Origin: Anaerolineae bacterium
GTDB lineage: Bacteria > Chloroflexota > Anaerolineae > Caldilineales > Caldilineaceae
NCBI GenBank assembly: GCA_030432295.1
Contig: JAUIHI010000002.1
Coordinates: forward strand, 310,001 to 374,000
DNA: 64,000 nt
Direction of reading: 5' to 3'
A program made the translations under genes and the position numbers. This document shows, piece after piece, positions 1 through 64,000 of this stretch. The first letter of the stretch is position 1, and each line of letters starts with the position of its first letter. Under the pieces are notes generated by a model. The model did not search any database and was not told the DNA's origin. It saw only the letters and a list, made by a program, of their open reading frames with translations.

Positions 1-3000
1 CAAACCGTGTCCACTGTTAGTTGGACCCCCTACCAATATGTGGATAGCGCCTGGCAAGCAACCAACATTGAAAGCTATCTGACTCGGCTGGATAGCCGGT
101 TGCAGGAAGAATCTTTTTTCCAGCCTAGTGACGATACTGCAGCCGCCGTAGAAGAAGCGGAACTTCGGCGCACCTGGGTGCAGCTCTACTATGCGACCTT
201 GTGGTTTGGTGCTTCCGCACCCACGGCAATCAACGGGACACCGCTCCACGCCCAGTCGAACAATCCAGATGTCCCAGATATTGCTTACGAACCTGTGTTT
301 TTACCCGGCACGGATTTTGGTGCGATCTTGCTTGCCAGCGCTGCCGCCCAAATGCTGTTTGGTGACGTCGCAGGCGCGGAATCCCAATTATCTTTTGCTG
401 GGGGATCAAGTAACGCGTTTACTGTTTTCTTCACGGTGGCCACCCTCGTCACATGGGTGGGGATGGGTTTGGTCCTGTTTGGCAATGAAAAGCAGCAGCG
501 TCAAGGCCAAATTATCCTTGCGGTGGTCAATCTTGTAATCGTTTCGATCTATGCCGTTAACGCGGCCATGTCCATTGGCAGGGCTTTTGCCGGGATGAAT
601 ATGGTTTTGAGCGGGCCAACCGGTTTCCCAGCCATGGGGATGGTCGGTTTGGTGCTTGGCACCGGGATTGCCTGGGGCTTTTTCCTGGCGAATAAAGGAA
701 ACCTGAACGCGATTGAAACAGATGTGGGCGCCTCTGTGGCCCTAGCTAGCACGCTTTTCGCTGTGTTCCTGCTCATTATCAGCATTATGGGGCTGGGGAT
801 TCTCGGTATTTTGTTGTCCTTGATCGATGCCATTTTTATCTTGCTCAACAAAAAAGGCCCAACCCAATATATTATAGAATGGATAGCAGGGCTGTTCTAT
901 GACATTGACATGAGTGTGACCAATCTGGATTCAACCAACCGGTTGGATATACAGATCGGCGACTGGGCGTTTGTGGATGCGCGGAGCGCCTTCCGGGTGG
1001 GAAACAGTCTCAACATCACCATGAGCATCACCAATACCATCAAATACCCCAAGGATTTCCAGGGTGGCGAGTCGAGAGTTGCTAAACGCAACATCTTCAC
1101 CTACACCCTAGAGACTACCCCCACAACGTTTACCGGCGATCTGCCCTATTGGGACGATAAAGCATCGGATCAATGGGAACCGCTCCCTGGCCGTGCTCTG
1201 CGCACCGCGTATCAAAACCAAATCACTGTACCCTTGCCGTCCAGCCCTGGCCTTAATCAGCCGTTGGAGATTTACTATCGAGAAGCACTCCGTTCGGGGT
1301 ATCAGGGATGTTGGACGGGCGGCAACTGTCGCTGGAAAGATTTCGAGGCGACCATTCATTACCCTCTGGCCGAGATGTGGACGTTCGATATCTTCCCCGC
1401 CACGGTGGCTGAATTTGCCCGCATGAGTTGGTCAGACTCGACCCCGACGCTGCCGGTCCAGGCTGATCTGGATGCGGATGGGATCAGCGATTTGTTTGGC
1501 ACGGACCCCAACTCTGCCTATTCAGATGGCTTTGATATGGATAGGGATGGCCTTGGCGATCTCTTCGAGATCAGCAACGGCTACAATGCAGAGGTAGCCG
1601 ACGGGGATTCTGACGGGCTCACGGATCGCGAAGAGCTGCGCTATGGCACCAATCCATTTCTGGCAGATACCGATGGGGACGGTCTCAATGATCGCATCGA
1701 GGTTGTCGAGGGGTGGTTGGTTGTCTACAACGGCAATCAGTTGGCGCGTGTCTGGTCCGATCCTCTTTCTGTGGATGCCGATGAAGATGGGCTGGAGGAC
1801 CTGGATGAGCAGATTTTTGGCTTCAATCCCTGGACCGCCACCGATCCATCCCGCATCCTGAGTTTGGTGCAGTTTGATAATGTGGGCGTTACCGAAGCGG
1901 GCGCGCCGGAACTGCTCCTGCACTTTGAAGATACCGTGAACAGCACGGCCTTTTTCGATAGTTCCGGGTCCGCCAATCACGCCCTCTGTGAGGGGACAGC
2001 TTGCCCAACCGTGACCGCCAATGGCCGTTACGCCCAGGCGCTCCACTTCGACGGTGTAGACGACTACCTTGAGACGCCCTTTGTGCTTGATCCCGGTGCG
2101 ACAAGCTTCACCGCCGCCGTCTGGTTCAAGGCCAGCGATCTCAGCAATTCCCCCTTCTTGCTCCGCCAAACCGGGGGAACCGGCACAGGGCGATCCTGGT
2201 TTACCCTCAGCAATGATGGCCGACTCTACACCGGGCTTGGGGGCAGTTCCCTGTACGGCACAACGACCGTGGCCCCTGACACGTGGCACCATGCGGCGAT
2301 TACCTATGACGACACGAACCTGAGCCTATTCCTGGATGGGGTGTTGGAAAACCAGGAATCCCGCACAATGGAAGCCAGTACAGGCGTCATATGGTTGGGA
2401 CGGCACACCAATACGAGTCGCTTCTTCAACGGCGCGATGGATGACGTGGTTGTCTTGGACGACGTGTTGTCCGCCAGCGAGATCGGCGATCTGATGGCTG
2501 GTCGCTTCAACCCCGACGACAAAATCCTGGCCCCCGGCACCGACTTGACCTATCAGGCCACGATCACCAACACATCGTCCGCCCTGGCAACTGGCTTTTT
2601 GGTGGCAGAAAGTAACTACTCTGCGCCTGAATTGCGCCACCCTGCCGCGGCCTACAACTTTGACGCTGATCAGCGCCTGGCCATCTTTGCCAACGACACG
2701 GGCGACGAAAACAGCGCCAACTGCGTTGACAACGGCACCTGCCCGTACTTCGGTCTCGCCGCCAAATATGGCGATGGGCTTGACTTTACCGACGATCACG
2801 ATTATGTCATCTTGCCCAGCATCGTAGCCGATGCGTCATCCTCCTACGGCAGCTTCAATCTTTCATTCTGGATCAAACCAGACACACACCCCGCATCCGG
2901 CCAACGGGCCATGCTAGTGGATACTGAAAGCACCGATACTGGCGCGGTGGACATTTATCTCAACAGCAATGGCAAATTGGTTTGGGATATCGTCGGCGAT

Positions 3001-6000
3001 CCGTATGGGCCGCGTGTGAGCAACGGGACGATCAGTACGGATAGCTGGACGCACATCTCGTTGAATGGGCATACGACCCTCTATCTAAACGGAAGTTTAG
3101 ATCAATCAGATAATGTCTGGATTGAGAACTTTACGAGTTACATGGCGTTCCAGATTGGCAATGGCCGTTTAGGGAACAGTCTGGACGGCAGCCAGCCCTT
3201 CGACGGGAAAATCGATGATCTGGTCTACTACGATCACAGCATGTCCGATCACATCACAGCGATAAAGAATGGCACCTACACAATAGCGGTGACGAATGGT
3301 AACGCGGTCGACTACAAGCTGCCCAGAATTCTCTATCGCTTCAACTCCCCCAGCTTCAGCTACGAGAATCAGGCCAATGACAGCATTCGCACAGCGTCCT
3401 GCCCGTCTGTGACGCTCTGCCCGTTCAACAACAACGGTCACGACGCGCAGGGGATACTCTTTGACGGGATCGCAGATTACCTCGATCTGGACTTTGTGTT
3501 GGACCCCGCCGCTGAATCCTTCTCGGCCTCCCTCTGGTTCAATGTCACCGATTTCAGCAATCGGCCCATCATCCTGCAACAGACAGATGGCAGCGGGACA
3601 GGGCGGGCGTGGCTCTATCTGGACAGCGATGGAACCCTGCGCACCACACTGGAGGGCGGAGCGCTGGCGTCCACGAACGCGGTGACAGCCAACAGTTGGC
3701 ACCACGCCGCCGTGACCTATGACGGCACGACCGTGCGCCTCTATCTGGACGGGAATCTGGAAAATTGGGTGGACAAAACCGTGGAAGCCAGCGACGGCAA
3801 TCTGTGGCTGGGTCGCCACAAAACCTCGCCAACCCAATACTTTGCCGGGGTCATGGACGAGCTGGTGATTGTGCCAGCGTCCTTTGATCCCGATGCCGTC
3901 CAACTCCTCATGGACAGCACCTGGCCGATGATCGACATCTTGACCGAGTTCGAGCCATTCTCCGCCACCGCATTGACCAGCCAAACCGTCAGCGGCACCG
4001 CACCGGTCAGCCCCAATGCCGTGACCAGCCAGCACCGCTTTGATCAGGAAGTCGAAGCTGCGCTGGTACTCCAGGCCGAGATCGATTATCCCGTCATCGA
4101 CGATAATTCAGCCAATCTCGATCTATTCATCCCCTTTGAAGACGGGCCGGGAAGCACCATTTTTGACAACCTCATCAGCTATCCCCAGACCAATGCTGAC
4201 CCCAATATAGAAGCGTTGTGCAGTGGCGATTCTTGCCCCACCGCTGGCCTGCGCGGGCAAGTGGAGCGGGCCGTCTACTTTGACGGCCTGAATGACTATC
4301 TGTCCATGGATTTCGAGCCGCTTGGCTATGGCTGGGGGCCGGACATTCATTCCATCGCCGTGTGGGTGAATGCCTCCCAGGGGACGATTCTCAGCACAGC
4401 CGAGGGCGGGCAATTTGCCTATGAGTTGGAGTTAGACGTAAATAAGCTGACCACTATATCCGATCCGGGCGACGCCCCTGTATCAACCACCTTTGACTCA
4501 CCGCGCAACAAATGGTTCCATCTTGCCGTCACTATCGATGCCAGCAACACGGCACACATTTATGTCAACGGTGTTGAAGTGGCGACAGGAACCCATGAGT
4601 ACACCGAGGCATTCAAACGGCTCTACATCGGTATGAATCAGGGCGGGCAGGATTTCCTGCAAGGCTATCTGGATGACCTGCGCCTCTATAATAGCACCTT
4701 GAGTCCAGCCGACGTGACGACTCTGTACCAGGAATCCGCGCCGCTTATGCATTTTGAGTTTGACGAAGACGAAAAGGCCACAGTCTTCACCGACAATTCG
4801 GTGAACGAGTACATCGGCTGGCCCCGGACTATCGAAGCTGTGGTTGACAGCGCAACCATCTACCAGCCTAACCCTGCACCCGGCATCCCCGGCCGGATCG
4901 GGAACGGGGTATTCTTTGACGGGAAAGGCTATGTGGACATCGATGCCCCAGATGTGGCTGCATTGACCGATAGCTTCACCATTATGGGGTGGATTAAACC
5001 AGCAGTCTTAAGCGGGCACCAGCAGATCGTCAGCGCCAGCCGGGAAAACAGCGACGATGGCTATGCTCTCAAAACCCGGGATGGCCAGCTTGGCCTCCGG
5101 GCATTTGGTGTGGGCAGCTACTACAGCGCCGACCTGCTGCAAACCGATGTCTGGCAGCATGTGGCCGTGGTCTTCGACAGCAGCTACGATGCCACCTTCT
5201 ATATTAATGGCGTCAATGTCGGCACGGTCAACGGCTCCAGTCCCGTCATTGCCAATGTGGACGACCTCTTACGCATCGGGGCCACCAGCGATAGTGGCGC
5301 CGGGAGCATTTCGGGATCATACCAGGGGGCGCTCGATGAGCTAGCAATCTATGGCCGTGAACTCACCACATCTGAGATTTACGGCATCTATCTGCGCGAA
5401 CTGCGCTGGTATCGGGCCAAAGCGACCACCTATCTGACCGTCGATACCGATGCCCCCACCATCGAACTACTCTCGGACGCGACGCTCTGGCCCAATGGCT
5501 ACATCCAACTCGCCGTCGCCACCACCGATGCCACGTCCTCCGTACAACTGCTCGACTTCGGCCTGAAAGCCCCCGGCGACAGCGCGTTTAGCTGGCAGGG
5601 CGCGCCCTCTTGCGCCGAGAGCGCCGGCAACGGCGCGGCCTGGTGTCCCTACTTCGACAGTTCGCTCCTGGGCGGTGATGGGGCCTACGAAATAAAATTC
5701 CGAGCCGTGGATGCTGTAGGCAACGAGACGATCAGCCCGGTCTACAATCTCTATGTGGACGGCACGCAGCCAACGGCAACCATTTCCACAAATGGCGCCC
5801 ACGCAATGACCCAACTCGATGAGTCAAGCTGGCAGATTACAATCGTTGGCGACTTGGCCGACCCAGATGTAAGCGGCACGACCATATCGGGCAGTGGGGT
5901 GCAGACAAACAACGTGACGGTACAACTGTTGGACAGTGTTGGTGGCACCACTGGCGGCTCACAACAGGCAGCCACCGTCTCCGGGGCTGATTGGACAGTA

Positions 6001-9000
6001 GATTATGTAATGAGGGGTATGGCCCCCCATGGGGTCTATACGGTTGCCGTTACCCTGGAAGACAACGTGGGCAACATTGCGACCGTCACAAGCGCTGCGG
6101 GCCAAAGCCTGATATTGGATGAACGGCCACCGAGCGTTGATGTCTCGCCGTCGGCTTTTCCTGCAACAGCAATTAGCCAGACGCTGACCATCTCTGGCAC
6201 TGTCTCTGATCTGCCCAATTGGGGCAGCAATGTGGTGGAACACCACTTTGAAGAAGCGGCGGGGGCAACGTTGTTCTACAACACGGCCAGTTCCCAGTTC
6301 TACACGATCACCCATAGCTCGTGTGTGACTTGTCCGACCGCTGGACAGCCCGGCCTATTTGGCGTTGGTGTGCAGTTTGACGGTGTGGATGATCTGATCA
6401 CCGTCCCCAATGTGATTACACCCACAGCCGAGGTCTATTCCGCCGCTGTCTGGTTCAACGTGACCGATCTCTCCGCTACACGAACCCTCCTGGCCCAGGA
6501 AGATGGGTCTGGAACCGGCGCTTCGTGGTTGGCTGTTGATGCGGTAAGTGGCACACTCAGCACCGAACTGGGCGGCAGCGGCCTGACGGGCCACACACCG
6601 GTCACCCTCAACCAATGGCATCACGCGGCTGTCGTCTTCACTGATAAAACGATAAGTCTGTACCTGGACGGACGTTTGGAAATCATAGCGAAACGCACGG
6701 TTGTCGCTACCGACGGGGATTGGCTATTGGGCGTGAACGGTAGCAGTGGGGCACGTTTCCTCGGCACGATGGACGAGTTCAATCTCTACGATCGTGCACT
6801 GACCTCCGATGAAATCTATGGGTTGGCCCAGTCCGTGACCTCTGGATTGACGACCGTGGATATCGCCCTGGAACCCGTCAACGTCTCCATAACGGACACT
6901 GTCATTCCCACCAACTGGAGCACAATTGCGGTGAATCCCGCCGCGCAGAATTTCAGCAGTTGGGCCTATACGATCCCCGGCGGGCTGGAAAATTTCTATG
7001 AGCTATATCTCCGCGGCGAAGATGCCTACCAAAACCAAGGGCGAAACGCGGTTGTCTGGCGCGGCCTGATCGACATGGCGTCGCCCACAGTTACCGTTAC
7101 TGGACAGCACACATGGCAAAATGGATCACCGGTTACCGAGTACAGCTTCACCTTTAGCGACTTCATTCTGGACGAAAGCAGCTACGCACAGCCCTGCGCC
7201 GTGGATGACCTAGTGATCCAGACCTATAACGACGCCAACCTGCTCCATGACGGCTTGCCTTATGGTGTGAGCGCCACTTGTCAGGTAGACGGCCACGAAC
7301 CGAGTCGTGATTTCTCGGTCTGTGACGCTGCTGGGAACTGCACAACGGAATCAGTCACGCCGTCGCCCGTCTCGCAGTATCCGCTCAGCGTCACCACCGG
7401 CGGCACGGGCAGTGGCAGCGTCTCGCTTGACCCAGCAGGCGGCGTCTACGATATTGGCACTGTCATCACCCTCACCGCCAGAGCGAACACCGGTTCCGCC
7501 TTCACCGATTGGAGCGGCTCTGTCATCAGCACGACTAATCCGGCAACGCTGACGGTGGATGGCAGCAAGACGGTCACCGCCACCTTTACCCTGGACCAGT
7601 ACAGCATCTCCACTGCCATCGACGGCACGGGCAGTGGCAGCGTCTCGCTTGATCCGGCTGGCGGCATCTACGATATTGGCACTGTCATCACCCTCACTGC
7701 CAGCGCGGATGCGGGCAGCACATTCACCGATTGGAGCGGGGATGTCATCAGTACCACCAATCCGGTCACAGTGACGGTGGACGCAGACAAAACTATTACT
7801 GGAACCTTCACCCTCAACCCGACAGCTACACCGACAAGCACACCAACCGCTGCGACGGCAACTGCGACAGCGACTCAGCCCGCATCCACACCCACCGCGA
7901 CGGCCAGTGGCACAGCCACCGCTACGGGCACACCTTCCACTGCAACGGCGACAGTGACGGGTACGCCGCCTACCGCTACGGCAACTGCAACAGCGACGGC
8001 GACTCAGCCCGTATCCACTCCCACGGCGATGGCTAGCGGTACAGCAACTGCTACGGGCACGCCTTCCACTGCGACGGCAACTGCAACCGGCACGCCTCCT
8101 ACGGCTACGGCAACCGCAACAGCGACTCAGCCCGCATCCACTCCCACGGCGGCGGCCAGCCGGACAGCCACCGCAACGGGTACGCCGTCCACAGCAACCG
8201 CGACAGCGACGGGTACGCCGCCTACCGCTACGGCAACTGCGACAGCGACGGCGACTCAGCCCACATCCACACCTACGGCGACGGCCAGCGGCACAGCAAC
8301 TGCGACGGGTACACCTCCTACCGCTACGGCGACAGCGACGGCGACTCAGCCCGCATCCACACCCACGGCGACGGCCAGCGGCACAGCCACCGCTACGGGT
8401 ACGCCTTCCACCGCTACGGCGACAGTAACGGGTACGCCTTCCACCGCTACACCCACAGCGACGGCGACTCAGCCCACATCCACACCCACGGCGACGGCCA
8501 GCGGCACGGCCACCGCAACGGGCACGCCGCCCACTGCAACTGCGACAGCGACTCAGCCCGCATCGACACCTACGGCGACGGCCAGCGGCACAGCCACCGC
8601 AACGGGTACACCGCCCACTGCGACGACGACAGCGACGGGCACGCCTTCCACCGCTACGGCAACCGCAACTGCGACTCAGCCCGCATCCACTCCCACGGCG
8701 ACGGCCAGCGGTACAGCAACTGCTACGGGTACGCCTGCCACTGCGACGGCAACCGCGACGGGTACGCCTCCTTCCGCTACGGAGACAGAGACGGCGACTC
8801 AGCCTACATCTACGCCCACAGCAACTGCAACCGGCACGCCTTCCACTGCAACGGCGACAGCAACGGATTCGCCTCCTACGGCGACACCCACAGCGACAGC
8901 GACTCAGCCCATATCCACACCTTCGGCGACGGCCAGCGGCACAGCCACCGCTACAGGCACGCCTTCCACCGCTACGGCGACAGCGACGGGTACGCCTCCT

Positions 9001-9672
9001 ACCGCTACGGCAACTGCGACGGGTACGCCTCCTACCGCTACGGCAACTGCGACGGCCAGCGGCACACCAACTGCAACGGGCATGCCTTCCACCGCTATGG
9101 CAACTGCGACAGCGACGGCGACTCAGCCCGCATCAACACCCACATCGACAAACACTGCAACGCCGACGCACACGGTAATTGCAACTATCACGCCTACCAG
9201 AACTACAAACTCACCGCCGACTGTGACAGGCACGCCTACTGGCAATCCAAATTTGCCGCCGACAGCGACGGCTACCAGCACGCCCTCGGCCACGCCAACC
9301 AGCAGTCCGACTTCGACGCCGACACCAACGGCTACCAGCACATCGACAGCTACATATACGCCGACTGCTTTCCACACAGCCACACCGACGGTCACAGATA
9401 CACCGCCGACTGTGACAGCCATGCCGACCAGCAGTCCGACTTCGACGCCGACATTGACTGCTACCAGCACGCCCCCGGCCACGCCGACCGGCAGCCCAAC
9501 ACCGACTGCTACGCCGACGGTTACACCGACCGCGCTAGAAACGCCTACAAGCACGCCGATGCAAATTCCTGTCTTTATGCCGTTGGTACGCAATGGCGAT
9601 GGTGTCCGACGAGCGGACACTTCGTTTTCGAGTACGTTGTTCCTGCCTGTGGTTCGCGCCAGATCGGATTAA
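1..9672 (+). CDS. giant membrane-anchored LamG-repeat surface protein (5' partial)
   Basis: The frame is open to the window edge, so the true start lies outside; the first in-window start is GTG at 7. Seen in the product (residues counted from position 7): about four hydrophobic segments at residues 138-290; Asp-rich thrombospondin-3/EF-like calcium repeats at 485-610; then about six LamG/concanavalin-like domains of some 200 residues, starting near 635, 880, 1110, 1375, 1580 and 2080. Most LamG domains carry a C-x4-5-CP insert that could form a disulfide. Ig-like modules are interspersed. Two 81-residue InlB-B-type repeats follow at 2460-2600, then a roughly 580-residue Thr/Ala/Pro linker. 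The C-terminus holds two hydrophobic motifs, FMPLVRN and FLPVVRA. LamG domains usually bind glycans or proteins, so an adhesion or cell-surface role is inferred. The ligand is unknown. Confidence 0.85.
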   Translation, partial: QTVSTVSWTPYQYVDSAWQATNIESYLTRLDSRLQEESFFQPSDDTAAAVEEAELRRTWVQLYYATLWFGASAPTAINGTPLHAQSNNPDVPDIAYEPVFLPGTDFGAILLASAAAQMLFGDVAGAESQLSFAGGSSNAFTVFFTVATLVTWVGMGLVLFGNEKQQRQGQIILAVVNLVIVSIYAVNAAMSIGRAFAGMNMVLSGPTGFPAMGMVGLVLGTGIAWGFFLANKGNLNAIETDVGASVALASTLFAVFLLIISIMGLGILGILLSLIDAIFILLNKKGPTQYIIEWIAGLFYDIDMSVTNLDSTNRLDIQIGDWAFVDARSAFRVGNSLNITMSITNTIKYPKDFQGGESRVAKRNIFTYTLETTPTTFTGDLPYWDDKASDQWEPLPGRALRTAYQNQITVPLPSSPGLNQPLEIYYREALRSGYQGCWTGGNCRWKDFEATIHYPLAEMWTFDIFPATVAEFARMSWSDSTPTLPVQADLDADGISDLFGTDPNSAYSDGFDMDRDGLGDLFEISNGYNAEVADGDSDGLTDREELRYGTNPFLADTDGDGLNDRIEVVEGWLVVYNGNQLARVWSDPLSVDADEDGLEDLDEQIFGFNPWTATDPSRILSLVQFDNVGVTEAGAPELLLHFEDTVNSTAFFDSSGSANHALCEGTACPTVTANGRYAQALHFDGVDDYLETPFVLDPGATSFTAAVWFKASDLSNSPFLLRQTGGTGTGRSWFTLSNDGRLYTGLGGSSLYGTTTVAPDTWHHAAITYDDTNLSLFLDGVLENQESRTMEASTGVIWLGRHTNTSRFFNGAMDDVVVLDDVLSASEIGDLMAGRFNPDDKILAPGTDLTYQATITNTSSALATGFLVAESNYSAPELRHPAAAYNFDADQRLAIFANDTGDENSANCVDNGTCPYFGLAAKYGDGLDFTDDHDYVILPSIVADASSSYGSFNLSFWIKPDTHPASGQRAMLVDTESTDTGAVDIYLNSNGKLVWDIVGDPYGPRVSNGTISTDSWTHISLNGHTTLYLNGSLDQSDNVWIENFTSYMAFQIGNGRLGNSLDGSQPFDGKIDDLVYYDHSMSDHITAIKNGTYTIAVTNGNAVDYKLPRILYRFNSPSFSYENQANDSIRTASCPSVTLCPFNNNGHDAQGILFDGIADYLDLDFVLDPAAESFSASLWFNVTDFSNRPIILQQTDGSGTGRAWLYLDSDGTLRTTLEGGALASTNAVTANSWHHAAVTYDGTTVRLYLDGNLENWVDKTVEASDGNLWLGRHKTSPTQYFAGVMDELVIVPASFDPDAVQLLMDSTWPMIDILTEFEPFSATALTSQTVSGTAPVSPNAVTSQHRFDQEVEAALVLQAEIDYPVIDDNSANLDLFIPFEDGPGSTIFDNLISYPQTNADPNIEALCSGDSCPTAGLRGQVERAVYFDGLNDYLSMDFEPLGYGWGPDIHSIAVWVNASQGTILSTAEGGQFAYELELDVNKLTTISDPGDAPVSTTFDSPRNKWFHLAVTIDASNTAHIYVNGVEVATGTHEYTEAFKRLYIGMNQGGQDFLQGYLDDLRLYNSTLSPADVTTLYQESAPLMHFEFDEDEKATVFTDNSVNEYIGWPRTIEAVVDSATIYQPNPAPGIPGRIGNGVFFDGKGYVDIDAPDVAALTDSFTIMGWIKPAVLSGHQQIVSASRENSDDGYALKTRDGQLGLRAFGVGSYYSADLLQTDVWQHVAVVFDSSYDATFYINGVNVGTVNGSSPVIANVDDLLRIGATSDSGAGSISGSYQGALDELAIYGRELTTSEIYGIYLRELRWYRAKATTYLTVDTDAPTIELLSDATLWPNGYIQLAVATTDATSSVQLLDFGLKAPGDSAFSWQGAPSCAESAGNGAAWCPYFDSSLLGGDGAYEIKFRAVDAVGNETISPVYNLYVDGTQPTATISTNGAHAMTQLDESSWQITIVGDLADPDVSGTTISGSGVQTNNVTVQLLDSVGGTTGGSQQAATVSGADWTVDYVMRGMAPHGVYTVAVTLEDNVGNIATVTSAAGQSLILDERPPSVDVSPSAFPATAISQTLTISGTVSDLPNWGSNVVEHHFEEAAGATLFYNTASSQFYTITHSSCVTCPTAGQPGLFGVGVQFDGVDDLITVPNVITPTAEVYSAAVWFNVTDLSATRTLLAQEDGSGTGASWLAVDAVSGTLSTELGGSGLTGHTPVTLNQWHHAAVVFTDKTISLYLDGRLEIIAKRTVVATDGDWLLGVNGSSGARFLGTMDEFNLYDRALTSDEIYGLAQSVTSGLTTVDIALEPVNVSITDTVIPTNWSTIAVNPAAQNFSSWAYTIPGGLENFYELYLRGEDAYQNQGRNAVVWRGLIDMASPTVTVTGQHTWQNGSPVTEYSFTFSDFILDESSYAQPCAVDDLVIQTYNDANLLHDGLPYGVSATCQVDGHEPSRDFSVCDAAGNCTTESVTPSPVSQYPLSVTTGGTGSGSVSLDPAGGVYDIGTVITLTARANTGSAFTDWSGSVISTTNPATLTVDGSKTVTATFTLDQYSISTAIDGTGSGSVSLDPAGGIYDIGTVITLTASADAGSTFTDWSGDVISTTNPVTVTVDADKTITGTFTLNPTATPTSTPTAATATATATQPASTPTATASGTATATGTPSTATATVTGTPPTATATATATATQPVSTPTAMASGTATATGTPSTATATATGTPPTATATATATQPASTPTAAASRTATATGTPSTATATATGTPPTATATATATATQPTSTPTATASGTATATGTPPTATATATATQPASTPTATASGTATATGTPSTATATVTGTPSTATPTATATQPTSTPTATASGTATATGTPPTATATATQPASTPTATASGTATATGTPPTATTTATGTPSTATATATATQPASTPTATASGTATATGTPATATATATGTPPSATETETATQPTSTPTATATGTPSTATATATDSPPTATPTATATQPISTPSATASGTATATGTPSTATATATGTPPTATATATGTPPTATATATASGTPTATGMPSTAMATATATATQPASTPTSTNTATPTHTVIATITPTRTTNSPPTVTGTPTGNPNLPPTATATSTPSATPTSSPTSTPTPTATSTSTATYTPTAFHTATPTVTDTPPTVTAMPTSSPTSTPTLTATSTPPATPTGSPTPTATPTVTPTALETPTSTPMQIPVFMPLVRNGDGVRRADTSFSSTLFLPVVRARSD
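7816..9540 (+). repeat. Thr/Ala/Pro-coding tandem repeat tract
   Basis: This is a long in-frame array of triplets coding for T, A, P, S and G. A larger unit begins with the codons for TQP-x-STPTA and recurs 11 times at roughly 24-52 residue spacing; it is followed by looser TPT/TST repeats. The near-identical blocks make it a likely length-variable region and an assembly risk. It encodes an extended wall-spanning linker between the folded domains and the C-terminal hydrophobic motifs. Confidence 0.9.
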
Positions 9673-9787
9673 ATGGGAAAGCGGGAGGAGAAATGTAGAA
9701 GGACCGGGCCGGGAAGACATCTGTAGGATTGTATCAACGGCAATCAGTTCAGAGCAGCGTTATCAGCGTCCTGTTTTCAGGGCTGCC

Positions 9788-12748
9788 TTACCGCTCATTG
9801 GCAAACCAGAGCCGCATGATGTGCAGGTCGTCCCAGTCCACAGTCTCATTCAGCGCATCGTAGACCGGACGCAGAAAGTCCGGTCCGTGCTCGGCAAAGG
9901 CGGCCAGGACTTGCTGCTGGACAGCGGGTTCCAGTTTGGATTCGCTGTGGAACCCGGCGGGATTGAGAGTGTGACCGGCCTGAAGATATTTCCACAGATG
10001 GCCGACTACCGTGCGTGTGGCTATGCCGGTCTCCTGGGCGATCTGGGCGATTGTCTGGCCTTCGTCAAAGGCCGCCGCGATTTCGTGAGTGCGACTGCCT
10101 GTGGATGTGGATGCGCGGCTGCGGCGTGAGGAGGCGCCCCCGGCTGACCCGGTCGAGGCGGACTTGGGCTTCTCGGCCAGATCATTTTCGGCGCAATAGG
10201 CTTGGATGGCGGCGAGAAAGGGGTCGGCGTAGCGCTCCGCCTTGGCCTGGCCCACCCCGTGCATCTGCAAAAAGCTCTCCCGGCTGTGGGGGAAGTAAGC
10301 GGCCATCTCCATAAGCGAGCGGTCGCCGAAAACCATATACGGGGGCAGCCCGGCATCGTCGGCCAACTCCCTGCGCAGGGCACGCAGTTGCTGGAAGAGG
10401 CCCGTGTCGTGGTCCACAGTTTCGGTGATGCTGGATGTGGCTTCTTCTCTGGGCTGGAGCGCGCCCATCACTTTTTCCTCGCTGCGCAGTACCGCCCACC
10501 CTTTGTCGGTCAGGCTGAGGCTGCCGTGGGTGATGTCCTGGTCCAGCAGCCCCTTTTGGATAAAGAGCCGGGCCAGATAGGACCATTCCTGCTTGGAGAA
10601 TTCCGCGCCGATGTTGTAGGTGGAAAGCTGGTCGTGCTGAAATTGGAGTACTTTTTTGGCCCTCGACCCGCGCAGCACGTCGATAATATGGGCCATCCCA
10701 AAACGTTGTTTGGTGCGATAGACACAGGAGAGAAACTTCTGGGCCGGGACGGTCAAATCTACCTGCGCCCGCTCCTCGGCGGTGCAATTGTCGCACATCG
10801 CGCAGCCGGTGCCGTCGTCATCCTGCCCGTCTGTGTAGGTTTCGCCAAAATAGCCAAGCAAAGGAATGCGACGGCACTCGTCGGTCTCCCCAAAACCTAT
10901 CATCGCGCTCAATCGCACATTGGCTCCCTGCCGCTCGGCGGGGGACTGCTGATCGATGAAGAAGCGGATGGTGCGCAGGTCCGCATAGTTGAAGAGCAAC
11001 AGACAGTCTGCCTGCAGACCGTCGCGACCGGCGCGGCCAATCTGCTGATAGTAGCTTTCCATATCCTTGGGAAGACTGTAATGGATGACAAAACGCACAT
11101 CGGGCTTGTCGATGCCCATCCCAAAAGCGACGGTTGCCACCATCACCGAGACCTGATCCCGCACGAAGGCCCGCTGATTTTGGGAGCGGGTGTGGCTGTC
11201 CAGCCCGGCGTGATAGGGGAGCGCCGATACGCCCCGTCGCTGCAACAGGGCGGCCAGGCTGTCCACCTCTTTGCGGGTGGAGCAGTAGACAATCCCGGAC
11301 TGTTCTTTGTGATCTTCGATAAAGGTGAGCACCTGGCCCGGCCCATCCTGCCGGGGCTGCACACCCAGAAAGAGGTTGGGCCGGTCGAAGCTGGCGAGAA
11401 AGGTGTCGGATTCGCCAAAGCCCAGGCTCTGTTTGATGTCGGCCTGGACGCGTGGGGTGGCCGTGGCCGTGACGGCGATGCAGACCGCGTCGGGCAGACG
11501 GCAGCGCACATCGACAATCTGGCGATATTCCGGGCGGAAATCGTGGCCCCACTGGGAAATACAGTGGGCCTCGTCGATGGTCAGACAGTCCACCCGGCAG
11601 GCGTCCAACAGGCTCAGGGTAGCGGGTAGGAGCAGCGTCTCTGGGGCCACGTAGAGCAATTTGATGCGGCCCTGGCGCACCTGCTCCACGACAAAATCGT
11701 ATTCGTGATAGGCCAGGCTGCTGTTGAGGTAAGCAGCGGCCACATCTGAATCCCGCAAGGTCTCTACCTGATCCTGCATCAGAGAAATCAGAGGCGAGAC
11801 AACTACCATCAGCCCAGGGAAGATCAGGCCGGGAATCTGATAGCAGAGGGACTTTCCGCTGCCGGTGGGCATAATCGCCAGGGTATCCCGGCGGGACAAC
11901 GCATTGCCCATAACCTCGGCCTGGAGAGGACGGAAATCGTCGTAGCCAAAGACTTGCTTGAGCAGGCTGCGGGCCGAATCCAGGGTGGGAGGAAGCGAGA
12001 CAGATGGCGGCGGCGGGATCGAGGGCACTGCGTGAGGGGGTTCCGGTGCAGATTCGCCGGGCTGAGAATGTTCCCATTCATCAGAATAAAAACTATCGGT
12101 CACACCGGGCAAAATCCAACCGGAGAGTTGGACGTAGCAGCGCGGTTCGCCTTCGGGCATCTCATCGGGCCGCCACCAGTGGGCCAAAGAGACCCGCAAA
12201 AGTGTGCCTGTGGGAATCTCCTCCAGCGGCTCCTGAAATCCAACAAAGGTGAGGGTGTGCCCACCCTCCTCCGCGGGGTAGCGATAACAGAGCCGTTTAG
12301 AACCAGCTTCCCGGGTCAAGGGCTGGTCCGGCACCCAAAAAGTGGTGCTGTGATCCGGCACGCCTGTGCGCTCGGCGATATAGAGCGCGCCTTTCTTTGT
12401 GGTCTGGAGCAACCCGTCGTAAAGAACCGCCGTACTGCCGGTATGGGGCGAAAGGTGATAGTAGACAAAGGTGAAAAGATCGTCGATGGAAGCCAGCCGT
12501 CGCTTCTGCAGGACTGTGATATCCTCGCTGTGGGGCAGGGGACGCTCATCGCTGGGCTGCCAAGTGATCTCCCATACATCGCCCACTTCGTATTCCATGT
12601 TGGGGGCGGGGTCTCCTTTGGGATTCGGATGCAGCAGGCGCACGCTGCGACCGGAAAAAGTGAGACCACCCACACAAGCACCGCCGCCTTGACGGGTCTT
12701 GGCGACGATCACGACCTTCATAATTTGGGTGCTATTTTGGGTGCTCAT
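9788..12748 (-). CDS. RecQ-family DNA helicase with extra N-terminal (dual-OB-like) domain
   Basis: A 986-residue superfamily 2 DNA helicase. The RecQ core has motif I MPTGSGKS (293-300), DEAH (392-395), the motif around TATATP (428-433), the arginine-finger region QQIGRAGRDG (568-577) and zinc-ligand cysteines near 649-655. An RQC-like winged helix follows, then an HRDC domain (about 785-855) and a C-terminal HTH-like segment (about 888-975). Residues 1-250 are not part of a normal RecQ; they resemble the dual OB-fold domain seen in defence-type operons (a family guess, not tested). The ATG overlaps the stop of the upstream DUF488 gene by 4 bp, so the two are probably translationally coupled. 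It may unwind DNA for the two DUF488 partners. Confidence 0.88.
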   Translation of the reverse strand: MSTQNSTQIMKVVIVAKTRQGGGACVGGLTFSGRSVRLLHPNPKGDPAPNMEYEVGDVWEITWQPSDERPLPHSEDITVLQKRRLASIDDLFTFVYYHLSPHTGSTAVLYDGLLQTTKKGALYIAERTGVPDHSTTFWVPDQPLTREAGSKRLCYRYPAEEGGHTLTFVGFQEPLEEIPTGTLLRVSLAHWWRPDEMPEGEPRCYVQLSGWILPGVTDSFYSDEWEHSQPGESAPEPPHAVPSIPPPPSVSLPPTLDSARSLLKQVFGYDDFRPLQAEVMGNALSRRDTLAIMPTGSGKSLCYQIPGLIFPGLMVVVSPLISLMQDQVETLRDSDVAAAYLNSSLAYHEYDFVVEQVRQGRIKLLYVAPETLLLPATLSLLDACRVDCLTIDEAHCISQWGHDFRPEYRQIVDVRCRLPDAVCIAVTATATPRVQADIKQSLGFGESDTFLASFDRPNLFLGVQPRQDGPGQVLTFIEDHKEQSGIVYCSTRKEVDSLAALLQRRGVSALPYHAGLDSHTRSQNQRAFVRDQVSVMVATVAFGMGIDKPDVRFVIHYSLPKDMESYYQQIGRAGRDGLQADCLLLFNYADLRTIRFFIDQQSPAERQGANVRLSAMIGFGETDECRRIPLLGYFGETYTDGQDDDGTGCAMCDNCTAEERAQVDLTVPAQKFLSCVYRTKQRFGMAHIIDVLRGSRAKKVLQFQHDQLSTYNIGAEFSKQEWSYLARLFIQKGLLDQDITHGSLSLTDKGWAVLRSEEKVMGALQPREEATSSITETVDHDTGLFQQLRALRRELADDAGLPPYMVFGDRSLMEMAAYFPHSRESFLQMHGVGQAKAERYADPFLAAIQAYCAENDLAEKPKSASTGSAGGASSRRSRASTSTGSRTHEIAAAFDEGQTIAQIAQETGIATRTVVGHLWKYLQAGHTLNPAGFHSESKLEPAVQQQVLAAFAEHGPDFLRPVYDALNETVDWDDLHIMRLWFANER

Positions 12749-13230
12749 GGCAGAAGATGCTCCACATCTGCGCCCATAACGGCGCTAAGGCGAGCAGCCA
12801 GCAGGGAGCGATGGCAGGCCGCCGGGGAGCGCTCCACACAGCAGAGTGCGACGACCTGGGCCTCTCCCAATTCGGCCACAAAAGCGGCGGGGTCAAACTC
12901 GGCCAGAACCTGGGCAGTGTACTCGTCCACAAAGCCATCGGCGAGGATCGTGCGCTGACGTTTGGCTACCTTTTCGGCTCTGTCCACATCGTATTGGGCT
13001 GCCCGCAAGGCTGGGGACGGAGCCAAATCGCGCCGATGGAGGTAGCGAATGCCCAAAGTTTCCAGCCGATCCTGCAAGCGTCGGCTATTGGCAAAGGCGT
13101 ACTCGCTGCCGCGTACGCCCCGCCGCCAACGCACATCACAGAAGGTATCCACACCAGCCACCTGAAGTACACGGAAAAAGTCGTCTGCCTCCCAGCCGTA
13201 GACGCCGATGGTGACAAATCTAATCGTCAT
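12745..13230 (-). CDS. DUF488 family protein (second of pair)
   Basis: A 161-residue protein of the DUF488 family. It shows the family's C-terminal signature of a hydrophobic strand, cysteine, then Cys-His-Arg (CCVERSPAACHR, near residue 140) and an N-terminal DVR-type strand (CDVRWRRG). ATG 13230 is preferred over GTG 13233 because a strong GGAGGGGAG ribosome binding site lies 5-8 nt before it. It overlaps the upstream DUF488 gene by 11 bp and the downstream helicase by 4 bp. The biochemical activity of DUF488 is not established; the conserved Cys and CHR residues suggest a catalytic site. The organisation suggests it works with the helicase. Confidence 0.85.
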   Translation of the reverse strand: MTIRFVTIGVYGWEADDFFRVLQVAGVDTFCDVRWRRGVRGSEYAFANSRRLQDRLETLGIRYLHRRDLAPSPALRAAQYDVDRAEKVAKRQRTILADGFVDEYTAQVLAEFDPAAFVAELGEAQVVALCCVERSPAACHRSLLAARLSAVMGADVEHLLP

Positions 13231-13816
13231 CACTCCCCTCCTCGTCGTCCCTCTCCGCCTGGGCAGAAACCGCGTAGCGCTTGCGGGATTTCAAGTCCAA
13301 AAACGCATCCCCAAAGAGGCTCGGTTGGCCGCCGGTGACACGATCCATCACTTGAGCTTGGGTGATCAGTTGGTCCGCCTCGTCAATGTGAAGCACATCA
13401 ATACCCAACGCCAAGAGAGCCGGCGCGATCAGCTTGCTGCGATGACACATCTCCGGCTTGCCCTCGCTGCACATGAGAACCACCGGCAGCCCTTGCTCCC
13501 AGGCACGACGCAGGCGCTCAATCCCAGCCAGAAAGAACTCTTTTTCCCGCACCCGCTCATAGCTGACCTTACCATCTTCATAGCAGGCCGGGTCATCGGG
13601 CATCCCGCCCAGGCTGTCGCCCATAAAGACATAGCGGATGCCCTGCTGCTTGAGCGCGTTGTCCAGGGCATCTTTGGAAAATTCGGGCTTGAAACGGGAA
13701 TAGGGACGGGTGCGCACGTCGATCAGGTAAGCGATATCACTGGCTTTGAGAGCGTGCACAAACGCGTCCAGCGTGCGGGCACCATATCCGATCAGGTAGA
13801 TGGGTGAATGGGACAT
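13220..13816 (-). CDS. DUF488 family protein (first of pair)
   Basis: A 198-residue protein with canonical DUF488 features: an IGYG start strand, DVRTRPYSRF near residue 35, and the signature VLMCSEGKPEMCHR near residues 122-135. The C-terminus is an acidic tail after a QPSLFG segment. It is the first gene of a three-gene minus-strand operon with the shorter DUF488 and the RecQ-type helicase. It is only distantly similar to its neighbour, so the pair looks like an ancient duplication or two subfamilies, possibly a heterodimer (inference). The ribosome binding site GGAG is about 10 nt upstream. Confidence 0.87.
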   Translation of the reverse strand: MSHSPIYLIGYGARTLDAFVHALKASDIAYLIDVRTRPYSRFKPEFSKDALDNALKQQGIRYVFMGDSLGGMPDDPACYEDGKVSYERVREKEFFLAGIERLRRAWEQGLPVVLMCSEGKPEMCHRSKLIAPALLALGIDVLHIDEADQLITQAQVMDRVTGGQPSLFGDAFLDLKSRKRYAVSAQAERDDEEGSDDD

Positions 13817-13978
13817 TGCAGATTAACTCCGGAGAAAGCGTCCATTTTTTGCGATATGACCACCGCTCTACTTTACCACAAAAGGGCGAGAGCCGCATCC
13901 TGGGCGAAAGGCGAGCGTAGGGATTGGTGTACATCCACGAACCAGTTGGTCGAAACTTCTGGGGAGAAGAAGTGAGTT

Positions 13979-15826
13979 CTACGTATCCAACAGATAGAGC
14001 CGTCCCTGCCAGGGAGGCAAGAGGAAGCGATGGGATTCTGCACCGATCCGCTCCGCCCGGTCGCTGACCACATCCCGCCACAGACCGGATTGTGGAAAGT
14101 CCAACGAAGTCTGCTGGGTCTCGCCGCCAAAGTTGAGCGCCACCAGCGCCACATTGCCGTTGTCGTCCCAGCACCGGTAACGTACCAGACCCGTAGCGGC
14201 AAAATCGTCGGCCAGGAATTCGATGTGCTCGCCCCGCAAGGCCGGAGAAGTGCGCCGGGCCTGAATCAAGCGGCGCACAATTTCCCAGTGGCGGCGGTGC
14301 AGGGGTCTGTCCAGTTTGGACCAGCTAATGGGCAGGAAATCGACAGTGCGGGGCATATCCTCGCCAAACTCCTGGCCCGTGTAGATCATCGGCACGCCGG
14401 GCGCGCTGAAGAGGGCAATCAGCCCCACCATCGCTTTGTCCAGGGCCACTTCCAGCCAGGAGTAGTTGTCCGGTTTCTGGATGTTCGGCCGGGCATAATA
14501 AAGAATTTCGTGTACCGGGCGCACTTCGTCGTGGCTGGCCGTATAGTTGATCACCTGATCCGGCCGCGAGAAGCCTTGCGCCCGGAAGCCACCGATAGCC
14601 CCAAAGATGTCCTTTTTCTCCCACTCCCAGCCCTGCTTCAGCACATCCTCCAGAATGTGATGGAATTCGCCATTCCAGACTGCGTCCATCTCCGTCTCGG
14701 CCACCAGTTTGGCCCCAGTTTTGTCCGGGTGCGTGCCATCGATCGGCCAATACTCACCGATGAGAATCACATCCGACTTGGCCTGGCGAGCGGCCCAGCA
14801 GGCCGCGGTGATGCCGTGCCAGGGGTTGAATCCCGGCTGCATTGGATTGCGGCTGTCGTAGTCCACACCGCCCACCCAATCGAAGCGGTAGCCGTCGATA
14901 TGATACTCTTGCAGCCAGTGGCGCATCATTGACTGGAAGTAGCGGGTCGTCTCCTGGCTGAAGTGGTCCCAGTCCACGCCGCCCCACATATTTACAGCGG
15001 CGGGCGTGTGATGGAAAAAAGGGTTGAGATCGTCCAGCTTTTCGCCCTGGGGGCCATAAAGGGGCGGGTATATCTGATAGTAGGGGTGATCGCCCCAGGC
15101 GTGGTTGAGTACCACATCCAGAATCACAGCGATTCCCCGGCGGTGAGAGGCATCCACCAGCCGCCTGCATTCTTCGGGTGTGCCGTAGACCTGGGCCGGT
15201 GCAAAGTAGAAGACCGGGTTGTAGCCCCAGCTGGACTGGCCGGGGAACTGCTGGATGGGCATCAGTTCGATTGCGTTGACGCCCAGTTCGGCCAGATATT
15301 CCAGCTTCGACTCCACCCCGGCAAAATCTCCATAGACCGGGCGGTTGTCCCGCCAGTGTCCGGCGAAATCCCGCACGCCCAGCTCATAGATGACCAGATC
15401 GGCCAGCCGGGGCGTACGCCAGCCCTCGTCCGTCCAGGGGAAAGAACGGCGACGCCGCAGCGTCTCCTCGTCTGGCAACCAGGCCCAGGGGCCGGTTGCA
15501 TCCCAGCGGATTTCTGTGGCGTAGGGGTCGGCCACCCAGACGTGGGACTGGTCATCCACAGCCACATAGAAGCCGTAGCGGGTGGGGCCAGGATGGGGCA
15601 GTGTAATCCACCAGAGGCCCGCGCCGTTGGTCACCATCAGATTGGCCCGGCTGTTCCAATTGTTGAAATCGCCCACCAGACTGACAAAGGGCTTGAAGGG
15701 CGCGTACATCACAAAAGTCACACTGCCCGGTGCGATCAGGTCCAGGTGAACGCCGCCCTGGAGAGGCGCGGGGAGAGAGCGAGTGGCTAAGGAAGGGTCG
15801 AGAGGTGTGGAACGACCGTCTACCAC
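13979..15826 (-). CDS. GH13 alpha-amylase family enzyme with N-terminal CBM48-like domain
   Basis: A 615-residue alpha-glucan-active glycosidase. Residues 25-115 form an isoamylase N-terminal/CBM48-type beta-sandwich (FVMYAPF..., GDFNNWN). The (beta/alpha)8 barrel shows the GH13 regions: [13 protein letters not shown], the nucleophile Asp in [10 protein letters not shown], the acid/base Glu in ILIGEYW, and ASHDE with the transition-state Asp. A C-terminal beta domain follows. The layout is closest to the branching-enzyme/trehalohydrolase group; the exact substrate cannot be decided from sequence. The start is GTG at 15826, inside the last codons of the upstream NTF2-like gene (7-bp overlap), which suggests coupling. 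No signal peptide is visible, so it is probably cytoplasmic glycogen or maltodextrin metabolism. Confidence 0.88.
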
Positions 15827-16224
15827 GGGTCAAAGCAATCATAATTGCGCTGGCTGACAATCTTTCCATCTTGAAAAACCAGAACGACAGCGAAGCGCGC
15901 CCGCATCTGATCTCCCCCCGCCAGTGAGCCGAGTGCAATCGCCAGCGTACCGCTCCACGCGACTTCCAGGAGCACCTGCTCGCCCTGAGCAAAACTGTTC
16001 TGCACGTCAAAGCGCTGCGAGGACATCACTTGCTGGCCTCGTATTGCCCCGTCAAGCAATTCGGCCAGTCCCCGTCGCGCGCCGTTGGGAACCAGCCGGT
16101 TGGGAAATTCCTCTTGCACCACATCCGGCGCAAAAAACGCAGCCAGTTCATCGCCGACTGCTCCCCTTTCCAGGGCGGCCAAATAACGCAACGCAATGCT
16201 TGTATTGGTCTGTTCCGTGGACAT
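15820..16224 (-). CDS. SnoaL/NTF2-like protein
   Basis: A 134-residue protein with the compact alpha+beta layout of the NTF2/SnoaL fold: an N-terminal helix pair ([14 protein letters not shown]), FFAPDVV, a central [11 protein letters not shown] segment, and a strand-rich C-terminus ending [18 protein letters not shown]. Members are polyketide cyclases, small-molecule isomerases or ligand-binding proteins; the substrate here is unknown. ATG 16224 is chosen because GGAGG lies 8 nt upstream, although the frame is open to 16275. It is probably co-transcribed with the downstream glycosidase. Confidence 0.75.
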
Positions 16225-16277
16225 AGAAAACCTCCGTTCTGGCGATGAACCGTTCACTGATTGCAGAAACAACAAAG

Positions 16278-16317
16278 CGTGAAACGTGAGAAAAACCGGA
16301 TGCTCTCACGTTTCACG
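16278..16317 (-). terminator. hairpin downstream of icd (7-nt repeat type)
   Basis: A perfect 14-bp inverted repeat (16278-16291 with 16304-16317) is built from CGTGAAA-like 7-mers, with T-rich flanks on both strands. It lies between the icd stop and the NTF2-like gene and probably terminates icd transcription. It also belongs to the family of heptameric hairpins in this window. Confidence 0.6.
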
Positions 16318-16353
16318 TTTTGGTTGAACTGGTCCTCAAACTGAGAACTTGCG

Positions 16354-17604
16354 TTACATATTTTCGATCAACGCCTGGCCGAACTCGCTGCATTTGAGCA
16401 GTGTGGCGCCGGTCATCAGTCGCTCGAAGTCGTAGGTCACCCGCTTCTGGCTGATGGCTTTACTGGTGGCGGCCAGAATCAGGTCCGCGGCTTCGCTCCA
16501 ACCCATATGGCGCAGCATCATTTCGCCGCTGAGGATGACCGACGACGGATTCACTTTGTCCTGGCCCGCATACTTGGGTGCGGTGCCGTGGGTGGCCTCG
16601 AAGATGGCCCGGCCCGTCTCGTAGTTGATGTTGGCCCCAGGCGCAATGCCGATGCCGCCCACCTGTGCGGCCAGCGCGTCGCTGATGTAGTCGCCGTTCA
16701 GGTTCAGCGTCGCCAGTACGTCATACTCGGCGGGGCGGGTGAGAATCTGCTGCAACATCGCGTCGGCAATCACATCTTTGATGATCAGACCGTTGGGCAG
16801 CACGTGCCAGGGACCGCCATCCAGAGGCTTGCCGCCGAACTCTTTGGCGGCCACTTCATAGCCCCAGTTCATAAAGGCCCCTTCGGTGTACTTCATAATA
16901 TTGCCCTTGTGGACAAGGGTCAGATTCTTGCGGTTGTTGTCCAGCGCATAGCGGATGGCGGAACGCACCAGCCGGGCCGTCCCTTCCTGGCTGACTGGTT
17001 TGATGCCAAAACCAGTCGTATCCGGGAAGCGCACTTTGCTGTAGCGATCGGGGAAGGCTTCCGAGAACATCTGCTTGAACTTGACTGTATCGTCTGTGCC
17101 ATCCTCAAATTCGATGCCAGCGTAGATATCTTCCGTGTTTTCCCGGAAGATAACCATATCCACCAGTTCCGGCTGCTTGACCGGGCTGGGCACGCCGTCG
17201 AAATACTGGACCGGACGCACACAGGCGTAGAGGTCGAGCTTCTGGCGCAGGGCCACATTGATGCTGCGGATGCCGCCGCCGATAGGTGTGGTCAGCGGCC
17301 CTTTGATGGCGACCAGATATTCGTCGATGGCGTCCAGTGTTTCCTGGGGCAGCCAGATGACTTCGTTGTAGACTTCGTTGGCCTTGTCGCCCGCGTAGAC
17401 TTCCATCCACGCGATCTTGCGCTTGCCGCCGTAGGCCTTGGCGACCGCCGCGTCCAGCACCGGCTGGCTGGCCGCCCAGATGTCCACGCCCGTGCCGTCA
17501 CCTTCGATAAAGGCGACAATTGGGTTGTCGGGAACCTGCAAAACGCCATCTTTGATAGTGATCTTCTCGCCGCCGCTGGGGACAGTAATGTGTTTGTATG
17601 CCAT
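16354..17604 (-). CDS. icd: NADP-dependent isocitrate dehydrogenase
   Basis: A 416-residue, full-length bacterial ICDH that oxidatively decarboxylates isocitrate to 2-oxoglutarate in the TCA cycle. Visible signatures are FIEGDGTG at the N-terminus, the substrate loop [12 protein letters not shown] containing the regulatory/phosphorylatable serine, [13 protein letters not shown], the catalytic [21 protein letters not shown] with metal-binding Asp, and [18 protein letters not shown], which contacts the cofactor. Length and motifs match the dimeric NADP enzyme. The cofactor assignment is by family only. Confidence 0.95.
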
Positions 17605-17666
17605 TGGGTTCTCTCTCCGTTAAGGGTATGTATAAGTGGGTACGTAACACAAATACGCATCACGCA

Positions 17667-18476
17667 CTACGCAATATCGTTCTCCACACGCGCCCGCCAT
17701 TCAGCGTCGCCCGCGCTAAAAATCTTCCCCGTCTCTTGGCGACCCCAGGGACCGACCAGCCAGTAGATTTGTTTGGCCGTCGCCGTAGCAGAGCCGAGTT
17801 TGCCGCCCTCATAGGCTGTGTGGAATTGGGTCAGATCGATTTTCGTCCCATCTGTGTCCACACTGCGCAGGTCTGCCTGCATCTCCGTTTCCACCATCCC
17901 CGGATTCAGCCCATTGACCATCACACCCGTGTCCGCCACCTCTGTGGCCAGGGTGCGGGTGAAGGCGTCCAGCCCGGCTTTGGCCGCGCTGTAGGCACTC
18001 ATCCCCACAAAGCCCCCTTTGGCCGCGCCGCTGGTAATGTTAAGAATGCGTCCATAGCCCTGGACAAGCATCAGCGGCACTACGTGACGGGCCAGATTAT
18101 ACGGCCCCACCAGATTGACGTGGATGTTGTAGGCCCACTCGTCCGGGTCGGAATCGGCCACCTCTTCCACCGGCCAGACCAGCGCCGCGTTGTTGACCAG
18201 AATGTCGATGCGGTCGTATTCAGTCAGAGCCGCTTCGACCACTTCCTCAATCTGGGCGAAATCGCTCACATCGCAGGTGACGGCGATGGCCTTGCCCCCA
18301 GCCTTGCGGATGCGCTTGGCAACCGCGTCGATCTCTTCCTCACTGCGCGCGACTAGGACCAGCGACGCGCCAGCCGCGGCCAGCAACTCTGCGGCAGCCG
18401 CGCCAATACCCCGACCACCACCGGTGACCAGTGCGACTTGCCCCTGCAATTTTCTCGAAATCGACTTTTCTGCCAT
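17667..18476 (-). CDS. short-chain dehydrogenase/reductase
   Basis: A 269-residue classical SDR, 3-oxoacyl-ACP-reductase-like. The Rossmann motif TGGGRGIG is at residues 18-25, NNAA near 93-96, and the catalytic Ser and YxxxK appear in ITSGAAKGG...SAYSAAKAG. It reduces or oxidises a carbonyl or alcohol with NAD(P)H; the substrate is not deducible. The final codons and the TAG stop lie inside a GCGTAGT/GCGTGAT heptamer tract shared with the gap to icd, so the extreme C-terminus is probably repeat-derived. Confidence 0.88.
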   Translation of the reverse strand: MAEKSISRKLQGQVALVTGGGRGIGAAAAELLAAAGASLVLVARSEEEIDAVAKRIRKAGGKAIAVTCDVSDFAQIEEVVEAALTEYDRIDILVNNAALVWPVEEVADSDPDEWAYNIHVNLVGPYNLARHVVPLMLVQGYGRILNITSGAAKGGFVGMSAYSAAKAGLDAFTRTLATEVADTGVMVNGLNPGMVETEMQADLRSVDTDGTKIDLTQFHTAYEGGKLGSATATAKQIYWLVGPWGRQETGKIFSAGDAEWRARVENDIA

Positions 18477-18593
18477 TGGCTGCTCGGATGAAGTGGCGGT
18501 AAACCAGGTTAGCGATGCTCACGCCAGTCTACCAGAGAGGGGGCAAAAGGTCCATTTTTGGGGGCTGCGGGGAACAGAAAACGACTACTGCAT

Positions 18594-18622
18594 TTGACAA
18601 GAATCAGGGCAAAGAGTATAGT
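18594..18622 (+). promoter_or_regulatory. strong sigma-A promoter of the MFS-padR operon
   Basis: A consensus -35 TTGACA (18594-18599), a 17-bp spacer and -10 TATAGT (18617-18622) are all visible. Transcription would start near 18629, about 80 nt upstream of the transporter gene and at the edge of the operator-like dyads. Confidence 0.8.
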
Positions 18623-18632
18623 TCAATCTTCA

Positions 18633-18682
18633 ATAGTCAATTTTGACTATACGGTTCGGAACAGTTGTTCCGAACAACTGTT
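18633..18682 (+). promoter_or_regulatory. operator-like dyads, two of them overlapping, before the MFS gene
   Basis: An 18-bp palindrome ATAGTCAA-TT-TTGACTAT (18633-18650) sits just after the predicted start site; it is a good candidate PadR operator. Two overlapping dyads follow: GTTCGGAAC-N4-GTTCCGAAC (18654-18675) and AACAGTTGTTC-C-GAACAACTGTT (18660-18682). They share a central arm, so as RNA they are mutually exclusive hairpins. Confidence 0.65.
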
Positions 18683-18705
18683 GATGTGTGTGATGAATTG
18701 AGGGA

Positions 18706-20079
18706 ATGGCTGTGACACAGAGCAAGACAACAACCAATCGCAGTCTGCTGACTGTTCTCTTTCTGGGCGTGCTGATGGGTGCGCTGGACATCGCTATCGT
18801 CGGTCCGGCCCTGCCCGCCATCCAGACCGCCTTTGGGATCGACGAGCGGGCTGCTGCCTGGATTTTCACAATTTACGTCCTCTTCAATCTCATCGGTGCG
18901 CCACTGATGTCCAAACTGAGCGACCGCTACGGACGCCGCTCGGTCTACGTGGCCGATGTGACATTCTTTGCCATCGGTTCACTGGCTGTGGCCCTGGCCC
19001 CCTCCTTCAGCCTGCTCCTGGCCGGGCGTGCGCTGCAAGGGCTAAGCGCGGGCGGCATCTTCCCGGTGGCCAGCGCGGTCATCGGCGACACCTTCCCAGA
19101 AGATAAAAAGGGCAGCGCGCTGGGGATGATCGGTGCGGTCTTTGGTCTGGCCTTTATTGTCGGCCCAATTCTGGGCGGCGTGTTGCTGATTTGGGGCTGG
19201 CAGTGGCTCTTTCTGGTCAATCTGCCTGTGGCTGCGCTGGTCATTCTGCTGGGGATGCGCAATCTGCCCACCACACGCCCGGCAGTCGCCAAGCCATTTG
19301 ATCTGCTGGGCATGGCCGCCCTGGCCGTGGCCCTCACTGGCCTGACACTGGGCATCAACCGGCTGGATACGACCGCCATCGGTGGCTCTCTCCTGTCCCC
19401 GCAGGTGTGGCCGTGGCTGGCCCTGGCCCTGGCCGCGGGTGCTGCTTTTGTCTGGCTCGAAGGACGAGCCGCGGACCCAATCATTCGCCTGGGACAATTT
19501 GGCAACCGGCAACTGGTGTTGGCAAATTTCTTGTCAATGGGCGCGGGGCTGGGTGAAGCGGCGATGGTCTTTCTGCCCGCGCTGGCAATTGCCGCCTTTG
19601 GGGTAAGCCAGAGCCGGGCCAGCTTTCTGCTCCTGCCGGTGGTGCTGGCCGTGGCCGTCGGTTCGCCCCTGGGGGGCCGCCTGCTGGACAGCTACGGCGC
19701 GCGCCCAGTGGTGATGGCTGGGACGATTCTGCTGGCTGTGGGGATGTTTCTGCTCGGCCTGTGGGGGACAAACTTCGTCGCCTTTATTGTGGCCGGTGTC
19801 TTTATCGGCTTTGGCCTGGCCAGCCTGCTGGGCGCGCCGATTCGCTATATTGTGCTGGGCGAGGCAGCGCCCAGCGAGCGAGCCGCGTCCCAGGGGGTCG
19901 TCACGATTGCCACCGGCGTGGGCCAGTTGATCAGCGGTGCGCTGATCGGTGCGGTGGCGGCCAGCCAGGGCGGCGGCGTGGACGGCTACAGCGTCTCCTA
20001 TCTCTTTGTGGGCAGCGCTGCCCTGATACTGGTCCTGCTCTCGCTGGGGCTGAAGTCCCGTCAGGCAAGGCAGGTATGA
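18706..20079 (+). CDS. MFS multidrug exporter (DHA2-like)
   Basis: A 457-residue integral membrane protein with about 14 hydrophobic segments, in the size and topology of the DHA2 drug:H+ antiporter group. It has the loop 2-3 motif SKLSDRYGRRSVY and the helix 5 antiporter motif with GPILGGVLL. It is followed directly by a PadR regulator (ATGA overlap), the usual layout for an inducible efflux pump controlled by its own repressor. ATG 18706 sits directly on a GAGGG sequence; GTG 18712, with 7-nt spacing to it, is an equally good start. The drug substrate is unknown. Confidence 0.87.
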   Translation: MAVTQSKTTTNRSLLTVLFLGVLMGALDIAIVGPALPAIQTAFGIDERAAAWIFTIYVLFNLIGAPLMSKLSDRYGRRSVYVADVTFFAIGSLAVALAPSFSLLLAGRALQGLSAGGIFPVASAVIGDTFPEDKKGSALGMIGAVFGLAFIVGPILGGVLLIWGWQWLFLVNLPVAALVILLGMRNLPTTRPAVAKPFDLLGMAALAVALTGLTLGINRLDTTAIGGSLLSPQVWPWLALALAAGAAFVWLEGRAADPIIRLGQFGNRQLVLANFLSMGAGLGEAAMVFLPALAIAAFGVSQSRASFLLLPVVLAVAVGSPLGGRLLDSYGARPVVMAGTILLAVGMFLLGLWGTNFVAFIVAGVFIGFGLASLLGAPIRYIVLGEAAPSERAASQGVVTIATGVGQLISGALIGAVAASQGGGVDGYSVSYLFVGSAALILVLLSLGLKSRQARQV

Positions 20080-20600
20080 GCGCAGATGATCGCAAACTGC
20101 TGCTGCTGGGCCTGTTACGCATTCAGGCCATGCACGGCTACCAACTCAACCAATTTCTGGACGAGCATCTGGACTTCATCGCCAGCCTGAAACCATCCAC
20201 CGCGTACTATACGCTGGAACGGATGGCCGAGGAGGGACTGGTGGAGACCCACGCGGAGCAGCCAGGGCGGCGGCCAGCCCGACAGATTTACGACATCACC
20301 CCGGCGGGCGAAACGCTCTATCAAGAATTGCTGCGGGACAACCTTTCCCGGTATGATATGGGGGAGAGCGGCGACGACATCGGCATCGGCTTTCTGGCCG
20401 ACCTGCCGCGAGGGGCTGCGGAAGCGTGTCTGGCCCAGAAGCGGGGAGTTTTGCAGGGCAAGATCGAGCAGTTCGAGGAGATGGCTGGACGCTCGACCCT
20501 ATCGGCTGCCACCCATCTGACGATCCGGCGCACACTGCACCGGCTGCGTGCGGATGAGGCGTGGCTGGATGAGGTGGCGGGATGGCTTGGCAAACAGTAA
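20076..20600 (+). CDS. PadR family transcriptional regulator
   Basis: A 174-residue PadR-type repressor. The N-terminal winged helix has the family signature LLLGLL...MHGYQLNQFL, PSTAYYTLERMAEEGLV and the wing RPARQIYDITPAG. A C-terminal coiled-coil dimerisation helix follows. The frame is open further upstream inside the MFS gene, but ATG 20076 overlaps the MFS stop as ATGA and gives the normal family length. It probably binds the dyads in front of the MFS gene and is displaced by the exported compound (family knowledge; site assignment inferred). Confidence 0.87.
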   Translation: MSADDRKLLLLGLLRIQAMHGYQLNQFLDEHLDFIASLKPSTAYYTLERMAEEGLVETHAEQPGRRPARQIYDITPAGETLYQELLRDNLSRYDMGESGDDIGIGFLADLPRGAAEACLAQKRGVLQGKIEQFEEMAGRSTLSAATHLTIRRTLHRLRADEAWLDEVAGWLGKQ

Positions 20601-20697
20601 GTAAAGCAAAATGCAGCTAGTAAACAGTTGGTGGCCGAGCAGGATGGCGCCCACAAACTGACAAATGTATTCAAAACACAATTGAGGAGAAGAACGG

Positions 20698-21102
20698 ATG
20701 TACAATTTTCTAACGATGGCCCATTCCGGCTGGCGCTATCTGGCTCTGCTGGCTTTGGTGATCGCCGTCGTGAAGTATCTGATGGGCTGGCTGGGCAACG
20801 GTGGCTGGGGCAAACTGGACCGGCAGATCGGACTGATCACCGGCATTGTCATGGACATCCAACTGCTGCTGGGCCTGATTCTTTGGGCCGTGGGAGCAGG
20901 GATGGGGATTGTCGGGGCCAACATCACCCGTACGGTCGAGCATCCGGTATGGATGCTTATCGCCATTGTTGTCATGCACGTGGGCCAGGCACGGGTAAAG
21001 AAAGCCGATGACGGCAACAAAGCCAAGACAGCGGCCATCACATTTATTGTCACCGGTCTGCTGGTGGCGGTGGGTGTGGCCCGGATAACGGGCGTGATGT
21101 AA
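20698..21102 (+). CDS. small four-helix membrane protein (cytochrome b561-like)
   Basis: A 134-residue protein with four predicted transmembrane segments and short loops. The N-terminal MAHSGWRYL sequence and a later conserved MHVGQAR region place histidines inside or near helices, as in small b-type cytochrome-like proteins; haem binding is speculative. GGAG lies 8 nt before the ATG. It is on the same strand as the MFS-padR pair but 97 bp away, so it may be an independent unit. Confidence 0.65.
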   Translation: MYNFLTMAHSGWRYLALLALVIAVVKYLMGWLGNGGWGKLDRQIGLITGIVMDIQLLLGLILWAVGAGMGIVGANITRTVEHPVWMLIAIVVMHVGQARVKKADDGNKAKTAAITFIVTGLLVAVGVARITGVM

Positions 21103-21115
21103 ATTGAACAGTGAC

Positions 21116-21167
21116 CAGTGACCAGTTATCAGTGACGACGACGCGACCCACTGATAACTGGTTACTG
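21116..21167. terminator. bidirectional hairpin between convergent genes (7-nt repeat type)
   Basis: A 19-bp stem (21116-21134 with 21149-21167) with one mismatch is made of CAGTGAC/CAGTTAT heptamers. It lies exactly between the convergent small membrane protein gene and the GNAT operon, so it probably terminates both. There is no strong T tract. Confidence 0.6.
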
Positions 21168-21174
21168 GCGACTT

Positions 21175-22155
21175 CTACAACTCCTTATCGAACGCAACCT
21201 CCGCAGGAATCTCCACAAAACCGAGCATTTTGTTGATGCCCAGCATCGGATTGTTCTCTTCGTTGTCCGTTCGGATGGCCGTGCCCCCCTGCTGGATGGC
21301 AAACTCGATGGCCCGCAGTTTCATCGCCAACGCGATCCCCTTGCGTCGATGGCTGCGCATCACACCGGTCAGCCAGGTGTTGATACGCTGGGGCATGGCC
21401 GGGTTCTTGGCCAGCATACTCACCCCCACATATTCGCCTGTCAGCCCATTGATATCCAGGGCCGGGTCGATAGCCAAAAACCAGCCCTCCGGCCAGAAGT
21501 TGGGGTTCTCATACCCTTTAATGTACTCCTCGTATGGCTCCTTCACAGGCGGATCGATCTGGGGAATGTCCTGATCGATCTCCCAGAACATCTCATAGAG
21601 CTTTTCCATCCAGCGGGGATCCCTGTCACGCACTTCGGCCAGGGGAACAATTTTTACCCCTTCCCTGGCCACCCGCTCCTGCGCTCCGTTGAAACGACTG
21701 AAGTCGAAGTTGGTGATGTCCAACTCGGAGATCGAAAAGCGCATTTTAGGAACAAAGCCCTGGGATTTCAGCCACGCCACCCGATGGGTGCGATCTTCTC
21801 GAATATCTGTGGACAGAATCTTCGGCTCTCGATCCATCACACTTTCCAGCACAAAGTCATAGACACTCTGGTGCAGGTCACTTTGCTCTTCAACCGATGG
21901 CAGGGCCGAGTAATAGTAGACGAATTTGCCCGGCGCGTTGGCCCAGAAGGGTTCCATATAGGCCCCTTCCCCAATCATCTCCCCGTTGGCATCGGCCACA
22001 AAGCGCTGGCGCAATTTGTCCGCGGGCCACCGGCTGTCGTGAAAACGCAAATTGGAAAGGTTCGATAGCTCATCGGGCCACGCTTTGTTGTGTATCTCCA
22101 CCAGCGCGGCATACTCTTCATCGGTCATCGGATTGTACGGTCGTAGGGTATACAT
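21175..22155 (-). CDS. tandem-GNAT acetyltransferase (third of operon)
   Basis: A 326-residue protein of two GNAT-like halves, the size and layout of the mycothiol-synthase-like double GNATs. The C-terminal half carries the acetyl-CoA pyrophosphate loop MRSHRRKGIALAMKLRA and TDNEENNPMLGINKMLGF; the N-terminal half looks degenerate. It is closely similar to the next gene upstream, with long stretches such as ELDITNFDFSRFNGAQERVA shared exactly, so this is a recent duplication. It acetylates an unknown small molecule or protein. It is the last gene of the attenuator-controlled operon. Confidence 0.85.
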   Translation of the reverse strand: MYTLRPYNPMTDEEYAALVEIHNKAWPDELSNLSNLRFHDSRWPADKLRQRFVADANGEMIGEGAYMEPFWANAPGKFVYYYSALPSVEEQSDLHQSVYDFVLESVMDREPKILSTDIREDRTHRVAWLKSQGFVPKMRFSISELDITNFDFSRFNGAQERVAREGVKIVPLAEVRDRDPRWMEKLYEMFWEIDQDIPQIDPPVKEPYEEYIKGYENPNFWPEGWFLAIDPALDINGLTGEYVGVSMLAKNPAMPQRINTWLTGVMRSHRRKGIALAMKLRAIEFAIQQGGTAIRTDNEENNPMLGINKMLGFVEIPAEVAFDKEL

Positions 22156-22238
22156 CGGATCGTCTCCTATACGAAATCAGGTGAATGCCACCTGCAATTT
22201 CCCATCCTTCATCAGGCTCAGGACAGCGCCTTCGCCTT

Positions 22239-23219
22239 CTACAATTCCTTCTCATAGTTCACCCCCGCGGGAATCTCCACAAAGCCCAGGACTTTGTTAA
22301 TCCCCAGCATCGGATTGTTCTCCTCATTTTCCGTGCGGATGGCCGTGCCGCCCTGCTGGATGGCGAACTCGACGGCCCGCAGTTTCATGGCCAGGGCAAT
22401 GCCTTTGCGCCGATGGCTGCGCACCACACCGGTCAGCCAGGTTTGGATGCGCTGGGGCAGCGCCTGATTCTTGCCCAGCATACTCACCCCCACATACGCG
22501 CCGACGCCATCTTCGCTGGCAGCAGAAGGATCAAGCGCCATCTGCCAGCCCTCCGGCCAGAAGCCGGGATCGTCAAAGCCCTTCACGAATTCCTCGAACG
22601 GCTCCCGTTTAGGCGGATCGACCTGGGGCACATCCTGCTCGATCTCCCAGAGCATATCGTAGAGCTTCTCCAGCCAGCGGGGGTCTTTCTCCCGCAGTTC
22701 GGCCAGGGTGAGAAGCTGTACCCCTTCCGAAGCCACCCGTTCCTGCGCGCCGTTGAAACGGCTGAAGTCAAAGTTCGTGATGTCCAGTTCGGACTCGGCA
22801 AAGCGCATCTTGGGGACAAAACCATTGGCTTCCAGCCACGCCACCCGATGGCTGCGATCTTCCCGCGTGCCCGTAGAAAGGCGGGCGGGCTGCTGCTCGG
22901 CCAGATTCCCCAGCACATACTCATAGACGAGTGTGTGGACCGCTGGTCGCCCCTCAAATTCGGGCAAGACAGAATAGCCATAGAAGTATTTTCCTGGCGC
23001 ATTGGCCCAAAAGGGTTCACAATAGACACCCTCTGCGACAAAGCGGTCGCCGTTCTCGACCACAAAACGCTGGAAGAGCTTATCCGTCTGCGCGCGTTGA
23101 TCGTTGAAACGCCTTGTCGCGACGGAAGTTGGCTCATCAGGCGTAGCCGCGTTGTTGACATCTACCAATGCCTGGTACTCGGCATCGGTTTTGGGTTGAA
23201 TGGGTCGAATTGTGAGCAT
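22239..23219 (-). CDS. tandem-GNAT acetyltransferase (second of operon)
   Basis: A 326-residue paralogue of the flanking acetyltransferases. The C-terminal catalytic half has VRSHRRKGIALAMKLRA and TENEENNPMLGINKVLGF. It starts 5 bp after the stop of the first GNAT gene, indicating one transcript, and is followed by an 83-bp gap to the third. The conserved block FWPEGW in the middle marks the start of the second GNAT half. The substrate is unknown. Three close copies in tandem suggest gene dosage or divergent substrate ranges. Confidence 0.85.
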   Translation of the reverse strand: MLTIRPIQPKTDAEYQALVDVNNAATPDEPTSVATRRFNDQRAQTDKLFQRFVVENGDRFVAEGVYCEPFWANAPGKYFYGYSVLPEFEGRPAVHTLVYEYVLGNLAEQQPARLSTGTREDRSHRVAWLEANGFVPKMRFAESELDITNFDFSRFNGAQERVASEGVQLLTLAELREKDPRWLEKLYDMLWEIEQDVPQVDPPKREPFEEFVKGFDDPGFWPEGWQMALDPSAASEDGVGAYVGVSMLGKNQALPQRIQTWLTGVVRSHRRKGIALAMKLRAVEFAIQQGGTAIRTENEENNPMLGINKVLGFVEIPAGVNYEKEL

Positions 23220-23224
23220 TGAGA

Positions 23225-24196
23225 TTATCTCTTTCTGTCAATTGTCTTGTGATAGTCTGACCAGGCAGGCAGTGGCTGAAAACCCAATCGCAGATTGATC
23301 TGGTACATTGGATTCTTTTCTTCGTTGCCCGTTTCAATGGTCTCGACTCCAGATTCTTTGGCAAACGCGATGGCTTTCAGCTTCAACGCCATGGCGATTT
23401 TGCGCCGCCGGTGACTGCGTCGGGTACAGGTGAAGCCAGTCTCCATATGGCCTGGCCGGGCCAAATCCCGTTCCAGGTTGCTCAGCCCCACATATTCATC
23501 TCCATCAACAGCAATGAAATGTCCTTCGGGCAGAAAGTTCGGCCCATCAAAGATGCGTTTGACATACTCCTCAAAGGGAAGCTGTGTGATCGGCTCAGGC
23601 GATGGCTCATCCTGGGAGCCAGCCCAGTCCAGATCGTAGAGCTTGCGTTGCCACGCCGGGTCCCGCTTTATCAGTTCGTCCAATGCACAGATTTCAATCC
23701 CGCCAGACTCCACCCCTTCGACGAGACCGGCATAGGGTGCAAAGTCGAAATCATTCACATGCAAGCGGGAACGGGGATAGCGCATCACCGACACAAAGCC
23801 CCGATCCGTGAAAAAGCGCACCTGATCGCCCTTATCCTCCCGGGCATTGGCCGTCAGCAGCACAGGAGCCGGTTCTCGCCGGTGGAGAGCGTCCACCAGC
23901 ACGTCGTACATCTGCGCCCGGTTCTGCTCACTCTCGAATGCCCCGTGGAGGTCAATATCCACCTGATATTTGCCTGGGCGATAGGACCAAGTGCTCTCCA
24001 TCGCGCTGCCCACCCCCACGATCCGCTCCCCTGCCCAGCCCAAAACCCGGCGATAATAGCGATCGGGCGAGCGGTTGGCGTCCCGGTGTTTCACTGCGGC
24101 CAGGCTTGTTGGCTCATCCGGCCACGCGCTGTTGACCACCTCCACAAACCTATGGTAATTCTCCTCAGACGGTGTAAATTCATCGATTCGTAACAT
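23225..24196 (-). CDS. tandem-GNAT acetyltransferase (first of operon)
   Basis: A 323-residue double-GNAT protein, the most divergent of the three. The acetyl-CoA loop reads CTRRSHRRRKIAMALKLKA and the C-terminus ETGNEEKNPMYQINLRLGF. ATG 24196 is chosen because GGAG lies 9 nt upstream and the product then starts like its paralogues (MLRI/MLTI/MYTL); the frame is open upstream through the terminator hairpin to 24322, which is unlikely to be translated as one protein. An intrinsic terminator ends only 15 bp before the start codon. Expression must therefore read through it. Confidence 0.85.
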   Translation of the reverse strand: MLRIDEFTPSEENYHRFVEVVNSAWPDEPTSLAAVKHRDANRSPDRYYRRVLGWAGERIVGVGSAMESTWSYRPGKYQVDIDLHGAFESEQNRAQMYDVLVDALHRREPAPVLLTANAREDKGDQVRFFTDRGFVSVMRYPRSRLHVNDFDFAPYAGLVEGVESGGIEICALDELIKRDPAWQRKLYDLDWAGSQDEPSPEPITQLPFEEYVKRIFDGPNFLPEGHFIAVDGDEYVGLSNLERDLARPGHMETGFTCTRRSHRRRKIAMALKLKAIAFAKESGVETIETGNEEKNPMYQINLRLGFQPLPAWSDYHKTIDRKR

Positions 24197-24210
24197 TTTT
24201 CTCATCTCCA

Positions 24211-24251
24211 GCAAAACAAAAAAGGCCACAGGCGCAGTTGCGCCCGTGGCC
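24211..24251 (-). terminator. intrinsic terminator in the leader of the GNAT operon (attenuator)
   Basis: On the minus strand a 12-bp GC-rich stem with one mismatch (24240-24251 pairs with 24224-24235, 4-nt loop) is followed directly by TTTTTTGTTTT. It lies between the leader-peptide stop and the first GNAT start, which is the position of an attenuator. Its 5' arm contains CGGGCGC, the exact complement of GCGCCCG inside the leader reading frame (24294-24300). Confidence 0.85.
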
Positions 24252-24275
24252 AAAAATCTCAGCAGGTCGGTGGGA

Positions 24276-24341
24276 TCAGCCGATGGCTGAATCCGGGCGC
24301 GAAAAAAGAGGGCGGATACCAAAGAAAGAAATACGAAGCAT
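24276..24341 (-). CDS. 21-residue leader peptide of the GNAT operon
   Basis: ATG 24341 has a perfect AAGGAGG ribosome binding site 5 nt upstream, which is better than most genes here. The peptide begins MLRISFFGIRPLF, continues SRPDSAIG, and stops at TGA 24276. It lies between a consensus promoter and an intrinsic terminator. Codons 14-16 (S-R-P) contain the antiterminator segment GCGCCCG. A ribosome that stalls in the first dozen codons would leave this segment free to block the terminator. A ribosome that runs to the stop codon would cover it and allow termination. The stalling signal (an amino acid or an antibiotic) is unknown. Confidence 0.75.
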   Translation of the reverse strand: MLRISFFGIRPLFSRPDSAIG

Positions 24342-24390
24342 CAGGACCTCCTTTCGTGCGCTACAGATAATTGTGATTTGGCTGACAGCC

Positions 24391-24419
24391 AGTGTACAAC
24401 GAGCCAGTGGGTTTGTCAA
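24391..24419 (-). promoter_or_regulatory. sigma-A promoter of the GNAT operon
   Basis: On the minus strand, -35 TTGACA (24419-24414), a 17-bp spacer and -10 TACACT (24396-24391) are visible. Transcription would start near 24384, about 43 nt upstream of the leader-peptide ATG. The -35 box lies 17 bp from the end of the neighbouring insertion sequence. Confidence 0.78.
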
Positions 24420-24426
24420 TCCCCAA

Positions 24427-24435
24427 ATGGATATT
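24427..24435. repeat. target-site duplication, left copy
   Basis: The 9-bp sequence ATGGATATT abuts the left terminal repeat of the insertion sequence. The right flank has ATGGATGTT (8 of 9 identical), so one point mutation has occurred since insertion. Confidence 0.65.
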
Positions 24436-24444
24436 GGGTGAGCG

Positions 24445-25734
24445 TTATAGTTTCCCGGGAGGAGAAGAGAAGCGGGTGCGACCGACGGTGGAGCGACGCC
24501 AGGGATGATCGGGAGCGGGACGACGATGTGGGGTTGGGGTGGGAAGAGAAGATGTCACGGGAGGAGGAGGTGGCGGAGAAGAAGAAGGAGGAGAAATAGG
24601 CAAGGGCACAGGGGTGGAAATCACTGGCTGAGACAGAAGTGGAGGGCAGGAGGCAGCGGTGTGTTGGAGACGGCATTGGAGGCGTTTTTGGCGGGCTTGC
24701 CTGCGCAAGCGAGACTCAATGCGAGGCCAGTCCTGCTCCCAACGGCGATTACAGACGAGGTTACGCAAAGCCAGCATGGGGTCAACGTGGGGACGAGCCC
24801 AATGCATCCCAGCCCCCTTCAAACGAGCTTCGACCACGACTTTGTTGGCACTTTCCACGGCCCCACTGCCGATGGGAAATCCTTGCTCTATAAAGAGAGG
24901 GTATTGCATCTGTGCCCGGCGTTTTTCCAGATAGGTCAGGGCTTCGGGCAAGTTAAGCGCCTGGGCATCAGGATGAGCCTTGACCAAACGGTTCAATTCA
25001 ACCAGGAGTTGGTCAGGCCCGCTATGTTTGAGTTGGTGTAGTTGCTTTTCCAGCCAGGCCGCCAGTTCGGCGGAATTTGCGCCGAATGTAGCCTGCCCAA
25101 TCTTGCTGATATACTCTGTCGCATGGGCAAAGTCCAGAATACGCAGGGCATCGGGTCGATGATAGTCGGTGAACCCTTGCAACCAGGCGGCTCCATCCTG
25201 GACTGCGCCCACCTTGCCAGCGTTCTCTATCCCGCGTCGCTGGGTCTCCACCAGGGCCAGGCGGTCAAAGTTACTCGCCTCAGCCAGTCGGGAAAAATAG
25301 GTGTGGTTCTGGCTATGCACCACCCACTCCTTCGTTTTGGCATCCCACACTTTCTCTCCCACCTCCCCGATCACCACTGTCTTCACTTCTGCCCACTCCC
25401 CATGCAGCAGGGGCACAAATGCTCCATCCGCACTCAGTAACGCTTTGGCTGACCCGACGGGGGGGGCTGGCATCTCTTCCTCCAACCTTTCCACCTCTTC
25501 ATTTTGCTCGCTCACATAGGCTTCCCCCGCTACCAGACTGTTCTGCCTGACGGCAAACTCACTCACTTCTGCCCCTGTGAACACTTTCAACATCTCCGCC
25601 GCTTCTTCAAATGGCATCCATGCCCCCAAACGCACCAGATTCTCAAATAGAATCGGTGTTACCTGCACCGGCAATAGCCCTAATTCCTCATCCAGGGGGA
25701 AAAAACCCTCCTTTACAGGTCGGGCACACCCCAT
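24445..25734 (-). CDS. ISKra4-family transposase, C-terminal part (second frame)
   Basis: A 429-codon frame holding the catalytic DDE region. Recognisable parts are LLSADGAFVPLLHGEWAEVK (first catalytic Asp), a central RILDFAHATEY block (second Asp), and GFPIGSGAVESANKVVVEARLKG with the catalytic Glu, followed by WARPHVDPMLALRN. The last 70 residues are Pro/Ser-rich and look like translated terminal sequence. Its apparent ATG at 25734 is in the middle of a zinc-finger region, so translation is expected to enter from the upstream frame by a +1 shift near 25700. Confidence 0.82.
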   Translation of the reverse strand: MGCARPVKEGFFPLDEELGLLPVQVTPILFENLVRLGAWMPFEEAAEMLKVFTGAEVSEFAVRQNSLVAGEAYVSEQNEEVERLEEEMPAPPVGSAKALLSADGAFVPLLHGEWAEVKTVVIGEVGEKVWDAKTKEWVVHSQNHTYFSRLAEASNFDRLALVETQRRGIENAGKVGAVQDGAAWLQGFTDYHRPDALRILDFAHATEYISKIGQATFGANSAELAAWLEKQLHQLKHSGPDQLLVELNRLVKAHPDAQALNLPEALTYLEKRRAQMQYPLFIEQGFPIGSGAVESANKVVVEARLKGAGMHWARPHVDPMLALRNLVCNRRWEQDWPRIESRLRRQARQKRLQCRLQHTAASCPPLLSQPVISTPVPLPISPPSSSPPPPPPVTSSLPTPTPHRRPAPDHPWRRSTVGRTRFSSPPGKL

Positions 25735-26053
25735 ATCTTCTTTCCAGAATCAACTCTTCTCCTCCTTGCGTCTGCAATCGCCGCTTTTTCTTCCCTCCTT
25801 CTGCTTTTAGTTTTGTCCCACACTCCGGGCAAGCTGGACCTTCCCCTTTCTCCATTTCTTTCCAATCCCCCGCTTGGCTTTCTACTGCCAAATCAGTCAC
25901 CATCCCCGCCCGCACTCGTACCCAACGCCTATCCATCTCTTTTTCTATCTCGCGTAGCGTGGCTTTCGGATTCTCTTTCCTCCATCCTCCCATCCCTTCC
26001 GCCACTTCCTCTAACATCCCACTCCATTTTTCTATCTGCTCTACCCTTTCCAT
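25688..26053 (-). CDS. ISKra4-family transposase, N-terminal part (first frame)
   Basis: A 121-codon frame encoding the N-terminal region: a helical segment, then a zinc ribbon CPECGTKL...YGVCPTC. It ends at TGA 25688, just after GGG-TTT-TTT-CCC-CCT. A +1 slip on the C run would join the second frame and restore a continuous zinc ribbon plus DDE domain. Either this is programmed frameshifting, as reported for some ISKra4-group elements, or the copy is inactivated. Confidence 0.78.
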   Translation of the reverse strand: MERVEQIEKWSGMLEEVAEGMGGWRKENPKATLREIEKEMDRRWVRVRAGMVTDLAVESQAGDWKEMEKGEGPACPECGTKLKAEGGKKKRRLQTQGGEELILERRYGVCPTCKGGFFPPG

Positions 26054-26145
26054 CTCTTTCTTCTCCCTCTTTTCTGCCCACTTCCTTCACGCTTTCTCCT
26101 ATCTTACTCCACTCCCCCCTCCTCGGGAAAACTTCTCGCTCACCC

Positions 26146-26154
26146 ATGGATGTT
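26146..26154. repeat. target-site duplication, right copy
   Basis: ATGGATGTT directly follows the right terminal repeat and matches the left flank at 8 of 9 positions. Confidence 0.65.
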
Positions 26155-26204
26155 GTGATACAATTCAGTGTGAACCCTTTAGACCGACTACAGGAGAACC
26201 TGCA

Positions 26205-26864
26205 ATGACTGAGTTTGCCCCCACCGACCGCAACCGGGTGCGTCGCCTGCCCGCCCGCGCCCGCTACGATGCGGAGACGATCTACCCGATCATCGACGAA
26301 GCGCTCATCTGCCACGTGGGCTTTGTGGCCGACGGCCAGCCCTTCGTCATCCCCACCATCCACGCCCGCATGGGGGATACAATCGTCCTGCACGGGGCCA
26401 AGGCCAGTCGCCTGCTCAAACACGCGGCCACGGGCGAGCCTCTCTGTATCACCTGCACAATTGTGGATGGACTGGTCCTGGCCCGTTCGGTCTTTCATCA
26501 CTCGATGAATTACCGTTCCGCGGTCGTCTTTGGCCGGGGTCGGCTGGCCGAGTCCGAAGCAGAAAAGTGGGCAGCGCTGGAAGCTATCACCGAGCACGTC
26601 ATGCCCGGTCGCTGGGCGGATGCGCGGCTGCCCAACGAATTGGAGATGAACGCCACATCGGTTGTGCTGGTGGAGATCGAAGAGGCCACGGCCAAAGTGC
26701 GCAGCGGCCCACCAGGGGATGAGGAGGAAGACTACGCTTTGCCCATTTGGGCTGGCGTGCTGCCGAGCCAGATTGAGTTTGGTGCGCCGGTGGATGATCC
26801 GAAGTTGGGAGAGGGGATTGGGGTTCCGGGGTATATCAATACAAAGGAACGGCGGGGTATATAG
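26205..26864 (+). CDS. pyridoxamine 5'-phosphate oxidase-like flavoprotein
   Basis: A 219-residue protein of the split-barrel FMN-binding family (Pyridox_ox_2/NimA-like). Seen: RVRRLPARARYDAETIYPIIDEALICHVGF at the start, PFVIPTIHARMGDTIVLHG, and FHHSMNYRSAVVFG, the usual core of these proteins. They bind FMN or haem and reduce small molecules; no specific substrate can be named. The frame continues upstream into the insertion sequence, but ATG 26205 preceded by AGGAGAACCTGCA is the natural start. Insertion of the IS 60 bp upstream may have replaced part of its promoter; TACAAT at 26158 is a possible -10. Confidence 0.82.
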   Translation: MTEFAPTDRNRVRRLPARARYDAETIYPIIDEALICHVGFVADGQPFVIPTIHARMGDTIVLHGAKASRLLKHAATGEPLCITCTIVDGLVLARSVFHHSMNYRSAVVFGRGRLAESEAEKWAALEAITEHVMPGRWADARLPNELEMNATSVVLVEIEEATAKVRSGPPGDEEEDYALPIWAGVLPSQIEFGAPVDDPKLGEGIGVPGYINTKERRGI

Positions 26865-26931
26865 CCACCCCACCGTTCATCTTTGAACCGAACATTTCAT
26901 CCCTTGTGAATAGGAACTTTGGCTGCCCTGT

Positions 26932-27066
26932 TCACAACCCGCTGGCAAATATAACGCCGAGAAAAATACCAAATCCAAAAATCGCTACGACACCCACTAC
27001 GGCCAGAAAAAACACGATTCTTGTCAACGTGCCTGAAATACTTTGTTGGGAGGGAGGCTGCATCAT
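26932..27066 (-). CDS. small single-helix membrane protein
   Basis: A 44-residue product starting MMQPPSQQSISGTLTR with one strong transmembrane helix (IVFFLAVVGVVAIFGFGIFLGVIF). ATG 27066 is preferred because AAGGA lies about 7 nt upstream; the frame stays open to 27126. There are no recognisable motifs. The short polar N-terminus plus one helix is common among uncharacterised small membrane proteins, so the function is unknown. Confidence 0.5.
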   Translation of the reverse strand: MMQPPSQQSISGTLTRIVFFLAVVGVVAIFGFGIFLGVIFASGL

Positions 27067-27489
27067 TTTCAATTCCTTTCCAAGGATAGAAGGCCCCATC
27101 ACATCGCGGTAGGTACAGTATCCCATAGACAGCCAGTGCCCAACATCACAGCCGCCATATAACAGCCTCAGTATCTCCTTATAGACGTCTCACAATAAAC
27201 TCACGCTCCAGAAACACGAAAGTTTACCTCCAGATTAGCAGGCAATGTGTATTGATCAAGAGGATGCGGGACAGGAAATGGGATGCTGATCCAGAGGCAT
27301 AAATCCGCGTAGCCTGCATTTGCCTGAGTCCTGTTTCCCCCCTCTTGACCAATACAGATTAGCAAATAATGACTATTGGAAAACAAACCGGAAACAAGCA
27401 TACTGGACTTCCAATGAGAAGTGCGGTAAAATCTGGATGTAGCGCAAACTAGAACATATGTTCTACTCCAATTGCAAAAGGAACCCTTT
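27067..27489. other. 423-bp gap without a convincing gene
   Basis: No frame here has a plausible start and protein-like composition. The main structure is an imperfect inverted repeat at 27244-27360, listed separately. The minus-strand frame 27201-27539 has biased, non-protein-like content and was not called. Confidence 0.5.
27244..27360. repeat. imperfect long inverted repeat (about 31 bp arms)
   Basis: 27244-27275 and 27330-27360 are inverted copies sharing TATTG-x-TCAAGAGG and GACAGG/AACAGG blocks, around a 54-bp centre. CAGATTAGCA occurs at both outer edges. It could be a miniature transposon remnant, or a structured RNA or terminator. Confidence 0.5.
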
Positions 27490-27720
27490 ATGTATCGTCG
27501 AGTCCAATCCAATGTGCTCCTACGAAGTGAACTGGCCAATGTACTACGTAGTACCCTTCAAGCAAACGCCAACCTTGCTCGAAATCTCCCGATCGAGGCT
27601 GTGGAAGTCTATTCGACTGGTTTCCGGGATGCACTCCGAGCCGTTGCCACTGCGTACGATGTAGACTTACACATCTCGGACTCTGAATTTGGTGCATCGG
27701 CTACCAGGCCCCGATTCTAG
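27490..27720 (+). CDS. hypothetical protein
   Basis: A 76-residue product beginning MYRRVQSNVLLRSELANVL. AAAGGA lies 7 nt before ATG 27490. An amphipathic helical N-terminal half (LRSTLQANANLARNLPIEAVEVY) is followed by FRDALRAVATAYDVDLHIS and a short basic tail. The composition looks genuine but no family was recognised. It is convergent with the SPFH gene. It was considered as a substrate of the nearby peptide maturase, but no clear core motif is present. Confidence 0.5.
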   Translation: MYRRVQSNVLLRSELANVLRSTLQANANLARNLPIEAVEVYSTGFRDALRAVATAYDVDLHISDSEFGASATRPRF

Positions 27721-27763
27721 ATAGTACAACATCGGGCTGTTGGTCTTGATGCACGCATAGGCG

Positions 27764-28963
27764 TTATGAGCGTATCGATTCAAGCAATTCGCGCAAAGCC
27801 GCCGACATAGAGGGCGAAAAAAGTGCGCCGACTCCTGGTTCCTGGGCCAACTGCTCCAGCGTACGACGCAAAACCTCCCGATGAATCATTTCTTCGGGAA
27901 GGTTGAGTTGGCGAGCAACATCATATCCATCGGCCATGACGATCAAGGCATCTTTCCAGGCTTGTGCACGGATTTGCTCTTCAGTAGCAGCTGCAGTCGC
28001 AGCCGCGTTGCGCTTCACCAAGTCGGCTGGCGGGGCGATGTTCTCAATAGACAAGTCGAATACGCGGATCCCCCATTTGCGCAATCGGATGTTAGATTCT
28101 ATCCTAATCTCTCGCCGGATACGCTCGTACGGGGGTCTAGCCACCAAGTGTTCCAGACTATATTGGGCGATGCAGTTATGGGCAGATTCCTTCAATGCGC
28201 TTGAGAGTTTTGCTCTCCATTCGGTAATATACCAATATTGGCGTTGTAAATATTCGAGTTCTGCAGGAGATACTGTCTTCGTATCACGTCGGCTGTTTGA
28301 TCGTATGTTTAGCCCCGCCATACTGGTGATATCCACGCGCACTTCTATTCCATCGCTTGTGAGACAGCCTTTTAGCGGTTCACATGTATGTTCTGGTTGC
28401 AGATCGAATACCTGCTTGATATACTCAAAACGTTCAGTAATAAGAAAAGTGGGACCAAGAACAATTCGCGGTTGTATTGGCCCGCCCTCGAGGGCGATAG
28501 CGCAATTTGGCCGCACGATGGTGATTGCTGGCCCAAGAACTCTGGCCCCGCCAGGCGGTACGACGACCTTCCCTCCTTCTACAATTTGAATCCCCCTCCA
28601 CATTCCGGTGATGATCCGCACGAGATGCAGGAATGATTCCTTCGTGCTGTTGTTAAGCAACGGTGCCATCACATAACTATTCAAATATACTGTGACAGCG
28701 ATGGTGAGAAGAAGAAATAGGGGAAGAAGCCAGTGGACCAGAAGCCCAGATAGTGGAAGCAACGTCATCAGGACAAGAATGGCAAGCCACTGTTTTCGTC
28801 CTGTTTCAACGAGTAACCCTGTCGGCACTCCATAAATTGCACCGATGACAACTGCCCCAATGAGCAGGACAGGATCGTAGAACTCCATTGTGGCCGCAGC
28901 CATTGCGAACAATAAACCTATTCCCCCCGACCAGATTGCCACACGTTCCTTCTTGATAAACAT
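27764..28963 (-). CDS. SPFH/Band-7-like protein with N-terminal membrane helices
   Basis: A 399-residue protein. Residues 5-105 form about four transmembrane helices. Residues 125-330 resemble an SPFH/Band 7 domain (GGKVVVPPGGARVLGP, ITERFEYIKQVFDLQPE, SDGIEVRVDITSMAGL, LRKWGIRVFDLSIENIAPP). A C-terminal Ala/Glu-rich helix typical of stomatin or flotillin oligomerisation follows. ATG 28963 is chosen for the GGGAGG site 6 nt upstream. Such proteins assemble membrane microdomain scaffolds. Its place beside the maturase and NTPase genes suggests the membrane-anchored part of the same system (inference). Confidence 0.75.
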   Translation of the reverse strand: MFIKKERVAIWSGGIGLLFAMAAATMEFYDPVLLIGAVVIGAIYGVPTGLLVETGRKQWLAILVLMTLLPLSGLLVHWLLPLFLLLTIAVTVYLNSYVMAPLLNNSTKESFLHLVRIITGMWRGIQIVEGGKVVVPPGGARVLGPAITIVRPNCAIALEGGPIQPRIVLGPTFLITERFEYIKQVFDLQPEHTCEPLKGCLTSDGIEVRVDITSMAGLNIRSNSRRDTKTVSPAELEYLQRQYWYITEWRAKLSSALKESAHNCIAQYSLEHLVARPPYERIRREIRIESNIRLRKWGIRVFDLSIENIAPPADLVKRNAAATAAATEEQIRAQAWKDALIVMADGYDVARQLNLPEEMIHREVLRRTLEQLAQEPGVGALFSPSMSAALRELLESIRS

Positions 28964-29170
28964 CAGGAACCTCCCATTGAACAATGCGGATCAGCAAATT
29001 GGCAACGACAAAATCTTACGGACAAAACGATAGACCGCAGTTCACTTGTCGCGCAGGGGTCAATTTGTGATGGTAGGGAGCGATGTGTGACCACCTGAAG
29101 TACTTTTATATCAGTTTACACGGTTTTTACTGCACTTTCAAGCTGGGTATATCGGCGTTCTGCTCAGGCA

Positions 29171-30643
29171 TTAGATTTCCTGCTCTGCAGCCCGTATGAT
29201 TCGTAAGCCTTCCAGCCGCAGCAACTCAGGATAGAGGTTCTTGTACACATTACAGTACGGTGATTTCACGTCGTTACGTCCTGTGGCCCGATAGGTAAGG
29301 GATGGACAGCCACCGGCGCACCAGTAACGCCAGTCACACTCTCGGCAGCCACTCTTTTCCTCCACGCTCGTATTCTGGAATCCTCCCGTATGAAGTCGAA
29401 TTTCCGTCAGCGGGTCAGTCGCGAAGATGTCCGTCACCGAACGTTCGATCTCCATCTGGCAACGGGAGATGGATCCGTTTTGATCCACCACTAGGTAGCT
29501 GTCACCTGCGCCACAGACGGTCTCGTGGGGAGAGCCGAAGTTGGCCCGGTCGATCAGCGAGGCCAACAGGCTGTGTTCGGGCAGGTTCTCTTCTATGATA
29601 GCAAAAGCCTGACGTATCCCGGCGATCAGTCGTTCATCCTGGGCACGCAGACTGGCCGGGTCAAGCGTTGTGTCGTTCTCTCGGTAGAAGTTCAGGTTGA
29701 AAAGCAGATTTCGTTCCAGTGCAAAGCCCACAGCCGCGGCCACTTCGTCGGCATTGTTAGCAGTGACAGTAATCGAAATATGGGGCGAGACGCCGTGGGT
29801 CAGCGCCCGGTCGATGGAGCGTTTGACGATGTGAGAGCTGCCTCGGCCATTGGCAAAGATACGCTGGGCATCGTGGCCATCACCGATGCCGTCGATAGAG
29901 ATCATCAGTGTTATCTTCTCGTCGCGTAGAAAGTCCAGCATCGGTCGGGTCAACGCCACTCCGTTGCTCAGAACCACTTCCTTTAGGCCCAGACCGGTCT
30001 CCTGAGCCTTCTCCAGCGCATAGGCGTGCAACTTCATCACCAGCGCGAAGTTGAGCGTCGCTTCCCCCCCCGCATACTTCAGCTTGACAGCTTTGAATCC
30101 GTTGCTGACGGCAGAACGGAAGATGGCATCCACAGCAGCATAGCCGGTAGCCTCCTCCATCGGATCGTCGCTCTTGTCTACGTAGCAGTAAGTGCAAGTC
30201 AAGTTACATGCGTTGGTCGTGTGCAGCCAGGCGATGAGAGTCTGGGTGTCGCCCCGTTGCAGGCGTGGCTGACTTCCCACCAGTTCCAATAGGTTCAGAG
30301 CATGGAGCCGATCAACGGCTGCCTGGAGGTTGCTGTCCAGGACACCTGCCTGCAGTATATCCACCTGATCTGTTTGGGTAAAGCAGTTTAGTAGGGCAAG
30401 CGCAGCGTCATTCAATATCACCGGCCCATTATCACCCAAAGGGTTGAAAGCCAGATGACGATCTTGGCCCAAGCGCTGGGTGTGGGTTGCCGCTTTGAAA
30501 AGGTGCCGGTCAGGCTGCCGGGCCATCTGTGTCAAAACCAGATTAGAGTTGGTATCCGCGCAGGCGCAGTTCGAGTCAACGACTGGGGCCACTTCGCTGG
30601 ATTCGTCTCTTGACAGAATAAGGAATTGATTTGAGGGTGACAT
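29171..30643 (-). CDS. radical SAM/SPASM peptide maturase
   Basis: A 490-residue enzyme. Residues 60-125 look like a PqqD-type RiPP recognition element (RHLAFNPLGDNGPVILNDAALALLNCF). The radical SAM core starts with CNLTCTYC (C146, C150, C153) binding the SAM-cleaving [4Fe-4S] cluster, followed by LKYAGGEATLN. The C-terminal SPASM region has C-RECDWRYWCAGGC near 431-445 plus further cysteines for auxiliary clusters. Relatives make C-C or thioether links in ribosomally made peptides. No precursor gene was found next to it. GGAG lies 8 nt before the ATG. It is separated from the NTPase operon by a terminator but shares its strand. Confidence 0.87.
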   Translation of the reverse strand: MSPSNQFLILSRDESSEVAPVVDSNCACADTNSNLVLTQMARQPDRHLFKAATHTQRLGQDRHLAFNPLGDNGPVILNDAALALLNCFTQTDQVDILQAGVLDSNLQAAVDRLHALNLLELVGSQPRLQRGDTQTLIAWLHTTNACNLTCTYCYVDKSDDPMEEATGYAAVDAIFRSAVSNGFKAVKLKYAGGEATLNFALVMKLHAYALEKAQETGLGLKEVVLSNGVALTRPMLDFLRDEKITLMISIDGIGDGHDAQRIFANGRGSSHIVKRSIDRALTHGVSPHISITVTANNADEVAAAVGFALERNLLFNLNFYRENDTTLDPASLRAQDERLIAGIRQAFAIIEENLPEHSLLASLIDRANFGSPHETVCGAGDSYLVVDQNGSISRCQMEIERSVTDIFATDPLTEIRLHTGGFQNTSVEEKSGCRECDWRYWCAGGCPSLTYRATGRNDVKSPYCNVYKNLYPELLRLEGLRIIRAAEQEI

Positions 30644-30846
30644 GGCAATCTCTCCTGGCTCTCAGGGGTGGACGAATTGAATTGAGAATGTGGCAATCAT
30701 TTGAGCAGGGGTGTTCGACAACCTTTGCGCTAAACTCCGCAAACCCTCCCATTCATCACACAATGCTCACCAAAATCTCACAGAGCAAGCTTATCATACA
30801 ATTTTGGACTTGTAAAGCCCCAAACTGGTAATTTAAGGCGAACAGA

Positions 30847-30895
30847 ACAAAAAAGCCTCGGCTCTGTCAGTATTGCCTTACCGATAGAGCCGAGA
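30847..30895 (-). terminator. intrinsic terminator after the NTPase operon
   Basis: A 9-bp stem CTCGGCTCT/AGAGCCGAG (30858-30866 with 30887-30895) is followed on the minus strand by TTTTTTGTT. It lies 36 bp after the stop of the last NTPase gene. Confidence 0.8.
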
Positions 30896-30930
30896 CCTGG
30901 ACTTGCTATACAATTGTCAACCGCATCGAA

Positions 30931-33900
30931 TTAGAAATCCAATTCGATGTATCTCTCCGGTGGACCAAAATGCTCCAACACAAACTGTGCAAATCCTGAT
31001 TGAGAAATGCCGAAATGTTCTTCTGCACTTGCAATACATTCATCCAACTCACTCCGGTCTGCACCACTCAGCAATTCCAAAGCATCGTGCAAACGCGCAC
31101 GGGTTGCCCGAAACTTTGCAAAGACGAAGGGGCTATAGGTGCTGTAGCAGGCAAACGCACGAACTGCATGCCCGGCGGCAATGCAGAGCTCCTCTTTTCT
31201 CTTGCCACGTCCGAACCTGTGGAGGTAAAGTTCGGCCTGGAATGTCTCCCAATCCCCCCGACGGATCAACATCTCATCCCGATTGGCTTTATCCAACTGT
31301 TGATGATAGCTTGAGTCGACCGGTCCAAAATGGTTGAAGAATATGCCATCGATGGTCTGAGACAGTGCTGCAAATTGAGGGGCCAATTCGGCAAGCGTCC
31401 GGTCGTCGGTACGGATATGGAATCGATAATGAATGGTTCGGGCGTGGCTGATTAGCGCGTCCAATCGATTGCTGGATAGATTGTGTCTTTCAGCCACACT
31501 CTCAGCCTGGGTAAAAGCATTTACCGCCAGTCGGAAAAGATTATCCACAGACAAAATTTCACGAGTTCCAGCCCTTTCTTGGGGAGATAGAATTGCAGGA
31601 CCGAGTAGCTGTCGTCTGCGCATCCATTCCCGGTAGATACAGCCCAATTCGATCAGCGCCAGCACCAGTCGCACAGGCTCATCGACATCACCGGCCGTTT
31701 CATCAAAAATCATGACAACCTCTAGTGCTGCCGTTTCGGCCTCTTCTAACAACTGGGTTGTACGCCCCGCGATCTGCATATTGGCCGGGGAAATGCTGCT
31801 GCGCCGTTTGGCCTCGGCCAGGGCACGCAGGGCCAAACCCAACCCCCGGCGATCAGCAGCCTGGGTAAATATCTCGACCGCTCGATTGGCGTGATCAATC
31901 GCAATCTCTGATGAAAATTGGCGGATATATACTTCGGCAAGTGTATTCACACTGAGAGCAACGGGACGCTGAGGGCCATAGCGTTCGCGAATGCGCAATC
32001 CAGCGCGAACAGCAACCTGGGCACTGTCATAATCACCGATCTCCGCAAGGGCGAAGCCAAGATTATTGGAAGTATTGGCCCATTCACCGTCCATCTTAAG
32101 GGTTTTCCATAGGGGCAATGCTTCTCGAAAAGCAGCAATAGCCCGATGAGTGCGTCCTTGCGCCCAATAGATATAGCCCTGATTGTTATAGGCACGGGCT
32201 AAGACCCCAATCCAACGGTGATAGCGCCGTACAGGTGTAAGCCGCTCAATCGAGCGCGCGATAAGTTTTTCGGCCTCTTGATAGCTGCCTGTCTCCCCAG
32301 CCAACAGACCATTCCACGAATCCAATTCGGCTTCGGACAATAGACCGCCAGGTCGGATGATTTCGTCGAGAAGTTCGCCGCTCAGACGTTCTGCCAATGC
32401 CAGTGCTTCCGCATTCTTACCGCTCGTGTTGAACAATTCGATCCAGCGTACGGCCTCGTCAGCAACCACATCGGCATACAACAGACCATCAATGCCTTCG
32501 GCGGCCTCTCGCAGATTGCTCTCATCCACAAAAGAACGCATTTCAGCACGCAAGAGCGCATTTAGCTCGGTGTCCCGAATAGAGACTGCCTCTTCGGCAT
32601 AGCGGAAATAGGCGTTGAAACCCCGGAAGGCGTTCCTGCGCAGACGATAGAAAACATCCTCAATGATGGCAGAACGCACGTCATTACGCAGATGAGTGAT
32701 TTTCGGCGCATCTCCCACGATTTCCTGGTAATTCGCGGCCAATGGCCGGAACAGATCATCGATTTCTCTCTCGCGCAAGCGGATGATCCCTTCGTAGTAT
32801 TCCTGCAAACGGGTAAATATCCGTTCCCTTTCGCTATCTGTGCCCGCCTCCAAGGCATGCTCCTGCAAAATCTGATACATCTCGTCGTGCAGGAAGATAC
32901 GCTGATCCTTAGGTCGCTCCTTGATAAAGGACAATCCCTTGATCTTCTGCCAGGCATCGTCAAAATCAGATGGCTCCAGTCCACTAATATCCTGTAGCAA
33001 GGACCCGGTGGCCCCTTTGCGCAGCCAACCCAGAATCTTGACCAACCGGTCGGCAGGGGCCAACCTTTGAGAGAGCAATTTGATGAATTCTATTCCCAGT
33101 TTCTCTCGAACCTGGGCACATTGCTCCGGACTCATCTGCATCGCTTCGGCAGACGACACAGTAAATTCTTGCATGTGGTTGCCTTCAGAGACAACCATAA
33201 AGTCGATGGCCAGGGCTAACAGAATCGGTCGGACAGTGGGAATTTCCCCTTCGTCGCGCAGGGAATAGAAGATAGCCTGGCGCATATCGAGATCGATTGC
33301 AGTGACCCGGCGAGCGACCCAGCGATCTTCTTCTCCGCCTGTATCCTTCAACCTCTCAATCACCGCCTCAAAATAGACGAGCGCTTCCTCCTCACGCAAT
33401 CCCTTCAGGTCAAGATAGTGATAACTGGGAATCCGACTCTCTAATTCACGGGCCAGGGCACCTTTCCCATTCCCTTTTTCATCGACTTTCCCAGGACGCC
33501 CGGCCACCAGCACACTCACATTTGGGGTTTCGGCAAGCAGCGTGCAGAGCCAGCCTACGGTACCGACCTCTACTTCCTGAACTCCGATACGTTCAGCAAT
33601 CGGGTTGCGCTGAAGGTCCAACTTTTCAGCGGTATCCAAGCCAAAGACCACACGCTTGATATGGCTCAGTTCAGCCAGATCGGTGCCAAAACTGGCAATG
33701 GTCTCATCGTGCAGGGAAGCGATTTCGGCCACTGCATGAGGACGCAATGCCCGAATGCTCTGCAACTTTGCCCGGTTTTCTCGATAGGCTGGAAAGTGCC
33801 CTTCCTGGGGATCAAGGACTTTGGCAAGTTCCCCCACCAACCCTTCAACCGTGTTAACCTCGGCGTGGTAGAGATCGACCAACGCAGATGCCACCCACAA

Positions 33901-34107
33901 TTCTGTCTGTTCTGCCAGTTTTTTGAGCAGATGGGCCAAAATACGCGTTTTGCCGATACCACCTTCGCCCACGATATGAATCAGTGCTCTGTTGTCAGCA
34001 CCCATCACCATCTCCACTACTTCGGCAACTTCACGTTGACGTCCGACCAATTCGGGAGTGGCACGCGCGCTGGTAAACGAGTCGCCGCGGTATTCCTGGG
34101 TTGCCAT
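30931..34107 (-). CDS. STAND-type NTPase with TPR-like C-terminus (NTPase 5)
   Basis: A 1058-residue signalling NTPase. The P-loop VGEGGIGKT is at 46-54, the Walker B-like VVFGLDTAE at 153-161 and a sensor strand VSVLVAGRPG near 197-206. A helical middle region contains a winged-helix-like segment (residues 350-420). From about 590, repeated AYNNQGYIYWAQGRTHRAIAAFREAL-type units are tetratricopeptide repeats. This is the NB-ARC/AP-ATPase-plus-TPR layout that senses a partner and oligomerises. It is the last gene of the five-NTPase run; GGAG lies 6 nt before the ATG. The effector domain is not evident, so another operon member may provide the output. Confidence 0.85.
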   Translation of the reverse strand: MATQEYRGDSFTSARATPELVGRQREVAEVVEMVMGADNRALIHIVGEGGIGKTRILAHLLKKLAEQTELWVASALVDLYHAEVNTVEGLVGELAKVLDPQEGHFPAYRENRAKLQSIRALRPHAVAEIASLHDETIASFGTDLAELSHIKRVVFGLDTAEKLDLQRNPIAERIGVQEVEVGTVGWLCTLLAETPNVSVLVAGRPGKVDEKGNGKGALARELESRIPSYHYLDLKGLREEEALVYFEAVIERLKDTGGEEDRWVARRVTAIDLDMRQAIFYSLRDEGEIPTVRPILLALAIDFMVVSEGNHMQEFTVSSAEAMQMSPEQCAQVREKLGIEFIKLLSQRLAPADRLVKILGWLRKGATGSLLQDISGLEPSDFDDAWQKIKGLSFIKERPKDQRIFLHDEMYQILQEHALEAGTDSERERIFTRLQEYYEGIIRLREREIDDLFRPLAANYQEIVGDAPKITHLRNDVRSAIIEDVFYRLRRNAFRGFNAYFRYAEEAVSIRDTELNALLRAEMRSFVDESNLREAAEGIDGLLYADVVADEAVRWIELFNTSGKNAEALALAERLSGELLDEIIRPGGLLSEAELDSWNGLLAGETGSYQEAEKLIARSIERLTPVRRYHRWIGVLARAYNNQGYIYWAQGRTHRAIAAFREALPLWKTLKMDGEWANTSNNLGFALAEIGDYDSAQVAVRAGLRIRERYGPQRPVALSVNTLAEVYIRQFSSEIAIDHANRAVEIFTQAADRRGLGLALRALAEAKRRSSISPANMQIAGRTTQLLEEAETAALEVVMIFDETAGDVDEPVRLVLALIELGCIYREWMRRRQLLGPAILSPQERAGTREILSVDNLFRLAVNAFTQAESVAERHNLSSNRLDALISHARTIHYRFHIRTDDRTLAELAPQFAALSQTIDGIFFNHFGPVDSSYHQQLDKANRDEMLIRRGDWETFQAELYLHRFGRGKRKEELCIAAGHAVRAFACYSTYSPFVFAKFRATRARLHDALELLSGADRSELDECIASAEEHFGISQSGFAQFVLEHFGPPERYIELDF

Positions 34108-34190
34108 AAGATGCTCCTACTGGTGTGAAGTAAGTTGGTTGGGTCGGGCCATCAACAAAGCCAAAAACGATACAAATGTAGCAAGTCATC

Positions 34191-35438
34191 TCAAAGTGCT
34201 GAAGCGGACCTCAATACTTCTTCGTGATATGACTTTTCTTCCACCCACCTATCTTTGGTACGCTCATACTTAACGATCCATTCAGCATAGAGATTCATCG
34301 CTGTTGTGTGTAAATTTTTCCAGAGAAGAGGATTTTGCCTTTTTAGATATTCCTCAGCCAATTTTGCCATATACTTATCCAGGGTATAGGCACCCTGGGC
34401 ATTCTGGTATTGAGCAAACGCTTCGTGAACCAGATTTTTTTGGATGTTCACGCTGGCACCATGGGTAAGGGGGAGATTATCGGGCGAACCCCCCGTAGCC
34501 TCTTCATAGACCTGAACCAATTTGCTTACCCGATCATCGTCAAAGGCACGCAATACACAGAGCGCTTCGATATTGCGTCGAATCTTTGTTCTATTAGCTT
34601 CTGGCACAGACTCCAGCAGATGATTCAAAATTGCATCTAATGTTTCCGGGTTCTGATTATCAAGGAATTCACTATCCTTCACTAACCAACCAGTCGCGCC
34701 CGGCACGCCCTGGCCTATCTCCTGGATCAGATCAATTCTATCTGAAATAGCCAACTCGGGTCTGTTCAATCTTTCAATTTGCACTCGGGTATCCCCCAGC
34801 GTAAAAGGTTGCAAGTCACGAAAATCTGCCCGGAAGCGTAGTTCTGGTGTAGCCCAGGGAAATTTTCGACCACGCCCGGAAAGCACAATTAATACATTGG
34901 GGATAATGGCCAAAGGGCCAAGCAGGTGTTCTTCAAAAAGTTCAAGAAAATTCCAGTCTGCCTCGAAAACAGCATCCACAAACAGGACCAAAAAGGAGTT
35001 TTCCAATACCTTCTTCGTCAAAGCCATTACATGACGGCTTAATTCAGGCAACGATATCTCTCGAATTGACTGACTGATAACTCCTTGCGCAAATTCCTCC
35101 AATATCTTTTTAACCTCTCGAGTCGCATCAAAATCATCTTCAATATGCGAGCGATCCGGTGGGTCCAGGCGATAGGTCTTTACACGTCGAAAACAAGGAT
35201 CATCCTCCGATTTCAGTTCAATTTCGATCTGGTGCAGAAGCCAGCTCTTCCCCAGTGCCGCCTCACCGCTGAACACCGTAACACGCTTCTCAACTGGGTC
35301 CCCATTACATAATTGTTTTACCTTGCCAAGAATCAGATTTACTTCTGGACTTCGTCCGATTTTCTCATCGGCATGGCCCACAAAGGCGTCCGGGTTGAAT
35401 AAGGTGCGCTCGATTGGTTTTCCTGTAGCAGCGGTCAT
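34191..35438 (-). CDS. P-loop NTPase (NTPase 4)
   Basis: A 415-residue protein. The P-loop SGEAALGKS is at 57-65, the Walker B-like strand VLFVDAVFEAD at 151-161, and a later LIVLSGRGRKFPW strand resembles the STAND sensor. ATG 35438 is chosen (GGAG 8 nt upstream); the frame continues upstream into the next gene. The C-terminal 150 residues are helical and rich in aromatic/charged pairs (EYLKRQNPLLWKNLHTTAM). No effector domain was recognised. It lies 26 bp behind NTPase 3 and 83 bp before NTPase 5, consistent with one transcript. Confidence 0.75.
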   Translation of the reverse strand: MTAATGKPIERTLFNPDAFVGHADEKIGRSPEVNLILGKVKQLCNGDPVEKRVTVFSGEAALGKSWLLHQIEIELKSEDDPCFRRVKTYRLDPPDRSHIEDDFDATREVKKILEEFAQGVISQSIREISLPELSRHVMALTKKVLENSFLVLFVDAVFEADWNFLELFEEHLLGPLAIIPNVLIVLSGRGRKFPWATPELRFRADFRDLQPFTLGDTRVQIERLNRPELAISDRIDLIQEIGQGVPGATGWLVKDSEFLDNQNPETLDAILNHLLESVPEANRTKIRRNIEALCVLRAFDDDRVSKLVQVYEEATGGSPDNLPLTHGASVNIQKNLVHEAFAQYQNAQGAYTLDKYMAKLAEEYLKRQNPLLWKNLHTTAMNLYAEWIVKYERTKDRWVEEKSYHEEVLRSASAL

Positions 35439-35464
35439 TGCCCTGTCTCCAGCTATATTGATTG

Positions 35465-36700
35465 TTATATCGATGACTCGGCTCGATAGGCCCGTATGCC
35501 GGCTTCGACATCCTGGTATTGCAGACGAGCCGGGGCCACAGAGCGCCGGGCCGCGGCCAGAAGGATGTGAGACAAGAGCGACAAAACCTCCCGCGGCAAG
35601 TTGGCATGGGAGATTTCGCTGGCTGTCTTTACGATTTGCCACTCCACATCCATCAGATCAGGGGTTGCAATCGCGGCAAAACTGGAATAGTGGCCTTGGG
35701 TTGCCGCCTCGATCCGTAGCAACAACATCTCTACCAGCAAATCTGGTGTCCACTCAATATGGACGAGTTTTGCCCGCTTACACTCGACCCTATAGCCAGC
35801 CTGCAATGTCTCGGCGGACTCGGAGGGCAGAAACGCCTTGACAAAAACCCGCTCCTTTTCCCAAGCAGGCAATGAACGCCAAATAAAATCGCAGGACCGA
35901 ATCAACGCATGAACATCAGCCGCTGTCTCAGGCCCGGCATCCAACCCATCAATCAACAGATAAATCGAATCGAATCGAAAAAGGGAGAGGAGAATCTGCC
36001 GCAGGATCTGCCAGCGTGCCCATACATCGCCGGCAATCGGCTGGGGTGCAATAGAGGCAAGTTGCTGTCGCAGAGCAATCACCTGGGTAGTCGCAGGTGT
36101 CGAACGCATAGGCAGAAAAATATCAAACCGTCGCCGGAACAAGCTCAACCGTTCCGGGTCTACGTCAATCAGGACCAAAAAATCTTCCAGTGGTCCCATA
36201 AGATCACGCTCCAGACAGGAGCGAATCAACTGTTGATCGTCACTATTCAGATCCAGAAACCAATGAGGCCGGTAGACAAGTGAAATCAACAATTGTTTCA
36301 TAGCACTGGTCAATATTGCCTGCAAATGATCTTCTGGCGACGGTTTCGCATCACCCCATTGCAAGAAGGGCGGCAGGTAGGAAATAGGAAAGGGGCGGTT
36401 CTGCTGCTGGCCCACATAGCAATTTTGTGCCGTGCGTACACGCAGGGTCGTCTTCCCCCCTCCCTTCGGCTCAAAGATCAGCGCATGATCCTGTCCCCAA
36501 AGGGCATCCGCGGCGCTGTGTTGAACAATATATTGATAAAGATGGGGATCAGCCGACGCGTTTAGCTCAGCAAATGGGTTGAAAAAGAAACCATTTGCTT
36601 TCAGCCATCGATTGATCTCTTGGCTGTTGCTGGGTGACCGTGAAAACGACCCTGGCTCATCAAATTTATCCAAGTCAATACTCCGTAAGGCGGAAACCAT
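35465..36700 (-). CDS. P-loop NTPase (NTPase 3)
   Basis: A 411-residue protein. A NGFFFNPFAELNASADPHLY segment precedes the P-loop EPKGGGKTT (77-85); the Walker B strand SIYLLIDGLDAG is at 245-256. The pattern of an NPF-x-x-x-A-x-D segment before a GGGKT loop recalls P-loop ATPases of the Sll1717 type (family guess). The C-terminal helices include LPREVLSLLSHILLAAARRS. The start is weakly supported, with no clear ribosome binding site. No catalytic effector domain is visible, so it probably acts as a switch or scaffold subunit. Confidence 0.72.
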   Translation of the reverse strand: MVSALRSIDLDKFDEPGSFSRSPSNSQEINRWLKANGFFFNPFAELNASADPHLYQYIVQHSAADALWGQDHALIFEPKGGGKTTLRVRTAQNCYVGQQQNRPFPISYLPPFLQWGDAKPSPEDHLQAILTSAMKQLLISLVYRPHWFLDLNSDDQQLIRSCLERDLMGPLEDFLVLIDVDPERLSLFRRRFDIFLPMRSTPATTQVIALRQQLASIAPQPIAGDVWARWQILRQILLSLFRFDSIYLLIDGLDAGPETAADVHALIRSCDFIWRSLPAWEKERVFVKAFLPSESAETLQAGYRVECKRAKLVHIEWTPDLLVEMLLLRIEAATQGHYSSFAAIATPDLMDVEWQIVKTASEISHANLPREVLSLLSHILLAAARRSVAPARLQYQDVEAGIRAYRAESSI

Positions 36701-36802
36701 TTCAATTATGCCACAAATTACACGCTTGGAGTGCGCAAATGATACTCAATCACGACTCATTTGCTTCACAAGTGACTCACAAAAGACTCACACAGGCAGA
36801 AT

Positions 36803-38179
36803 TTAAAAGCGCACATGAAGAACTACGCCGTGACCCCGCTTGGTCTCCAACAAAACAGGAAACTTCGGGTCCGGCTCGATGGCATTACGCAACCGCCACA
36901 AGGCAGTGTCGAGTGCGCCCCGATAGTCATTTGGAGACTCGTAATCGGGCTCACCAACTGCGGGAATGCGGCGGTTGCCCGACTTGTAGGCGAGATAATA
37001 GAGTTCTTCTCGGGAGACTATCTCTTTGCTATGCTCAAAAAGATAGGCCAACATATCGATCGCATTCGGCGGCACTTCGTCAAGCGTCATCACCCTACCG
37101 CCTACTATCACACTCTTTTTTTCTGGATCAAAATAGAAGCGGGGTGGGTAGTTTTGACGCAGGGAATTCCACTCTTTCTTTGTCAAGATGCGGTCCAGAT
37201 TGTTTGCCATGTAATAACTGATCAGGGGATAGACTTGATCGATCCAATGGCGTGGAGATTCTGCACCGACAGCCTGCAGCCAGGCCAAAATCTCATCTTC
37301 AGGATAGAGACGGCCCAAGTGAAAGTCAGGATCACCTGTGACAAGCTGCAGACGTCTGTTGACGATACGCTGCAATTCAAGGGGGGTCAAGCGTAAACGA
37401 ATCCCAGAGATACGCCTGCGCTCGAAGCCACTTGTCCGGCTGATGACTCCTTCAAAACGCTCAGGCACAAAGAGCTTGAAAGCAAAGCCCGACTTTTCAA
37501 AGAGTGGCAACGTGCCTAAAAGCGCCTGAAACATCTCCAACATTAGCTTTTCATCGTTGTGGGCATGCCCTTCGATGTCATCTACCAAAAACCAGACACC
37601 CTGCAATCCGATCTGCTCCAGACCGATGGTCAGTTCGTCAATCGTTTCCTGGGGGGCTGCGTCTGGATGCAGGATACCAGGCGGCTTTGTTGCCAGCAGA
37701 AGACGTAATATCGATGAGCCAGGCAGATTTCGATCAACCAGATGACCCAGACGAATCTCTGGACGGTCACGCACATAGGTTTGCACAAACCAGTTGATGC
37801 GCTGCTGTACCCATTTGGGAGCAACGGCAAACTGGGCGGGAAAGTGAGCAATGTGGGTAGCCAACTGCACCGCGCACAGGTCAAACAGGTGTTGAACCTG
37901 ATTGCGAACGACCGATGAAGCACGCTCAGGATCGATGACAGCAGGTGTGCCAATCCGCCAGTCAATGAGAAGCCGGATCGGTTCACCCGTTGGCCCTACA
38001 TTCTGGCGTTTGATAGTTTCATACAGTGCGGTCTTTCCAGAACCGATGCTTCCAAAAATGACTTCAGATCGGTTGCTGACAATCCGCTCAAAATCAGCCG
38101 GGGCGATAAAGCAATGCTCCAGCCAAGGTTCATCTTCGGCGCGCAATGCGCCAAATGCTTGGGATACAGTGAGTTGCAT
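36803..38179 (-). CDS. P-loop NTPase with C-terminal OmpR-like winged helix (NTPase 2)
   Basis: A 458-residue protein. The P-loop GSIGSGKT is at 43-50 and the Walker B strand GVWFLVDDIEGH near 193-204. From about residue 345 a winged-helix domain of the OmpR/PhoB C-terminal type is visible: RFYFDPEKKSVIVGG, PPNAIDMLAYLFEH, VSREELYYLAYK, the recognition-helix-like ALDTALWRLRNAIEPDP and the wing LETKRGHGVVL. It could bind DNA or, as in some effector-associated wHTH domains, a protein partner. It is the second gene of the operon. Confidence 0.78.
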   Translation of the reverse strand: MQLTVSQAFGALRAEDEPWLEHCFIAPADFERIVSNRSEVIFGSIGSGKTALYETIKRQNVGPTGEPIRLLIDWRIGTPAVIDPERASSVVRNQVQHLFDLCAVQLATHIAHFPAQFAVAPKWVQQRINWFVQTYVRDRPEIRLGHLVDRNLPGSSILRLLLATKPPGILHPDAAPQETIDELTIGLEQIGLQGVWFLVDDIEGHAHNDEKLMLEMFQALLGTLPLFEKSGFAFKLFVPERFEGVISRTSGFERRRISGIRLRLTPLELQRIVNRRLQLVTGDPDFHLGRLYPEDEILAWLQAVGAESPRHWIDQVYPLISYYMANNLDRILTKKEWNSLRQNYPPRFYFDPEKKSVIVGGRVMTLDEVPPNAIDMLAYLFEHSKEIVSREELYYLAYKSGNRRIPAVGEPDYESPNDYRGALDTALWRLRNAIEPDPKFPVLLETKRGHGVVLHVRF

Positions 38180-38263
38180 TGAATGCTCGTTACTACTCGT
38201 CGATGTAAGGGTGCGATGTTATATCGATTCATTGGGAATCGTATTCATAACAGTTTGGCACAC

Positions 38264-40045
38264 CTACAAGAAAGAATCAAAAATATCGTCAATCTCTTTC
38301 TGGTTGAGTAATGTGTTCGTCTTCTCAATTTGGCCGATAAAGCGCTGGACGATTTCAATCAGTCGTCCAGGGAGCATATGGCTGCTTTCGATTAATTGTC
38401 TTTGGATATCTTCGATGCTATCAACGCTACGGAAGTCACAAAAAACGCTGATATCGAATTGTGATGACCTGGTAACCGCGGATAGTCGATTTTCAAGCAA
38501 TTGAGTAATTTCGTTATATGTCCAGACAGGAAACATTGCATCATCCGGCAACAAAATTTGATTCGCCAAATTTCGAGACACAAACACCGTCGCACCCATT
38601 CCGCTCTCAGTCAGCCTATTGAGCGTGGGTATTAAATCATTCGGAAGGGAAGAAGAGTTCTCAGCAATTGTATCAGACGACTGAATGTCCACGAGTGGCA
38701 GCCGTCGGATGACTGAATCAGGGGTTGCGTCAAACAACAAAGATAGTAATTCCTCAGTTTCAATGCTATTTAGATTGAACCGGGTTGTATTAAACCCCCC
38801 TACTCTTTCCTTCAGGACATCGAAGAAGCGAGACGGCATAGACGTATGGCGACGATGTCGTGAGAATCGGCCGCGGAGTTCGCCCAGCGAACCCAAACAA
38901 CAGACCAGCAACATTGCCATTGCAGTTTGTTGACGCACTGACGCCAAGAGGAATTCGTAGGGCGTCGCAGCCAAGTACCCCATAAGCGTTTTTGCATATG
39001 CCAGCGCATATTCACTCAAGAAGCTATCTATGGAGGGATCAATGCGGTAGGGGATGTATACAGGAAGAATGGTTGAAGGAAGAAATCGCCCGTTAGCTCT
39101 TGCCAGCAGTTCATCCCAAGCCAACATCAAAGCAGCGGCTGTTTTTCCAAATCCATGATCGCCGACCACAAAAACAAGACGTGGATCACGAATTCGGAGA
39201 CGCAACTCTTGATACCACTCAGGACGAAGCTTAGGCGGCTGGGAAGTGTAGACTTCCCAGCTGTCTTCGCTCTGCCCTGGCGGGAACAAGAAAGGATCAC
39301 TCTCCGCAAATTGTGAAACAAAGGCATTCTGTCCGATTTCCAGCGTCCGGGAACGAATAAATGAGGGTCCTCGACGCCAAAACAAGATAGTAGACCAGGA
39401 ATGTAGCAGTGATGACCAATGCAATTGTTCAAGATATTCCAGAGAATATCTATAATCAATCGCTTTGTAGGTGCTTTGCAGAAAGGAGACGGCACTTAGC
39501 TTATAATTTCTGGGTAATTCACTATCGCTAATGGCCCACTCGATTGCCCTGCTTATTTCATTTTGTGAGCCAATTTTCTCAAGTTCCTTTGTTATCTCCT
39601 CAGAACTCAAACTCGACAAATCTTCAAGCAACAGCAGACGGAAAAATAGGGAAAGGAAACCGAGGTCATTTCTCCTTATATACTCCTCAAAATACTCTCG
39701 AACTCGGGGCGAAACCCACGGGTCATCGGATTGATTCCTGTCACCATCTATTTTGACTTGGATTTCTTTGAGACGTTCAATGGATTTCAATGGATCATAA
39801 AGGCGAATTTCATCTACCTGATCGATCATTCTGATGCAATTGCCCACATCTACCTCGGTAAGTCCTGGCAGATTGACGCGTTCAATCATCTGTAACCAAT
39901 ACGCATCAATCTCAGCCAAGCGCGCAAGGATACGTTCGTCTGCTGGTAGACCAGACTGATTGATGATCGTTTTATTCCCAGCCACAAAGTCGCCGTCGTT
40001 TATATTAACATCGCCGCCGATGTCGGTAGATTTATCGTCCGCCAT
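38264..40045 (-). CDS. P-loop NTPase with N-terminal Gly/Asp beta motif (NTPase 1)
   Basis: A 593-residue protein. The N-terminus reads DIGGDVNINDGDFVAGNKTI, a Gly-Asp-Val repeat motif frequently found at the start of conflict-system NTPases in Chloroflexota and cyanobacteria (general knowledge). A helical region of 250 residues follows, then the P-loop VVGDHGFGKTA at 293-303. A hydrophobic stretch (TAMAMLLVCCLGSL) lies near 370-385. The Walker B Asp is not obvious; LPLVDIQ near 450 is a candidate. It is the first gene behind a good promoter. It may be the sensor that recruits the other NTPases (inference). Confidence 0.72.
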   Translation of the reverse strand: MADDKSTDIGGDVNINDGDFVAGNKTIINQSGLPADERILARLAEIDAYWLQMIERVNLPGLTEVDVGNCIRMIDQVDEIRLYDPLKSIERLKEIQVKIDGDRNQSDDPWVSPRVREYFEEYIRRNDLGFLSLFFRLLLLEDLSSLSSEEITKELEKIGSQNEISRAIEWAISDSELPRNYKLSAVSFLQSTYKAIDYRYSLEYLEQLHWSSLLHSWSTILFWRRGPSFIRSRTLEIGQNAFVSQFAESDPFLFPPGQSEDSWEVYTSQPPKLRPEWYQELRLRIRDPRLVFVVGDHGFGKTAAALMLAWDELLARANGRFLPSTILPVYIPYRIDPSIDSFLSEYALAYAKTLMGYLAATPYEFLLASVRQQTAMAMLLVCCLGSLGELRGRFSRHRRHTSMPSRFFDVLKERVGGFNTTRFNLNSIETEELLSLLFDATPDSVIRRLPLVDIQSSDTIAENSSSLPNDLIPTLNRLTESGMGATVFVSRNLANQILLPDDAMFPVWTYNEITQLLENRLSAVTRSSQFDISVFCDFRSVDSIEDIQRQLIESSHMLPGRLIEIVQRFIGQIEKTNTLLNQKEIDDIFDSFL

Positions 40046-40084
40046 AGTTTACCGTTTCGAGGTATGTAGACTAACTGCATAAGC

Positions 40085-40114
40085 ATTTTAAGGTAAGTGT
40101 CCACCAAATGTCAA
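40085..40114 (-). promoter_or_regulatory. promoter of the NTPase operon
   Basis: On the minus strand, -35 TTGACA (40114-40109), an 18-bp spacer and -10 TAAAAT (40090-40085) are visible. The predicted start is about 33 nt upstream of the NTPase 1 ATG. Confidence 0.75.
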
Positions 40115-40269
40115 CCCTCACACCCATTTCGTGAGATAGTCGTGAGAATAGTGCGTCCCTTCTGTAGTTTCTAGCTCAGAAAACCACGATAAATCTGAGC
40201 GTCAACGGCCACAGCCATTGCTATATACTTTTGCCACCGAGCAGTAACAGACAACACAATCTGTCAACG

Positions 40270-40284
40270 ATGCAATTTTTGCAT
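40270..40284 (+). promoter_or_regulatory. short dyad upstream of the 96-residue gene
   Basis: ATGCAA-TTT-TTGCAT forms a perfect 6-bp dyad 30 bp before the start of the divergent small gene. It may be an operator for a small regulator shared by the divergent pair; this rests on symmetry alone. Confidence 0.4.
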
Positions 40285-40313
40285 ACGTCCCTGGACAAAA
40301 GGAGAAGCAAGCA

Positions 40314-40604
40314 ATGCAATTAACTATGGAAACACTTAGCGCCAACGCAATCACGACAACCACTGCAATCATAGAGTGGTGCAAAAAACAGCTAGACCAG
40401 AGCTACGAACTGCGTAGGCTGCGCTACTCACACATCTCCCATCGCCAAGAATCCGAAATTTACTCACGCATGCCCTTGACACAGACACCGGAGGAGACGC
40501 TCCAAATCCTAATCGCGCTCAAGTATCTTGAACTCAATCATAGAGCCATCTCTCGCCTACCGGACGCGCCCAAGCTGCACAAGATAGGGGTAGCAGCAAG
40601 TTAA
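40314..40604 (+). CDS. hypothetical protein divergent from the NTPase operon
   Basis: A 96-residue product starting MQLTMETLSANAITTTTAI; GGAG is 9 nt upstream. It is mostly helical and charged (WCKKQLDQSYELRRLRYSHISHRQESEIYSRM), followed by TPEETLQILIALKYLELNHRAISRLP. No family was recognised. It is divergent from the NTPase operon and ends before a long bidirectional hairpin. It could be a small regulator or adaptor of the cluster; there is no direct evidence. Confidence 0.6.
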   Translation: MQLTMETLSANAITTTTAIIEWCKKQLDQSYELRRLRYSHISHRQESEIYSRMPLTQTPEETLQILIALKYLELNHRAISRLPDAPKLHKIGVAAS

Positions 40605-40645
40605 AACGACCTTCGCCAAAGCCTACCTTCCCCAGGCTTAGAAAC

Positions 40646-40685
40646 AGGAAAGGGGGCCAGAATAGCTATTCTGGCCCCCTTTCCT
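40646..40685. terminator. 40-bp perfect palindrome, bidirectional terminator
   Basis: A gapless perfect palindrome with 20-bp arms centred at 40665/40666 contains a GGGGGCCAG core. It sits between the convergent small gene and fabF, with outer A- and T-rich ends on each strand. It is unusually long and perfect for a terminator. Confidence 0.75.
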
Positions 40686-40707
40686 ATTCCCACCAGCTAA
40701 GCAGACC

Positions 40708-41946
40708 CTACCCCTCCCACTTTTTGAACGCCACCACCACATTCTGCCCGCCGAAGCCAAAGGCCTCGACCAGTGCGACCTTTGGATCGATCTTCTGGGA
40801 AGCGTTGCCCACAATATCCACGCCCAGTTCCGGGTCTGGCGTGTAGTTGATTGTGGGTGGGGCGATGCCCGTCTCCAACGCCCGCACTGCGGCCAGCGCA
40901 CTCTGCGCACCGGCTGCGCCCAGAGCGTGGCCCAGCATCGATTTGATGCTGGTCACTTTGGGCATACGCGCGCCCTCGGCCCCAAAGACCCGTCGGATGG
41001 CCAACGACTCCACCTGATCGTTGAGAACAGTACCCGTGCCGTGGGCCAAAATCAGATCCACATCCGCCGCGGTGAGGCCCGAATGCTTCAGCGCCCGGCT
41101 GATGGCCCGCACCGCACCATCGCCGCTGGGGTCCGGCGCGGTGATGTGATAGCCATCGCCGGTCAGCGCGCCACCCAACACTTCGGCGTAGATGTGCGCG
41201 CCCCGAGCTTTGGCGTTCTCCTCGGTCTCCATCGTCACCGCCACCGCACCCTCGCCGCTGACAAAACCGTCCCGGTCCACCGAAAAGGGACGGCAGGCGG
41301 TTGCGGGGTCGTCGCTCCGTTTGGAGAGCGGCCCCATATTACCAAAGGCGGCAAAAGTGAGCATCGAAAAAGTGGATTCGCTGCCGCCAGCCACAATCAG
41401 ATCGGCTTCATCCCGCTGCAAAAAGTGATAGGCTTCCAGTATAGAATAGTGGCCGCTGGCACAGGCCGCGGTGCTGGTCATCACCGGCCCCTTAGCGCCC
41501 GTCTCCATGGAAACCAGACAACTGACCGCATTCGCCATCGCGCTGGGCACAACAAATGGCCCGACTGATTTCCAACCCTTCTGCACCATCACCTCTGTGG
41601 CATACTCGATCTCATTGATGCCGCCGCCGCCGGTCGCCATCATCACACCCACATCGCCCCCATTTTCCGGGGTGATCTCAAAGCCAGAATCGGTCAGGGC
41701 CTGCTTGCAAGCTGCGATCGAAAATTGTGTGGTGCGTGCAACCCGCCGGGCTGTTTTGCGGTCCATATAGTCTTGGGGATCAAAATCCTTGACCTCGCAG
41801 GCCATATCATACGGCATCCCATCCGGGTCAAAAAGAGTCAGTTTGGTAGCACCCGACTTGCCCGCCAGCAAATTCTCCCAGAAGGTCTGCGCATCATTGC
41901 CAATCGGCGTAATCGCTCCCAGCCCGGTAATGACAATCCGTTTCAT
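40708..41946 (-). CDS. fabF: beta-ketoacyl-ACP synthase II
   Basis: A 412-residue KAS II that condenses malonyl-ACP with acyl-ACP in fatty acid elongation. The Cys-His-His triad is visible: TAACASGH (Cys near 163), LAHGTGTVLNDQVE, and SIKSMLGHALGAAGA. The C-terminal GFGGQN motif is typical. ATG 41946 is used because GGGAG is 5 nt upstream; an in-frame TTG at 41958 is the only longer option. It is followed by the long bidirectional hairpin. No other fab gene is nearby, so it is a stand-alone copy. Confidence 0.94.
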   Translation of the reverse strand: MKRIVITGLGAITPIGNDAQTFWENLLAGKSGATKLTLFDPDGMPYDMACEVKDFDPQDYMDRKTARRVARTTQFSIAACKQALTDSGFEITPENGGDVGVMMATGGGGINEIEYATEVMVQKGWKSVGPFVVPSAMANAVSCLVSMETGAKGPVMTSTAACASGHYSILEAYHFLQRDEADLIVAGGSESTFSMLTFAAFGNMGPLSKRSDDPATACRPFSVDRDGFVSGEGAVAVTMETEENAKARGAHIYAEVLGGALTGDGYHITAPDPSGDGAVRAISRALKHSGLTAADVDLILAHGTGTVLNDQVESLAIRRVFGAEGARMPKVTSIKSMLGHALGAAGAQSALAAVRALETGIAPPTINYTPDPELGVDIVGNASQKIDPKVALVEAFGFGGQNVVVAFKKWEG

Positions 41947-42129
41947 ACATTCTCCCAACTAAAGTGATGTTGAAGGTTGCAAGTTGAAGATAGCAGGTGG
42001 CGTGTGGCACGAACGACAATCAATTGCCACCTGCAGCCTGCCACTTTCACCCCTTCCAGCTTCTACTTTCTCGATTATAGTGGAGCAGCTTTGCCCTCGT
42101 CAAACTATAACCCAAAAGTTACCTCTTCG

Positions 42130-42158
42130 TTGCGACTCGGCTTGCCCCGTGCTATACT
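42130..42158 (+). promoter_or_regulatory. sigma-A promoter of the TPR-RecQ gene
   Basis: -35 TTGCGA (42130-42135), a 17-bp spacer and -10 TATACT (42153-42158) are visible. The transcript would start near 42165 with a leader of about 67 nt. Confidence 0.7.
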
Positions 42159-42231
42159 TTGGCGAGACAATCATCCATTTGCCTGCCAGTCAGCAACCAG
42201 CAGGCAGCCGACAACAGGCCACTCATACGCT

Positions 42232-45200
42232 ATGCCCGATACCACATCCCCCCTCCTCACCGCCTTTGATCTGACCCCGGAACAGGCCGGCGCGCTGCCG
42301 CCGGAACTGCGCGACCAACTGCTCGATTTTGTCGAACTGTGGGGCACACCCGACGAAACACTGGCCCTACTGGCCGTCTACTGGGAAGTGCACGGCCCCC
42401 AACTGGGCTTTCTGGACCGGGAGGCCGAGGCGTATGTGGCCCAGAGCGACTTTGCCAAAGCGCTGGAAACCATCGAACGCCGCCAGCGTCGCAGCACGAC
42501 AATTGCCAGCCAGGCGTTGGAAGCCCGGGTAACCCTGGCCGCGGGCCAGAACAGCGCGGCCAAATCCGTGGCCGACGACATCAGCAAAGCCCACCCCCTG
42601 CACAGTGGAGCCGTCAACGCGGCCGCGACTGTCTACGCCGAACTGGGCGAACCCAACTGGGCGCAGCAACTCCTCGACGCCCTGCTGGATGCCCGCCCCG
42701 GCGACATCGACAGCCTCATCACTTCTGCCCACATCGCCCTGGCCCAGGGCAACCGGGAAAATGCCCAACAGATTGTGGCCCGCATCGGCGCGGGCGTGCC
42801 TTCCGGGGCGACTGTGCCTCAACTGCGCGCCCTCCGAAAACTACACGAAACACTGGGCAACGAACAGAGCACCAACGCGCTGGCCCTGGAAGACGAACGC
42901 CAACGACTGATACGGGAGGAGAGCCTGCGCACAGCATTGGCCCCGGTTATCGGGCTGGTACAGAAAGGCAGCGATGCGGGCCAGATTTACGCCGCGCTGA
43001 GCGGGCCGGAGCGCATCGCGGTCAGCAGCAAAGAGGCTCGCGCGGTCAAACTGGCCGCCATCCGCAACTTCGGCTTTGGCAGCCTGCGCGACGGCCAGAC
43101 CGAAATCATCACTTCGGTTCTGCGCGGCGAATCTGTGCTGGCCGTGATGCCCACCGGCGCGGGCAAATCCCTCTGTTACCAATTGCCCGGTCTGGAACTG
43201 GAGCACGCAACCCTCGTCATCAGCCCGCTGATTGCGCTGATGAAAGATCAGGTGGAGGGGCTGCCCGCCATCGCCCAATCCAAAGCCACTTTCATCAACA
43301 GCAGCCTGGACGACGACGAACTCAAGCGGCGGATGGAAGGGGTGGCCGGGGGCCAGTACAAACTGGTCTACGCCGCGCCCGAACGGCTGCGTCAGCGCCC
43401 CTTTCTGGCCGCATTGCGGGATGCGGGCCTCAGTCTCTTTGTGGTGGACGAGGCCCACTGTGTCAGCCTGTGGGGCCACGACTTCCGCCCGGACTATCTC
43501 TTTATTCAGGAAGCCCGCACGGAACTGGGCAACCCGCCTGCCCTGGCCATGACCGCCACCGCTCCCCCTCAGGTGCGGGACGAAATTCTGGACACCCTCA
43601 GCCGCAACGGGGAGGCTGCCCCGGCCCAGAGTGGACGACCCCAAGTGGTGGCTCTGGACATCTTCCGCACAAACCTGCACCTCTCCGCCATCCAATTCCA
43701 CAACGACGAGGAGAAGCTGGCCGCGCTGCTCAAATTCGTCACCGAAACCGAGGGCAGCGGCATTGTCTATGCGAATTCCCGCCGCAAGTGCGAGGCTCTT
43801 GCCCTGCGTCTGCGCAGCGAAGGAGTGGCCGCCGAAGCCTACCACGCGGGTCTCAGCGATCGGGGCGGCGTGCAGGACCGCTTTATGAAAGGGGAGAGCC
43901 GGGTGGTGGTGGCGACGGTTGCCTTTGGGATGGGCATCGACAAAGCCGACATCCGCTTTATCGTCCATTTTCATCCGCCCCGCAGCCTGGCCGCCTATTA
44001 TCAGGAAGCGGGCCGAGCCGGGCGTGACGGCCTGCCCGCCCAGTGCACCCTCTTTTACAGCGCCAATGACTGGGCCAATCTGCGCCGCTGGGCCAAAGCC
44101 GACGAGTATAGCCTGGAATCGCTGGAAAAGCTCTACGCGGCCATCGCCAGCCAACTGGGGGTAGATACGGAGGAAGACGCCGACTCCGCCGGTGCTGGCC
44201 CGACAGGCGCATCCGGGCCGGTCAACATCCGCCGCCTGGAGCAGGTACTCAACTCCGACGAGACCGAAGTGCGGGTGGGCGTGAGTATGCTGGAACGGGC
44301 CGGGCTGCTCAGCCGCAGCTTTGACGTGCCCAACGAAATCGAAATCGGCCTGCCCAGCCGGGCAAAGGCGGGCAAACTCAACGGCGACCAGCGGGAATTG
44401 GACCGTTTTCTGCGCAAAGTATCTCTGCGTCCCGGCAAGGCCGCTGCCTTCAGCGCCCGTGACATCGCGTCGGCGATGGACTGGCCGTTGCTGGCCGTCG
44501 AGTCCCGGCTGCTGGAATGGCAATCCGCCGGGGTGATTACCCTCCTGGGCAGCAAGCGGGAGATGGCGATCCATCTGCCCCCTCGCCCCGCGGACCTGGC
44601 CGAGCGTCTGGAACGGCAACTGGCCCAATCCCGCGCCCTGGGCCAGCGCCGCATCGACGACATTGTGGGCTATGCCACCGGCGACAGTTGCCGCCACGGC
44701 TTCATCAGCGCCCACTTTGGCAGCCCACCCCGCATCCGCTGCACCGTCTGCGACAACTGCACGGGCATCCGACCCGAAGTGCCGGAGATTGTGCGCCCGG
44801 ATATTCCCCTGCCCGACGACGCAGACATCGAGCCGATGCTCATCGACTGTCTGCTCAGCCTGCCCAAGCCGGTCGGGCGCAGCGGCCTGGCCCGGATTCT
44901 GGTCGGCCATCTGCGCGCGCCGGTGGCCGCCAACGAATGCCGCCACCACGGACGGCTATACGAATTGGGCGAAAGCGCCATCATCGAAATGCTGGACGAT
45001 CTGATCGAGCGCAAACTCCTGCGCCAGTACGAGCGCCAGGGCTATCCAGTGCTGGCCGTCACAATGGCGGGCCGGGTGATTGGAGAAGATTGGCTGGCTG
45101 CCCACCCGGAAATGGTCGATCCCACCGCAGAGGCCCCAGAAATTGTAGAAGGCGAAGCGGAGGAGGAGGAAGAAGCTGCGGTCGAAACCTACACCGCGCT

Positions 45201-45753
45201 GCAAAAGGCGCTCTACGCCTGGCGACGGCGCACGGCAGACAGCCAGGGCATCCCCACCTACGCCATTATGGACAACGAGCTGATGCTGCGGATTGCCGAG
45301 AGCCGCCCCCAATTTCCCGAAGAACTGGCCGCCCTGCCCGGGATGGGCGCATCCCGGATGGAGAGATACGGCGGAGTGATTCTGGATTTGGTGAAGCTGA
45401 CGGAGAGCAGTGAAGATGACGAGGCAATGCTCATCGCCCAGAGAGAGAACCCGCCGGAAAAGAAGACGTTTGCCGGCGCGTCGGCCCCGGCCAAACGGGT
45501 CGATCCCCGAGTCGAGCGACAGTTGTATATGAAGATGCAGGAGATGCGCCAGAAGATCGCAGTGGCAGAGCGGGGCAAGTCCTATCTGATTGCTGGCAAC
45601 GGGCTGCTCAAAGAGATCGCCAAGACCGCGCCGCGCACAGCCGAAGAATTGCAGGCTATCGTCGGCTATCGCAGCAGCGGGCTGGCGGGGAAAGAACCTG
45701 AAATTGTCGAGATTGTGGAAGCTATATTCCAGCGATTGGGGATTGAAGAATAG
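42232..45753 (+). CDS. recQ: RecQ-family helicase with N-terminal helical-repeat region and two HRDC domains
   Basis: A 1173-residue protein. Residues 1-270 are Ala-rich helical hairpins resembling TPR (YVAQSDFAKALETIERRQ, AAATVYAELGEPNWAQQLLDALL). The RecQ helicase has MPTGAGKS (306-313), DEAH (406-409), AMTATAPPQVR and EAGRAGRDG. A zinc-binding CRHG...CTVCDNC and winged helix follow. Two HRDC domains lie at the C-terminus (LQKALYAWRRRTADSQGIPTYAIMDNE and near 1095-1170), joined by an acidic linker. It acts in DNA repair and recombination. It is the second RecQ here, with a different architecture from the one at 9788, and its TPR region suggests protein partners. The start is weakly supported, since no clear ribosome binding site is visible. 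Confidence 0.88.
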   Translation: MPDTTSPLLTAFDLTPEQAGALPPELRDQLLDFVELWGTPDETLALLAVYWEVHGPQLGFLDREAEAYVAQSDFAKALETIERRQRRSTTIASQALEARVTLAAGQNSAAKSVADDISKAHPLHSGAVNAAATVYAELGEPNWAQQLLDALLDARPGDIDSLITSAHIALAQGNRENAQQIVARIGAGVPSGATVPQLRALRKLHETLGNEQSTNALALEDERQRLIREESLRTALAPVIGLVQKGSDAGQIYAALSGPERIAVSSKEARAVKLAAIRNFGFGSLRDGQTEIITSVLRGESVLAVMPTGAGKSLCYQLPGLELEHATLVISPLIALMKDQVEGLPAIAQSKATFINSSLDDDELKRRMEGVAGGQYKLVYAAPERLRQRPFLAALRDAGLSLFVVDEAHCVSLWGHDFRPDYLFIQEARTELGNPPALAMTATAPPQVRDEILDTLSRNGEAAPAQSGRPQVVALDIFRTNLHLSAIQFHNDEEKLAALLKFVTETEGSGIVYANSRRKCEALALRLRSEGVAAEAYHAGLSDRGGVQDRFMKGESRVVVATVAFGMGIDKADIRFIVHFHPPRSLAAYYQEAGRAGRDGLPAQCTLFYSANDWANLRRWAKADEYSLESLEKLYAAIASQLGVDTEEDADSAGAGPTGASGPVNIRRLEQVLNSDETEVRVGVSMLERAGLLSRSFDVPNEIEIGLPSRAKAGKLNGDQRELDRFLRKVSLRPGKAAAFSARDIASAMDWPLLAVESRLLEWQSAGVITLLGSKREMAIHLPPRPADLAERLERQLAQSRALGQRRIDDIVGYATGDSCRHGFISAHFGSPPRIRCTVCDNCTGIRPEVPEIVRPDIPLPDDADIEPMLIDCLLSLPKPVGRSGLARILVGHLRAPVAANECRHHGRLYELGESAIIEMLDDLIERKLLRQYERQGYPVLAVTMAGRVIGEDWLAAHPEMVDPTAEAPEIVEGEAEEEEEAAVETYTALQKALYAWRRRTADSQGIPTYAIMDNELMLRIAESRPQFPEELAALPGMGASRMERYGGVILDLVKLTESSEDDEAMLIAQRENPPEKKTFAGASAPAKRVDPRVERQLYMKMQEMRQKIAVAERGKSYLIAGNGLLKEIAKTAPRTAEELQAIVGYRSSGLAGKEPEIVEIVEAIFQRLGIEE

Positions 45754-45826
45754 ATATTGGGTATTCGGATATTTGGCAGCGGGAAGGCGGCAGCTTACCC
45801 AGCGAAATATCCAATACCCCAATATC
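45753..45826. repeat. 7-8 nt repeat hairpin (GATATTGG type)
   Basis: An imperfect 22-bp stem (from 45753 with 45805-45826) built from GATATTGG/GTATTCG units begins at the stop codon of the RecQ gene. It is probably also its terminator. Confidence 0.6.
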
Positions 45827-45995
45827 CGCTCCTGTCAGCGGAATATAGGCCGGATGTCGGCTTATAGTCGTTCTCCGACAAAGGAAGTGTCGTAGAGTAA
45901 TAGCGTCTGTCGAAACTTCCCAAACACGATTCCGTAGTATACTGTGTGTGACCGACAGCATTGATTTTCGTTTCAACCAGGAGGAAACAAACCCT

Positions 45996-46676
45996 ATGGC
46001 AAGTCTACTTGACAAAGTATCCACACTGATTTCCGCCAACCTGCACGCGCTGGTGGATCAGGCCCTGAAGAGCAACAGCCCGGCAGTCATCGACCAGTAC
46101 ATCCGCCAGGTCGAGAACAATCTGGCCGATCTGGAAGATGCCGCCGCCACAGTGGGCGGCGAAGTGCGCACCATCAAGCGCAAAGTTCACGAGTACGAAC
46201 AGAAGGCTGACGAACTGGACAGGGGGGTAGATGCGTTCCTGATGGAAGGCAACAACGCCTACGCATCGGCGGCCCAGGCCAAACTCAACAGCACCCAGCG
46301 GCTGGTCGAGACCTACAAAGAGCAGGCCGTCCGCCAGGAGACCGAATACCAGAATCTGCTCAGCGCCAAAGTGAAGCTGGAAGCCCGCCTGCAAACGATG
46401 AAGCAGGAACGGGAAGAGCTGGTGGCCCTGCTCGAACTGGCCAAGAGCAAGGAATTGACCGTCAAGACGATGAAGGGCCTGGACAATCTGATGGGCACAG
46501 GCGACAGCGACATCAGCCGCATCGCCGACAGCATCCGCTCACGGCTGGACAAGGCCAACGTCGCCAGCGAAATGCAGGCTGCCCGGCTGGACGACGAGAT
46601 GGACCGGGTGCTGGAAAGCACTGTCATCGACGGCGCACTGGCCGAACGGCGCAAGAAGTTGGGGATTGAGAAGTAG
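45996..46676 (+). CDS. pspA: PspA/IM30 family protein
   Basis: A 226-residue, almost fully helical coiled-coil protein. The amphipathic N-terminal helix (MASLLDKVSTLISANLHALVDQAL) is followed by VIDQYIRQVENNLADLEDAAATV and long heptad-rich helices; the size is normal for PspA/IM30/Vipp1. ESCRT-III-like PspA polymers bind stressed membranes and limit proton leakage. ATG 45996 lies 11 nt after GGAGG. It heads a group of envelope genes that includes vWA and solute-binding proteins, so a membrane-stress function is inferred. Confidence 0.87.
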   Translation: MASLLDKVSTLISANLHALVDQALKSNSPAVIDQYIRQVENNLADLEDAAATVGGEVRTIKRKVHEYEQKADELDRGVDAFLMEGNNAYASAAQAKLNSTQRLVETYKEQAVRQETEYQNLLSAKVKLEARLQTMKQEREELVALLELAKSKELTVKTMKGLDNLMGTGDSDISRIADSIRSRLDKANVASEMQAARLDDEMDRVLESTVIDGALAERRKKLGIEK

Positions 46677-46712
46677 CGGACTGCGGGTTGCGAGTTGCAA
46701 GTGAGATTGTTC

Positions 46713-46743
46713 GCTCCCCGCCGGTCTATGACTGGTGGGGAGC
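46713..46743 (+). terminator. hairpin downstream of pspA
   Basis: A 7-bp perfect GC-rich stem (46713-46719 with 46737-46743, extendable with mismatches) follows pspA. A short GCGGGTT/GCGAGTT heptamer tract precedes it. There is no T run, so it may be only a structured repeat. Confidence 0.4.
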
Positions 46744-46859
46744 AGAATCGTCCTCATTGCTTCCCCAAAAATCCGTGCAGGTCTTGACCATCCCTTCGAC
46801 AGGTTTAGGACACCGCCGTACAAATCCGGGTCCCTTTTACATCACACGCTGGACAACTT

Positions 46860-47213
46860 ATGCAGAACGCAGAAAAACCCGCTTCCCCCTGGAAGAGCCG
46901 CCTGTTTGTAATCGTCTTCGTGACGATTCTGGCCCTGATTATCTACGGTTTCATCTGGATCGTGCAGAGCGCCGACGCTACGCTGCCCCAGCCAGACGAA
47001 ATCATTAGCCTGGAGGATGCGGCCAACCGGATCCGCAGCGGGGAAATAGACCGTATCCTGATTCAGGAAGAGCGGGATGTCTTCCTCTATCTGCCCGGCC
47101 AGCCACGCCCCCTGTATAGCCAGTTGGCCCTGGGCCAGACCTTTACAGCAACGATGGAAGCACTGGGCGTTCCCAGCGATTCTTTCCCGCCGCTGACCGT
47201 CGAGAGCGACTGA
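46860..47213 (+). CDS. single-pass membrane protein with FtsH-ectodomain-like region
   Basis: A 117-residue protein. A transmembrane helix at 15-36 (FVIVFVTILALIIYGFIWIV) is followed by ISLEDAANRIRSGEIDRILIQEERDVFLYL, which resembles the periplasmic alpha/beta domain of FtsH proteases, but there is no AAA or protease domain. It may be a stand-alone ectodomain that modulates a membrane protease or other envelope partner (inference). Its stop overlaps the next start (TGATG), so it is coupled with the GNAT gene. Confidence 0.65.
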   Translation: MQNAEKPASPWKSRLFVIVFVTILALIIYGFIWIVQSADATLPQPDEIISLEDAANRIRSGEIDRILIQEERDVFLYLPGQPRPLYSQLALGQTFTATMEALGVPSDSFPPLTVESD

Positions 47214-47677
47214 TGGCCGACAAACCACCGGCGCTCGAAGTCGAACGGGGCGGCTACGCCATCAGCACCGACCCGGCCCGACTGGACTTTGGGGTGATTC
47301 ACGGCTTCCTGCGCGAATCCTATTGGTCGCCGGGAATTCCCAGAGATGTGGTGGAACGGGCCGCACAGAATTCTCTCAGCTTCGGCGTCTACCAGGACGC
47401 GGCGCAGGTGGGCTATTGCCGCATCATCAGCGACTACGCCACCTTCGCCTATCTGGCCGACGTTTTTATTCTGGCTGAACACCGGGGCCAAGGGCTGAGC
47501 AAGTGGATGATGGCGACAGTCAAGAGCCATCCGTCGCTCCAGGCCATCCGCCATTGGGTGCTCTTTACCGCAGACGCCCACGGACTCTACGCCCAGTTTG
47601 GCTTTGTCGCAAGCCCAGCCAGTACCGAACGGTTGATGGTCTGGCACGACCCGGCATATGCAGAGTTGGTAGCATAA
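47213..47677 (+). CDS. GNAT family N-acetyltransferase
   Basis: A 154-residue single-domain GNAT. The acetyl-CoA loop is recognisable in DVFILAEHRGQGLSKWMMATV and the C-terminal strand in HGLYAQFGF. It is similar in layout to bacterial YncA/Spt10-like small-molecule or protein acetyltransferases; the substrate is unknown. It shares the TGATG junction with the FtsH-ectodomain-like gene. Confidence 0.85.
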   Translation: MADKPPALEVERGGYAISTDPARLDFGVIHGFLRESYWSPGIPRDVVERAAQNSLSFGVYQDAAQVGYCRIISDYATFAYLADVFILAEHRGQGLSKWMMATVKSHPSLQAIRHWVLFTADAHGLYAQFGFVASPASTERLMVWHDPAYAELVA

Positions 47678-47729
47678 TTATCGACAGAGGATTAGTGCGC
47701 CAGTTCATTAACTGTTGGAGGTAGCAATT

Positions 47730-47969
47730 ATGCAGGTTCGGACACGACTGAATGAAGTACTCGACGGATTGGACAATGTAGCGCTGCTACGCATTTATGA
47801 TTTAGCAATGGTCTATCAATCGAGCAGTCAGCTACAGGCAAAAAAAACTAAAACGACGCAAAGTAGTCAAGAGCGTTTGAAACACTACCTGCGAGCACAG
47901 GAAATACTGGCAGAAGTTCAAGGGGATATCTCTGACGACATTATTGCCATGCGCGCAGACCGGATATGA
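47730..47969 (+). CDS. antitoxin of a VapBC-type pair
   Basis: A 79-residue protein. ATG 47730 has GGAGG 8 nt upstream. A helical N-terminus (VRTRLNEVLDGLDNVALLRIYDLAMVYQ) is followed by a Ser/Gln/Lys linker and a C-terminal helical tail that could wrap the toxin. It overlaps the PIN gene as ATGA. It does not match a common DNA-binding antitoxin class by eye; the assignment comes from size and position. Confidence 0.7.
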   Translation: MQVRTRLNEVLDGLDNVALLRIYDLAMVYQSSSQLQAKKTKTTQSSQERLKHYLRAQEILAEVQGDISDDIIAMRADRI

Positions 47970-48409
47970 AACTCTTCTTTGACACATCAGCGCTTGTCAA
48001 ATTGTTTCATCGTGAGCCTGGCACAGAGCGCCTGCAACAATTACTGGTAGATACACACACATCTCCACACGCATCAGAATTGGCCCGATTAGAATTCTAT
48101 GCAGCACTCTACCGCCGCCGACGAGAGAAAAATATAGGTTACAGAGGTCTGGTGGCTGTTCTGGAAGAATTTGAGGCAGAGTGGACGGCGTATGTCGTTG
48201 AACCACTGGGACCACTTGTCACGCAGGAAGCCATTGCTCTGTTGAAGGAATTTGGAGAAGTACACGGACTGCGGACACTGGATGCACTCCATCTAGCAAC
48301 ATTTGTTTTGCTCGCCCAAGAAGATTGGATTTTTGTCGTTGCCGATAGCCGACTGGCAGAGATCGCCCGCAAACGCGGTTTTCAAGTCTTCAACCCATTG
48401 GAAAGTTAG
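47966..48409 (+). CDS. PIN-domain ribonuclease toxin (VapC-like)
   Basis: A 147-residue PIN domain. The acidic active-site residues are visible: Asp in FFDTSALVKLF, Glu in ELARLEFYAAL, Asp in LRTLDALHLATF and Asp in FVVADSRLAEIA. VapC toxins cleave tRNA or rRNA when freed from their antitoxin. The pair is inserted between the GNAT gene and the solute-binding protein gene, on the same strand as the envelope cluster. Confidence 0.87.
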   Translation: MKLFFDTSALVKLFHREPGTERLQQLLVDTHTSPHASELARLEFYAALYRRRREKNIGYRGLVAVLEEFEAEWTAYVVEPLGPLVTQEAIALLKEFGEVHGLRTLDALHLATFVLLAQEDWIFVVADSRLAEIARKRGFQVFNPLES

Positions 48410-48417
48410 ACTTCCCG

Positions 48418-49674
48418 ATGAATCGAACTCGCCTTATCTTTATCTCAATTATCGCCGTTGCCGTGCTGATCGTCGCCGGATCACTGATCTGGCGCTCGGC
48501 CACAGGCACACCGGTGGACGCGGGGCTGACCGTCGAGCGCCCGGAGACCGTCACCGTGCGGGTGATCGTCGCCCTGCCTGTGGAGCCGTGGGTGCGGGAT
48601 GCAGCCGAACGCTTCAACGCGGCCAACAAACAGGTGGAGGGCAGCCAGGTCCAGGTCGAGATTATCGCCATGGACGGGCTGACCGCCCTGGGCCGCTGGG
48701 ATCGCAACGACTTTGGCGCACTGCCCGCGGACACAACCCCGGACCAGATCAGCGAGGCCCAACAGGCCGAACTTGCCGACTTCCCCACGGCCTGGATTCC
48801 CGACAGCCGCTATCTGGTGGAACTGGCCAATGCCTCCTACAAAGAGCGACTGGGCCGGGATGTCTTCCTGACCGACGGCCAATACCGGGCGCGGCCCATC
48901 GCCATCAGCCTCTTTACCTGGGGCATCTACGCCAGCCGGGCCGATGTGCTGCAAGAGGCACTGGGTGAGATAAGTTGGGAGACGATTCACCAGGCAGCCA
49001 CGACCGCGGGCGGCTGGCCAGCACTGGGCGGCGATTCCGCCTGGGGCTTCTTCAAACTGGCCGTGCCCGACCCCAGCAAGAATGTGGGCGGGCTGGCTGC
49101 GATGATTGCCGCAGCGGGCGAATACTACGGGCGCACGGACATCAGCGTGGAAGATGTGACCGATCCCGAATTCCAGCAATGGCTGGGCGAACTGATGGGC
49201 GCGGTGACGAATATCAGCGGCGGCAGCGCCTATACCGCCGAGGACTTTGCCCTCTTTGGCTACAGCGTGGGCGACGGCGGCCAACTGTTGGAGAGCGACC
49301 TGCTGCAAAATATGCAGGGCGTCCTCACCCGCTGGGAAGACCCGCTGGTCATCCGCTACCCGGAGTTCGTCACCTGGTTTGACTTCCCCTTCACTGTTTG
49401 GGTAGGGCCGGAGACCAGTGCGCTGGAGAAGAACGCGGCCCTGGAATTCCAGCGCTATCTGCTCAGCGAAGACGAACAGGCCGCGGCCCTGGCCTCCGGT
49501 CTGCGTCCGGCCAACCCGGATGTGGCTGTGACCGCCAGCGACGACAGCCTCTTTGTCAAGTGGGCGGACCAGGGCGTGCAGCAGGTGGTCCCCCGTACGA
49601 CGGCTATGCGCAGCCCCAACCGGGATGTGCTGCTGGCTCTGCTGCGCTGGTATGAACTCAATGTGACGAAATAG
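48418..49674 (+). CDS. membrane-anchored extracellular solute-binding protein
   Basis: A 418-residue protein with an N-terminal signal/anchor helix (LIFISIIAVAVLIVAGSLIW) and a periplasmic-binding type II fold: VRVIVALPVEPWVRDAAERFNAAN, ARPIAISLFTWGIYASRADVL, then LEKNAALEFQRYLLSEDEQAAALASGLRPANPDV. No lipobox. No ABC permease or ATPase genes are nearby, so it is probably a sensor or a partner of the following vWA protein rather than a transporter subunit. Starts 8 bp after the toxin gene. Confidence 0.78.
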   Translation: MNRTRLIFISIIAVAVLIVAGSLIWRSATGTPVDAGLTVERPETVTVRVIVALPVEPWVRDAAERFNAANKQVEGSQVQVEIIAMDGLTALGRWDRNDFGALPADTTPDQISEAQQAELADFPTAWIPDSRYLVELANASYKERLGRDVFLTDGQYRARPIAISLFTWGIYASRADVLQEALGEISWETIHQAATTAGGWPALGGDSAWGFFKLAVPDPSKNVGGLAAMIAAAGEYYGRTDISVEDVTDPEFQQWLGELMGAVTNISGGSAYTAEDFALFGYSVGDGGQLLESDLLQNMQGVLTRWEDPLVIRYPEFVTWFDFPFTVWVGPETSALEKNAALEFQRYLLSEDEQAAALASGLRPANPDVAVTASDDSLFVKWADQGVQQVVPRTTAMRSPNRDVLLALLRWYELNVTK

Positions 49675-49687
49675 GGGAGGAAGCCAA

Positions 49688-51463
49688 ATGAGCCGATCTT
49701 CCCAGAACAGACGCAACAAAAAGGGCGGGACAAAGGCGAGTAAACGCCGTTCCTGGCTGATCATCGGGCTGGTCTTTGGCCTAATCTTTACAGGCTGCGC
49801 GGTGACTTCCGTGCTGGTCGGACGGCAGGTCTTGGATGCCATCTTCCAGCGGGAAGCGATCACCGAAAACGCCGCGGCCCTCACCTGGGCCGCCGACAGC
49901 GCAGATCTGACCGTCGCGGTCTCGCCGGTAATGGCCCCTATCCTGGCCCAGCGGGTGGACGCCTTCAACAGCCTTTCCCAGCGCACGACCGACGGCCAGA
50001 CAATGCAGGTGGTGCTGACCGAACTTGCCCCAGAAAAGATGGTGGAGACAAGCCTGGGCCAGCCCCCCTTTCAGGCGCTTGTGCCGGACAGTTCCCTCTG
50101 GCTCAATCAGATCGACCAGCGCTGGGCCGCGGATCACCCGGCAGACAGCGGCGGGATTGCGCCGCGCCGCGTGGGCGACCCAACCCGTTTCGCCATCAGC
50201 CCGATTGTGCTGGCCGCCTGGGAAGATACAGCCCGCAGCCTGGGCTGGCCCGACGCACCGGTGGGCTGGGCCGAGATTCAGCGCAAGGCCATCAGCGACC
50301 CCAACTTCAAATGGAACCACCCCAACACCCAGCACGCCACGGGTCTGCTGGCAACCCTGGCCGAGTTCTACGCGGGTGCGGGACTGACCCGGGGGCTCAC
50401 CGCTGAGATCGCCAACCAGCAATCGGTGTTGGACTACGTGCGGGATGTGGAAGCCACTGTGCGCTTCTACGGCGAGGGCGAGGATGTGATCGTCCAACGG
50501 CTCGACGAAGAGGGACGGGATTTCCTCGACGCCTTTGTGGCCCAGGAGCAGACAGTCATCCGCTGGAACGAAAGCCACGGCAGCCGGGATCGGCTGATCG
50601 CCCTCTACCCCAAGGAGGGGACCCTGTGGACGGATCACCCCCTGGCTCTGCTGGAACTGGGCGAGCCGGGTGAGACGGCTGTGACCGACAACCAGCGGCG
50701 CACCTTTGCCGCCTTTGGCGAGTTTCTATTGAGCAGTGAAAGCCAGGGCGCATTCCTGGCCGCGGGCTACCGTCCGGCAGATGTGGGGATTGATCTGAGC
50801 GCATCGGGCAGCCCCTTTGCGGGCACAGATGCGGTAGACCCCAGCCAGCCCAAGACGACTCTGCAAATCCCCTCGGCCCAGGTGGTGGAAGTGGTGCAGA
50901 ACGTCTGGTATTACACCAAACGGCCCACAAATGTCTATCTGGTGGTGGATACCAGCGGATCGATGGCGGGGGAAAAGATGGACCGCACGCGCACGGCCCT
51001 GCAATCCTTCGTCTCCCAAATTCAGGGCGACCGGGACAAAGTGGGGATTGTGGAGTTCGGCTCCGGTGTCAAACGCTTCGAACCCCTGCGCACGTTGAAC
51101 GACGGGGGGCGCAATCAAATGCTGGACGTCATCGCGGGGATGGAAGCCGACGGCTACACCGCCCTGCTCGATGCGGTCTGGCAGGCCCAGGACGATCTGC
51201 AAACCGTGGCCGATGGGGAAGCCATCAACGCGATTGTGGTGATGACCGACGGCCAGGAGAACGACAGCTATCGGGATATGGCCGACCTGCGCCGCTCTTT
51301 TGAAGATAGCCGCACACCGGTTGTAGTCTTCACAATCGCCTTTGGCAACGACGCCGACGACGACCTGTTGGAGGAGCTGGCCCGCATCGGCGGCGGTCAG
51401 TTCCGCCGGGCAGACGAGACGGATATTGAAGAATTGTACCGGATTCTTTCGACGTACTTTTAG
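49688..51463 (+). CDS. solute-binding domain fused to von Willebrand factor A domain
   Basis: A 591-residue protein. A Lys-rich N-terminus leads to a transmembrane helix (residues 20-40), then a solute-binding-like domain (about 60-385, ending in a FLAAGYRPADVGI block like its neighbour's), then a vWA domain from about 415 with an intact MIDAS motif DTSGSMAG (D421), a conserved TALLDAVW region and VVMTDGQEN. Metal-dependent vWA domains bind protein ligands. It is co-directional with the previous solute-binding protein (14-bp gap), with which it probably forms an extracellular complex. Confidence 0.83.
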   Translation: MSRSSQNRRNKKGGTKASKRRSWLIIGLVFGLIFTGCAVTSVLVGRQVLDAIFQREAITENAAALTWAADSADLTVAVSPVMAPILAQRVDAFNSLSQRTTDGQTMQVVLTELAPEKMVETSLGQPPFQALVPDSSLWLNQIDQRWAADHPADSGGIAPRRVGDPTRFAISPIVLAAWEDTARSLGWPDAPVGWAEIQRKAISDPNFKWNHPNTQHATGLLATLAEFYAGAGLTRGLTAEIANQQSVLDYVRDVEATVRFYGEGEDVIVQRLDEEGRDFLDAFVAQEQTVIRWNESHGSRDRLIALYPKEGTLWTDHPLALLELGEPGETAVTDNQRRTFAAFGEFLLSSESQGAFLAAGYRPADVGIDLSASGSPFAGTDAVDPSQPKTTLQIPSAQVVEVVQNVWYYTKRPTNVYLVVDTSGSMAGEKMDRTRTALQSFVSQIQGDRDKVGIVEFGSGVKRFEPLRTLNDGGRNQMLDVIAGMEADGYTALLDAVWQAQDDLQTVADGEAINAIVVMTDGQENDSYRDMADLRRSFEDSRTPVVVFTIAFGNDADDDLLEELARIGGGQFRRADETDIEELYRILSTYF

Positions 51464-51522
51464 TTGATTGGTTGAACAGTTGATTGGGCCGCTTGCCCAA
51501 TTCAACCGTTCAACCAATCAAC
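51463..51522. repeat. 8-nt repeat hairpin (TTGATTGG type)
   Basis: A 26-27 nt imperfect inverted repeat (51463-51488 with 51496-51522) made of GTTGATTG/GTTGAACA octamers starts at the stop of the vWA gene and fills most of the gap before the coiled-coil gene. Confidence 0.65.
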
Positions 51523-51537
51523 CAGTGAACCAAACCT

Positions 51538-52365
51538 ATGACATCGACGACGCGTAGCGATCTCCAAAAAGAAGCCCAATCCCTTCTGCTCCAATACGCC
51601 TTTTTCCGCTGGGAGAATGCAGTTGTGATCGCGGGCGCGCTGCTGCTGACCGTCCTCTACCGGCGGCCTATCCCCGGCTGGCCGGCCTGGGGCTGGCTGT
51701 TGCTGGGCGTGATCGGCGTGGCAGTTATCGTCTATTCCAGCCTGACCGACACTGACGCCAACGCCAAAATTCTGGTCGATCTGATGCAGCAGGAGTTCAA
51801 CGCCAAAGAGATTCGGGACGAAAGACTGCGCCAGGACGTGGAAAAAGGGATGGAGTACCAGCGGCGCATCGAGCAGCAGATACAGAGTCAGCGCCCCGGC
51901 ATCCTGCGCGACCGGCTGGAGGACACGGCGGGCCAACTCACCGATTGGGTGGCGAATATCTTCGCACTGGCCAAGCGACTGGATGCCTACAAACAGGACA
52001 GCCTGCTGGCCCGAGAGCGTTCGGCGGTCCCCAAAGAGTTGGAGACGCTGGAAGCCCGGCTGAAGTTGGAAGGCAACGAGCAGATTCGGGCGCAGATGGC
52101 CCAGGTTGTGGTGAGCAAACGCACCCAATTGGAAGCGCTGCAGGCGCTGCACAACCGGATGCACCAGGCCCAGTTGCAGATGGACCAGAGCCTGACTGCC
52201 CTGGCGACGGTCTACAGTCAGGTCCGGCTGGTGGACGCGCAGGACATTGCCAGCGGCCAAACCGAGCGTTTGCGCAGCGACATTCAGGAACAGGTCAACC
52301 GGCTCAACGATCTGGTGGCGAGCATCAATGATGTGTACAACTACCAGACTGAAGGGTTGGGGTAG
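51538..52365 (+). CDS. two-helix membrane protein with long coiled coil
   Basis: A 275-residue protein. Two transmembrane helices at residues 25-70 (VVIAGALLLTVLYRRPIPG, AWGWLLLGVIGVAVIVYSS) are followed by about 200 residues of Gln/Arg/Leu/Ala-rich coiled coil (QSLTALATVYSQVRLVDAQDI). It is cytoplasmic after the helices if the N-terminus is inside. It could be the membrane partner that links PspA or the vWA complex to the inner side (inference). No enzymatic motif is present. Confidence 0.7.
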   Translation: MTSTTRSDLQKEAQSLLLQYAFFRWENAVVIAGALLLTVLYRRPIPGWPAWGWLLLGVIGVAVIVYSSLTDTDANAKILVDLMQQEFNAKEIRDERLRQDVEKGMEYQRRIEQQIQSQRPGILRDRLEDTAGQLTDWVANIFALAKRLDAYKQDSLLARERSAVPKELETLEARLKLEGNEQIRAQMAQVVVSKRTQLEALQALHNRMHQAQLQMDQSLTALATVYSQVRLVDAQDIASGQTERLRSDIQEQVNRLNDLVASINDVYNYQTEGLG

Positions 52366-52398
52366 AAGTTCGACTTTTCCAGGAAAAGTCGAACTTCT
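52364..52398 (+). terminator. 16-bp hairpin after the coiled-coil gene
   Basis: A 16-bp perfect stem (52364-52379 with 52383-52398) and a 3-nt loop begin at the stop codon. Arms of GAAGTTCGACTTTTC type contain a T4 run. It is a likely terminator. Confidence 0.65.
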
Positions 52399-52415
52399 AA
52401 TTCAAGGAGGCGAAG

Positions 52416-52561
52416 ATGACACCTGCACAATCGCTGAGGATGGACAAGACAGCGTTCAGCACGGCGAACCTGACAGATACATCGGATGAGAAACCTATTG
52501 GCAATCCAAAACGCCTGCCGAACGGTTGGCAGCCCTAGAATTTATGCGACAGGCACTATAA
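52416..52561 (+). pseudogene. frameshifted remnant of a small antitoxin-like gene
   Basis: GGAGG lies 5 nt before ATG 52416. The frame reads ...MDKTAFSTANLTDTSDEK and then loses register. Dropping back one base near 52494 restores YWQSKTPAERLAALEFMRQAL. The joined sequence resembles the start of a common small family that accompanies nucleotidyltransferase or HEPN-type toxins. The second frame ends at TAA 52559-52561, so the gene is both frameshifted and truncated. Confidence 0.65.
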
Positions 52562-52591
52562 AGACTTGAACTACCTGGAGAACCTGTAGGT

Positions 52592-53749
52592 ATGGCCCGA
52601 ACTATACGAACCGAAACTGCACTGCGATTTGTGTTTCTCCTTTTAACACTTTTCCTCCTCGCCGCCTGCGGAGGCAGCAGCAGCCAGCCCACCAAAGGCG
52701 ATGTGATCGTCTATGTGGCTGTGCCGTTGAGTGGCTTTCAGGCCAACGGCGGGCAGACTGTGCTGGGCGGTGTGCGCCTGGCCGCGGAGGAGGCCAACCG
52801 CAGCGGCGGGCTGCTGGGCTACCGGCTGGTGGTACGCCCGCTGGACGACGAATCGGACAGCGACACCGCGCTGGCAAATGTGGACGAAATCCGCAACGCC
52901 ATCAACAGCGGCGAACGGGTGCTGGGCGTCATCGGCCATCTCAACAGCGGCCAGACCGACGCCACACTGGGCGATTACGACAGCCTGGGACTGATTACTA
53001 TCACCCCCACTGCGTCGGAGGAGAGCCTGACCAATCGCGGCTACACGAAATTCTTCCGCATCAACGCCAACGACGCAGTGCAAGCACGGGTGGATGCCCA
53101 GTTTTTGATTGAGCAGATGCAGGCGCGTAATGTGGCAGTGGTCCACAACGACACGGATTACGGCAAGGGGTTGGCCGCATCTCTGGCCAATGCGCTGGGC
53201 CAATTGGGCGGGGTGGAAGCGTTGCGTGTGCAGGTTGCGGAAGGCGAGAGCAATTATTCGCCCGTGCTGGCCCAATTGCAGGGCAGCGCGGTGGACGCGC
53301 TTTTCTACGCGGGCTACGAAATCGAAGCCCCCTATCTGGCCGCGGCCCTGGAAGAGGCGGGCATCAAACTGCCCATTCTTGCCAGCGACGGTGCGTTCCT
53401 GGCCGCGACGATCGACGAAGCCAACGGCGCGGCGGAAGGAATGTACGTCAGCGCCTTTGCCCCCAGCCCAGAGAACGCGGCCGATCCCCAATGGATCGAA
53501 GCCTATCAGGCCGTGGAGTATCGCAATCCGGACACCTATTCGGTCAACGGCTACGTGGCCATGCAGGTGCTGGCGGAAGGGGTGAAGGCGGCGGATTCGC
53601 TGGAAGCCGATGCGGTTGCCAACGCGCTGCGCAGCAATGAAATCCCAACGGTCCTGGGCGGGTTGCGCTTCGACGAAAAGGGCGATCTGGCGAATCCACA
53701 GATTTGGATTTATCAGGTGGAAAACAGCGAGTTCCGGCAGGTGGAGTAA
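52592..53749 (+). CDS. LivK-like branched-chain amino acid binding lipoprotein
   Basis: A 385-residue type I periplasmic-binding protein. The lipoprotein signal peptide ends in the lipobox LLAACGG (Cys26). The mature protein shows VAVPLSGFQANGGQTVLGGVRLAAEEANR, GVIGHLNSGQTDAT, ITPTASEE, and the hinge block VAVVHNDTDYGKGLAASLA, as in LivJ/LivK/AmiC. No permease genes follow, so it may be an orphan receptor or may work with the other binding proteins in this cluster. Confidence 0.87.
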   Translation: MARTIRTETALRFVFLLLTLFLLAACGGSSSQPTKGDVIVYVAVPLSGFQANGGQTVLGGVRLAAEEANRSGGLLGYRLVVRPLDDESDSDTALANVDEIRNAINSGERVLGVIGHLNSGQTDATLGDYDSLGLITITPTASEESLTNRGYTKFFRINANDAVQARVDAQFLIEQMQARNVAVVHNDTDYGKGLAASLANALGQLGGVEALRVQVAEGESNYSPVLAQLQGSAVDALFYAGYEIEAPYLAAALEEAGIKLPILASDGAFLAATIDEANGAAEGMYVSAFAPSPENAADPQWIEAYQAVEYRNPDTYSVNGYVAMQVLAEGVKAADSLEADAVANALRSNEIPTVLGGLRFDEKGDLANPQIWIYQVENSEFRQVE

Positions 53750-53793
53750 GGATGGGTGAGTAAATCCTGACGGGACGCATCAGAATTCACGCA

Positions 53794-53829
53794 AGATGTA
53801 CGGGCCTGCCATATGGCGCCCGTACATCT
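53794..53829 (+). terminator. hairpin after the LivK-like gene
   Basis: A 12-bp perfect stem AGATGTACGGGC/GCCCGTACATCT (53794-53805 with 53818-53829) lies 45 bp after the stop, with no strong T run. Confidence 0.6.
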
Positions 53830-54123
53830 GACTTAATATTGATTCACTCGGTTTTGAACTCCACACAGGTCCTGTGATATTTCCGCGTTCCGTAGGCGAT
53901 TAAACCCCACTTTTCCCCTTTCCCGGTCATACTTTGCGGTGACCGCTCCCCTCGGAATTGTACGTTCCCCAACTTGCCAAAGATCACAACTCATGGGAAA
54001 ATTCAGATATTCACTATAGACTGACTGGTCGGTTCATTGTTGTCATCGGGAAAACAGTGACAGCATCACAAGCGAAGAAACCGTCCGCAGAGAAGCATTG
54101 GCACAGAGAAAAGCTGCTATTTT
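53830..54123. other. 294-bp gap upstream of tetR
   Basis: No convincing gene. It contains the tetR control region; a frame from 53958 has poor coding character. Confidence 0.5.
54022..54036 (+). promoter_or_regulatory. TetR-type operator-like site
   Basis: TGACTGGTCGGTTCA is a partial dyad of the TGA-C-x-G-GTC-GGT-TCA kind common at AcrR/TetR operators, about 90 bp upstream of the tetR start. Autoregulation is inferred. Confidence 0.45.
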
Positions 54124-54738
54124 ATGTCCCAGACCACCCGCGATCCGGAAAATACCAAAGAGCGTATTCTCGACGCCGCGCTGAATGTCTTCAGCCGCAA
54201 GGGCTATCACGACGCACGCATGGACGAGATTGTGGATGAGAGCCACACATCCAAAGGCTCCATCTATTTCCACTTTCCCAACAAAGAACGGCTCTTCCTG
54301 GCCCTGGTGGACAAGCTGGCCGATTTGCTCGAACGACGAGTGACGGAAGCCATCCGGGAACACGACAAGGGGATGGCAAAGGTCGAGGCGGCCCTGGAGG
54401 CTGTGTTGGATACTTTTGGCCGCTACCGGCGACCTGCCAAAATTCTGCTGGTGCAGGCGTCCGGCCTCGGCCCTGCCTTCGAGCAGAAGCGCCAGGATGT
54501 CAACGACCGCTTTGCCCGACTGATCGAGGTCTATCTGATCGAGGCCATTGAAGTGGGCGACATTCAGCCCGTGGACACAGATGTGGTGGCCTACGCCTGG
54601 ATGGGGGCCATCTACCAACTGGTCATCCGCTGGGTCTACACCGGCGAACCAGAACCCCAACGGATTATCGAGACGCTCCTGCCTGTGCTGTTACGCAGCG
54701 TCGAATATCACCCGGAGGCGGAAGGTGTCCCAGCCTAA
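54124..54738 (+). CDS. TetR/AcrR family regulator
   Basis: A 204-residue repressor. The N-terminal HTH is clear: KERILDAALNVFSRKGYHDARMDEIVDESHTSKGSIYFHFPNKERLFLALV. The C-terminal helical ligand domain has QASGLGPAFEQKRQDVNDRFARLI, as in fatty-acid or CoA-type TetR members. The ribosome binding site is weak. Its 3' end overlaps the menF start by 14 bp, so it probably controls and is coupled to menaquinone synthesis genes (inference). Confidence 0.87.
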   Translation: MSQTTRDPENTKERILDAALNVFSRKGYHDARMDEIVDESHTSKGSIYFHFPNKERLFLALVDKLADLLERRVTEAIREHDKGMAKVEAALEAVLDTFGRYRRPAKILLVQASGLGPAFEQKRQDVNDRFARLIEVYLIEAIEVGDIQPVDTDVVAYAWMGAIYQLVIRWVYTGEPEPQRIIETLLPVLLRSVEYHPEAEGVPA

Positions 54739-56140
54739 TCCCGTTGTGGATGTGGAGCATCCCCTCACCGAATATCTGGCCGAACGCAATGGGCGGCTGC
54801 TCAGCGTCGCCCTGCCTGCGCCGGACCTGACGCCAGGCAGCTTTCTGGCCCTGGCTGCCGGTCGCGAGCGAATCTACTGGCGGGACGGCAGCACTGGCGT
54901 CACTTTTGCCGGAATGGGCGCGGCCCTGGACATTTTTGGGTATGGGGATAACCGCTACCACACAGTGGAGCGGCAGGCCAAAGAACTCTTTGCCCAGGCC
55001 ACTATCGACGCAGAGAATCCGCTGGCCGCGCCCCGAATCTTCGGCGGCTTTGCCTTCGGCGACGATTTCATCCCGGATGTGGCGTGGAGCGCGTTTTACC
55101 CGGCCCATTTCATTCTGCCCCACTACCAGTTGGCATGCCACAACGGAGAAAGTTGGCTGACAATCAACGCGCTAATCCCCGACGGGGAGAGTGTGGAAGA
55201 GGCACGGGCTGGGCTGCAAGAGGCGTTGGCTGATCGATTGGTGATGCTACAGAATGAGACCTGCCAGGTTTCAGAAAACCTGGCAGGTCTTGCGCCGGAG
55301 ATCGACTACCCCCTCTCCTACGCGGAATGGGAAGGGATGATTGAGGCAGCCCACGCAGCTTTTGCCACGACACCGCTGAAAAAAGTGGTGCTCTCCCGTA
55401 TCTGCCAGCTACGCAGCCAGCACCCCATCGATACCGACGCGGCCCTGGCCCAGTTGGAGGCCCGCTATCCCGGATGCTACACATTTCTCTTTGAACCCCG
55501 CCCCCATCACGCCTTTCTGGGCGCGCCGCCGGAACTGCTGGTGCGGGTCTCCGGTAAAAAGTTGGAAACGATGGGATTGGCCGGTTCTGCGCCCCGGGGG
55601 GGCACGGCGGAAGAAGACGCGGCCAACGGCGCTGCGCTGCTGGCTTCAGCCAAAGACCGCCACGAGCACAGTTTGGTGGTGGATGCCCTCCGTCGCCGCC
55701 TGTCGCCCATCACCCGCTGTCTGGAAATCGCCGACGAACCCGAATTGCTGACACTGAGCAACATCTACCATCTGTACACACCAGTACGCGGGACGCTGGC
55801 CGAACCGAAAGGTATTCTACCACTGGTGGAACTGCTCCATCCCACCCCAGCCCTGGGCGGTAGTCCCCGGGAACTGGCCCTGGCCTTCATCCGAGAGCAC
55901 GAGCCAACCCTGCGCGGCTGGTACGCGGCGCCCGTCGGTTGGATTGACGCCAACGGGGACGGCGCGTTTGCTGTGGCTATCCGTTCGGCAGTCGTCCAGG
56001 AGAAGCGGGCCTGGCTCTACGCCGGTGGCGGAATTGTCCCGGCTTCGGACCCGCAAAAAGAGTGGGAAGAGACCGGGTGGAAGTTCAAGCCGATGCTGGA
56101 GGTGTTGCGTACTGCGTACTCCGTAAGTAGTGATTTTTGA
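54725..56140 (+). CDS. menF: isochorismate synthase
   Basis: A 471-residue chorismate-utilising enzyme that converts chorismate to isochorismate, the first step of menaquinone synthesis. The conserved C-terminal half shows KVVLSRICQLRS, FEPRPHHAFLGAPPELLVRV, GLAGSAPRGG, DRHEHSLVVDALRRRL, HLYTPVRGTL, LHPTPALGGSPRELAL and AIRSAVVQ. GTG 54725 is the likely start: GGAGG is 6 nt upstream. A 15-bp perfect inverted repeat is embedded in frame near residues 178-189. The last residues come from a heptamer repeat. Confidence 0.92.
   Translation: MSQPNPVVDVEHPLTEYLAERNGRLLSVALPAPDLTPGSFLALAAGRERIYWRDGSTGVTFAGMGAALDIFGYGDNRYHTVERQAKELFAQATIDAENPLAAPRIFGGFAFGDDFIPDVAWSAFYPAHFILPHYQLACHNGESWLTINALIPDGESVEEARAGLQEALADRLVMLQNETCQVSENLAGLAPEIDYPLSYAEWEGMIEAAHAAFATTPLKKVVLSRICQLRSQHPIDTDAALAQLEARYPGCYTFLFEPRPHHAFLGAPPELLVRVSGKKLETMGLAGSAPRGGTAEEDAANGAALLASAKDRHEHSLVVDALRRRLSPITRCLEIADEPELLTLSNIYHLYTPVRGTLAEPKGILPLVELLHPTPALGGSPRELALAFIREHEPTLRGWYAAPVGWIDANGDGAFAVAIRSAVVQEKRAWLYAGGGIVPASDPQKEWEETGWKFKPMLEVLRTAYSVSSDF
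55257..55290. repeat. 15-bp perfect inverted repeat inside menF
   Basis: AGACCTGCCAGGTTT (55257-55271) and its exact complement (55276-55290) flank a 4-nt loop, in frame within menF. It looks like a REP-type palindrome that was inserted into the coding sequence. Confidence 0.75.
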
Positions 56141-56246
56141 GGTGCGTTAGGAAACACCGTGTAGTGGGAAATTTGTCATTACTTACAGGCCCACCAATCG
56201 CCAAAATCGGCGAGACACCACTACCTACGCAGCACGCAGCACGCAA
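56105..56246. repeat. heptamer-repeat inverted pair between menF and menD
   Basis: 28-nt arms (56105-56132 and 56219-56246) of GCGTACT/GCGTGCT heptamers, inverted with a few mismatches around 86 bp. The left arm encodes the last residues of MenF. Confidence 0.65.
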
Positions 56247-56283
56247 TAATCCAAACACTCAAACATAGCCAAAAAACGTGACA

Positions 56284-58089
56284 ATGTCCACACCCAACCC
56301 CTCCCTCCTCTACGCAGAAACCCTCGTCCACGCCCTGGCCGGCGCGGGGCTGCGGGATGCCTGCATCGCGCCCGGCTCCCGCTCCACACCCCTGACGCTG
56401 GCTTTCGACGCGCACCCGGAGGTGACGGTCCATCTGCATCTGGACGAACGCTGCGCCAGCTTCTACGCGCTGGGGCTGGCGATGGCAACGGAGCGACCTG
56501 TGGCCCTGGTCTGCACATCGGGGACAGCCGCGGTAGAGTTTCACCCGGCAGTGGTAGAGGCCCAGATGTCCCACGTGCCCCTGCTGGTGCTGACCGCAGA
56601 CCGCCCGCCGGAGTTGCGCCACAGCGGGGCCAACCAGACGATCGATCAGGTGAAGATGTACGGGGAGCACGTCCTCTGGGCGGTGGATGTGGGGTTGCCC
56701 GAAGCTAACCCACCAGCGGTGGCCCTTCGCAATCTGCGCGCCACCGCGGCCCGCGCCCTGGCCGTAGCCGACGGGATTGTGAAGGGGCCGGTCCATCTCA
56801 ACCTGCCCTTCCGCAAACCCCTGGAACCGGACGGACCCTACAATCCCGACTTCAGCTCGATCGTGGCTACACGAATCCAACACGGCACAATCCACCCGTC
56901 ATCCCAGCAGATTGACGAACTGGCCGAGTTAATTGCAGCGCACGAACGGGGTGTCATTATCTGCGGTCCCCGCTGCCCCGGCGGTGACTTTCCTGCGGCG
57001 GTCTCGGAACTGGCCCGACACAGTGGCTACCCGATCTTCGCCGATCCCCTGTCCGGTCTGCGCTTTGGCCCCCACACTGCGGATACGCCTGTCATCGGCT
57101 GCTACGAGACCGTTCTGAACGGCGATCCGGGCTGGGGGGCACCGGAGGTGGTGATCCGCTTCGGCGCAGTGCCGACGAGCAAATGGCTGAACGAGTGGCT
57201 GGATACAGAGACGGCGGACCGCGGACGGCGGACGGCAATTGACGAGGAAAAAGACACCTCAGCCGCAACTCGCCCCACGCTCCTCGCTCCCCACCGGATC
57301 CACATCAGCGCTGACGGCGTCTGGTCCGACGACAGCCACCGGGTGAGCGACTATTTGCAGGCGGACGAGACGCTCACCTGCCGGGCGCTGGCCGAACGCA
57401 TCAGCCGGGGCGAGAGCGACTGGACCCGGCACCTGCTGGCGACGGAACAAAAATTCTGGCAGGCCGCATCAACTTCGCTACACGAAGAATGGTTCGATGT
57501 GACTGCGGTGGCGGCGCTGGTGGATGCTATGCCTGACGGGGCGAATCTTTTTGTAGGAAACAGCCTGCCCATTCGTCACGTGGACCAATTCGCGGCTCCG
57601 TCCACCAAACGCTTGCAGGTCTATGGCAACCGGGGCGCGAGTGGCATCGACGGGGTGACTTCCAGTGCGCTGGGCGTGGCCGCGGCAGATCGCTCAACGC
57701 CGACGGTCCTGCTGATCGGCGATATTTCGTTCTATCACGACCTCAACGGTCTGCTGGCGGTAAAGCAGCAAAATCTGACAAATGTGACGATTGTGCTGCT
57801 CAACAACGACGGGGGCAGCATCTTTCGCCGCTTGCCTATCGCGGGCCAGGAGCCAGCCTTCACCCGTCTCTTCCTCACCCCCCACGGTCTGGACTTTGCG
57901 TTGGTGATTCGGATGTACGGACTTGAACACGCGCAGGCCGACAACCGGCAGGCACTGCACGACGCGCTGGCAGCGTCCATCGGCAACAAAAAGCCGACGG
58001 TCATCGAAGTCCGCACAGACGGGGCGCGGGATGAGGAGCTGCGGCAGGAGTTGGGGAGAAGAATTCGGGCAGAGATTCAGAAGTCGTAA
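56284..58089 (+). CDS. menD: SEPHCHC synthase (2-succinyl-5-enolpyruvyl-6-hydroxy-3-cyclohexene-1-carboxylate synthase)
   Basis: A 601-residue ThDP-dependent enzyme that adds 2-oxoglutarate-derived succinic semialdehyde to isochorismate. The N-terminal LVHALAGAGLRDACIAPGSRSTPLTLAF and CTSGTAAVEFHPAVVEA, the C-terminal YGNRGASGIDG and the ThDP site GDISFYHDLNGLLA ... LLNNDGGSIF are all visible. ATG 56284 is used; GTG 56278 is an alternative. Residues 309-340 are a non-conserved insert partly encoded by GACGGCG heptamers. Confidence 0.93.
   Translation: MSTPNPSLLYAETLVHALAGAGLRDACIAPGSRSTPLTLAFDAHPEVTVHLHLDERCASFYALGLAMATERPVALVCTSGTAAVEFHPAVVEAQMSHVPLLVLTADRPPELRHSGANQTIDQVKMYGEHVLWAVDVGLPEANPPAVALRNLRATAARALAVADGIVKGPVHLNLPFRKPLEPDGPYNPDFSSIVATRIQHGTIHPSSQQIDELAELIAAHERGVIICGPRCPGGDFPAAVSELARHSGYPIFADPLSGLRFGPHTADTPVIGCYETVLNGDPGWGAPEVVIRFGAVPTSKWLNEWLDTETADRGRRTAIDEEKDTSAATRPTLLAPHRIHISADGVWSDDSHRVSDYLQADETLTCRALAERISRGESDWTRHLLATEQKFWQAASTSLHEEWFDVTAVAALVDAMPDGANLFVGNSLPIRHVDQFAAPSTKRLQVYGNRGASGIDGVTSSALGVAAADRSTPTVLLIGDISFYHDLNGLLAVKQQNLTNVTIVLLNNDGGSIFRRLPIAGQEPAFTRLFLTPHGLDFALVIRMYGLEHAQADNRQALHDALAASIGNKKPTVIEVRTDGARDEELRQELGRRIRAEIQKS
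57210..57237 (+). repeat. four GACGGCG heptamers inside menD
   Basis: GACGGCG, GACCGCG, GACGGCG and GACGGCA lie in tandem within the coding frame. They match the heptamers upstream of menB and inside menE. The encoded stretch is low-complexity (TADRGRRTA). Confidence 0.7.
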
Positions 58090-58101
58090 CGTATGACGAC
58101 A

Positions 58102-58156
58102 GACGGCAGACGGAGGACGAACGGATTGGGAATTGGTTCGTCGTTCGTCTGCCGTC
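58102..58156. repeat. heptamer hairpin between menD and menB
   Basis: 21-bp arms (58102-58122 and 58136-58156) with three mismatches, made of GACGGCA/GACGAAC heptamers. It fills most of the space before the menB ribosome binding site. Confidence 0.65.
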
Positions 58157-58179
58157 CCATCACAAAAAAGGAGTTCACA

Positions 58180-59034
58180 ATGCAATTTCACACATCCGGC
58201 GTTGACTGGCAATCGGTTGCCGACTACAGCGACATCACCTATCACAAAGCCGAGGGGATGGCCCGCATCGCCTTCAACCGGCCCGAAGTGCGCAACGCCT
58301 TCCGCCCGCGCACAATCGACGAAATGACCGCGGCCTTCAAAGATGCCTGGGCGGATCAGTCCGTCGGCGTTGTCCTGCTCACGGGCAATGGGCCGTCTCC
58401 CAAGGACGGGGTTCACGCCTTCTGTGCCGGTGGCGACCAGAAGATTCGCGGCCACGCGGGCTATGTGGGCGACGACGGCGTGGCCCGGCTCAATGTGCTG
58501 GAACTCCAGCGCATCATCCGCACAATGCCCAAGCCCGTCATCGCGCTGGTCAACGGCTATGCCATCGGCGGCGGCCACGTCCTCCACGTCATCTGCGATT
58601 TGAGCCTGGCCTCGGAAAACGCGGTCTTCGGCCAGACCGGGCCGATTGTGGGCAGCTTTGACGGCGGCTTTGGCTCCAGCTATCTGGCCTCGATTGTGGG
58701 CCAAAAGAAGGCGCGAGAAATCTGGTATCTCTGCCGCCAGTACAGCGCGGCGGAAGCGTTGGAAATGGGGCTGGTGAATCGGGTGCTGCCCACTGTCGAA
58801 GCCCTGGAAGAGGAGGGCGTGCAGTGGGCCCGGGAGATTCTGAGCAAATCACCCATCGCCATCCGTTTCCTCAAGGCCGGTTTCAACGCGGACCTGGACG
58901 GCCAGACCGGTCTGCAAGTGCTGGCGGGCGACGCCACAATGCTCTTTTATATGACCGAAGAGGGCAAGGAAGGGCGCAACGCCTTCAACGAGCGGCGGGA
59001 ACCGGACTTCAAGCAGTATCCCTGGAGGGCGTAG
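58180..59034 (+). CDS. menB: 1,4-dihydroxy-2-naphthoyl-CoA synthase
   Basis: A 284-residue crotonase-fold enzyme that closes the second ring of menaquinone. Seen: [18 protein letters not shown], the oxyanion-hole [41 protein letters not shown], and [14 protein letters not shown] with the MenB-specific region, then [13 protein letters not shown] 58180 has GGAG 6 nt upstream. The length is typical. Confidence 0.94.
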
Positions 59035-59051
59035 GGAACAGGGATCGGAGA

Positions 59052-59087
59052 CTGGGGACTGGGGATCGGACGATTCTCAGTCCCCAG
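59052..59087. repeat. heptamer hairpin after menB
   Basis: CTGGGGACTG (59052-59061) pairs with 59078-59087. The tract is GACTGGG repeated, another member of the 7-nt hairpin family and a probable terminator. Confidence 0.55.
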
Positions 59088-59217
59088 GTGGTTGCCAGGG
59101 TTTTCTGTATGAACCCGGAATTGGGACGCAACAGTTTGCCCGTCAATAGCCTGTGGTATACTCATAGACAGTCGAAGGATTTTGAGAGTGTAGCTCTGTC
59201 CAAAGAAGGATGTTGCG

Positions 59218-59472
59218 ATGATAACCCAGCAAGCAGTAGAGAACAGATCAGAGAGTTTGATCGTCCGTGACCAGGAGACGCTGGGAGGAGTTCCAATCTT
59301 CGCGGGTACGCGGGTGCCGGTTCAGACGCTGATTGAGTATCTGGAACGGGGTTTCCCATTGGAAGAGTTTTTGGACGACTTCCCAAGCGTTAGCCTAGAA
59401 CAGGCCCTATCCGTACTGCAAATCGCCAAGCACGCCCTGATGGAATATGGCTATGAGAGTGCTGCTGGATGA
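59218..59472 (+). CDS. DUF433 antitoxin
   Basis: An 84-residue DUF433 protein: LIVRDQETLGGVPIFAGTRVPVQTLIEYLERG, the hallmark start of the family, then a winged-helix-like ending. AAGGA is 7 nt before the ATG. DUF433 proteins act as antitoxins for PIN-like DUF5615 toxins. It overlaps the following toxin gene by 20 bp. Confidence 0.88.
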   Translation: MITQQAVENRSESLIVRDQETLGGVPIFAGTRVPVQTLIEYLERGFPLEEFLDDFPSVSLEQALSVLQIAKHALMEYGYESAAG

Positions 59473-59776
59473 GTGTCTGCCGCGCCGCCTCAAGCGGGAA
59501 TTAAGCGATCATCAGGTCTACACCGTTCCAGAAATGGGGTGGGCGGGCGTCAAGAATGGGGCTTTGTTGCGCCTGATTCAGGATGCTGCGTTCGACGTCT
59601 TCGTGACAATTGATGGCAATCTGACCTATCAGCAAAATCTGAGAGGCGTCAGCCTGGCAATTGTCGTCTTGTCCGCGCCAGATAATACCATCGAAAGTCT
59701 GCGACCTCTTGCGCCAGCCATTTTGGCTGCAATCCACGGAATCTCGGCTGGCGAAATAATCCCTGTTGGACGCTAA
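59453..59776 (+). CDS. DUF5615 PIN-like toxin
   Basis: A 107-residue PIN-like nuclease: MRVLLDECLPRRLKREL with the first acidic residues, then DVFVTIDGNLTYQQNL with the second. An alternative start is 59447. It is paired with the DUF433 gene, and the module interrupts the men run between menB and menE. Confidence 0.87.
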   Translation: MRVLLDECLPRRLKRELSDHQVYTVPEMGWAGVKNGALLRLIQDAAFDVFVTIDGNLTYQQNLRGVSLAIVVLSAPDNTIESLRPLAPAILAAIHGISAGEIIPVGR

Positions 59777-59818
59777 ACCAAAATTCATCGGCTGTGCCCT
59801 GGAAAGCCTGCATATCTA

Positions 59819-61276
59819 ATGTTTCCCCACGCAACTGATTGGCTCCGCGCACGCACCCGCGCCACCCCTCACAAACTCGCCGTCCTGCAAGAGGGACGCT
59901 CCGTCAGCTATGCCGAACTGGACCGGATGGCCGACAGTCTGAGCGCGGGTTTGCTCGCTCGGGGCGTGCAGCCGGGGGATCGGGTGGCGACGCGCCTGCC
60001 CAGCAGCATCGACGCCGTGGCGCTGATCCACGCGGTGGCGCGAATCGGTGCGATTCTCGTTCCTCTCAACACTCGGCTGACTGATGAAGAGATCGGGTAT
60101 CAGGTTGGGTTGACCGAGCCGGTGCTGGTGGTGGATGACGGCAGACGGCAGACGGCAGACGGCGGACAAACGACGACTGTTACCCTCTCCGAACTCGCCC
60201 AATCAACCAATCAACTGCTCAACCAATCAACCACTTACCCAATCACCGCTCCCCAATCAATTATCTTCACCTCCGGAACCACCGGCCAGCCCAAAGGCGC
60301 TGTCCTCACCTTCGACAATCACCTGCAAAGCGCCAACGCCTCGGCCTACCGGATTGGGATTGATGTCAACGACCGCTGGCTGAGTTGCCTGCCCCTCTAT
60401 CACGTGGGCGGACTGGCGGTGGTCTTCCGCTCCTGTCTCTATGGCACGGCGATTGTACTCCACGAACGCTTTGATGTGGACGCATTCAACACCAGTCTGG
60501 ACCGGGACAGCGTGACCCTCACATCCCTCGTCCCCACAATGCTGCACCGGCTGTTGCAGAGCCGGGCCGCACCCTGGCCGCAGAGTCTGCGCCTGGTGCT
60601 ATTGGGTGGCGCAGCGGCCACGCCGGAACTGCTGGTAGCGGCCTGGGACGCGGGCGTGCCCGTCGCCACGACCTACGGGCTGACCGAAGCGTCGTCCCAG
60701 GTGGCGACGGCTCTGCCCACAGACGCCAAGCGCAAACCGGGTACAGTCGGCAAACCCCTCTTTGGGACGGAAGTGCGGGTTGTGGACGAAAGCGGCGATG
60801 ACCTGCCCGCGGGTGAAATCGGCGAAGTGCTGGTGCGGGGTCCGCAGGTGATGGCGGGCTATTATCGCAATCCCGACGCAACTGCCCGCACACTCCGCGA
60901 CGGTTGGCTACACACCGGCGATCTGGGATACGTGGACGACGAGGGCGATCTCTTCCTCGTCCAGCGGCGCAGCGACCTGATCGTGACCGGCGGCGAAAAT
61001 GTCTACCCGGCAGAAGTAGAGGCGGTCTTGCGCAGTCATCCGGCAGTGGTGGAGGCGTGCGTCGTCGGCGTGGCCGATGCCGAGTGGGGGCAGCGGGTGG
61101 CCGCGGCGGTGCAGCTATTGCCCGGTGAAACAGTCGATGAGACGGCGCTGCTGGCTTTCTGCCGGGAACGACTGGCGGGCTACAAAGTGCCTCGTCAGGT
61201 GCGTTTTGTGACGGAGTTGCCCCAGACGGCGAGCGGAAAGATTGAGCGAAGGCGGGTGGGAGAAATGTTGGGGTGA
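59819..61276 (+). CDS. menE: o-succinylbenzoate-CoA ligase
   Basis: A 485-residue acyl-adenylate-forming enzyme activating o-succinylbenzoate. The AMP motif IIFTSGTTGQPKG, the TYGLTEASSQ core, HTGDLGYVDDEGDLF and the C-terminal TASGKIERRRVG are all present. The menF-D-B neighbourhood supports menE over other acyl-CoA ligases. Residues 107-149 are a low-complexity insert (GRRQTADGGQTTT, then QSTNQLLNQST) encoded by heptamer and octamer repeats, lying just before the AMP motif. Confidence 0.9.
   Translation: MFPHATDWLRARTRATPHKLAVLQEGRSVSYAELDRMADSLSAGLLARGVQPGDRVATRLPSSIDAVALIHAVARIGAILVPLNTRLTDEEIGYQVGLTEPVLVVDDGRRQTADGGQTTTVTLSELAQSTNQLLNQSTTYPITAPQSIIFTSGTTGQPKGAVLTFDNHLQSANASAYRIGIDVNDRWLSCLPLYHVGGLAVVFRSCLYGTAIVLHERFDVDAFNTSLDRDSVTLTSLVPTMLHRLLQSRAAPWPQSLRLVLLGGAAATPELLVAAWDAGVPVATTYGLTEASSQVATALPTDAKRKPGTVGKPLFGTEVRVVDESGDDLPAGEIGEVLVRGPQVMAGYYRNPDATARTLRDGWLHTGDLGYVDDEGDLFLVQRRSDLIVTGGENVYPAEVEAVLRSHPAVVEACVVGVADAEWGQRVAAAVQLLPGETVDETALLAFCRERLAGYKVPRQVRFVTELPQTASGKIERRRVGEMLG
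60137..60268 (+). repeat. heptamer and octamer tracts inside menE
   Basis: GACGGCA repeated about five times (60137-60173), then CCAATCAA octamers (about 60199-60268), in frame in menE. The same unit sequences occur in the intergenic hairpins at 58102 and 51463. Confidence 0.75.
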
Positions 61277-61347
61277 TTGTTACCAGTTTGACGCTAACCT
61301 GACAACGCTGTATCATCCATTCAGTAACACCGTGCAGGAGTGGGAAA

Positions 61348-61608
61348 ATGATTGGCGAACCAGAAAATGACCGCTGCTATTTTTGCGGCGGCAAATTGAC
61401 ACCTGGCCTGACGACGCTTCCTTTTGTGGTTGGCACAAAAGTTGTGGTTGTTAAGGATGTCCCAGCCGAAGTTTGCAACCAATGTAGCGAAGCGGTGATG
61501 AGCAGTGAAGTGGCCGCGGTGGTAGATCGTCTCCTCAAACAAGTGCATCTGTCAGGATTTGAGGTCTCGATTGTTCCGTATGAGCAATTGACTTTGGTGC
61601 CTGCGTAA
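61348..61608 (+). CDS. YgiT-type zinc-finger protein (MqsA-like)
   Basis: An 86-residue protein with CYFCGGKL and CNQCSEAV, two CxxC pairs for zinc, followed by a helical tail, as in YgiT/MqsA-type N-terminal domains. GGAG is 7 nt before the ATG. Normally an antitoxin, but no classical toxin (DUF4258, MqsR) is adjacent; the neighbour is a DUF2442 protein. Confidence 0.83.
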   Translation: MIGEPENDRCYFCGGKLTPGLTTLPFVVGTKVVVVKDVPAEVCNQCSEAVMSSEVAAVVDRLLKQVHLSGFEVSIVPYEQLTLVPA

Positions 61609-61622
61609 ATCTGGTATGTGAT

Positions 61623-61937
61623 ATGGAGCATCTGCTCACAAGAGTAACCGATTTCGCCATCCTCAGACCCTATACATTGCGGGTCATATTTGACGACGGC
61701 ACAGCACAGACGATCAACTTTGAGCCAGTTCTCGCTGGTCACTACTTTGGTCCCCTGCGCGACCCGGCATTGTTCAGTCAGGTGCGCCTGGACCCAGAAA
61801 TCCATACCCTCGTCTGGCCGAATGGCGCTGACTTCGACCCGGCTACCCTCTACAACTGGCATCGGGGCGATGGGGCAGAGTTGGCGGAGAGGGCGAGACG
61901 CAGAGAGATGATTGTCGTACCTGCCGTGGCCGGATAA
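61623..61937 (+). CDS. DUF2442 protein
   Basis: A 104-residue DUF2442 member: YTLRVIFDDGTAQTINFEPVLAGHYFGPLRDPALFSQVRLDPEIHTLVWPNGADFDPATLY. The family usually pairs with DUF4160 in suspected toxin-antitoxin loci. Here it follows a zinc-finger protein with a 14-bp gap. Confidence 0.87.
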   Translation: MEHLLTRVTDFAILRPYTLRVIFDDGTAQTINFEPVLAGHYFGPLRDPALFSQVRLDPEIHTLVWPNGADFDPATLYNWHRGDGAELAERARRREMIVVPAVAG

Positions 61938-61943
61938 GCGGAT

Positions 61944-62105
61944 ACAGCTTTTGTGCGTCGCGCACAGAGACTGTGGATGAGGTACGGCATCTCTGGGTGA
62001 TCCACACAGCCTCTGTACGCGATATACAGAAGCCGTGCGCGCAGTACAGCATCTGTGCGCCGGGTACAGCATCGGTGCATCACATACAGCTACTGTACAT
62101 TCCAG
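61944..62105. repeat. eight tandem 20-bp dyad repeats
   Basis: Units start at 61944, 61964, 61984, 62006, 62026, 62046, 62066 and 62086. All are 20 bp except one of 22. Most begin ACAG-N3-CTGT, a 4-bp dyad, followed by a variable GC-rich half such as GCGCCGGGT. The array lies between DUF2442 and a secreted metalloprotease gene. Confidence 0.8.
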
Positions 62106-62157
62106 AATCGACCAAAAACTGTTCTGACTGCGGACTACCCCCAGGAGGGCACCCCCA

Positions 62158-64000
62158 ATGCACACTCGCTTCGCCCACACGCTCTTAACCCTACTCCTAA
62201 CCACCGGCCTGTTGCTGACCCCCGCCGCGCCGGGAACGAATGCGCAGGACAGTAATTTACATTTCAGTTCGCCGATCAAATTAGCGGACGTTGAGAGATC
62301 CGATGGGAATTCATCGAATCTTGCGCTCTTAAACTCCACGTTTAGTCTCACATTAACCAGTGACACAAACACTGAGTACCTTTCGGGATCAGAGTGGAAA
62401 CCTGCAGTTTTAGCTTGGATACACCCAGATTGGCCAACCTTGCAGGATGCTCATTGGATCTGGAAAAGTTATGAGGTACCACCAGACGAGGCTCTCCAAG
62501 GAAGTGAAATTGTCACTTTTAGATATAGATTTTCCCTTCCATCAAATATATCGGATATAGACGGAATTATCCGAATCACTGCCGACAATGCATATGAGTT
62601 GGCTCTAAATGGTACAGTAATAGGACAGGATGGAATACTCGATACATCCGGTACCGATTTGGGCTGGCAGTCAATAGAAGCCTATCCATTTTATCCACAC
62701 TCTGGAGAAAATGAATTGATAATTCGAGCACTCAACTACCGTCATTATGATAGCAGCAATCCGGCAGGTATACTTTTTCGAGCAAGTATTACATATCGCG
62801 CTGACAGTTCGCCTTCGCACATTGAAGTCACCCAGGCCACACAGACCATCACCAATAGTGTGCCCCTCATTGCGGGCAAACCCACATTTGTTCGGGTATA
62901 TGTGGACTGCGGTCCCGACGGTATGTTGCCAAAGAACGCGACAGTAGCGTTGCGAGGCTATGGGCCATCGGGTGAGTTGGGGCCGTCTCAATCTCCGTTT
63001 GGCGGGTATATCCGTACTGCTTGCCGTGAAGATATGCAGGCGCAACGGGCCGATTCGCGTAAGACACTCAACTTCGCCCTGCCCGTCGAGTGGTCTCAGG
63101 GGACGATCACTCTGCGCGCTGAAGTCGATGGAGCGTCGTATACCGATGAGTTCACGTTCATACCGGGCCAGAAGCTTCGAGTTGCTTGGGTTGCTATGCT
63201 ATACAGCCCGCCTCAACCGTTGCCGCCTCCTGGCCCAATGCCCACCCCAATTGTGTATAGTCCAGACTTGGAAGTGGCGAGCAAAGGTATCGTTGATCTG
63301 CTGTCCATTTATCCTGTAGCGCGTGGAGATGTGAAGTATGTATTCCAGCCGGGATTTGAACAAAAGATCGATAAGAAATTTACTTGCACCGAAGATGATT
63401 GTCCCGCGGATTCCCAGTATTTGACAACGTTGAACGATTTCTGGAATCGTATGAGCCGGGAAGGCCAGTGGGTCGACAGTATAACTCCAGACCGGCTTTA
63501 CGGCTGGGTACCAGAGATTGCCGAAGGGAGTCTATGTGGTATCGCCGATGCAATTTGGGCTGATCCACAAAACCGCAAAGGCCGCGTTGCCGCTGGCTTT
63601 GATAGCTGTGGCGGCGAAACATTGGCACACGAATTGGGTCATATCCTCAGCGCTCAAGGTCTCCGTCATACCGACAACCGTCCTAACGAACAAGACTCCA
63701 ATTGCGGTGTAACGGCTCCGGCTGGCCCAGCACCAGACTATCCGGTATATACGAATCTACCTTTGGGTTCTATTGGAGAGTGGGGGATGCAAATCAGAGA
63801 GAAAGATTTCTATCTTCTCGATCCGGCCCAAACCTATGATTTCATGTCCTACTGCTCCCCAGAATGGATATCCCCCTTCAACTACGACAAGCTGCACCAA
63901 GGATTCCAACCAACGACCACCGCTGTGGTCGCTCAGGCGATGACCACTCCTCAGCGCCAGTTCCTGGCTTCGGGTATTGTTTTTAGCCCTGCCATGACTG
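62158..64000 (+). CDS. secreted zinc metalloprotease (3' partial)
   Basis: An open frame from ATG 62158 (GGAGG 9 nt upstream) to the window end, at least 614 residues. A signal peptide is present (TLLTLLLTTGLLLTPAAPG). Residues 35-205 are a beta-sandwich-like domain (ITADNAYELALNGTVIGQDG). A second beta domain starts IEVTQATQTITNSVPLIAGK. The catalytic part has HELGH (491-495), a possible third ligand at H504 (G501-x-x-H504) and a Met-turn-like YDFMSYC (M563). The spacing between the second His and the Gly is five residues rather than the two of metzincins. It is exported; the substrate is unknown. Confidence 0.8.
   Translation, partial: MHTRFAHTLLTLLLTTGLLLTPAAPGTNAQDSNLHFSSPIKLADVERSDGNSSNLALLNSTFSLTLTSDTNTEYLSGSEWKPAVLAWIHPDWPTLQDAHWIWKSYEVPPDEALQGSEIVTFRYRFSLPSNISDIDGIIRITADNAYELALNGTVIGQDGILDTSGTDLGWQSIEAYPFYPHSGENELIIRALNYRHYDSSNPAGILFRASITYRADSSPSHIEVTQATQTITNSVPLIAGKPTFVRVYVDCGPDGMLPKNATVALRGYGPSGELGPSQSPFGGYIRTACREDMQAQRADSRKTLNFALPVEWSQGTITLRAEVDGASYTDEFTFIPGQKLRVAWVAMLYSPPQPLPPPGPMPTPIVYSPDLEVASKGIVDLLSIYPVARGDVKYVFQPGFEQKIDKKFTCTEDDCPADSQYLTTLNDFWNRMSREGQWVDSITPDRLYGWVPEIAEGSLCGIADAIWADPQNRKGRVAAGFDSCGGETLAHELGHILSAQGLRHTDNRPNEQDSNCGVTAPAGPAPDYPVYTNLPLGSIGEWGMQIREKDFYLLDPAQTYDFMSYCSPEWISPFNYDKLHQGFQPTTTAVVAQAMTTPQRQFLASGIVFSPAMT

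Follow-up and report, generated by a model that had tools for sequence, protein, structure and literature searches.

A predicted ribosome-mediated transcription attenuator upstream of three double-GNAT genes and its relatives across a class of Chloroflexota

What controls a set of acetyltransferase genes that is preceded, within 224 bp, by a promoter, a short open reading frame (ORF) and an intrinsic terminator? The window (the whole stretch of 64,000 nucleotides that was analysed) contains such an arrangement, which the original prediction read as a leader-peptide attenuator of tandem acetyltransferase genes. The promoter, the 21-codon ORF with its Shine–Dalgarno (SD) sequence, the terminator and the GNAT start are all present on the minus strand as described. 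The genes are double GNATs as proposed, but there are three of them and not two. The whole element runs 5' to 3' from promoter through SD, leader ORF, stop-codon hairpin and terminator to the three double-GNAT genes, with the following features.

24391–24419, minus strand: promoter, TTGACA (24419–24414), 17 nt, TACACT (24396–24391); 10/12 matches
24347–24355, minus strand: SD of the leader ORF, GAAAGGAGG, invariant across five genomes
24276–24341, minus strand: leader ORF of 21 codons, MLRISFFGIRPLFSRPDSAIG followed by a stop codon
24297–24361, minus strand: hairpin 1:2 of the untranslated RNA, GCGC 24361–24358 with GCGC 24300–24297
24294–24300, minus strand: antiterminator strand GCGCCCG, ORF nt 42–48, codons 14–16
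24273–24294, minus strand: stop-codon hairpin, GGAUUCAGCC-AUC-GGCUGAUCC, which lies directly beside the antiterminator helix in the fold for a stalled ribosome
24224–24251, minus strand: intrinsic terminator hairpin, 12 bp, loop of 4
24246–24240, minus strand: antiterminator target, the CGGGCGC core of the terminator 5' arm
24218–24223, minus strand: U-tract of the terminator
23225–24196, minus strand: double-GNAT gene 1, start 24196 chosen from the ortholog alignment
22239–23219, minus strand: double-GNAT gene 2
21175–22155, minus strand: double-GNAT gene 3

An insertion sequence lies at 24435–26146 of the window, bounded by 23-nt imperfect terminal inverted repeats (24435–24457 and 26124–26146) and containing two transposase-like ORFs on the minus strand. 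It separates the leader promoter, which is intact, from a pyridoxamine-oxidase-like gene that apparently adjoins the leader in the relatives L004 and L005.

Two features of leader-peptide transcription attenuators, an overlapping leader ORF with an SD and a terminator before the first structural gene, are thus found at the locus. The predicted complementarity is also there, as the GCGCCCG of leader codons 14–16 can pair without a mismatch with CGGGCGC of the terminator 5' arm. In the predicted fold of hairpin 1:2 the SD and start codon are paired with the region of codons 8–13, so that SD, start codon and antiterminator strand are hidden; the SD and start-codon helices are retained in the consensus fold. 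Folding of the whole leader is far above that of shuffled sequences (z = −5.6). Considered at this locus alone, the complementarity between leader and terminator is borderline in comparison with shuffles (P = 0.05), a value that would suit a plain terminator insulating an unregulated operon behind a short ORF that arose by chance. The case for an attenuator therefore rests on comparison with relatives. Neither the stretch of the window that was scanned nor 14 related loci matched any Rfam family (T-box, riboswitches, leaders) at the gathering score of that family. Weak matches to Spot_42 and suhB, below threshold, were taken as chance.

Folding of the leader RNA with the alternative pairings, as the original prediction had proposed, gave both an off and an on fold depending on the position of the ribosome. 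In the free leader RNA hairpin 1:2 ties up the GCGC of the antiterminator strand and the terminator forms. When the RNA covered by a ribosome with codon 3, 6 or 9 in the P-site is masked, and the 5' arm of the terminator has just been made, GCGCCC pairs with GGGCGC, and the antiterminator lies directly beside the stop-codon hairpin (−26.3 kcal/mol at P-site codons 6 and 9). No antiterminator is obtained by masked folding with codon 12 in the P-site or once the ribosome has reached the stop codon. In silico, then, it is the position of the ribosome that decides the outcome, and the claim that early stalling releases an antiterminator is borne out. Counted codon by codon, antiterminator pairing stays level as far as codon 9 in five leaders of the same genus and as far as about codon 11–13 in leaders of aspartyl-tRNA synthetase (AspRS) genes (see below), which is where their Asn codons lie; the later values of this count mix in other pairings. 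Once the RNA is complete, the terminator exceeds the antiterminator in stability; the choice between the two must therefore be kinetic and fall during transcription, as in other attenuators.

The mechanism proposed from these folds has three states. Without translation, hairpin 1:2 would hide the SD and the antiterminator strand, the terminator would form and the operon would be off. A ribosome that reaches the stop codon would cover GCGCCCG, again allowing the terminator to form. If a ribosome instead stalled no further along than about codon 9 (P-site), it would have opened hairpin 1:2 and left GCGCCCG free to pair with the CGGGCGC of the emerging terminator arm, beside the stop-codon hairpin, and with this antiterminator in place RNA polymerase would read into the three double-GNAT genes. 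We infer that such stalling takes place in vivo, the likely signal being an antibiotic that targets the ribosome or some comparable block of translation.

Relatives were searched for with the first GNAT and the DNA upstream of each match was read; the whole element was found in four more genomes, making five in total. In public records these loci belong to MAGs of Caldilineaceae and of Litorilinea aerophila, Chloroflexota. Whether homologous operons keep the leader ORF and the complementarity had been set beforehand as the test on which the original prediction could fail, and both are kept in all five. The ORF is exactly 21 codons long in each genome, with an identical SD, and the antiterminator strand reads GCGCCCG, or GCGCCCA in L003. 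The promoter hexamers are likewise present in 5/5 leaders (TTGACA with TACACT or TAGACT, 16–18 nt apart), as are the stop-codon hairpin and the terminator. Leader identity is 0.75–0.85, in comparison with 0.43–0.60 at the fourfold-degenerate sites of the first GNAT, and the alignment decays upstream of the promoter, where the sequence is unconserved. Leader and first GNAT can be separated, as genome G005 has another paralog (L010) behind the leader. This conservation, as read from the aligned sequences, is the decisive support for the element being real.

The same architecture precedes double GNATs with other sequences. In another genus (L012, L015, L016, L017, L018 and L020) the leader ORF of the double GNAT carries CGCGTCC, which pairs with GGACGCG in a terminator of other sequence; the leader peptides differ (e.g. 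MSTKLFTKTAVFASFLGEIPT and MRIELSVETGVHASFVRSSAPCY) and the paired element is constant at ORF nt 34–36. A second copy lies upstream of a double GNAT on contig C49 of the window's own genome, with the peptide MAKLTWTHFAAPDGILPVFGAPAR and the pairing GGCGCGCCCGC/GTGGGTGCGCT. A scan of 2.40 Mb of this genome (36%) found 173 terminators, and its two GNAT leaders proved to be the candidates that combine a good SD with the top antiterminator scores. Two more genera have the double GNAT further down an operon that is headed by an attenuator. The order in L069 and L099 is leader, ABC-F, GNAT, and a Caldilineaceae genome holds a complete operon (L116:2331–7297) of leader, RIO kinase, RsgA, double GNAT and MFS transporter. 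A bacterial RIO kinase is thereby seen inside a putative drug-response operon. A comparison of matched with mismatched pairings gave P = 0.014, but the terminator chosen for L040 and L057 was the second, downstream hairpin and so this value is not relied on.

Genomes were also searched with a pattern that consists of the antiterminator strand and the terminator core only and demands no ORF, the reversed pattern serving as control. Among 46 genomes of the family there were 5 matches and no control matches. With a T requirement added, 396 genomes of the class gave 27 matches and 2 matches to the reversed pattern. In the phylum outside the class matches were about as frequent as controls, and the motif is therefore not claimed there. 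At 22 of the 27 class sites a leader ORF with an ATG and an SD of at least 5 bases runs across the antiterminator and ends before the terminator, where shuffling gives an expectation of 0.17. The pairing also continues outward past the fixed core (e.g. AAGATGCGCCTG with CGGGTGCATCTT in L321). Averaged over 20 representatives, this extension amounts to 3.9 pairs; random re-pairing of leaders with terminators gives 2.55, and none of 20,000 permutations reached the observed value (P = 5e-5, approximate as the representatives are related to differing degrees). This extension is covariation between the antiterminator and terminator strands that is independent of the search. The pairing of leader with terminator foreseen at the locus is thus retained with different sequences elsewhere in the family and class, and an antiterminator that is mutually exclusive with the terminator has been maintained in evolution.

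A plain terminator with a chance ORF accounts poorly for these results. It offers no reason for a promoter directly upstream of the leader, for an ORF of fixed length with its SD in five genomes, for leader ORFs at most of the class sites or for covariation past the searched pattern, and we regard it as very improbable. The attenuator reading of the original prediction is supported overall, and the class-wide set, which formed no part of it, places the locus in a wider context. The element is probably a ribosome-mediated transcription attenuator, likely sensing a drug or translation block, and one member of a class family with a shared core and a varying leader peptide.

The genes downstream of the 27 class sites, assigned by scanning part of the proteins and for the rest by clear similarity to scanned ones, are RsgA at 7 sites, AspRS at 5, a double GNAT or an acetyltransferase of that size at 5, RIO kinase at 3, ABC-F at 2 and another ABC ATPase at 1. 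A smaller GNAT follows in L330–L332 and probably in L329, the L329 gene being unconfirmed. A leader search independent of the pattern found a terminator and a leader at 3/30 RsgA homologs of the class, two of them already known and one of the three without a convincing antiterminator, from which RsgA appears to be attenuated in some lineages only. Across the class the core thus looks to precede genes that protect ribosomes, help to assemble them or transport drugs, and we infer from its company (ABC-F, MFS, ABC ATPase, RsgA and RIO kinase) a response to ribosome-targeting antibiotics.

The AspRS genes provide a natural control. Their five leaders (L310–L314, e.g. MLFGILQANQNQQNNNPGVRLWEDQS) contain 4–5 Asn codons at positions 5–16, just before the antiterminator, and Asn makes up 22/123 residues in them in comparison with 8/352 in the other leaders of the family (Fisher P = 2e-8, the five leaders being related). 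These look like a use of the shared core with a codon-specific sensor, which supports the mechanism. The attenuated AspRS is of the bacterial type. AsnRS and further AspRS-like genes are present in 5/5 of these genomes, so the attenuated AspRS looks like an extra copy, and the idea that it is needed for Asn-tRNA because AsnRS is missing is ruled out. A response of an AspRS gene to Asn codons would be puzzling with AsnRS present.

These AspRS leaders also bear on whether the window's own leader works like those of the trp and his operons, with the ribosome stalling for lack of one charged tRNA (Phe, Leu, Ile or Arg) and the GNATs having a metabolic role. The RNA logic would be the same, relatives in the class appear to use the core in this manner with their Asn-rich leaders, and the window's leader has three Phe codons. 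It does not, however, contain a run of codons for an amino acid of its operon. The five genus leaders keep no run of any residue, MLRSIFPGIRLLHARPEPAIG and MLRLSFVGICPLFARPELAIG have far less Phe, and no stall run is seen in the other leaders before GNAT, RsgA, RIO or ABC-F genes; double GNATs, moreover, are not known as amino-acid biosynthesis genes. A trp/his type is accordingly quite improbable here. Amino-acid shortage is disfavoured by the lack of any residue that is enriched or kept as a run, in contrast to the Asn-rich AspRS leaders; the sequence of the locus alone does not separate shortage from antibiotic. As the same core is used with an Asn run at AspRS, leaders that have no such run, including that in the window, are argued to sense something broader.

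A special case of the drug-sensing attenuator would be a macrolide-dependent arrest like that of ErmCL, in which the N-terminal MLRxSFFGI stalls at Ile9 with the drug in the exit tunnel. We take the SFFGI of the leader to resemble the SIFVI of ErmCL, as a lead only. Codon 9 is an invariant Ile in the genus leaders, and with the P-site any further along the full antiterminator is no longer free; ErmCL stalls at Ile9 (PMC12121999). The GGTATC that encodes Gly8-Ile9 also pairs with the start-codon region, however, and its conservation may reflect a constraint on the RNA, so the likeness to ErmCL stays a lead. The peptides are also wholly different between groups of the same architecture, and no GNAT is known to inactivate macrolides. 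Such an arrest seems unlikely, if less so than a trp/his type, and the broader translation-block reading is preferred.

The predicted model of the GNAT (pLDDT 92) has two GNAT domains in one chain, with the tandem-GNAT fold of MAB_4324c, ORF14 and MshD. Its best fold match is 7q3a (MAB_4324c; TM 0.75 over 345 columns), and 2wpw and MshD 1ozp also match, with only 13–17% sequence identity to the solved tandem-GNAT members. MAB_4324c is a direct target of WhiB7 and acetylates amikacin only mildly (PMC10727445). The output of the operon is likely an N-acetyltransferase response to the drug or translation block.

The kind of mechanism is already known from the trp leader and from BmrB (PMC4191407). 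Leaders of the trp/his type share the three-state logic of no, full and stalled translation, with a 1:2 hairpin, an antiterminator and a terminator, but the present leader is without a regulatory codon run and does not precede biosynthetic genes; within the family it is the AspRS leaders that have such a run (Asn). BmrB-bmrCD of Bacillus subtilis similarly has a leader that is translated and in which antiterminator and terminator compete, and its ribosome-mediated transcription attenuation controls a drug-transport operon that is induced by ribosome-targeting antibiotics (PMC4191407). It differs in its unrelated sequence, in its 53-codon leader with the terminator inside and in being a single locus, whereas the present core recurs over the class before unrelated genes. 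The ToiL upstream ORF of E. coli topAI-yjhQP is also short and senses several classes of ribosome-targeting antibiotic by stalling, but it unmasks a ribosome-binding site and prevents Rho termination, and no intrinsic terminator is used (PMC12121999). The ermC leader has a short peptide, a drug-dependent stall at codon 9 (Ile) and alternative hairpins, but regulates a methyltransferase by translational and not transcriptional attenuation.

In its genes the set resembles the WhiB7/WblC regulon of Actinobacteria, which includes the tandem GNAT MAB_4324c, ABC-F, MFS and methyltransferases (PMC10727445; PMC7157823) and, in Streptomyces, an RsgA paralog and a Trp-tRNA synthetase paralog (PMC7157823). 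There one transcription factor activates all the genes, whereas here each operon has its own cis attenuator. There is perhaps an even chance that the class has a translation-stress response with no central regulator, as a cis counterpart of the WhiB7 regulon, in which the core precedes GNATs, RsgA, RIO kinase, ABC-F and the extra AspRS and exchangeable leader peptides set the stall that is sensed.

No report of Chloroflexota attenuators of such a kind was found among the open-access papers searched; what is new is the class-wide common core with exchangeable leader peptides, together with its gene set. Ribosome-mediated attenuators have mostly been described operon by operon, and here one core is found across many families before unrelated genes. 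The class consists mostly of uncultured Chloroflexota, for which a translation-stress regulon is thus predicted from sequence alone. Double GNATs, RsgA and the bacterial RIO kinase become candidate drug-response or ribosome-maintenance proteins, and with the Asn-rich AspRS leaders as a built-in control the mechanism is directly testable.

Several further leaders were noted. In L283, L326 and L329–L332 the leaders of GNAT and ABC-F genes have a common C-terminal stretch, approximately GGDVxxPC(R/T)xAPV, right at the antiterminator, which may reflect conservation of either the peptide or the RNA. An SD, leader ORF and terminator also precede genes for SAM methyltransferases and MsbA-like ABC exporters in L050 and L053 and in L055, L057 and L067, with two conserved peptide types (..RLIAPPF.. 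and M..NxLxRxQG..). Their antiterminator pairing is weak or uncertain, and they are counted not as full members but as possible ones only. Another leader family (MRQHQMQYQLQSKS.. and MTQPQMPCQLQVLS..) occurs before a protein of 278–288 aa in L078:17585 and L039, with the pairing AATACACCT/AGGTGTATT in L039. The genes that follow in L039 and L078 look acetyltransferase-like by eye, an assignment that was not adopted, the L039 protein having no Pfam match. Finally, in L040, L057, L069 and L072 a second terminator-type hairpin follows the first attenuator terminator, possibly forming a two-step attenuator.
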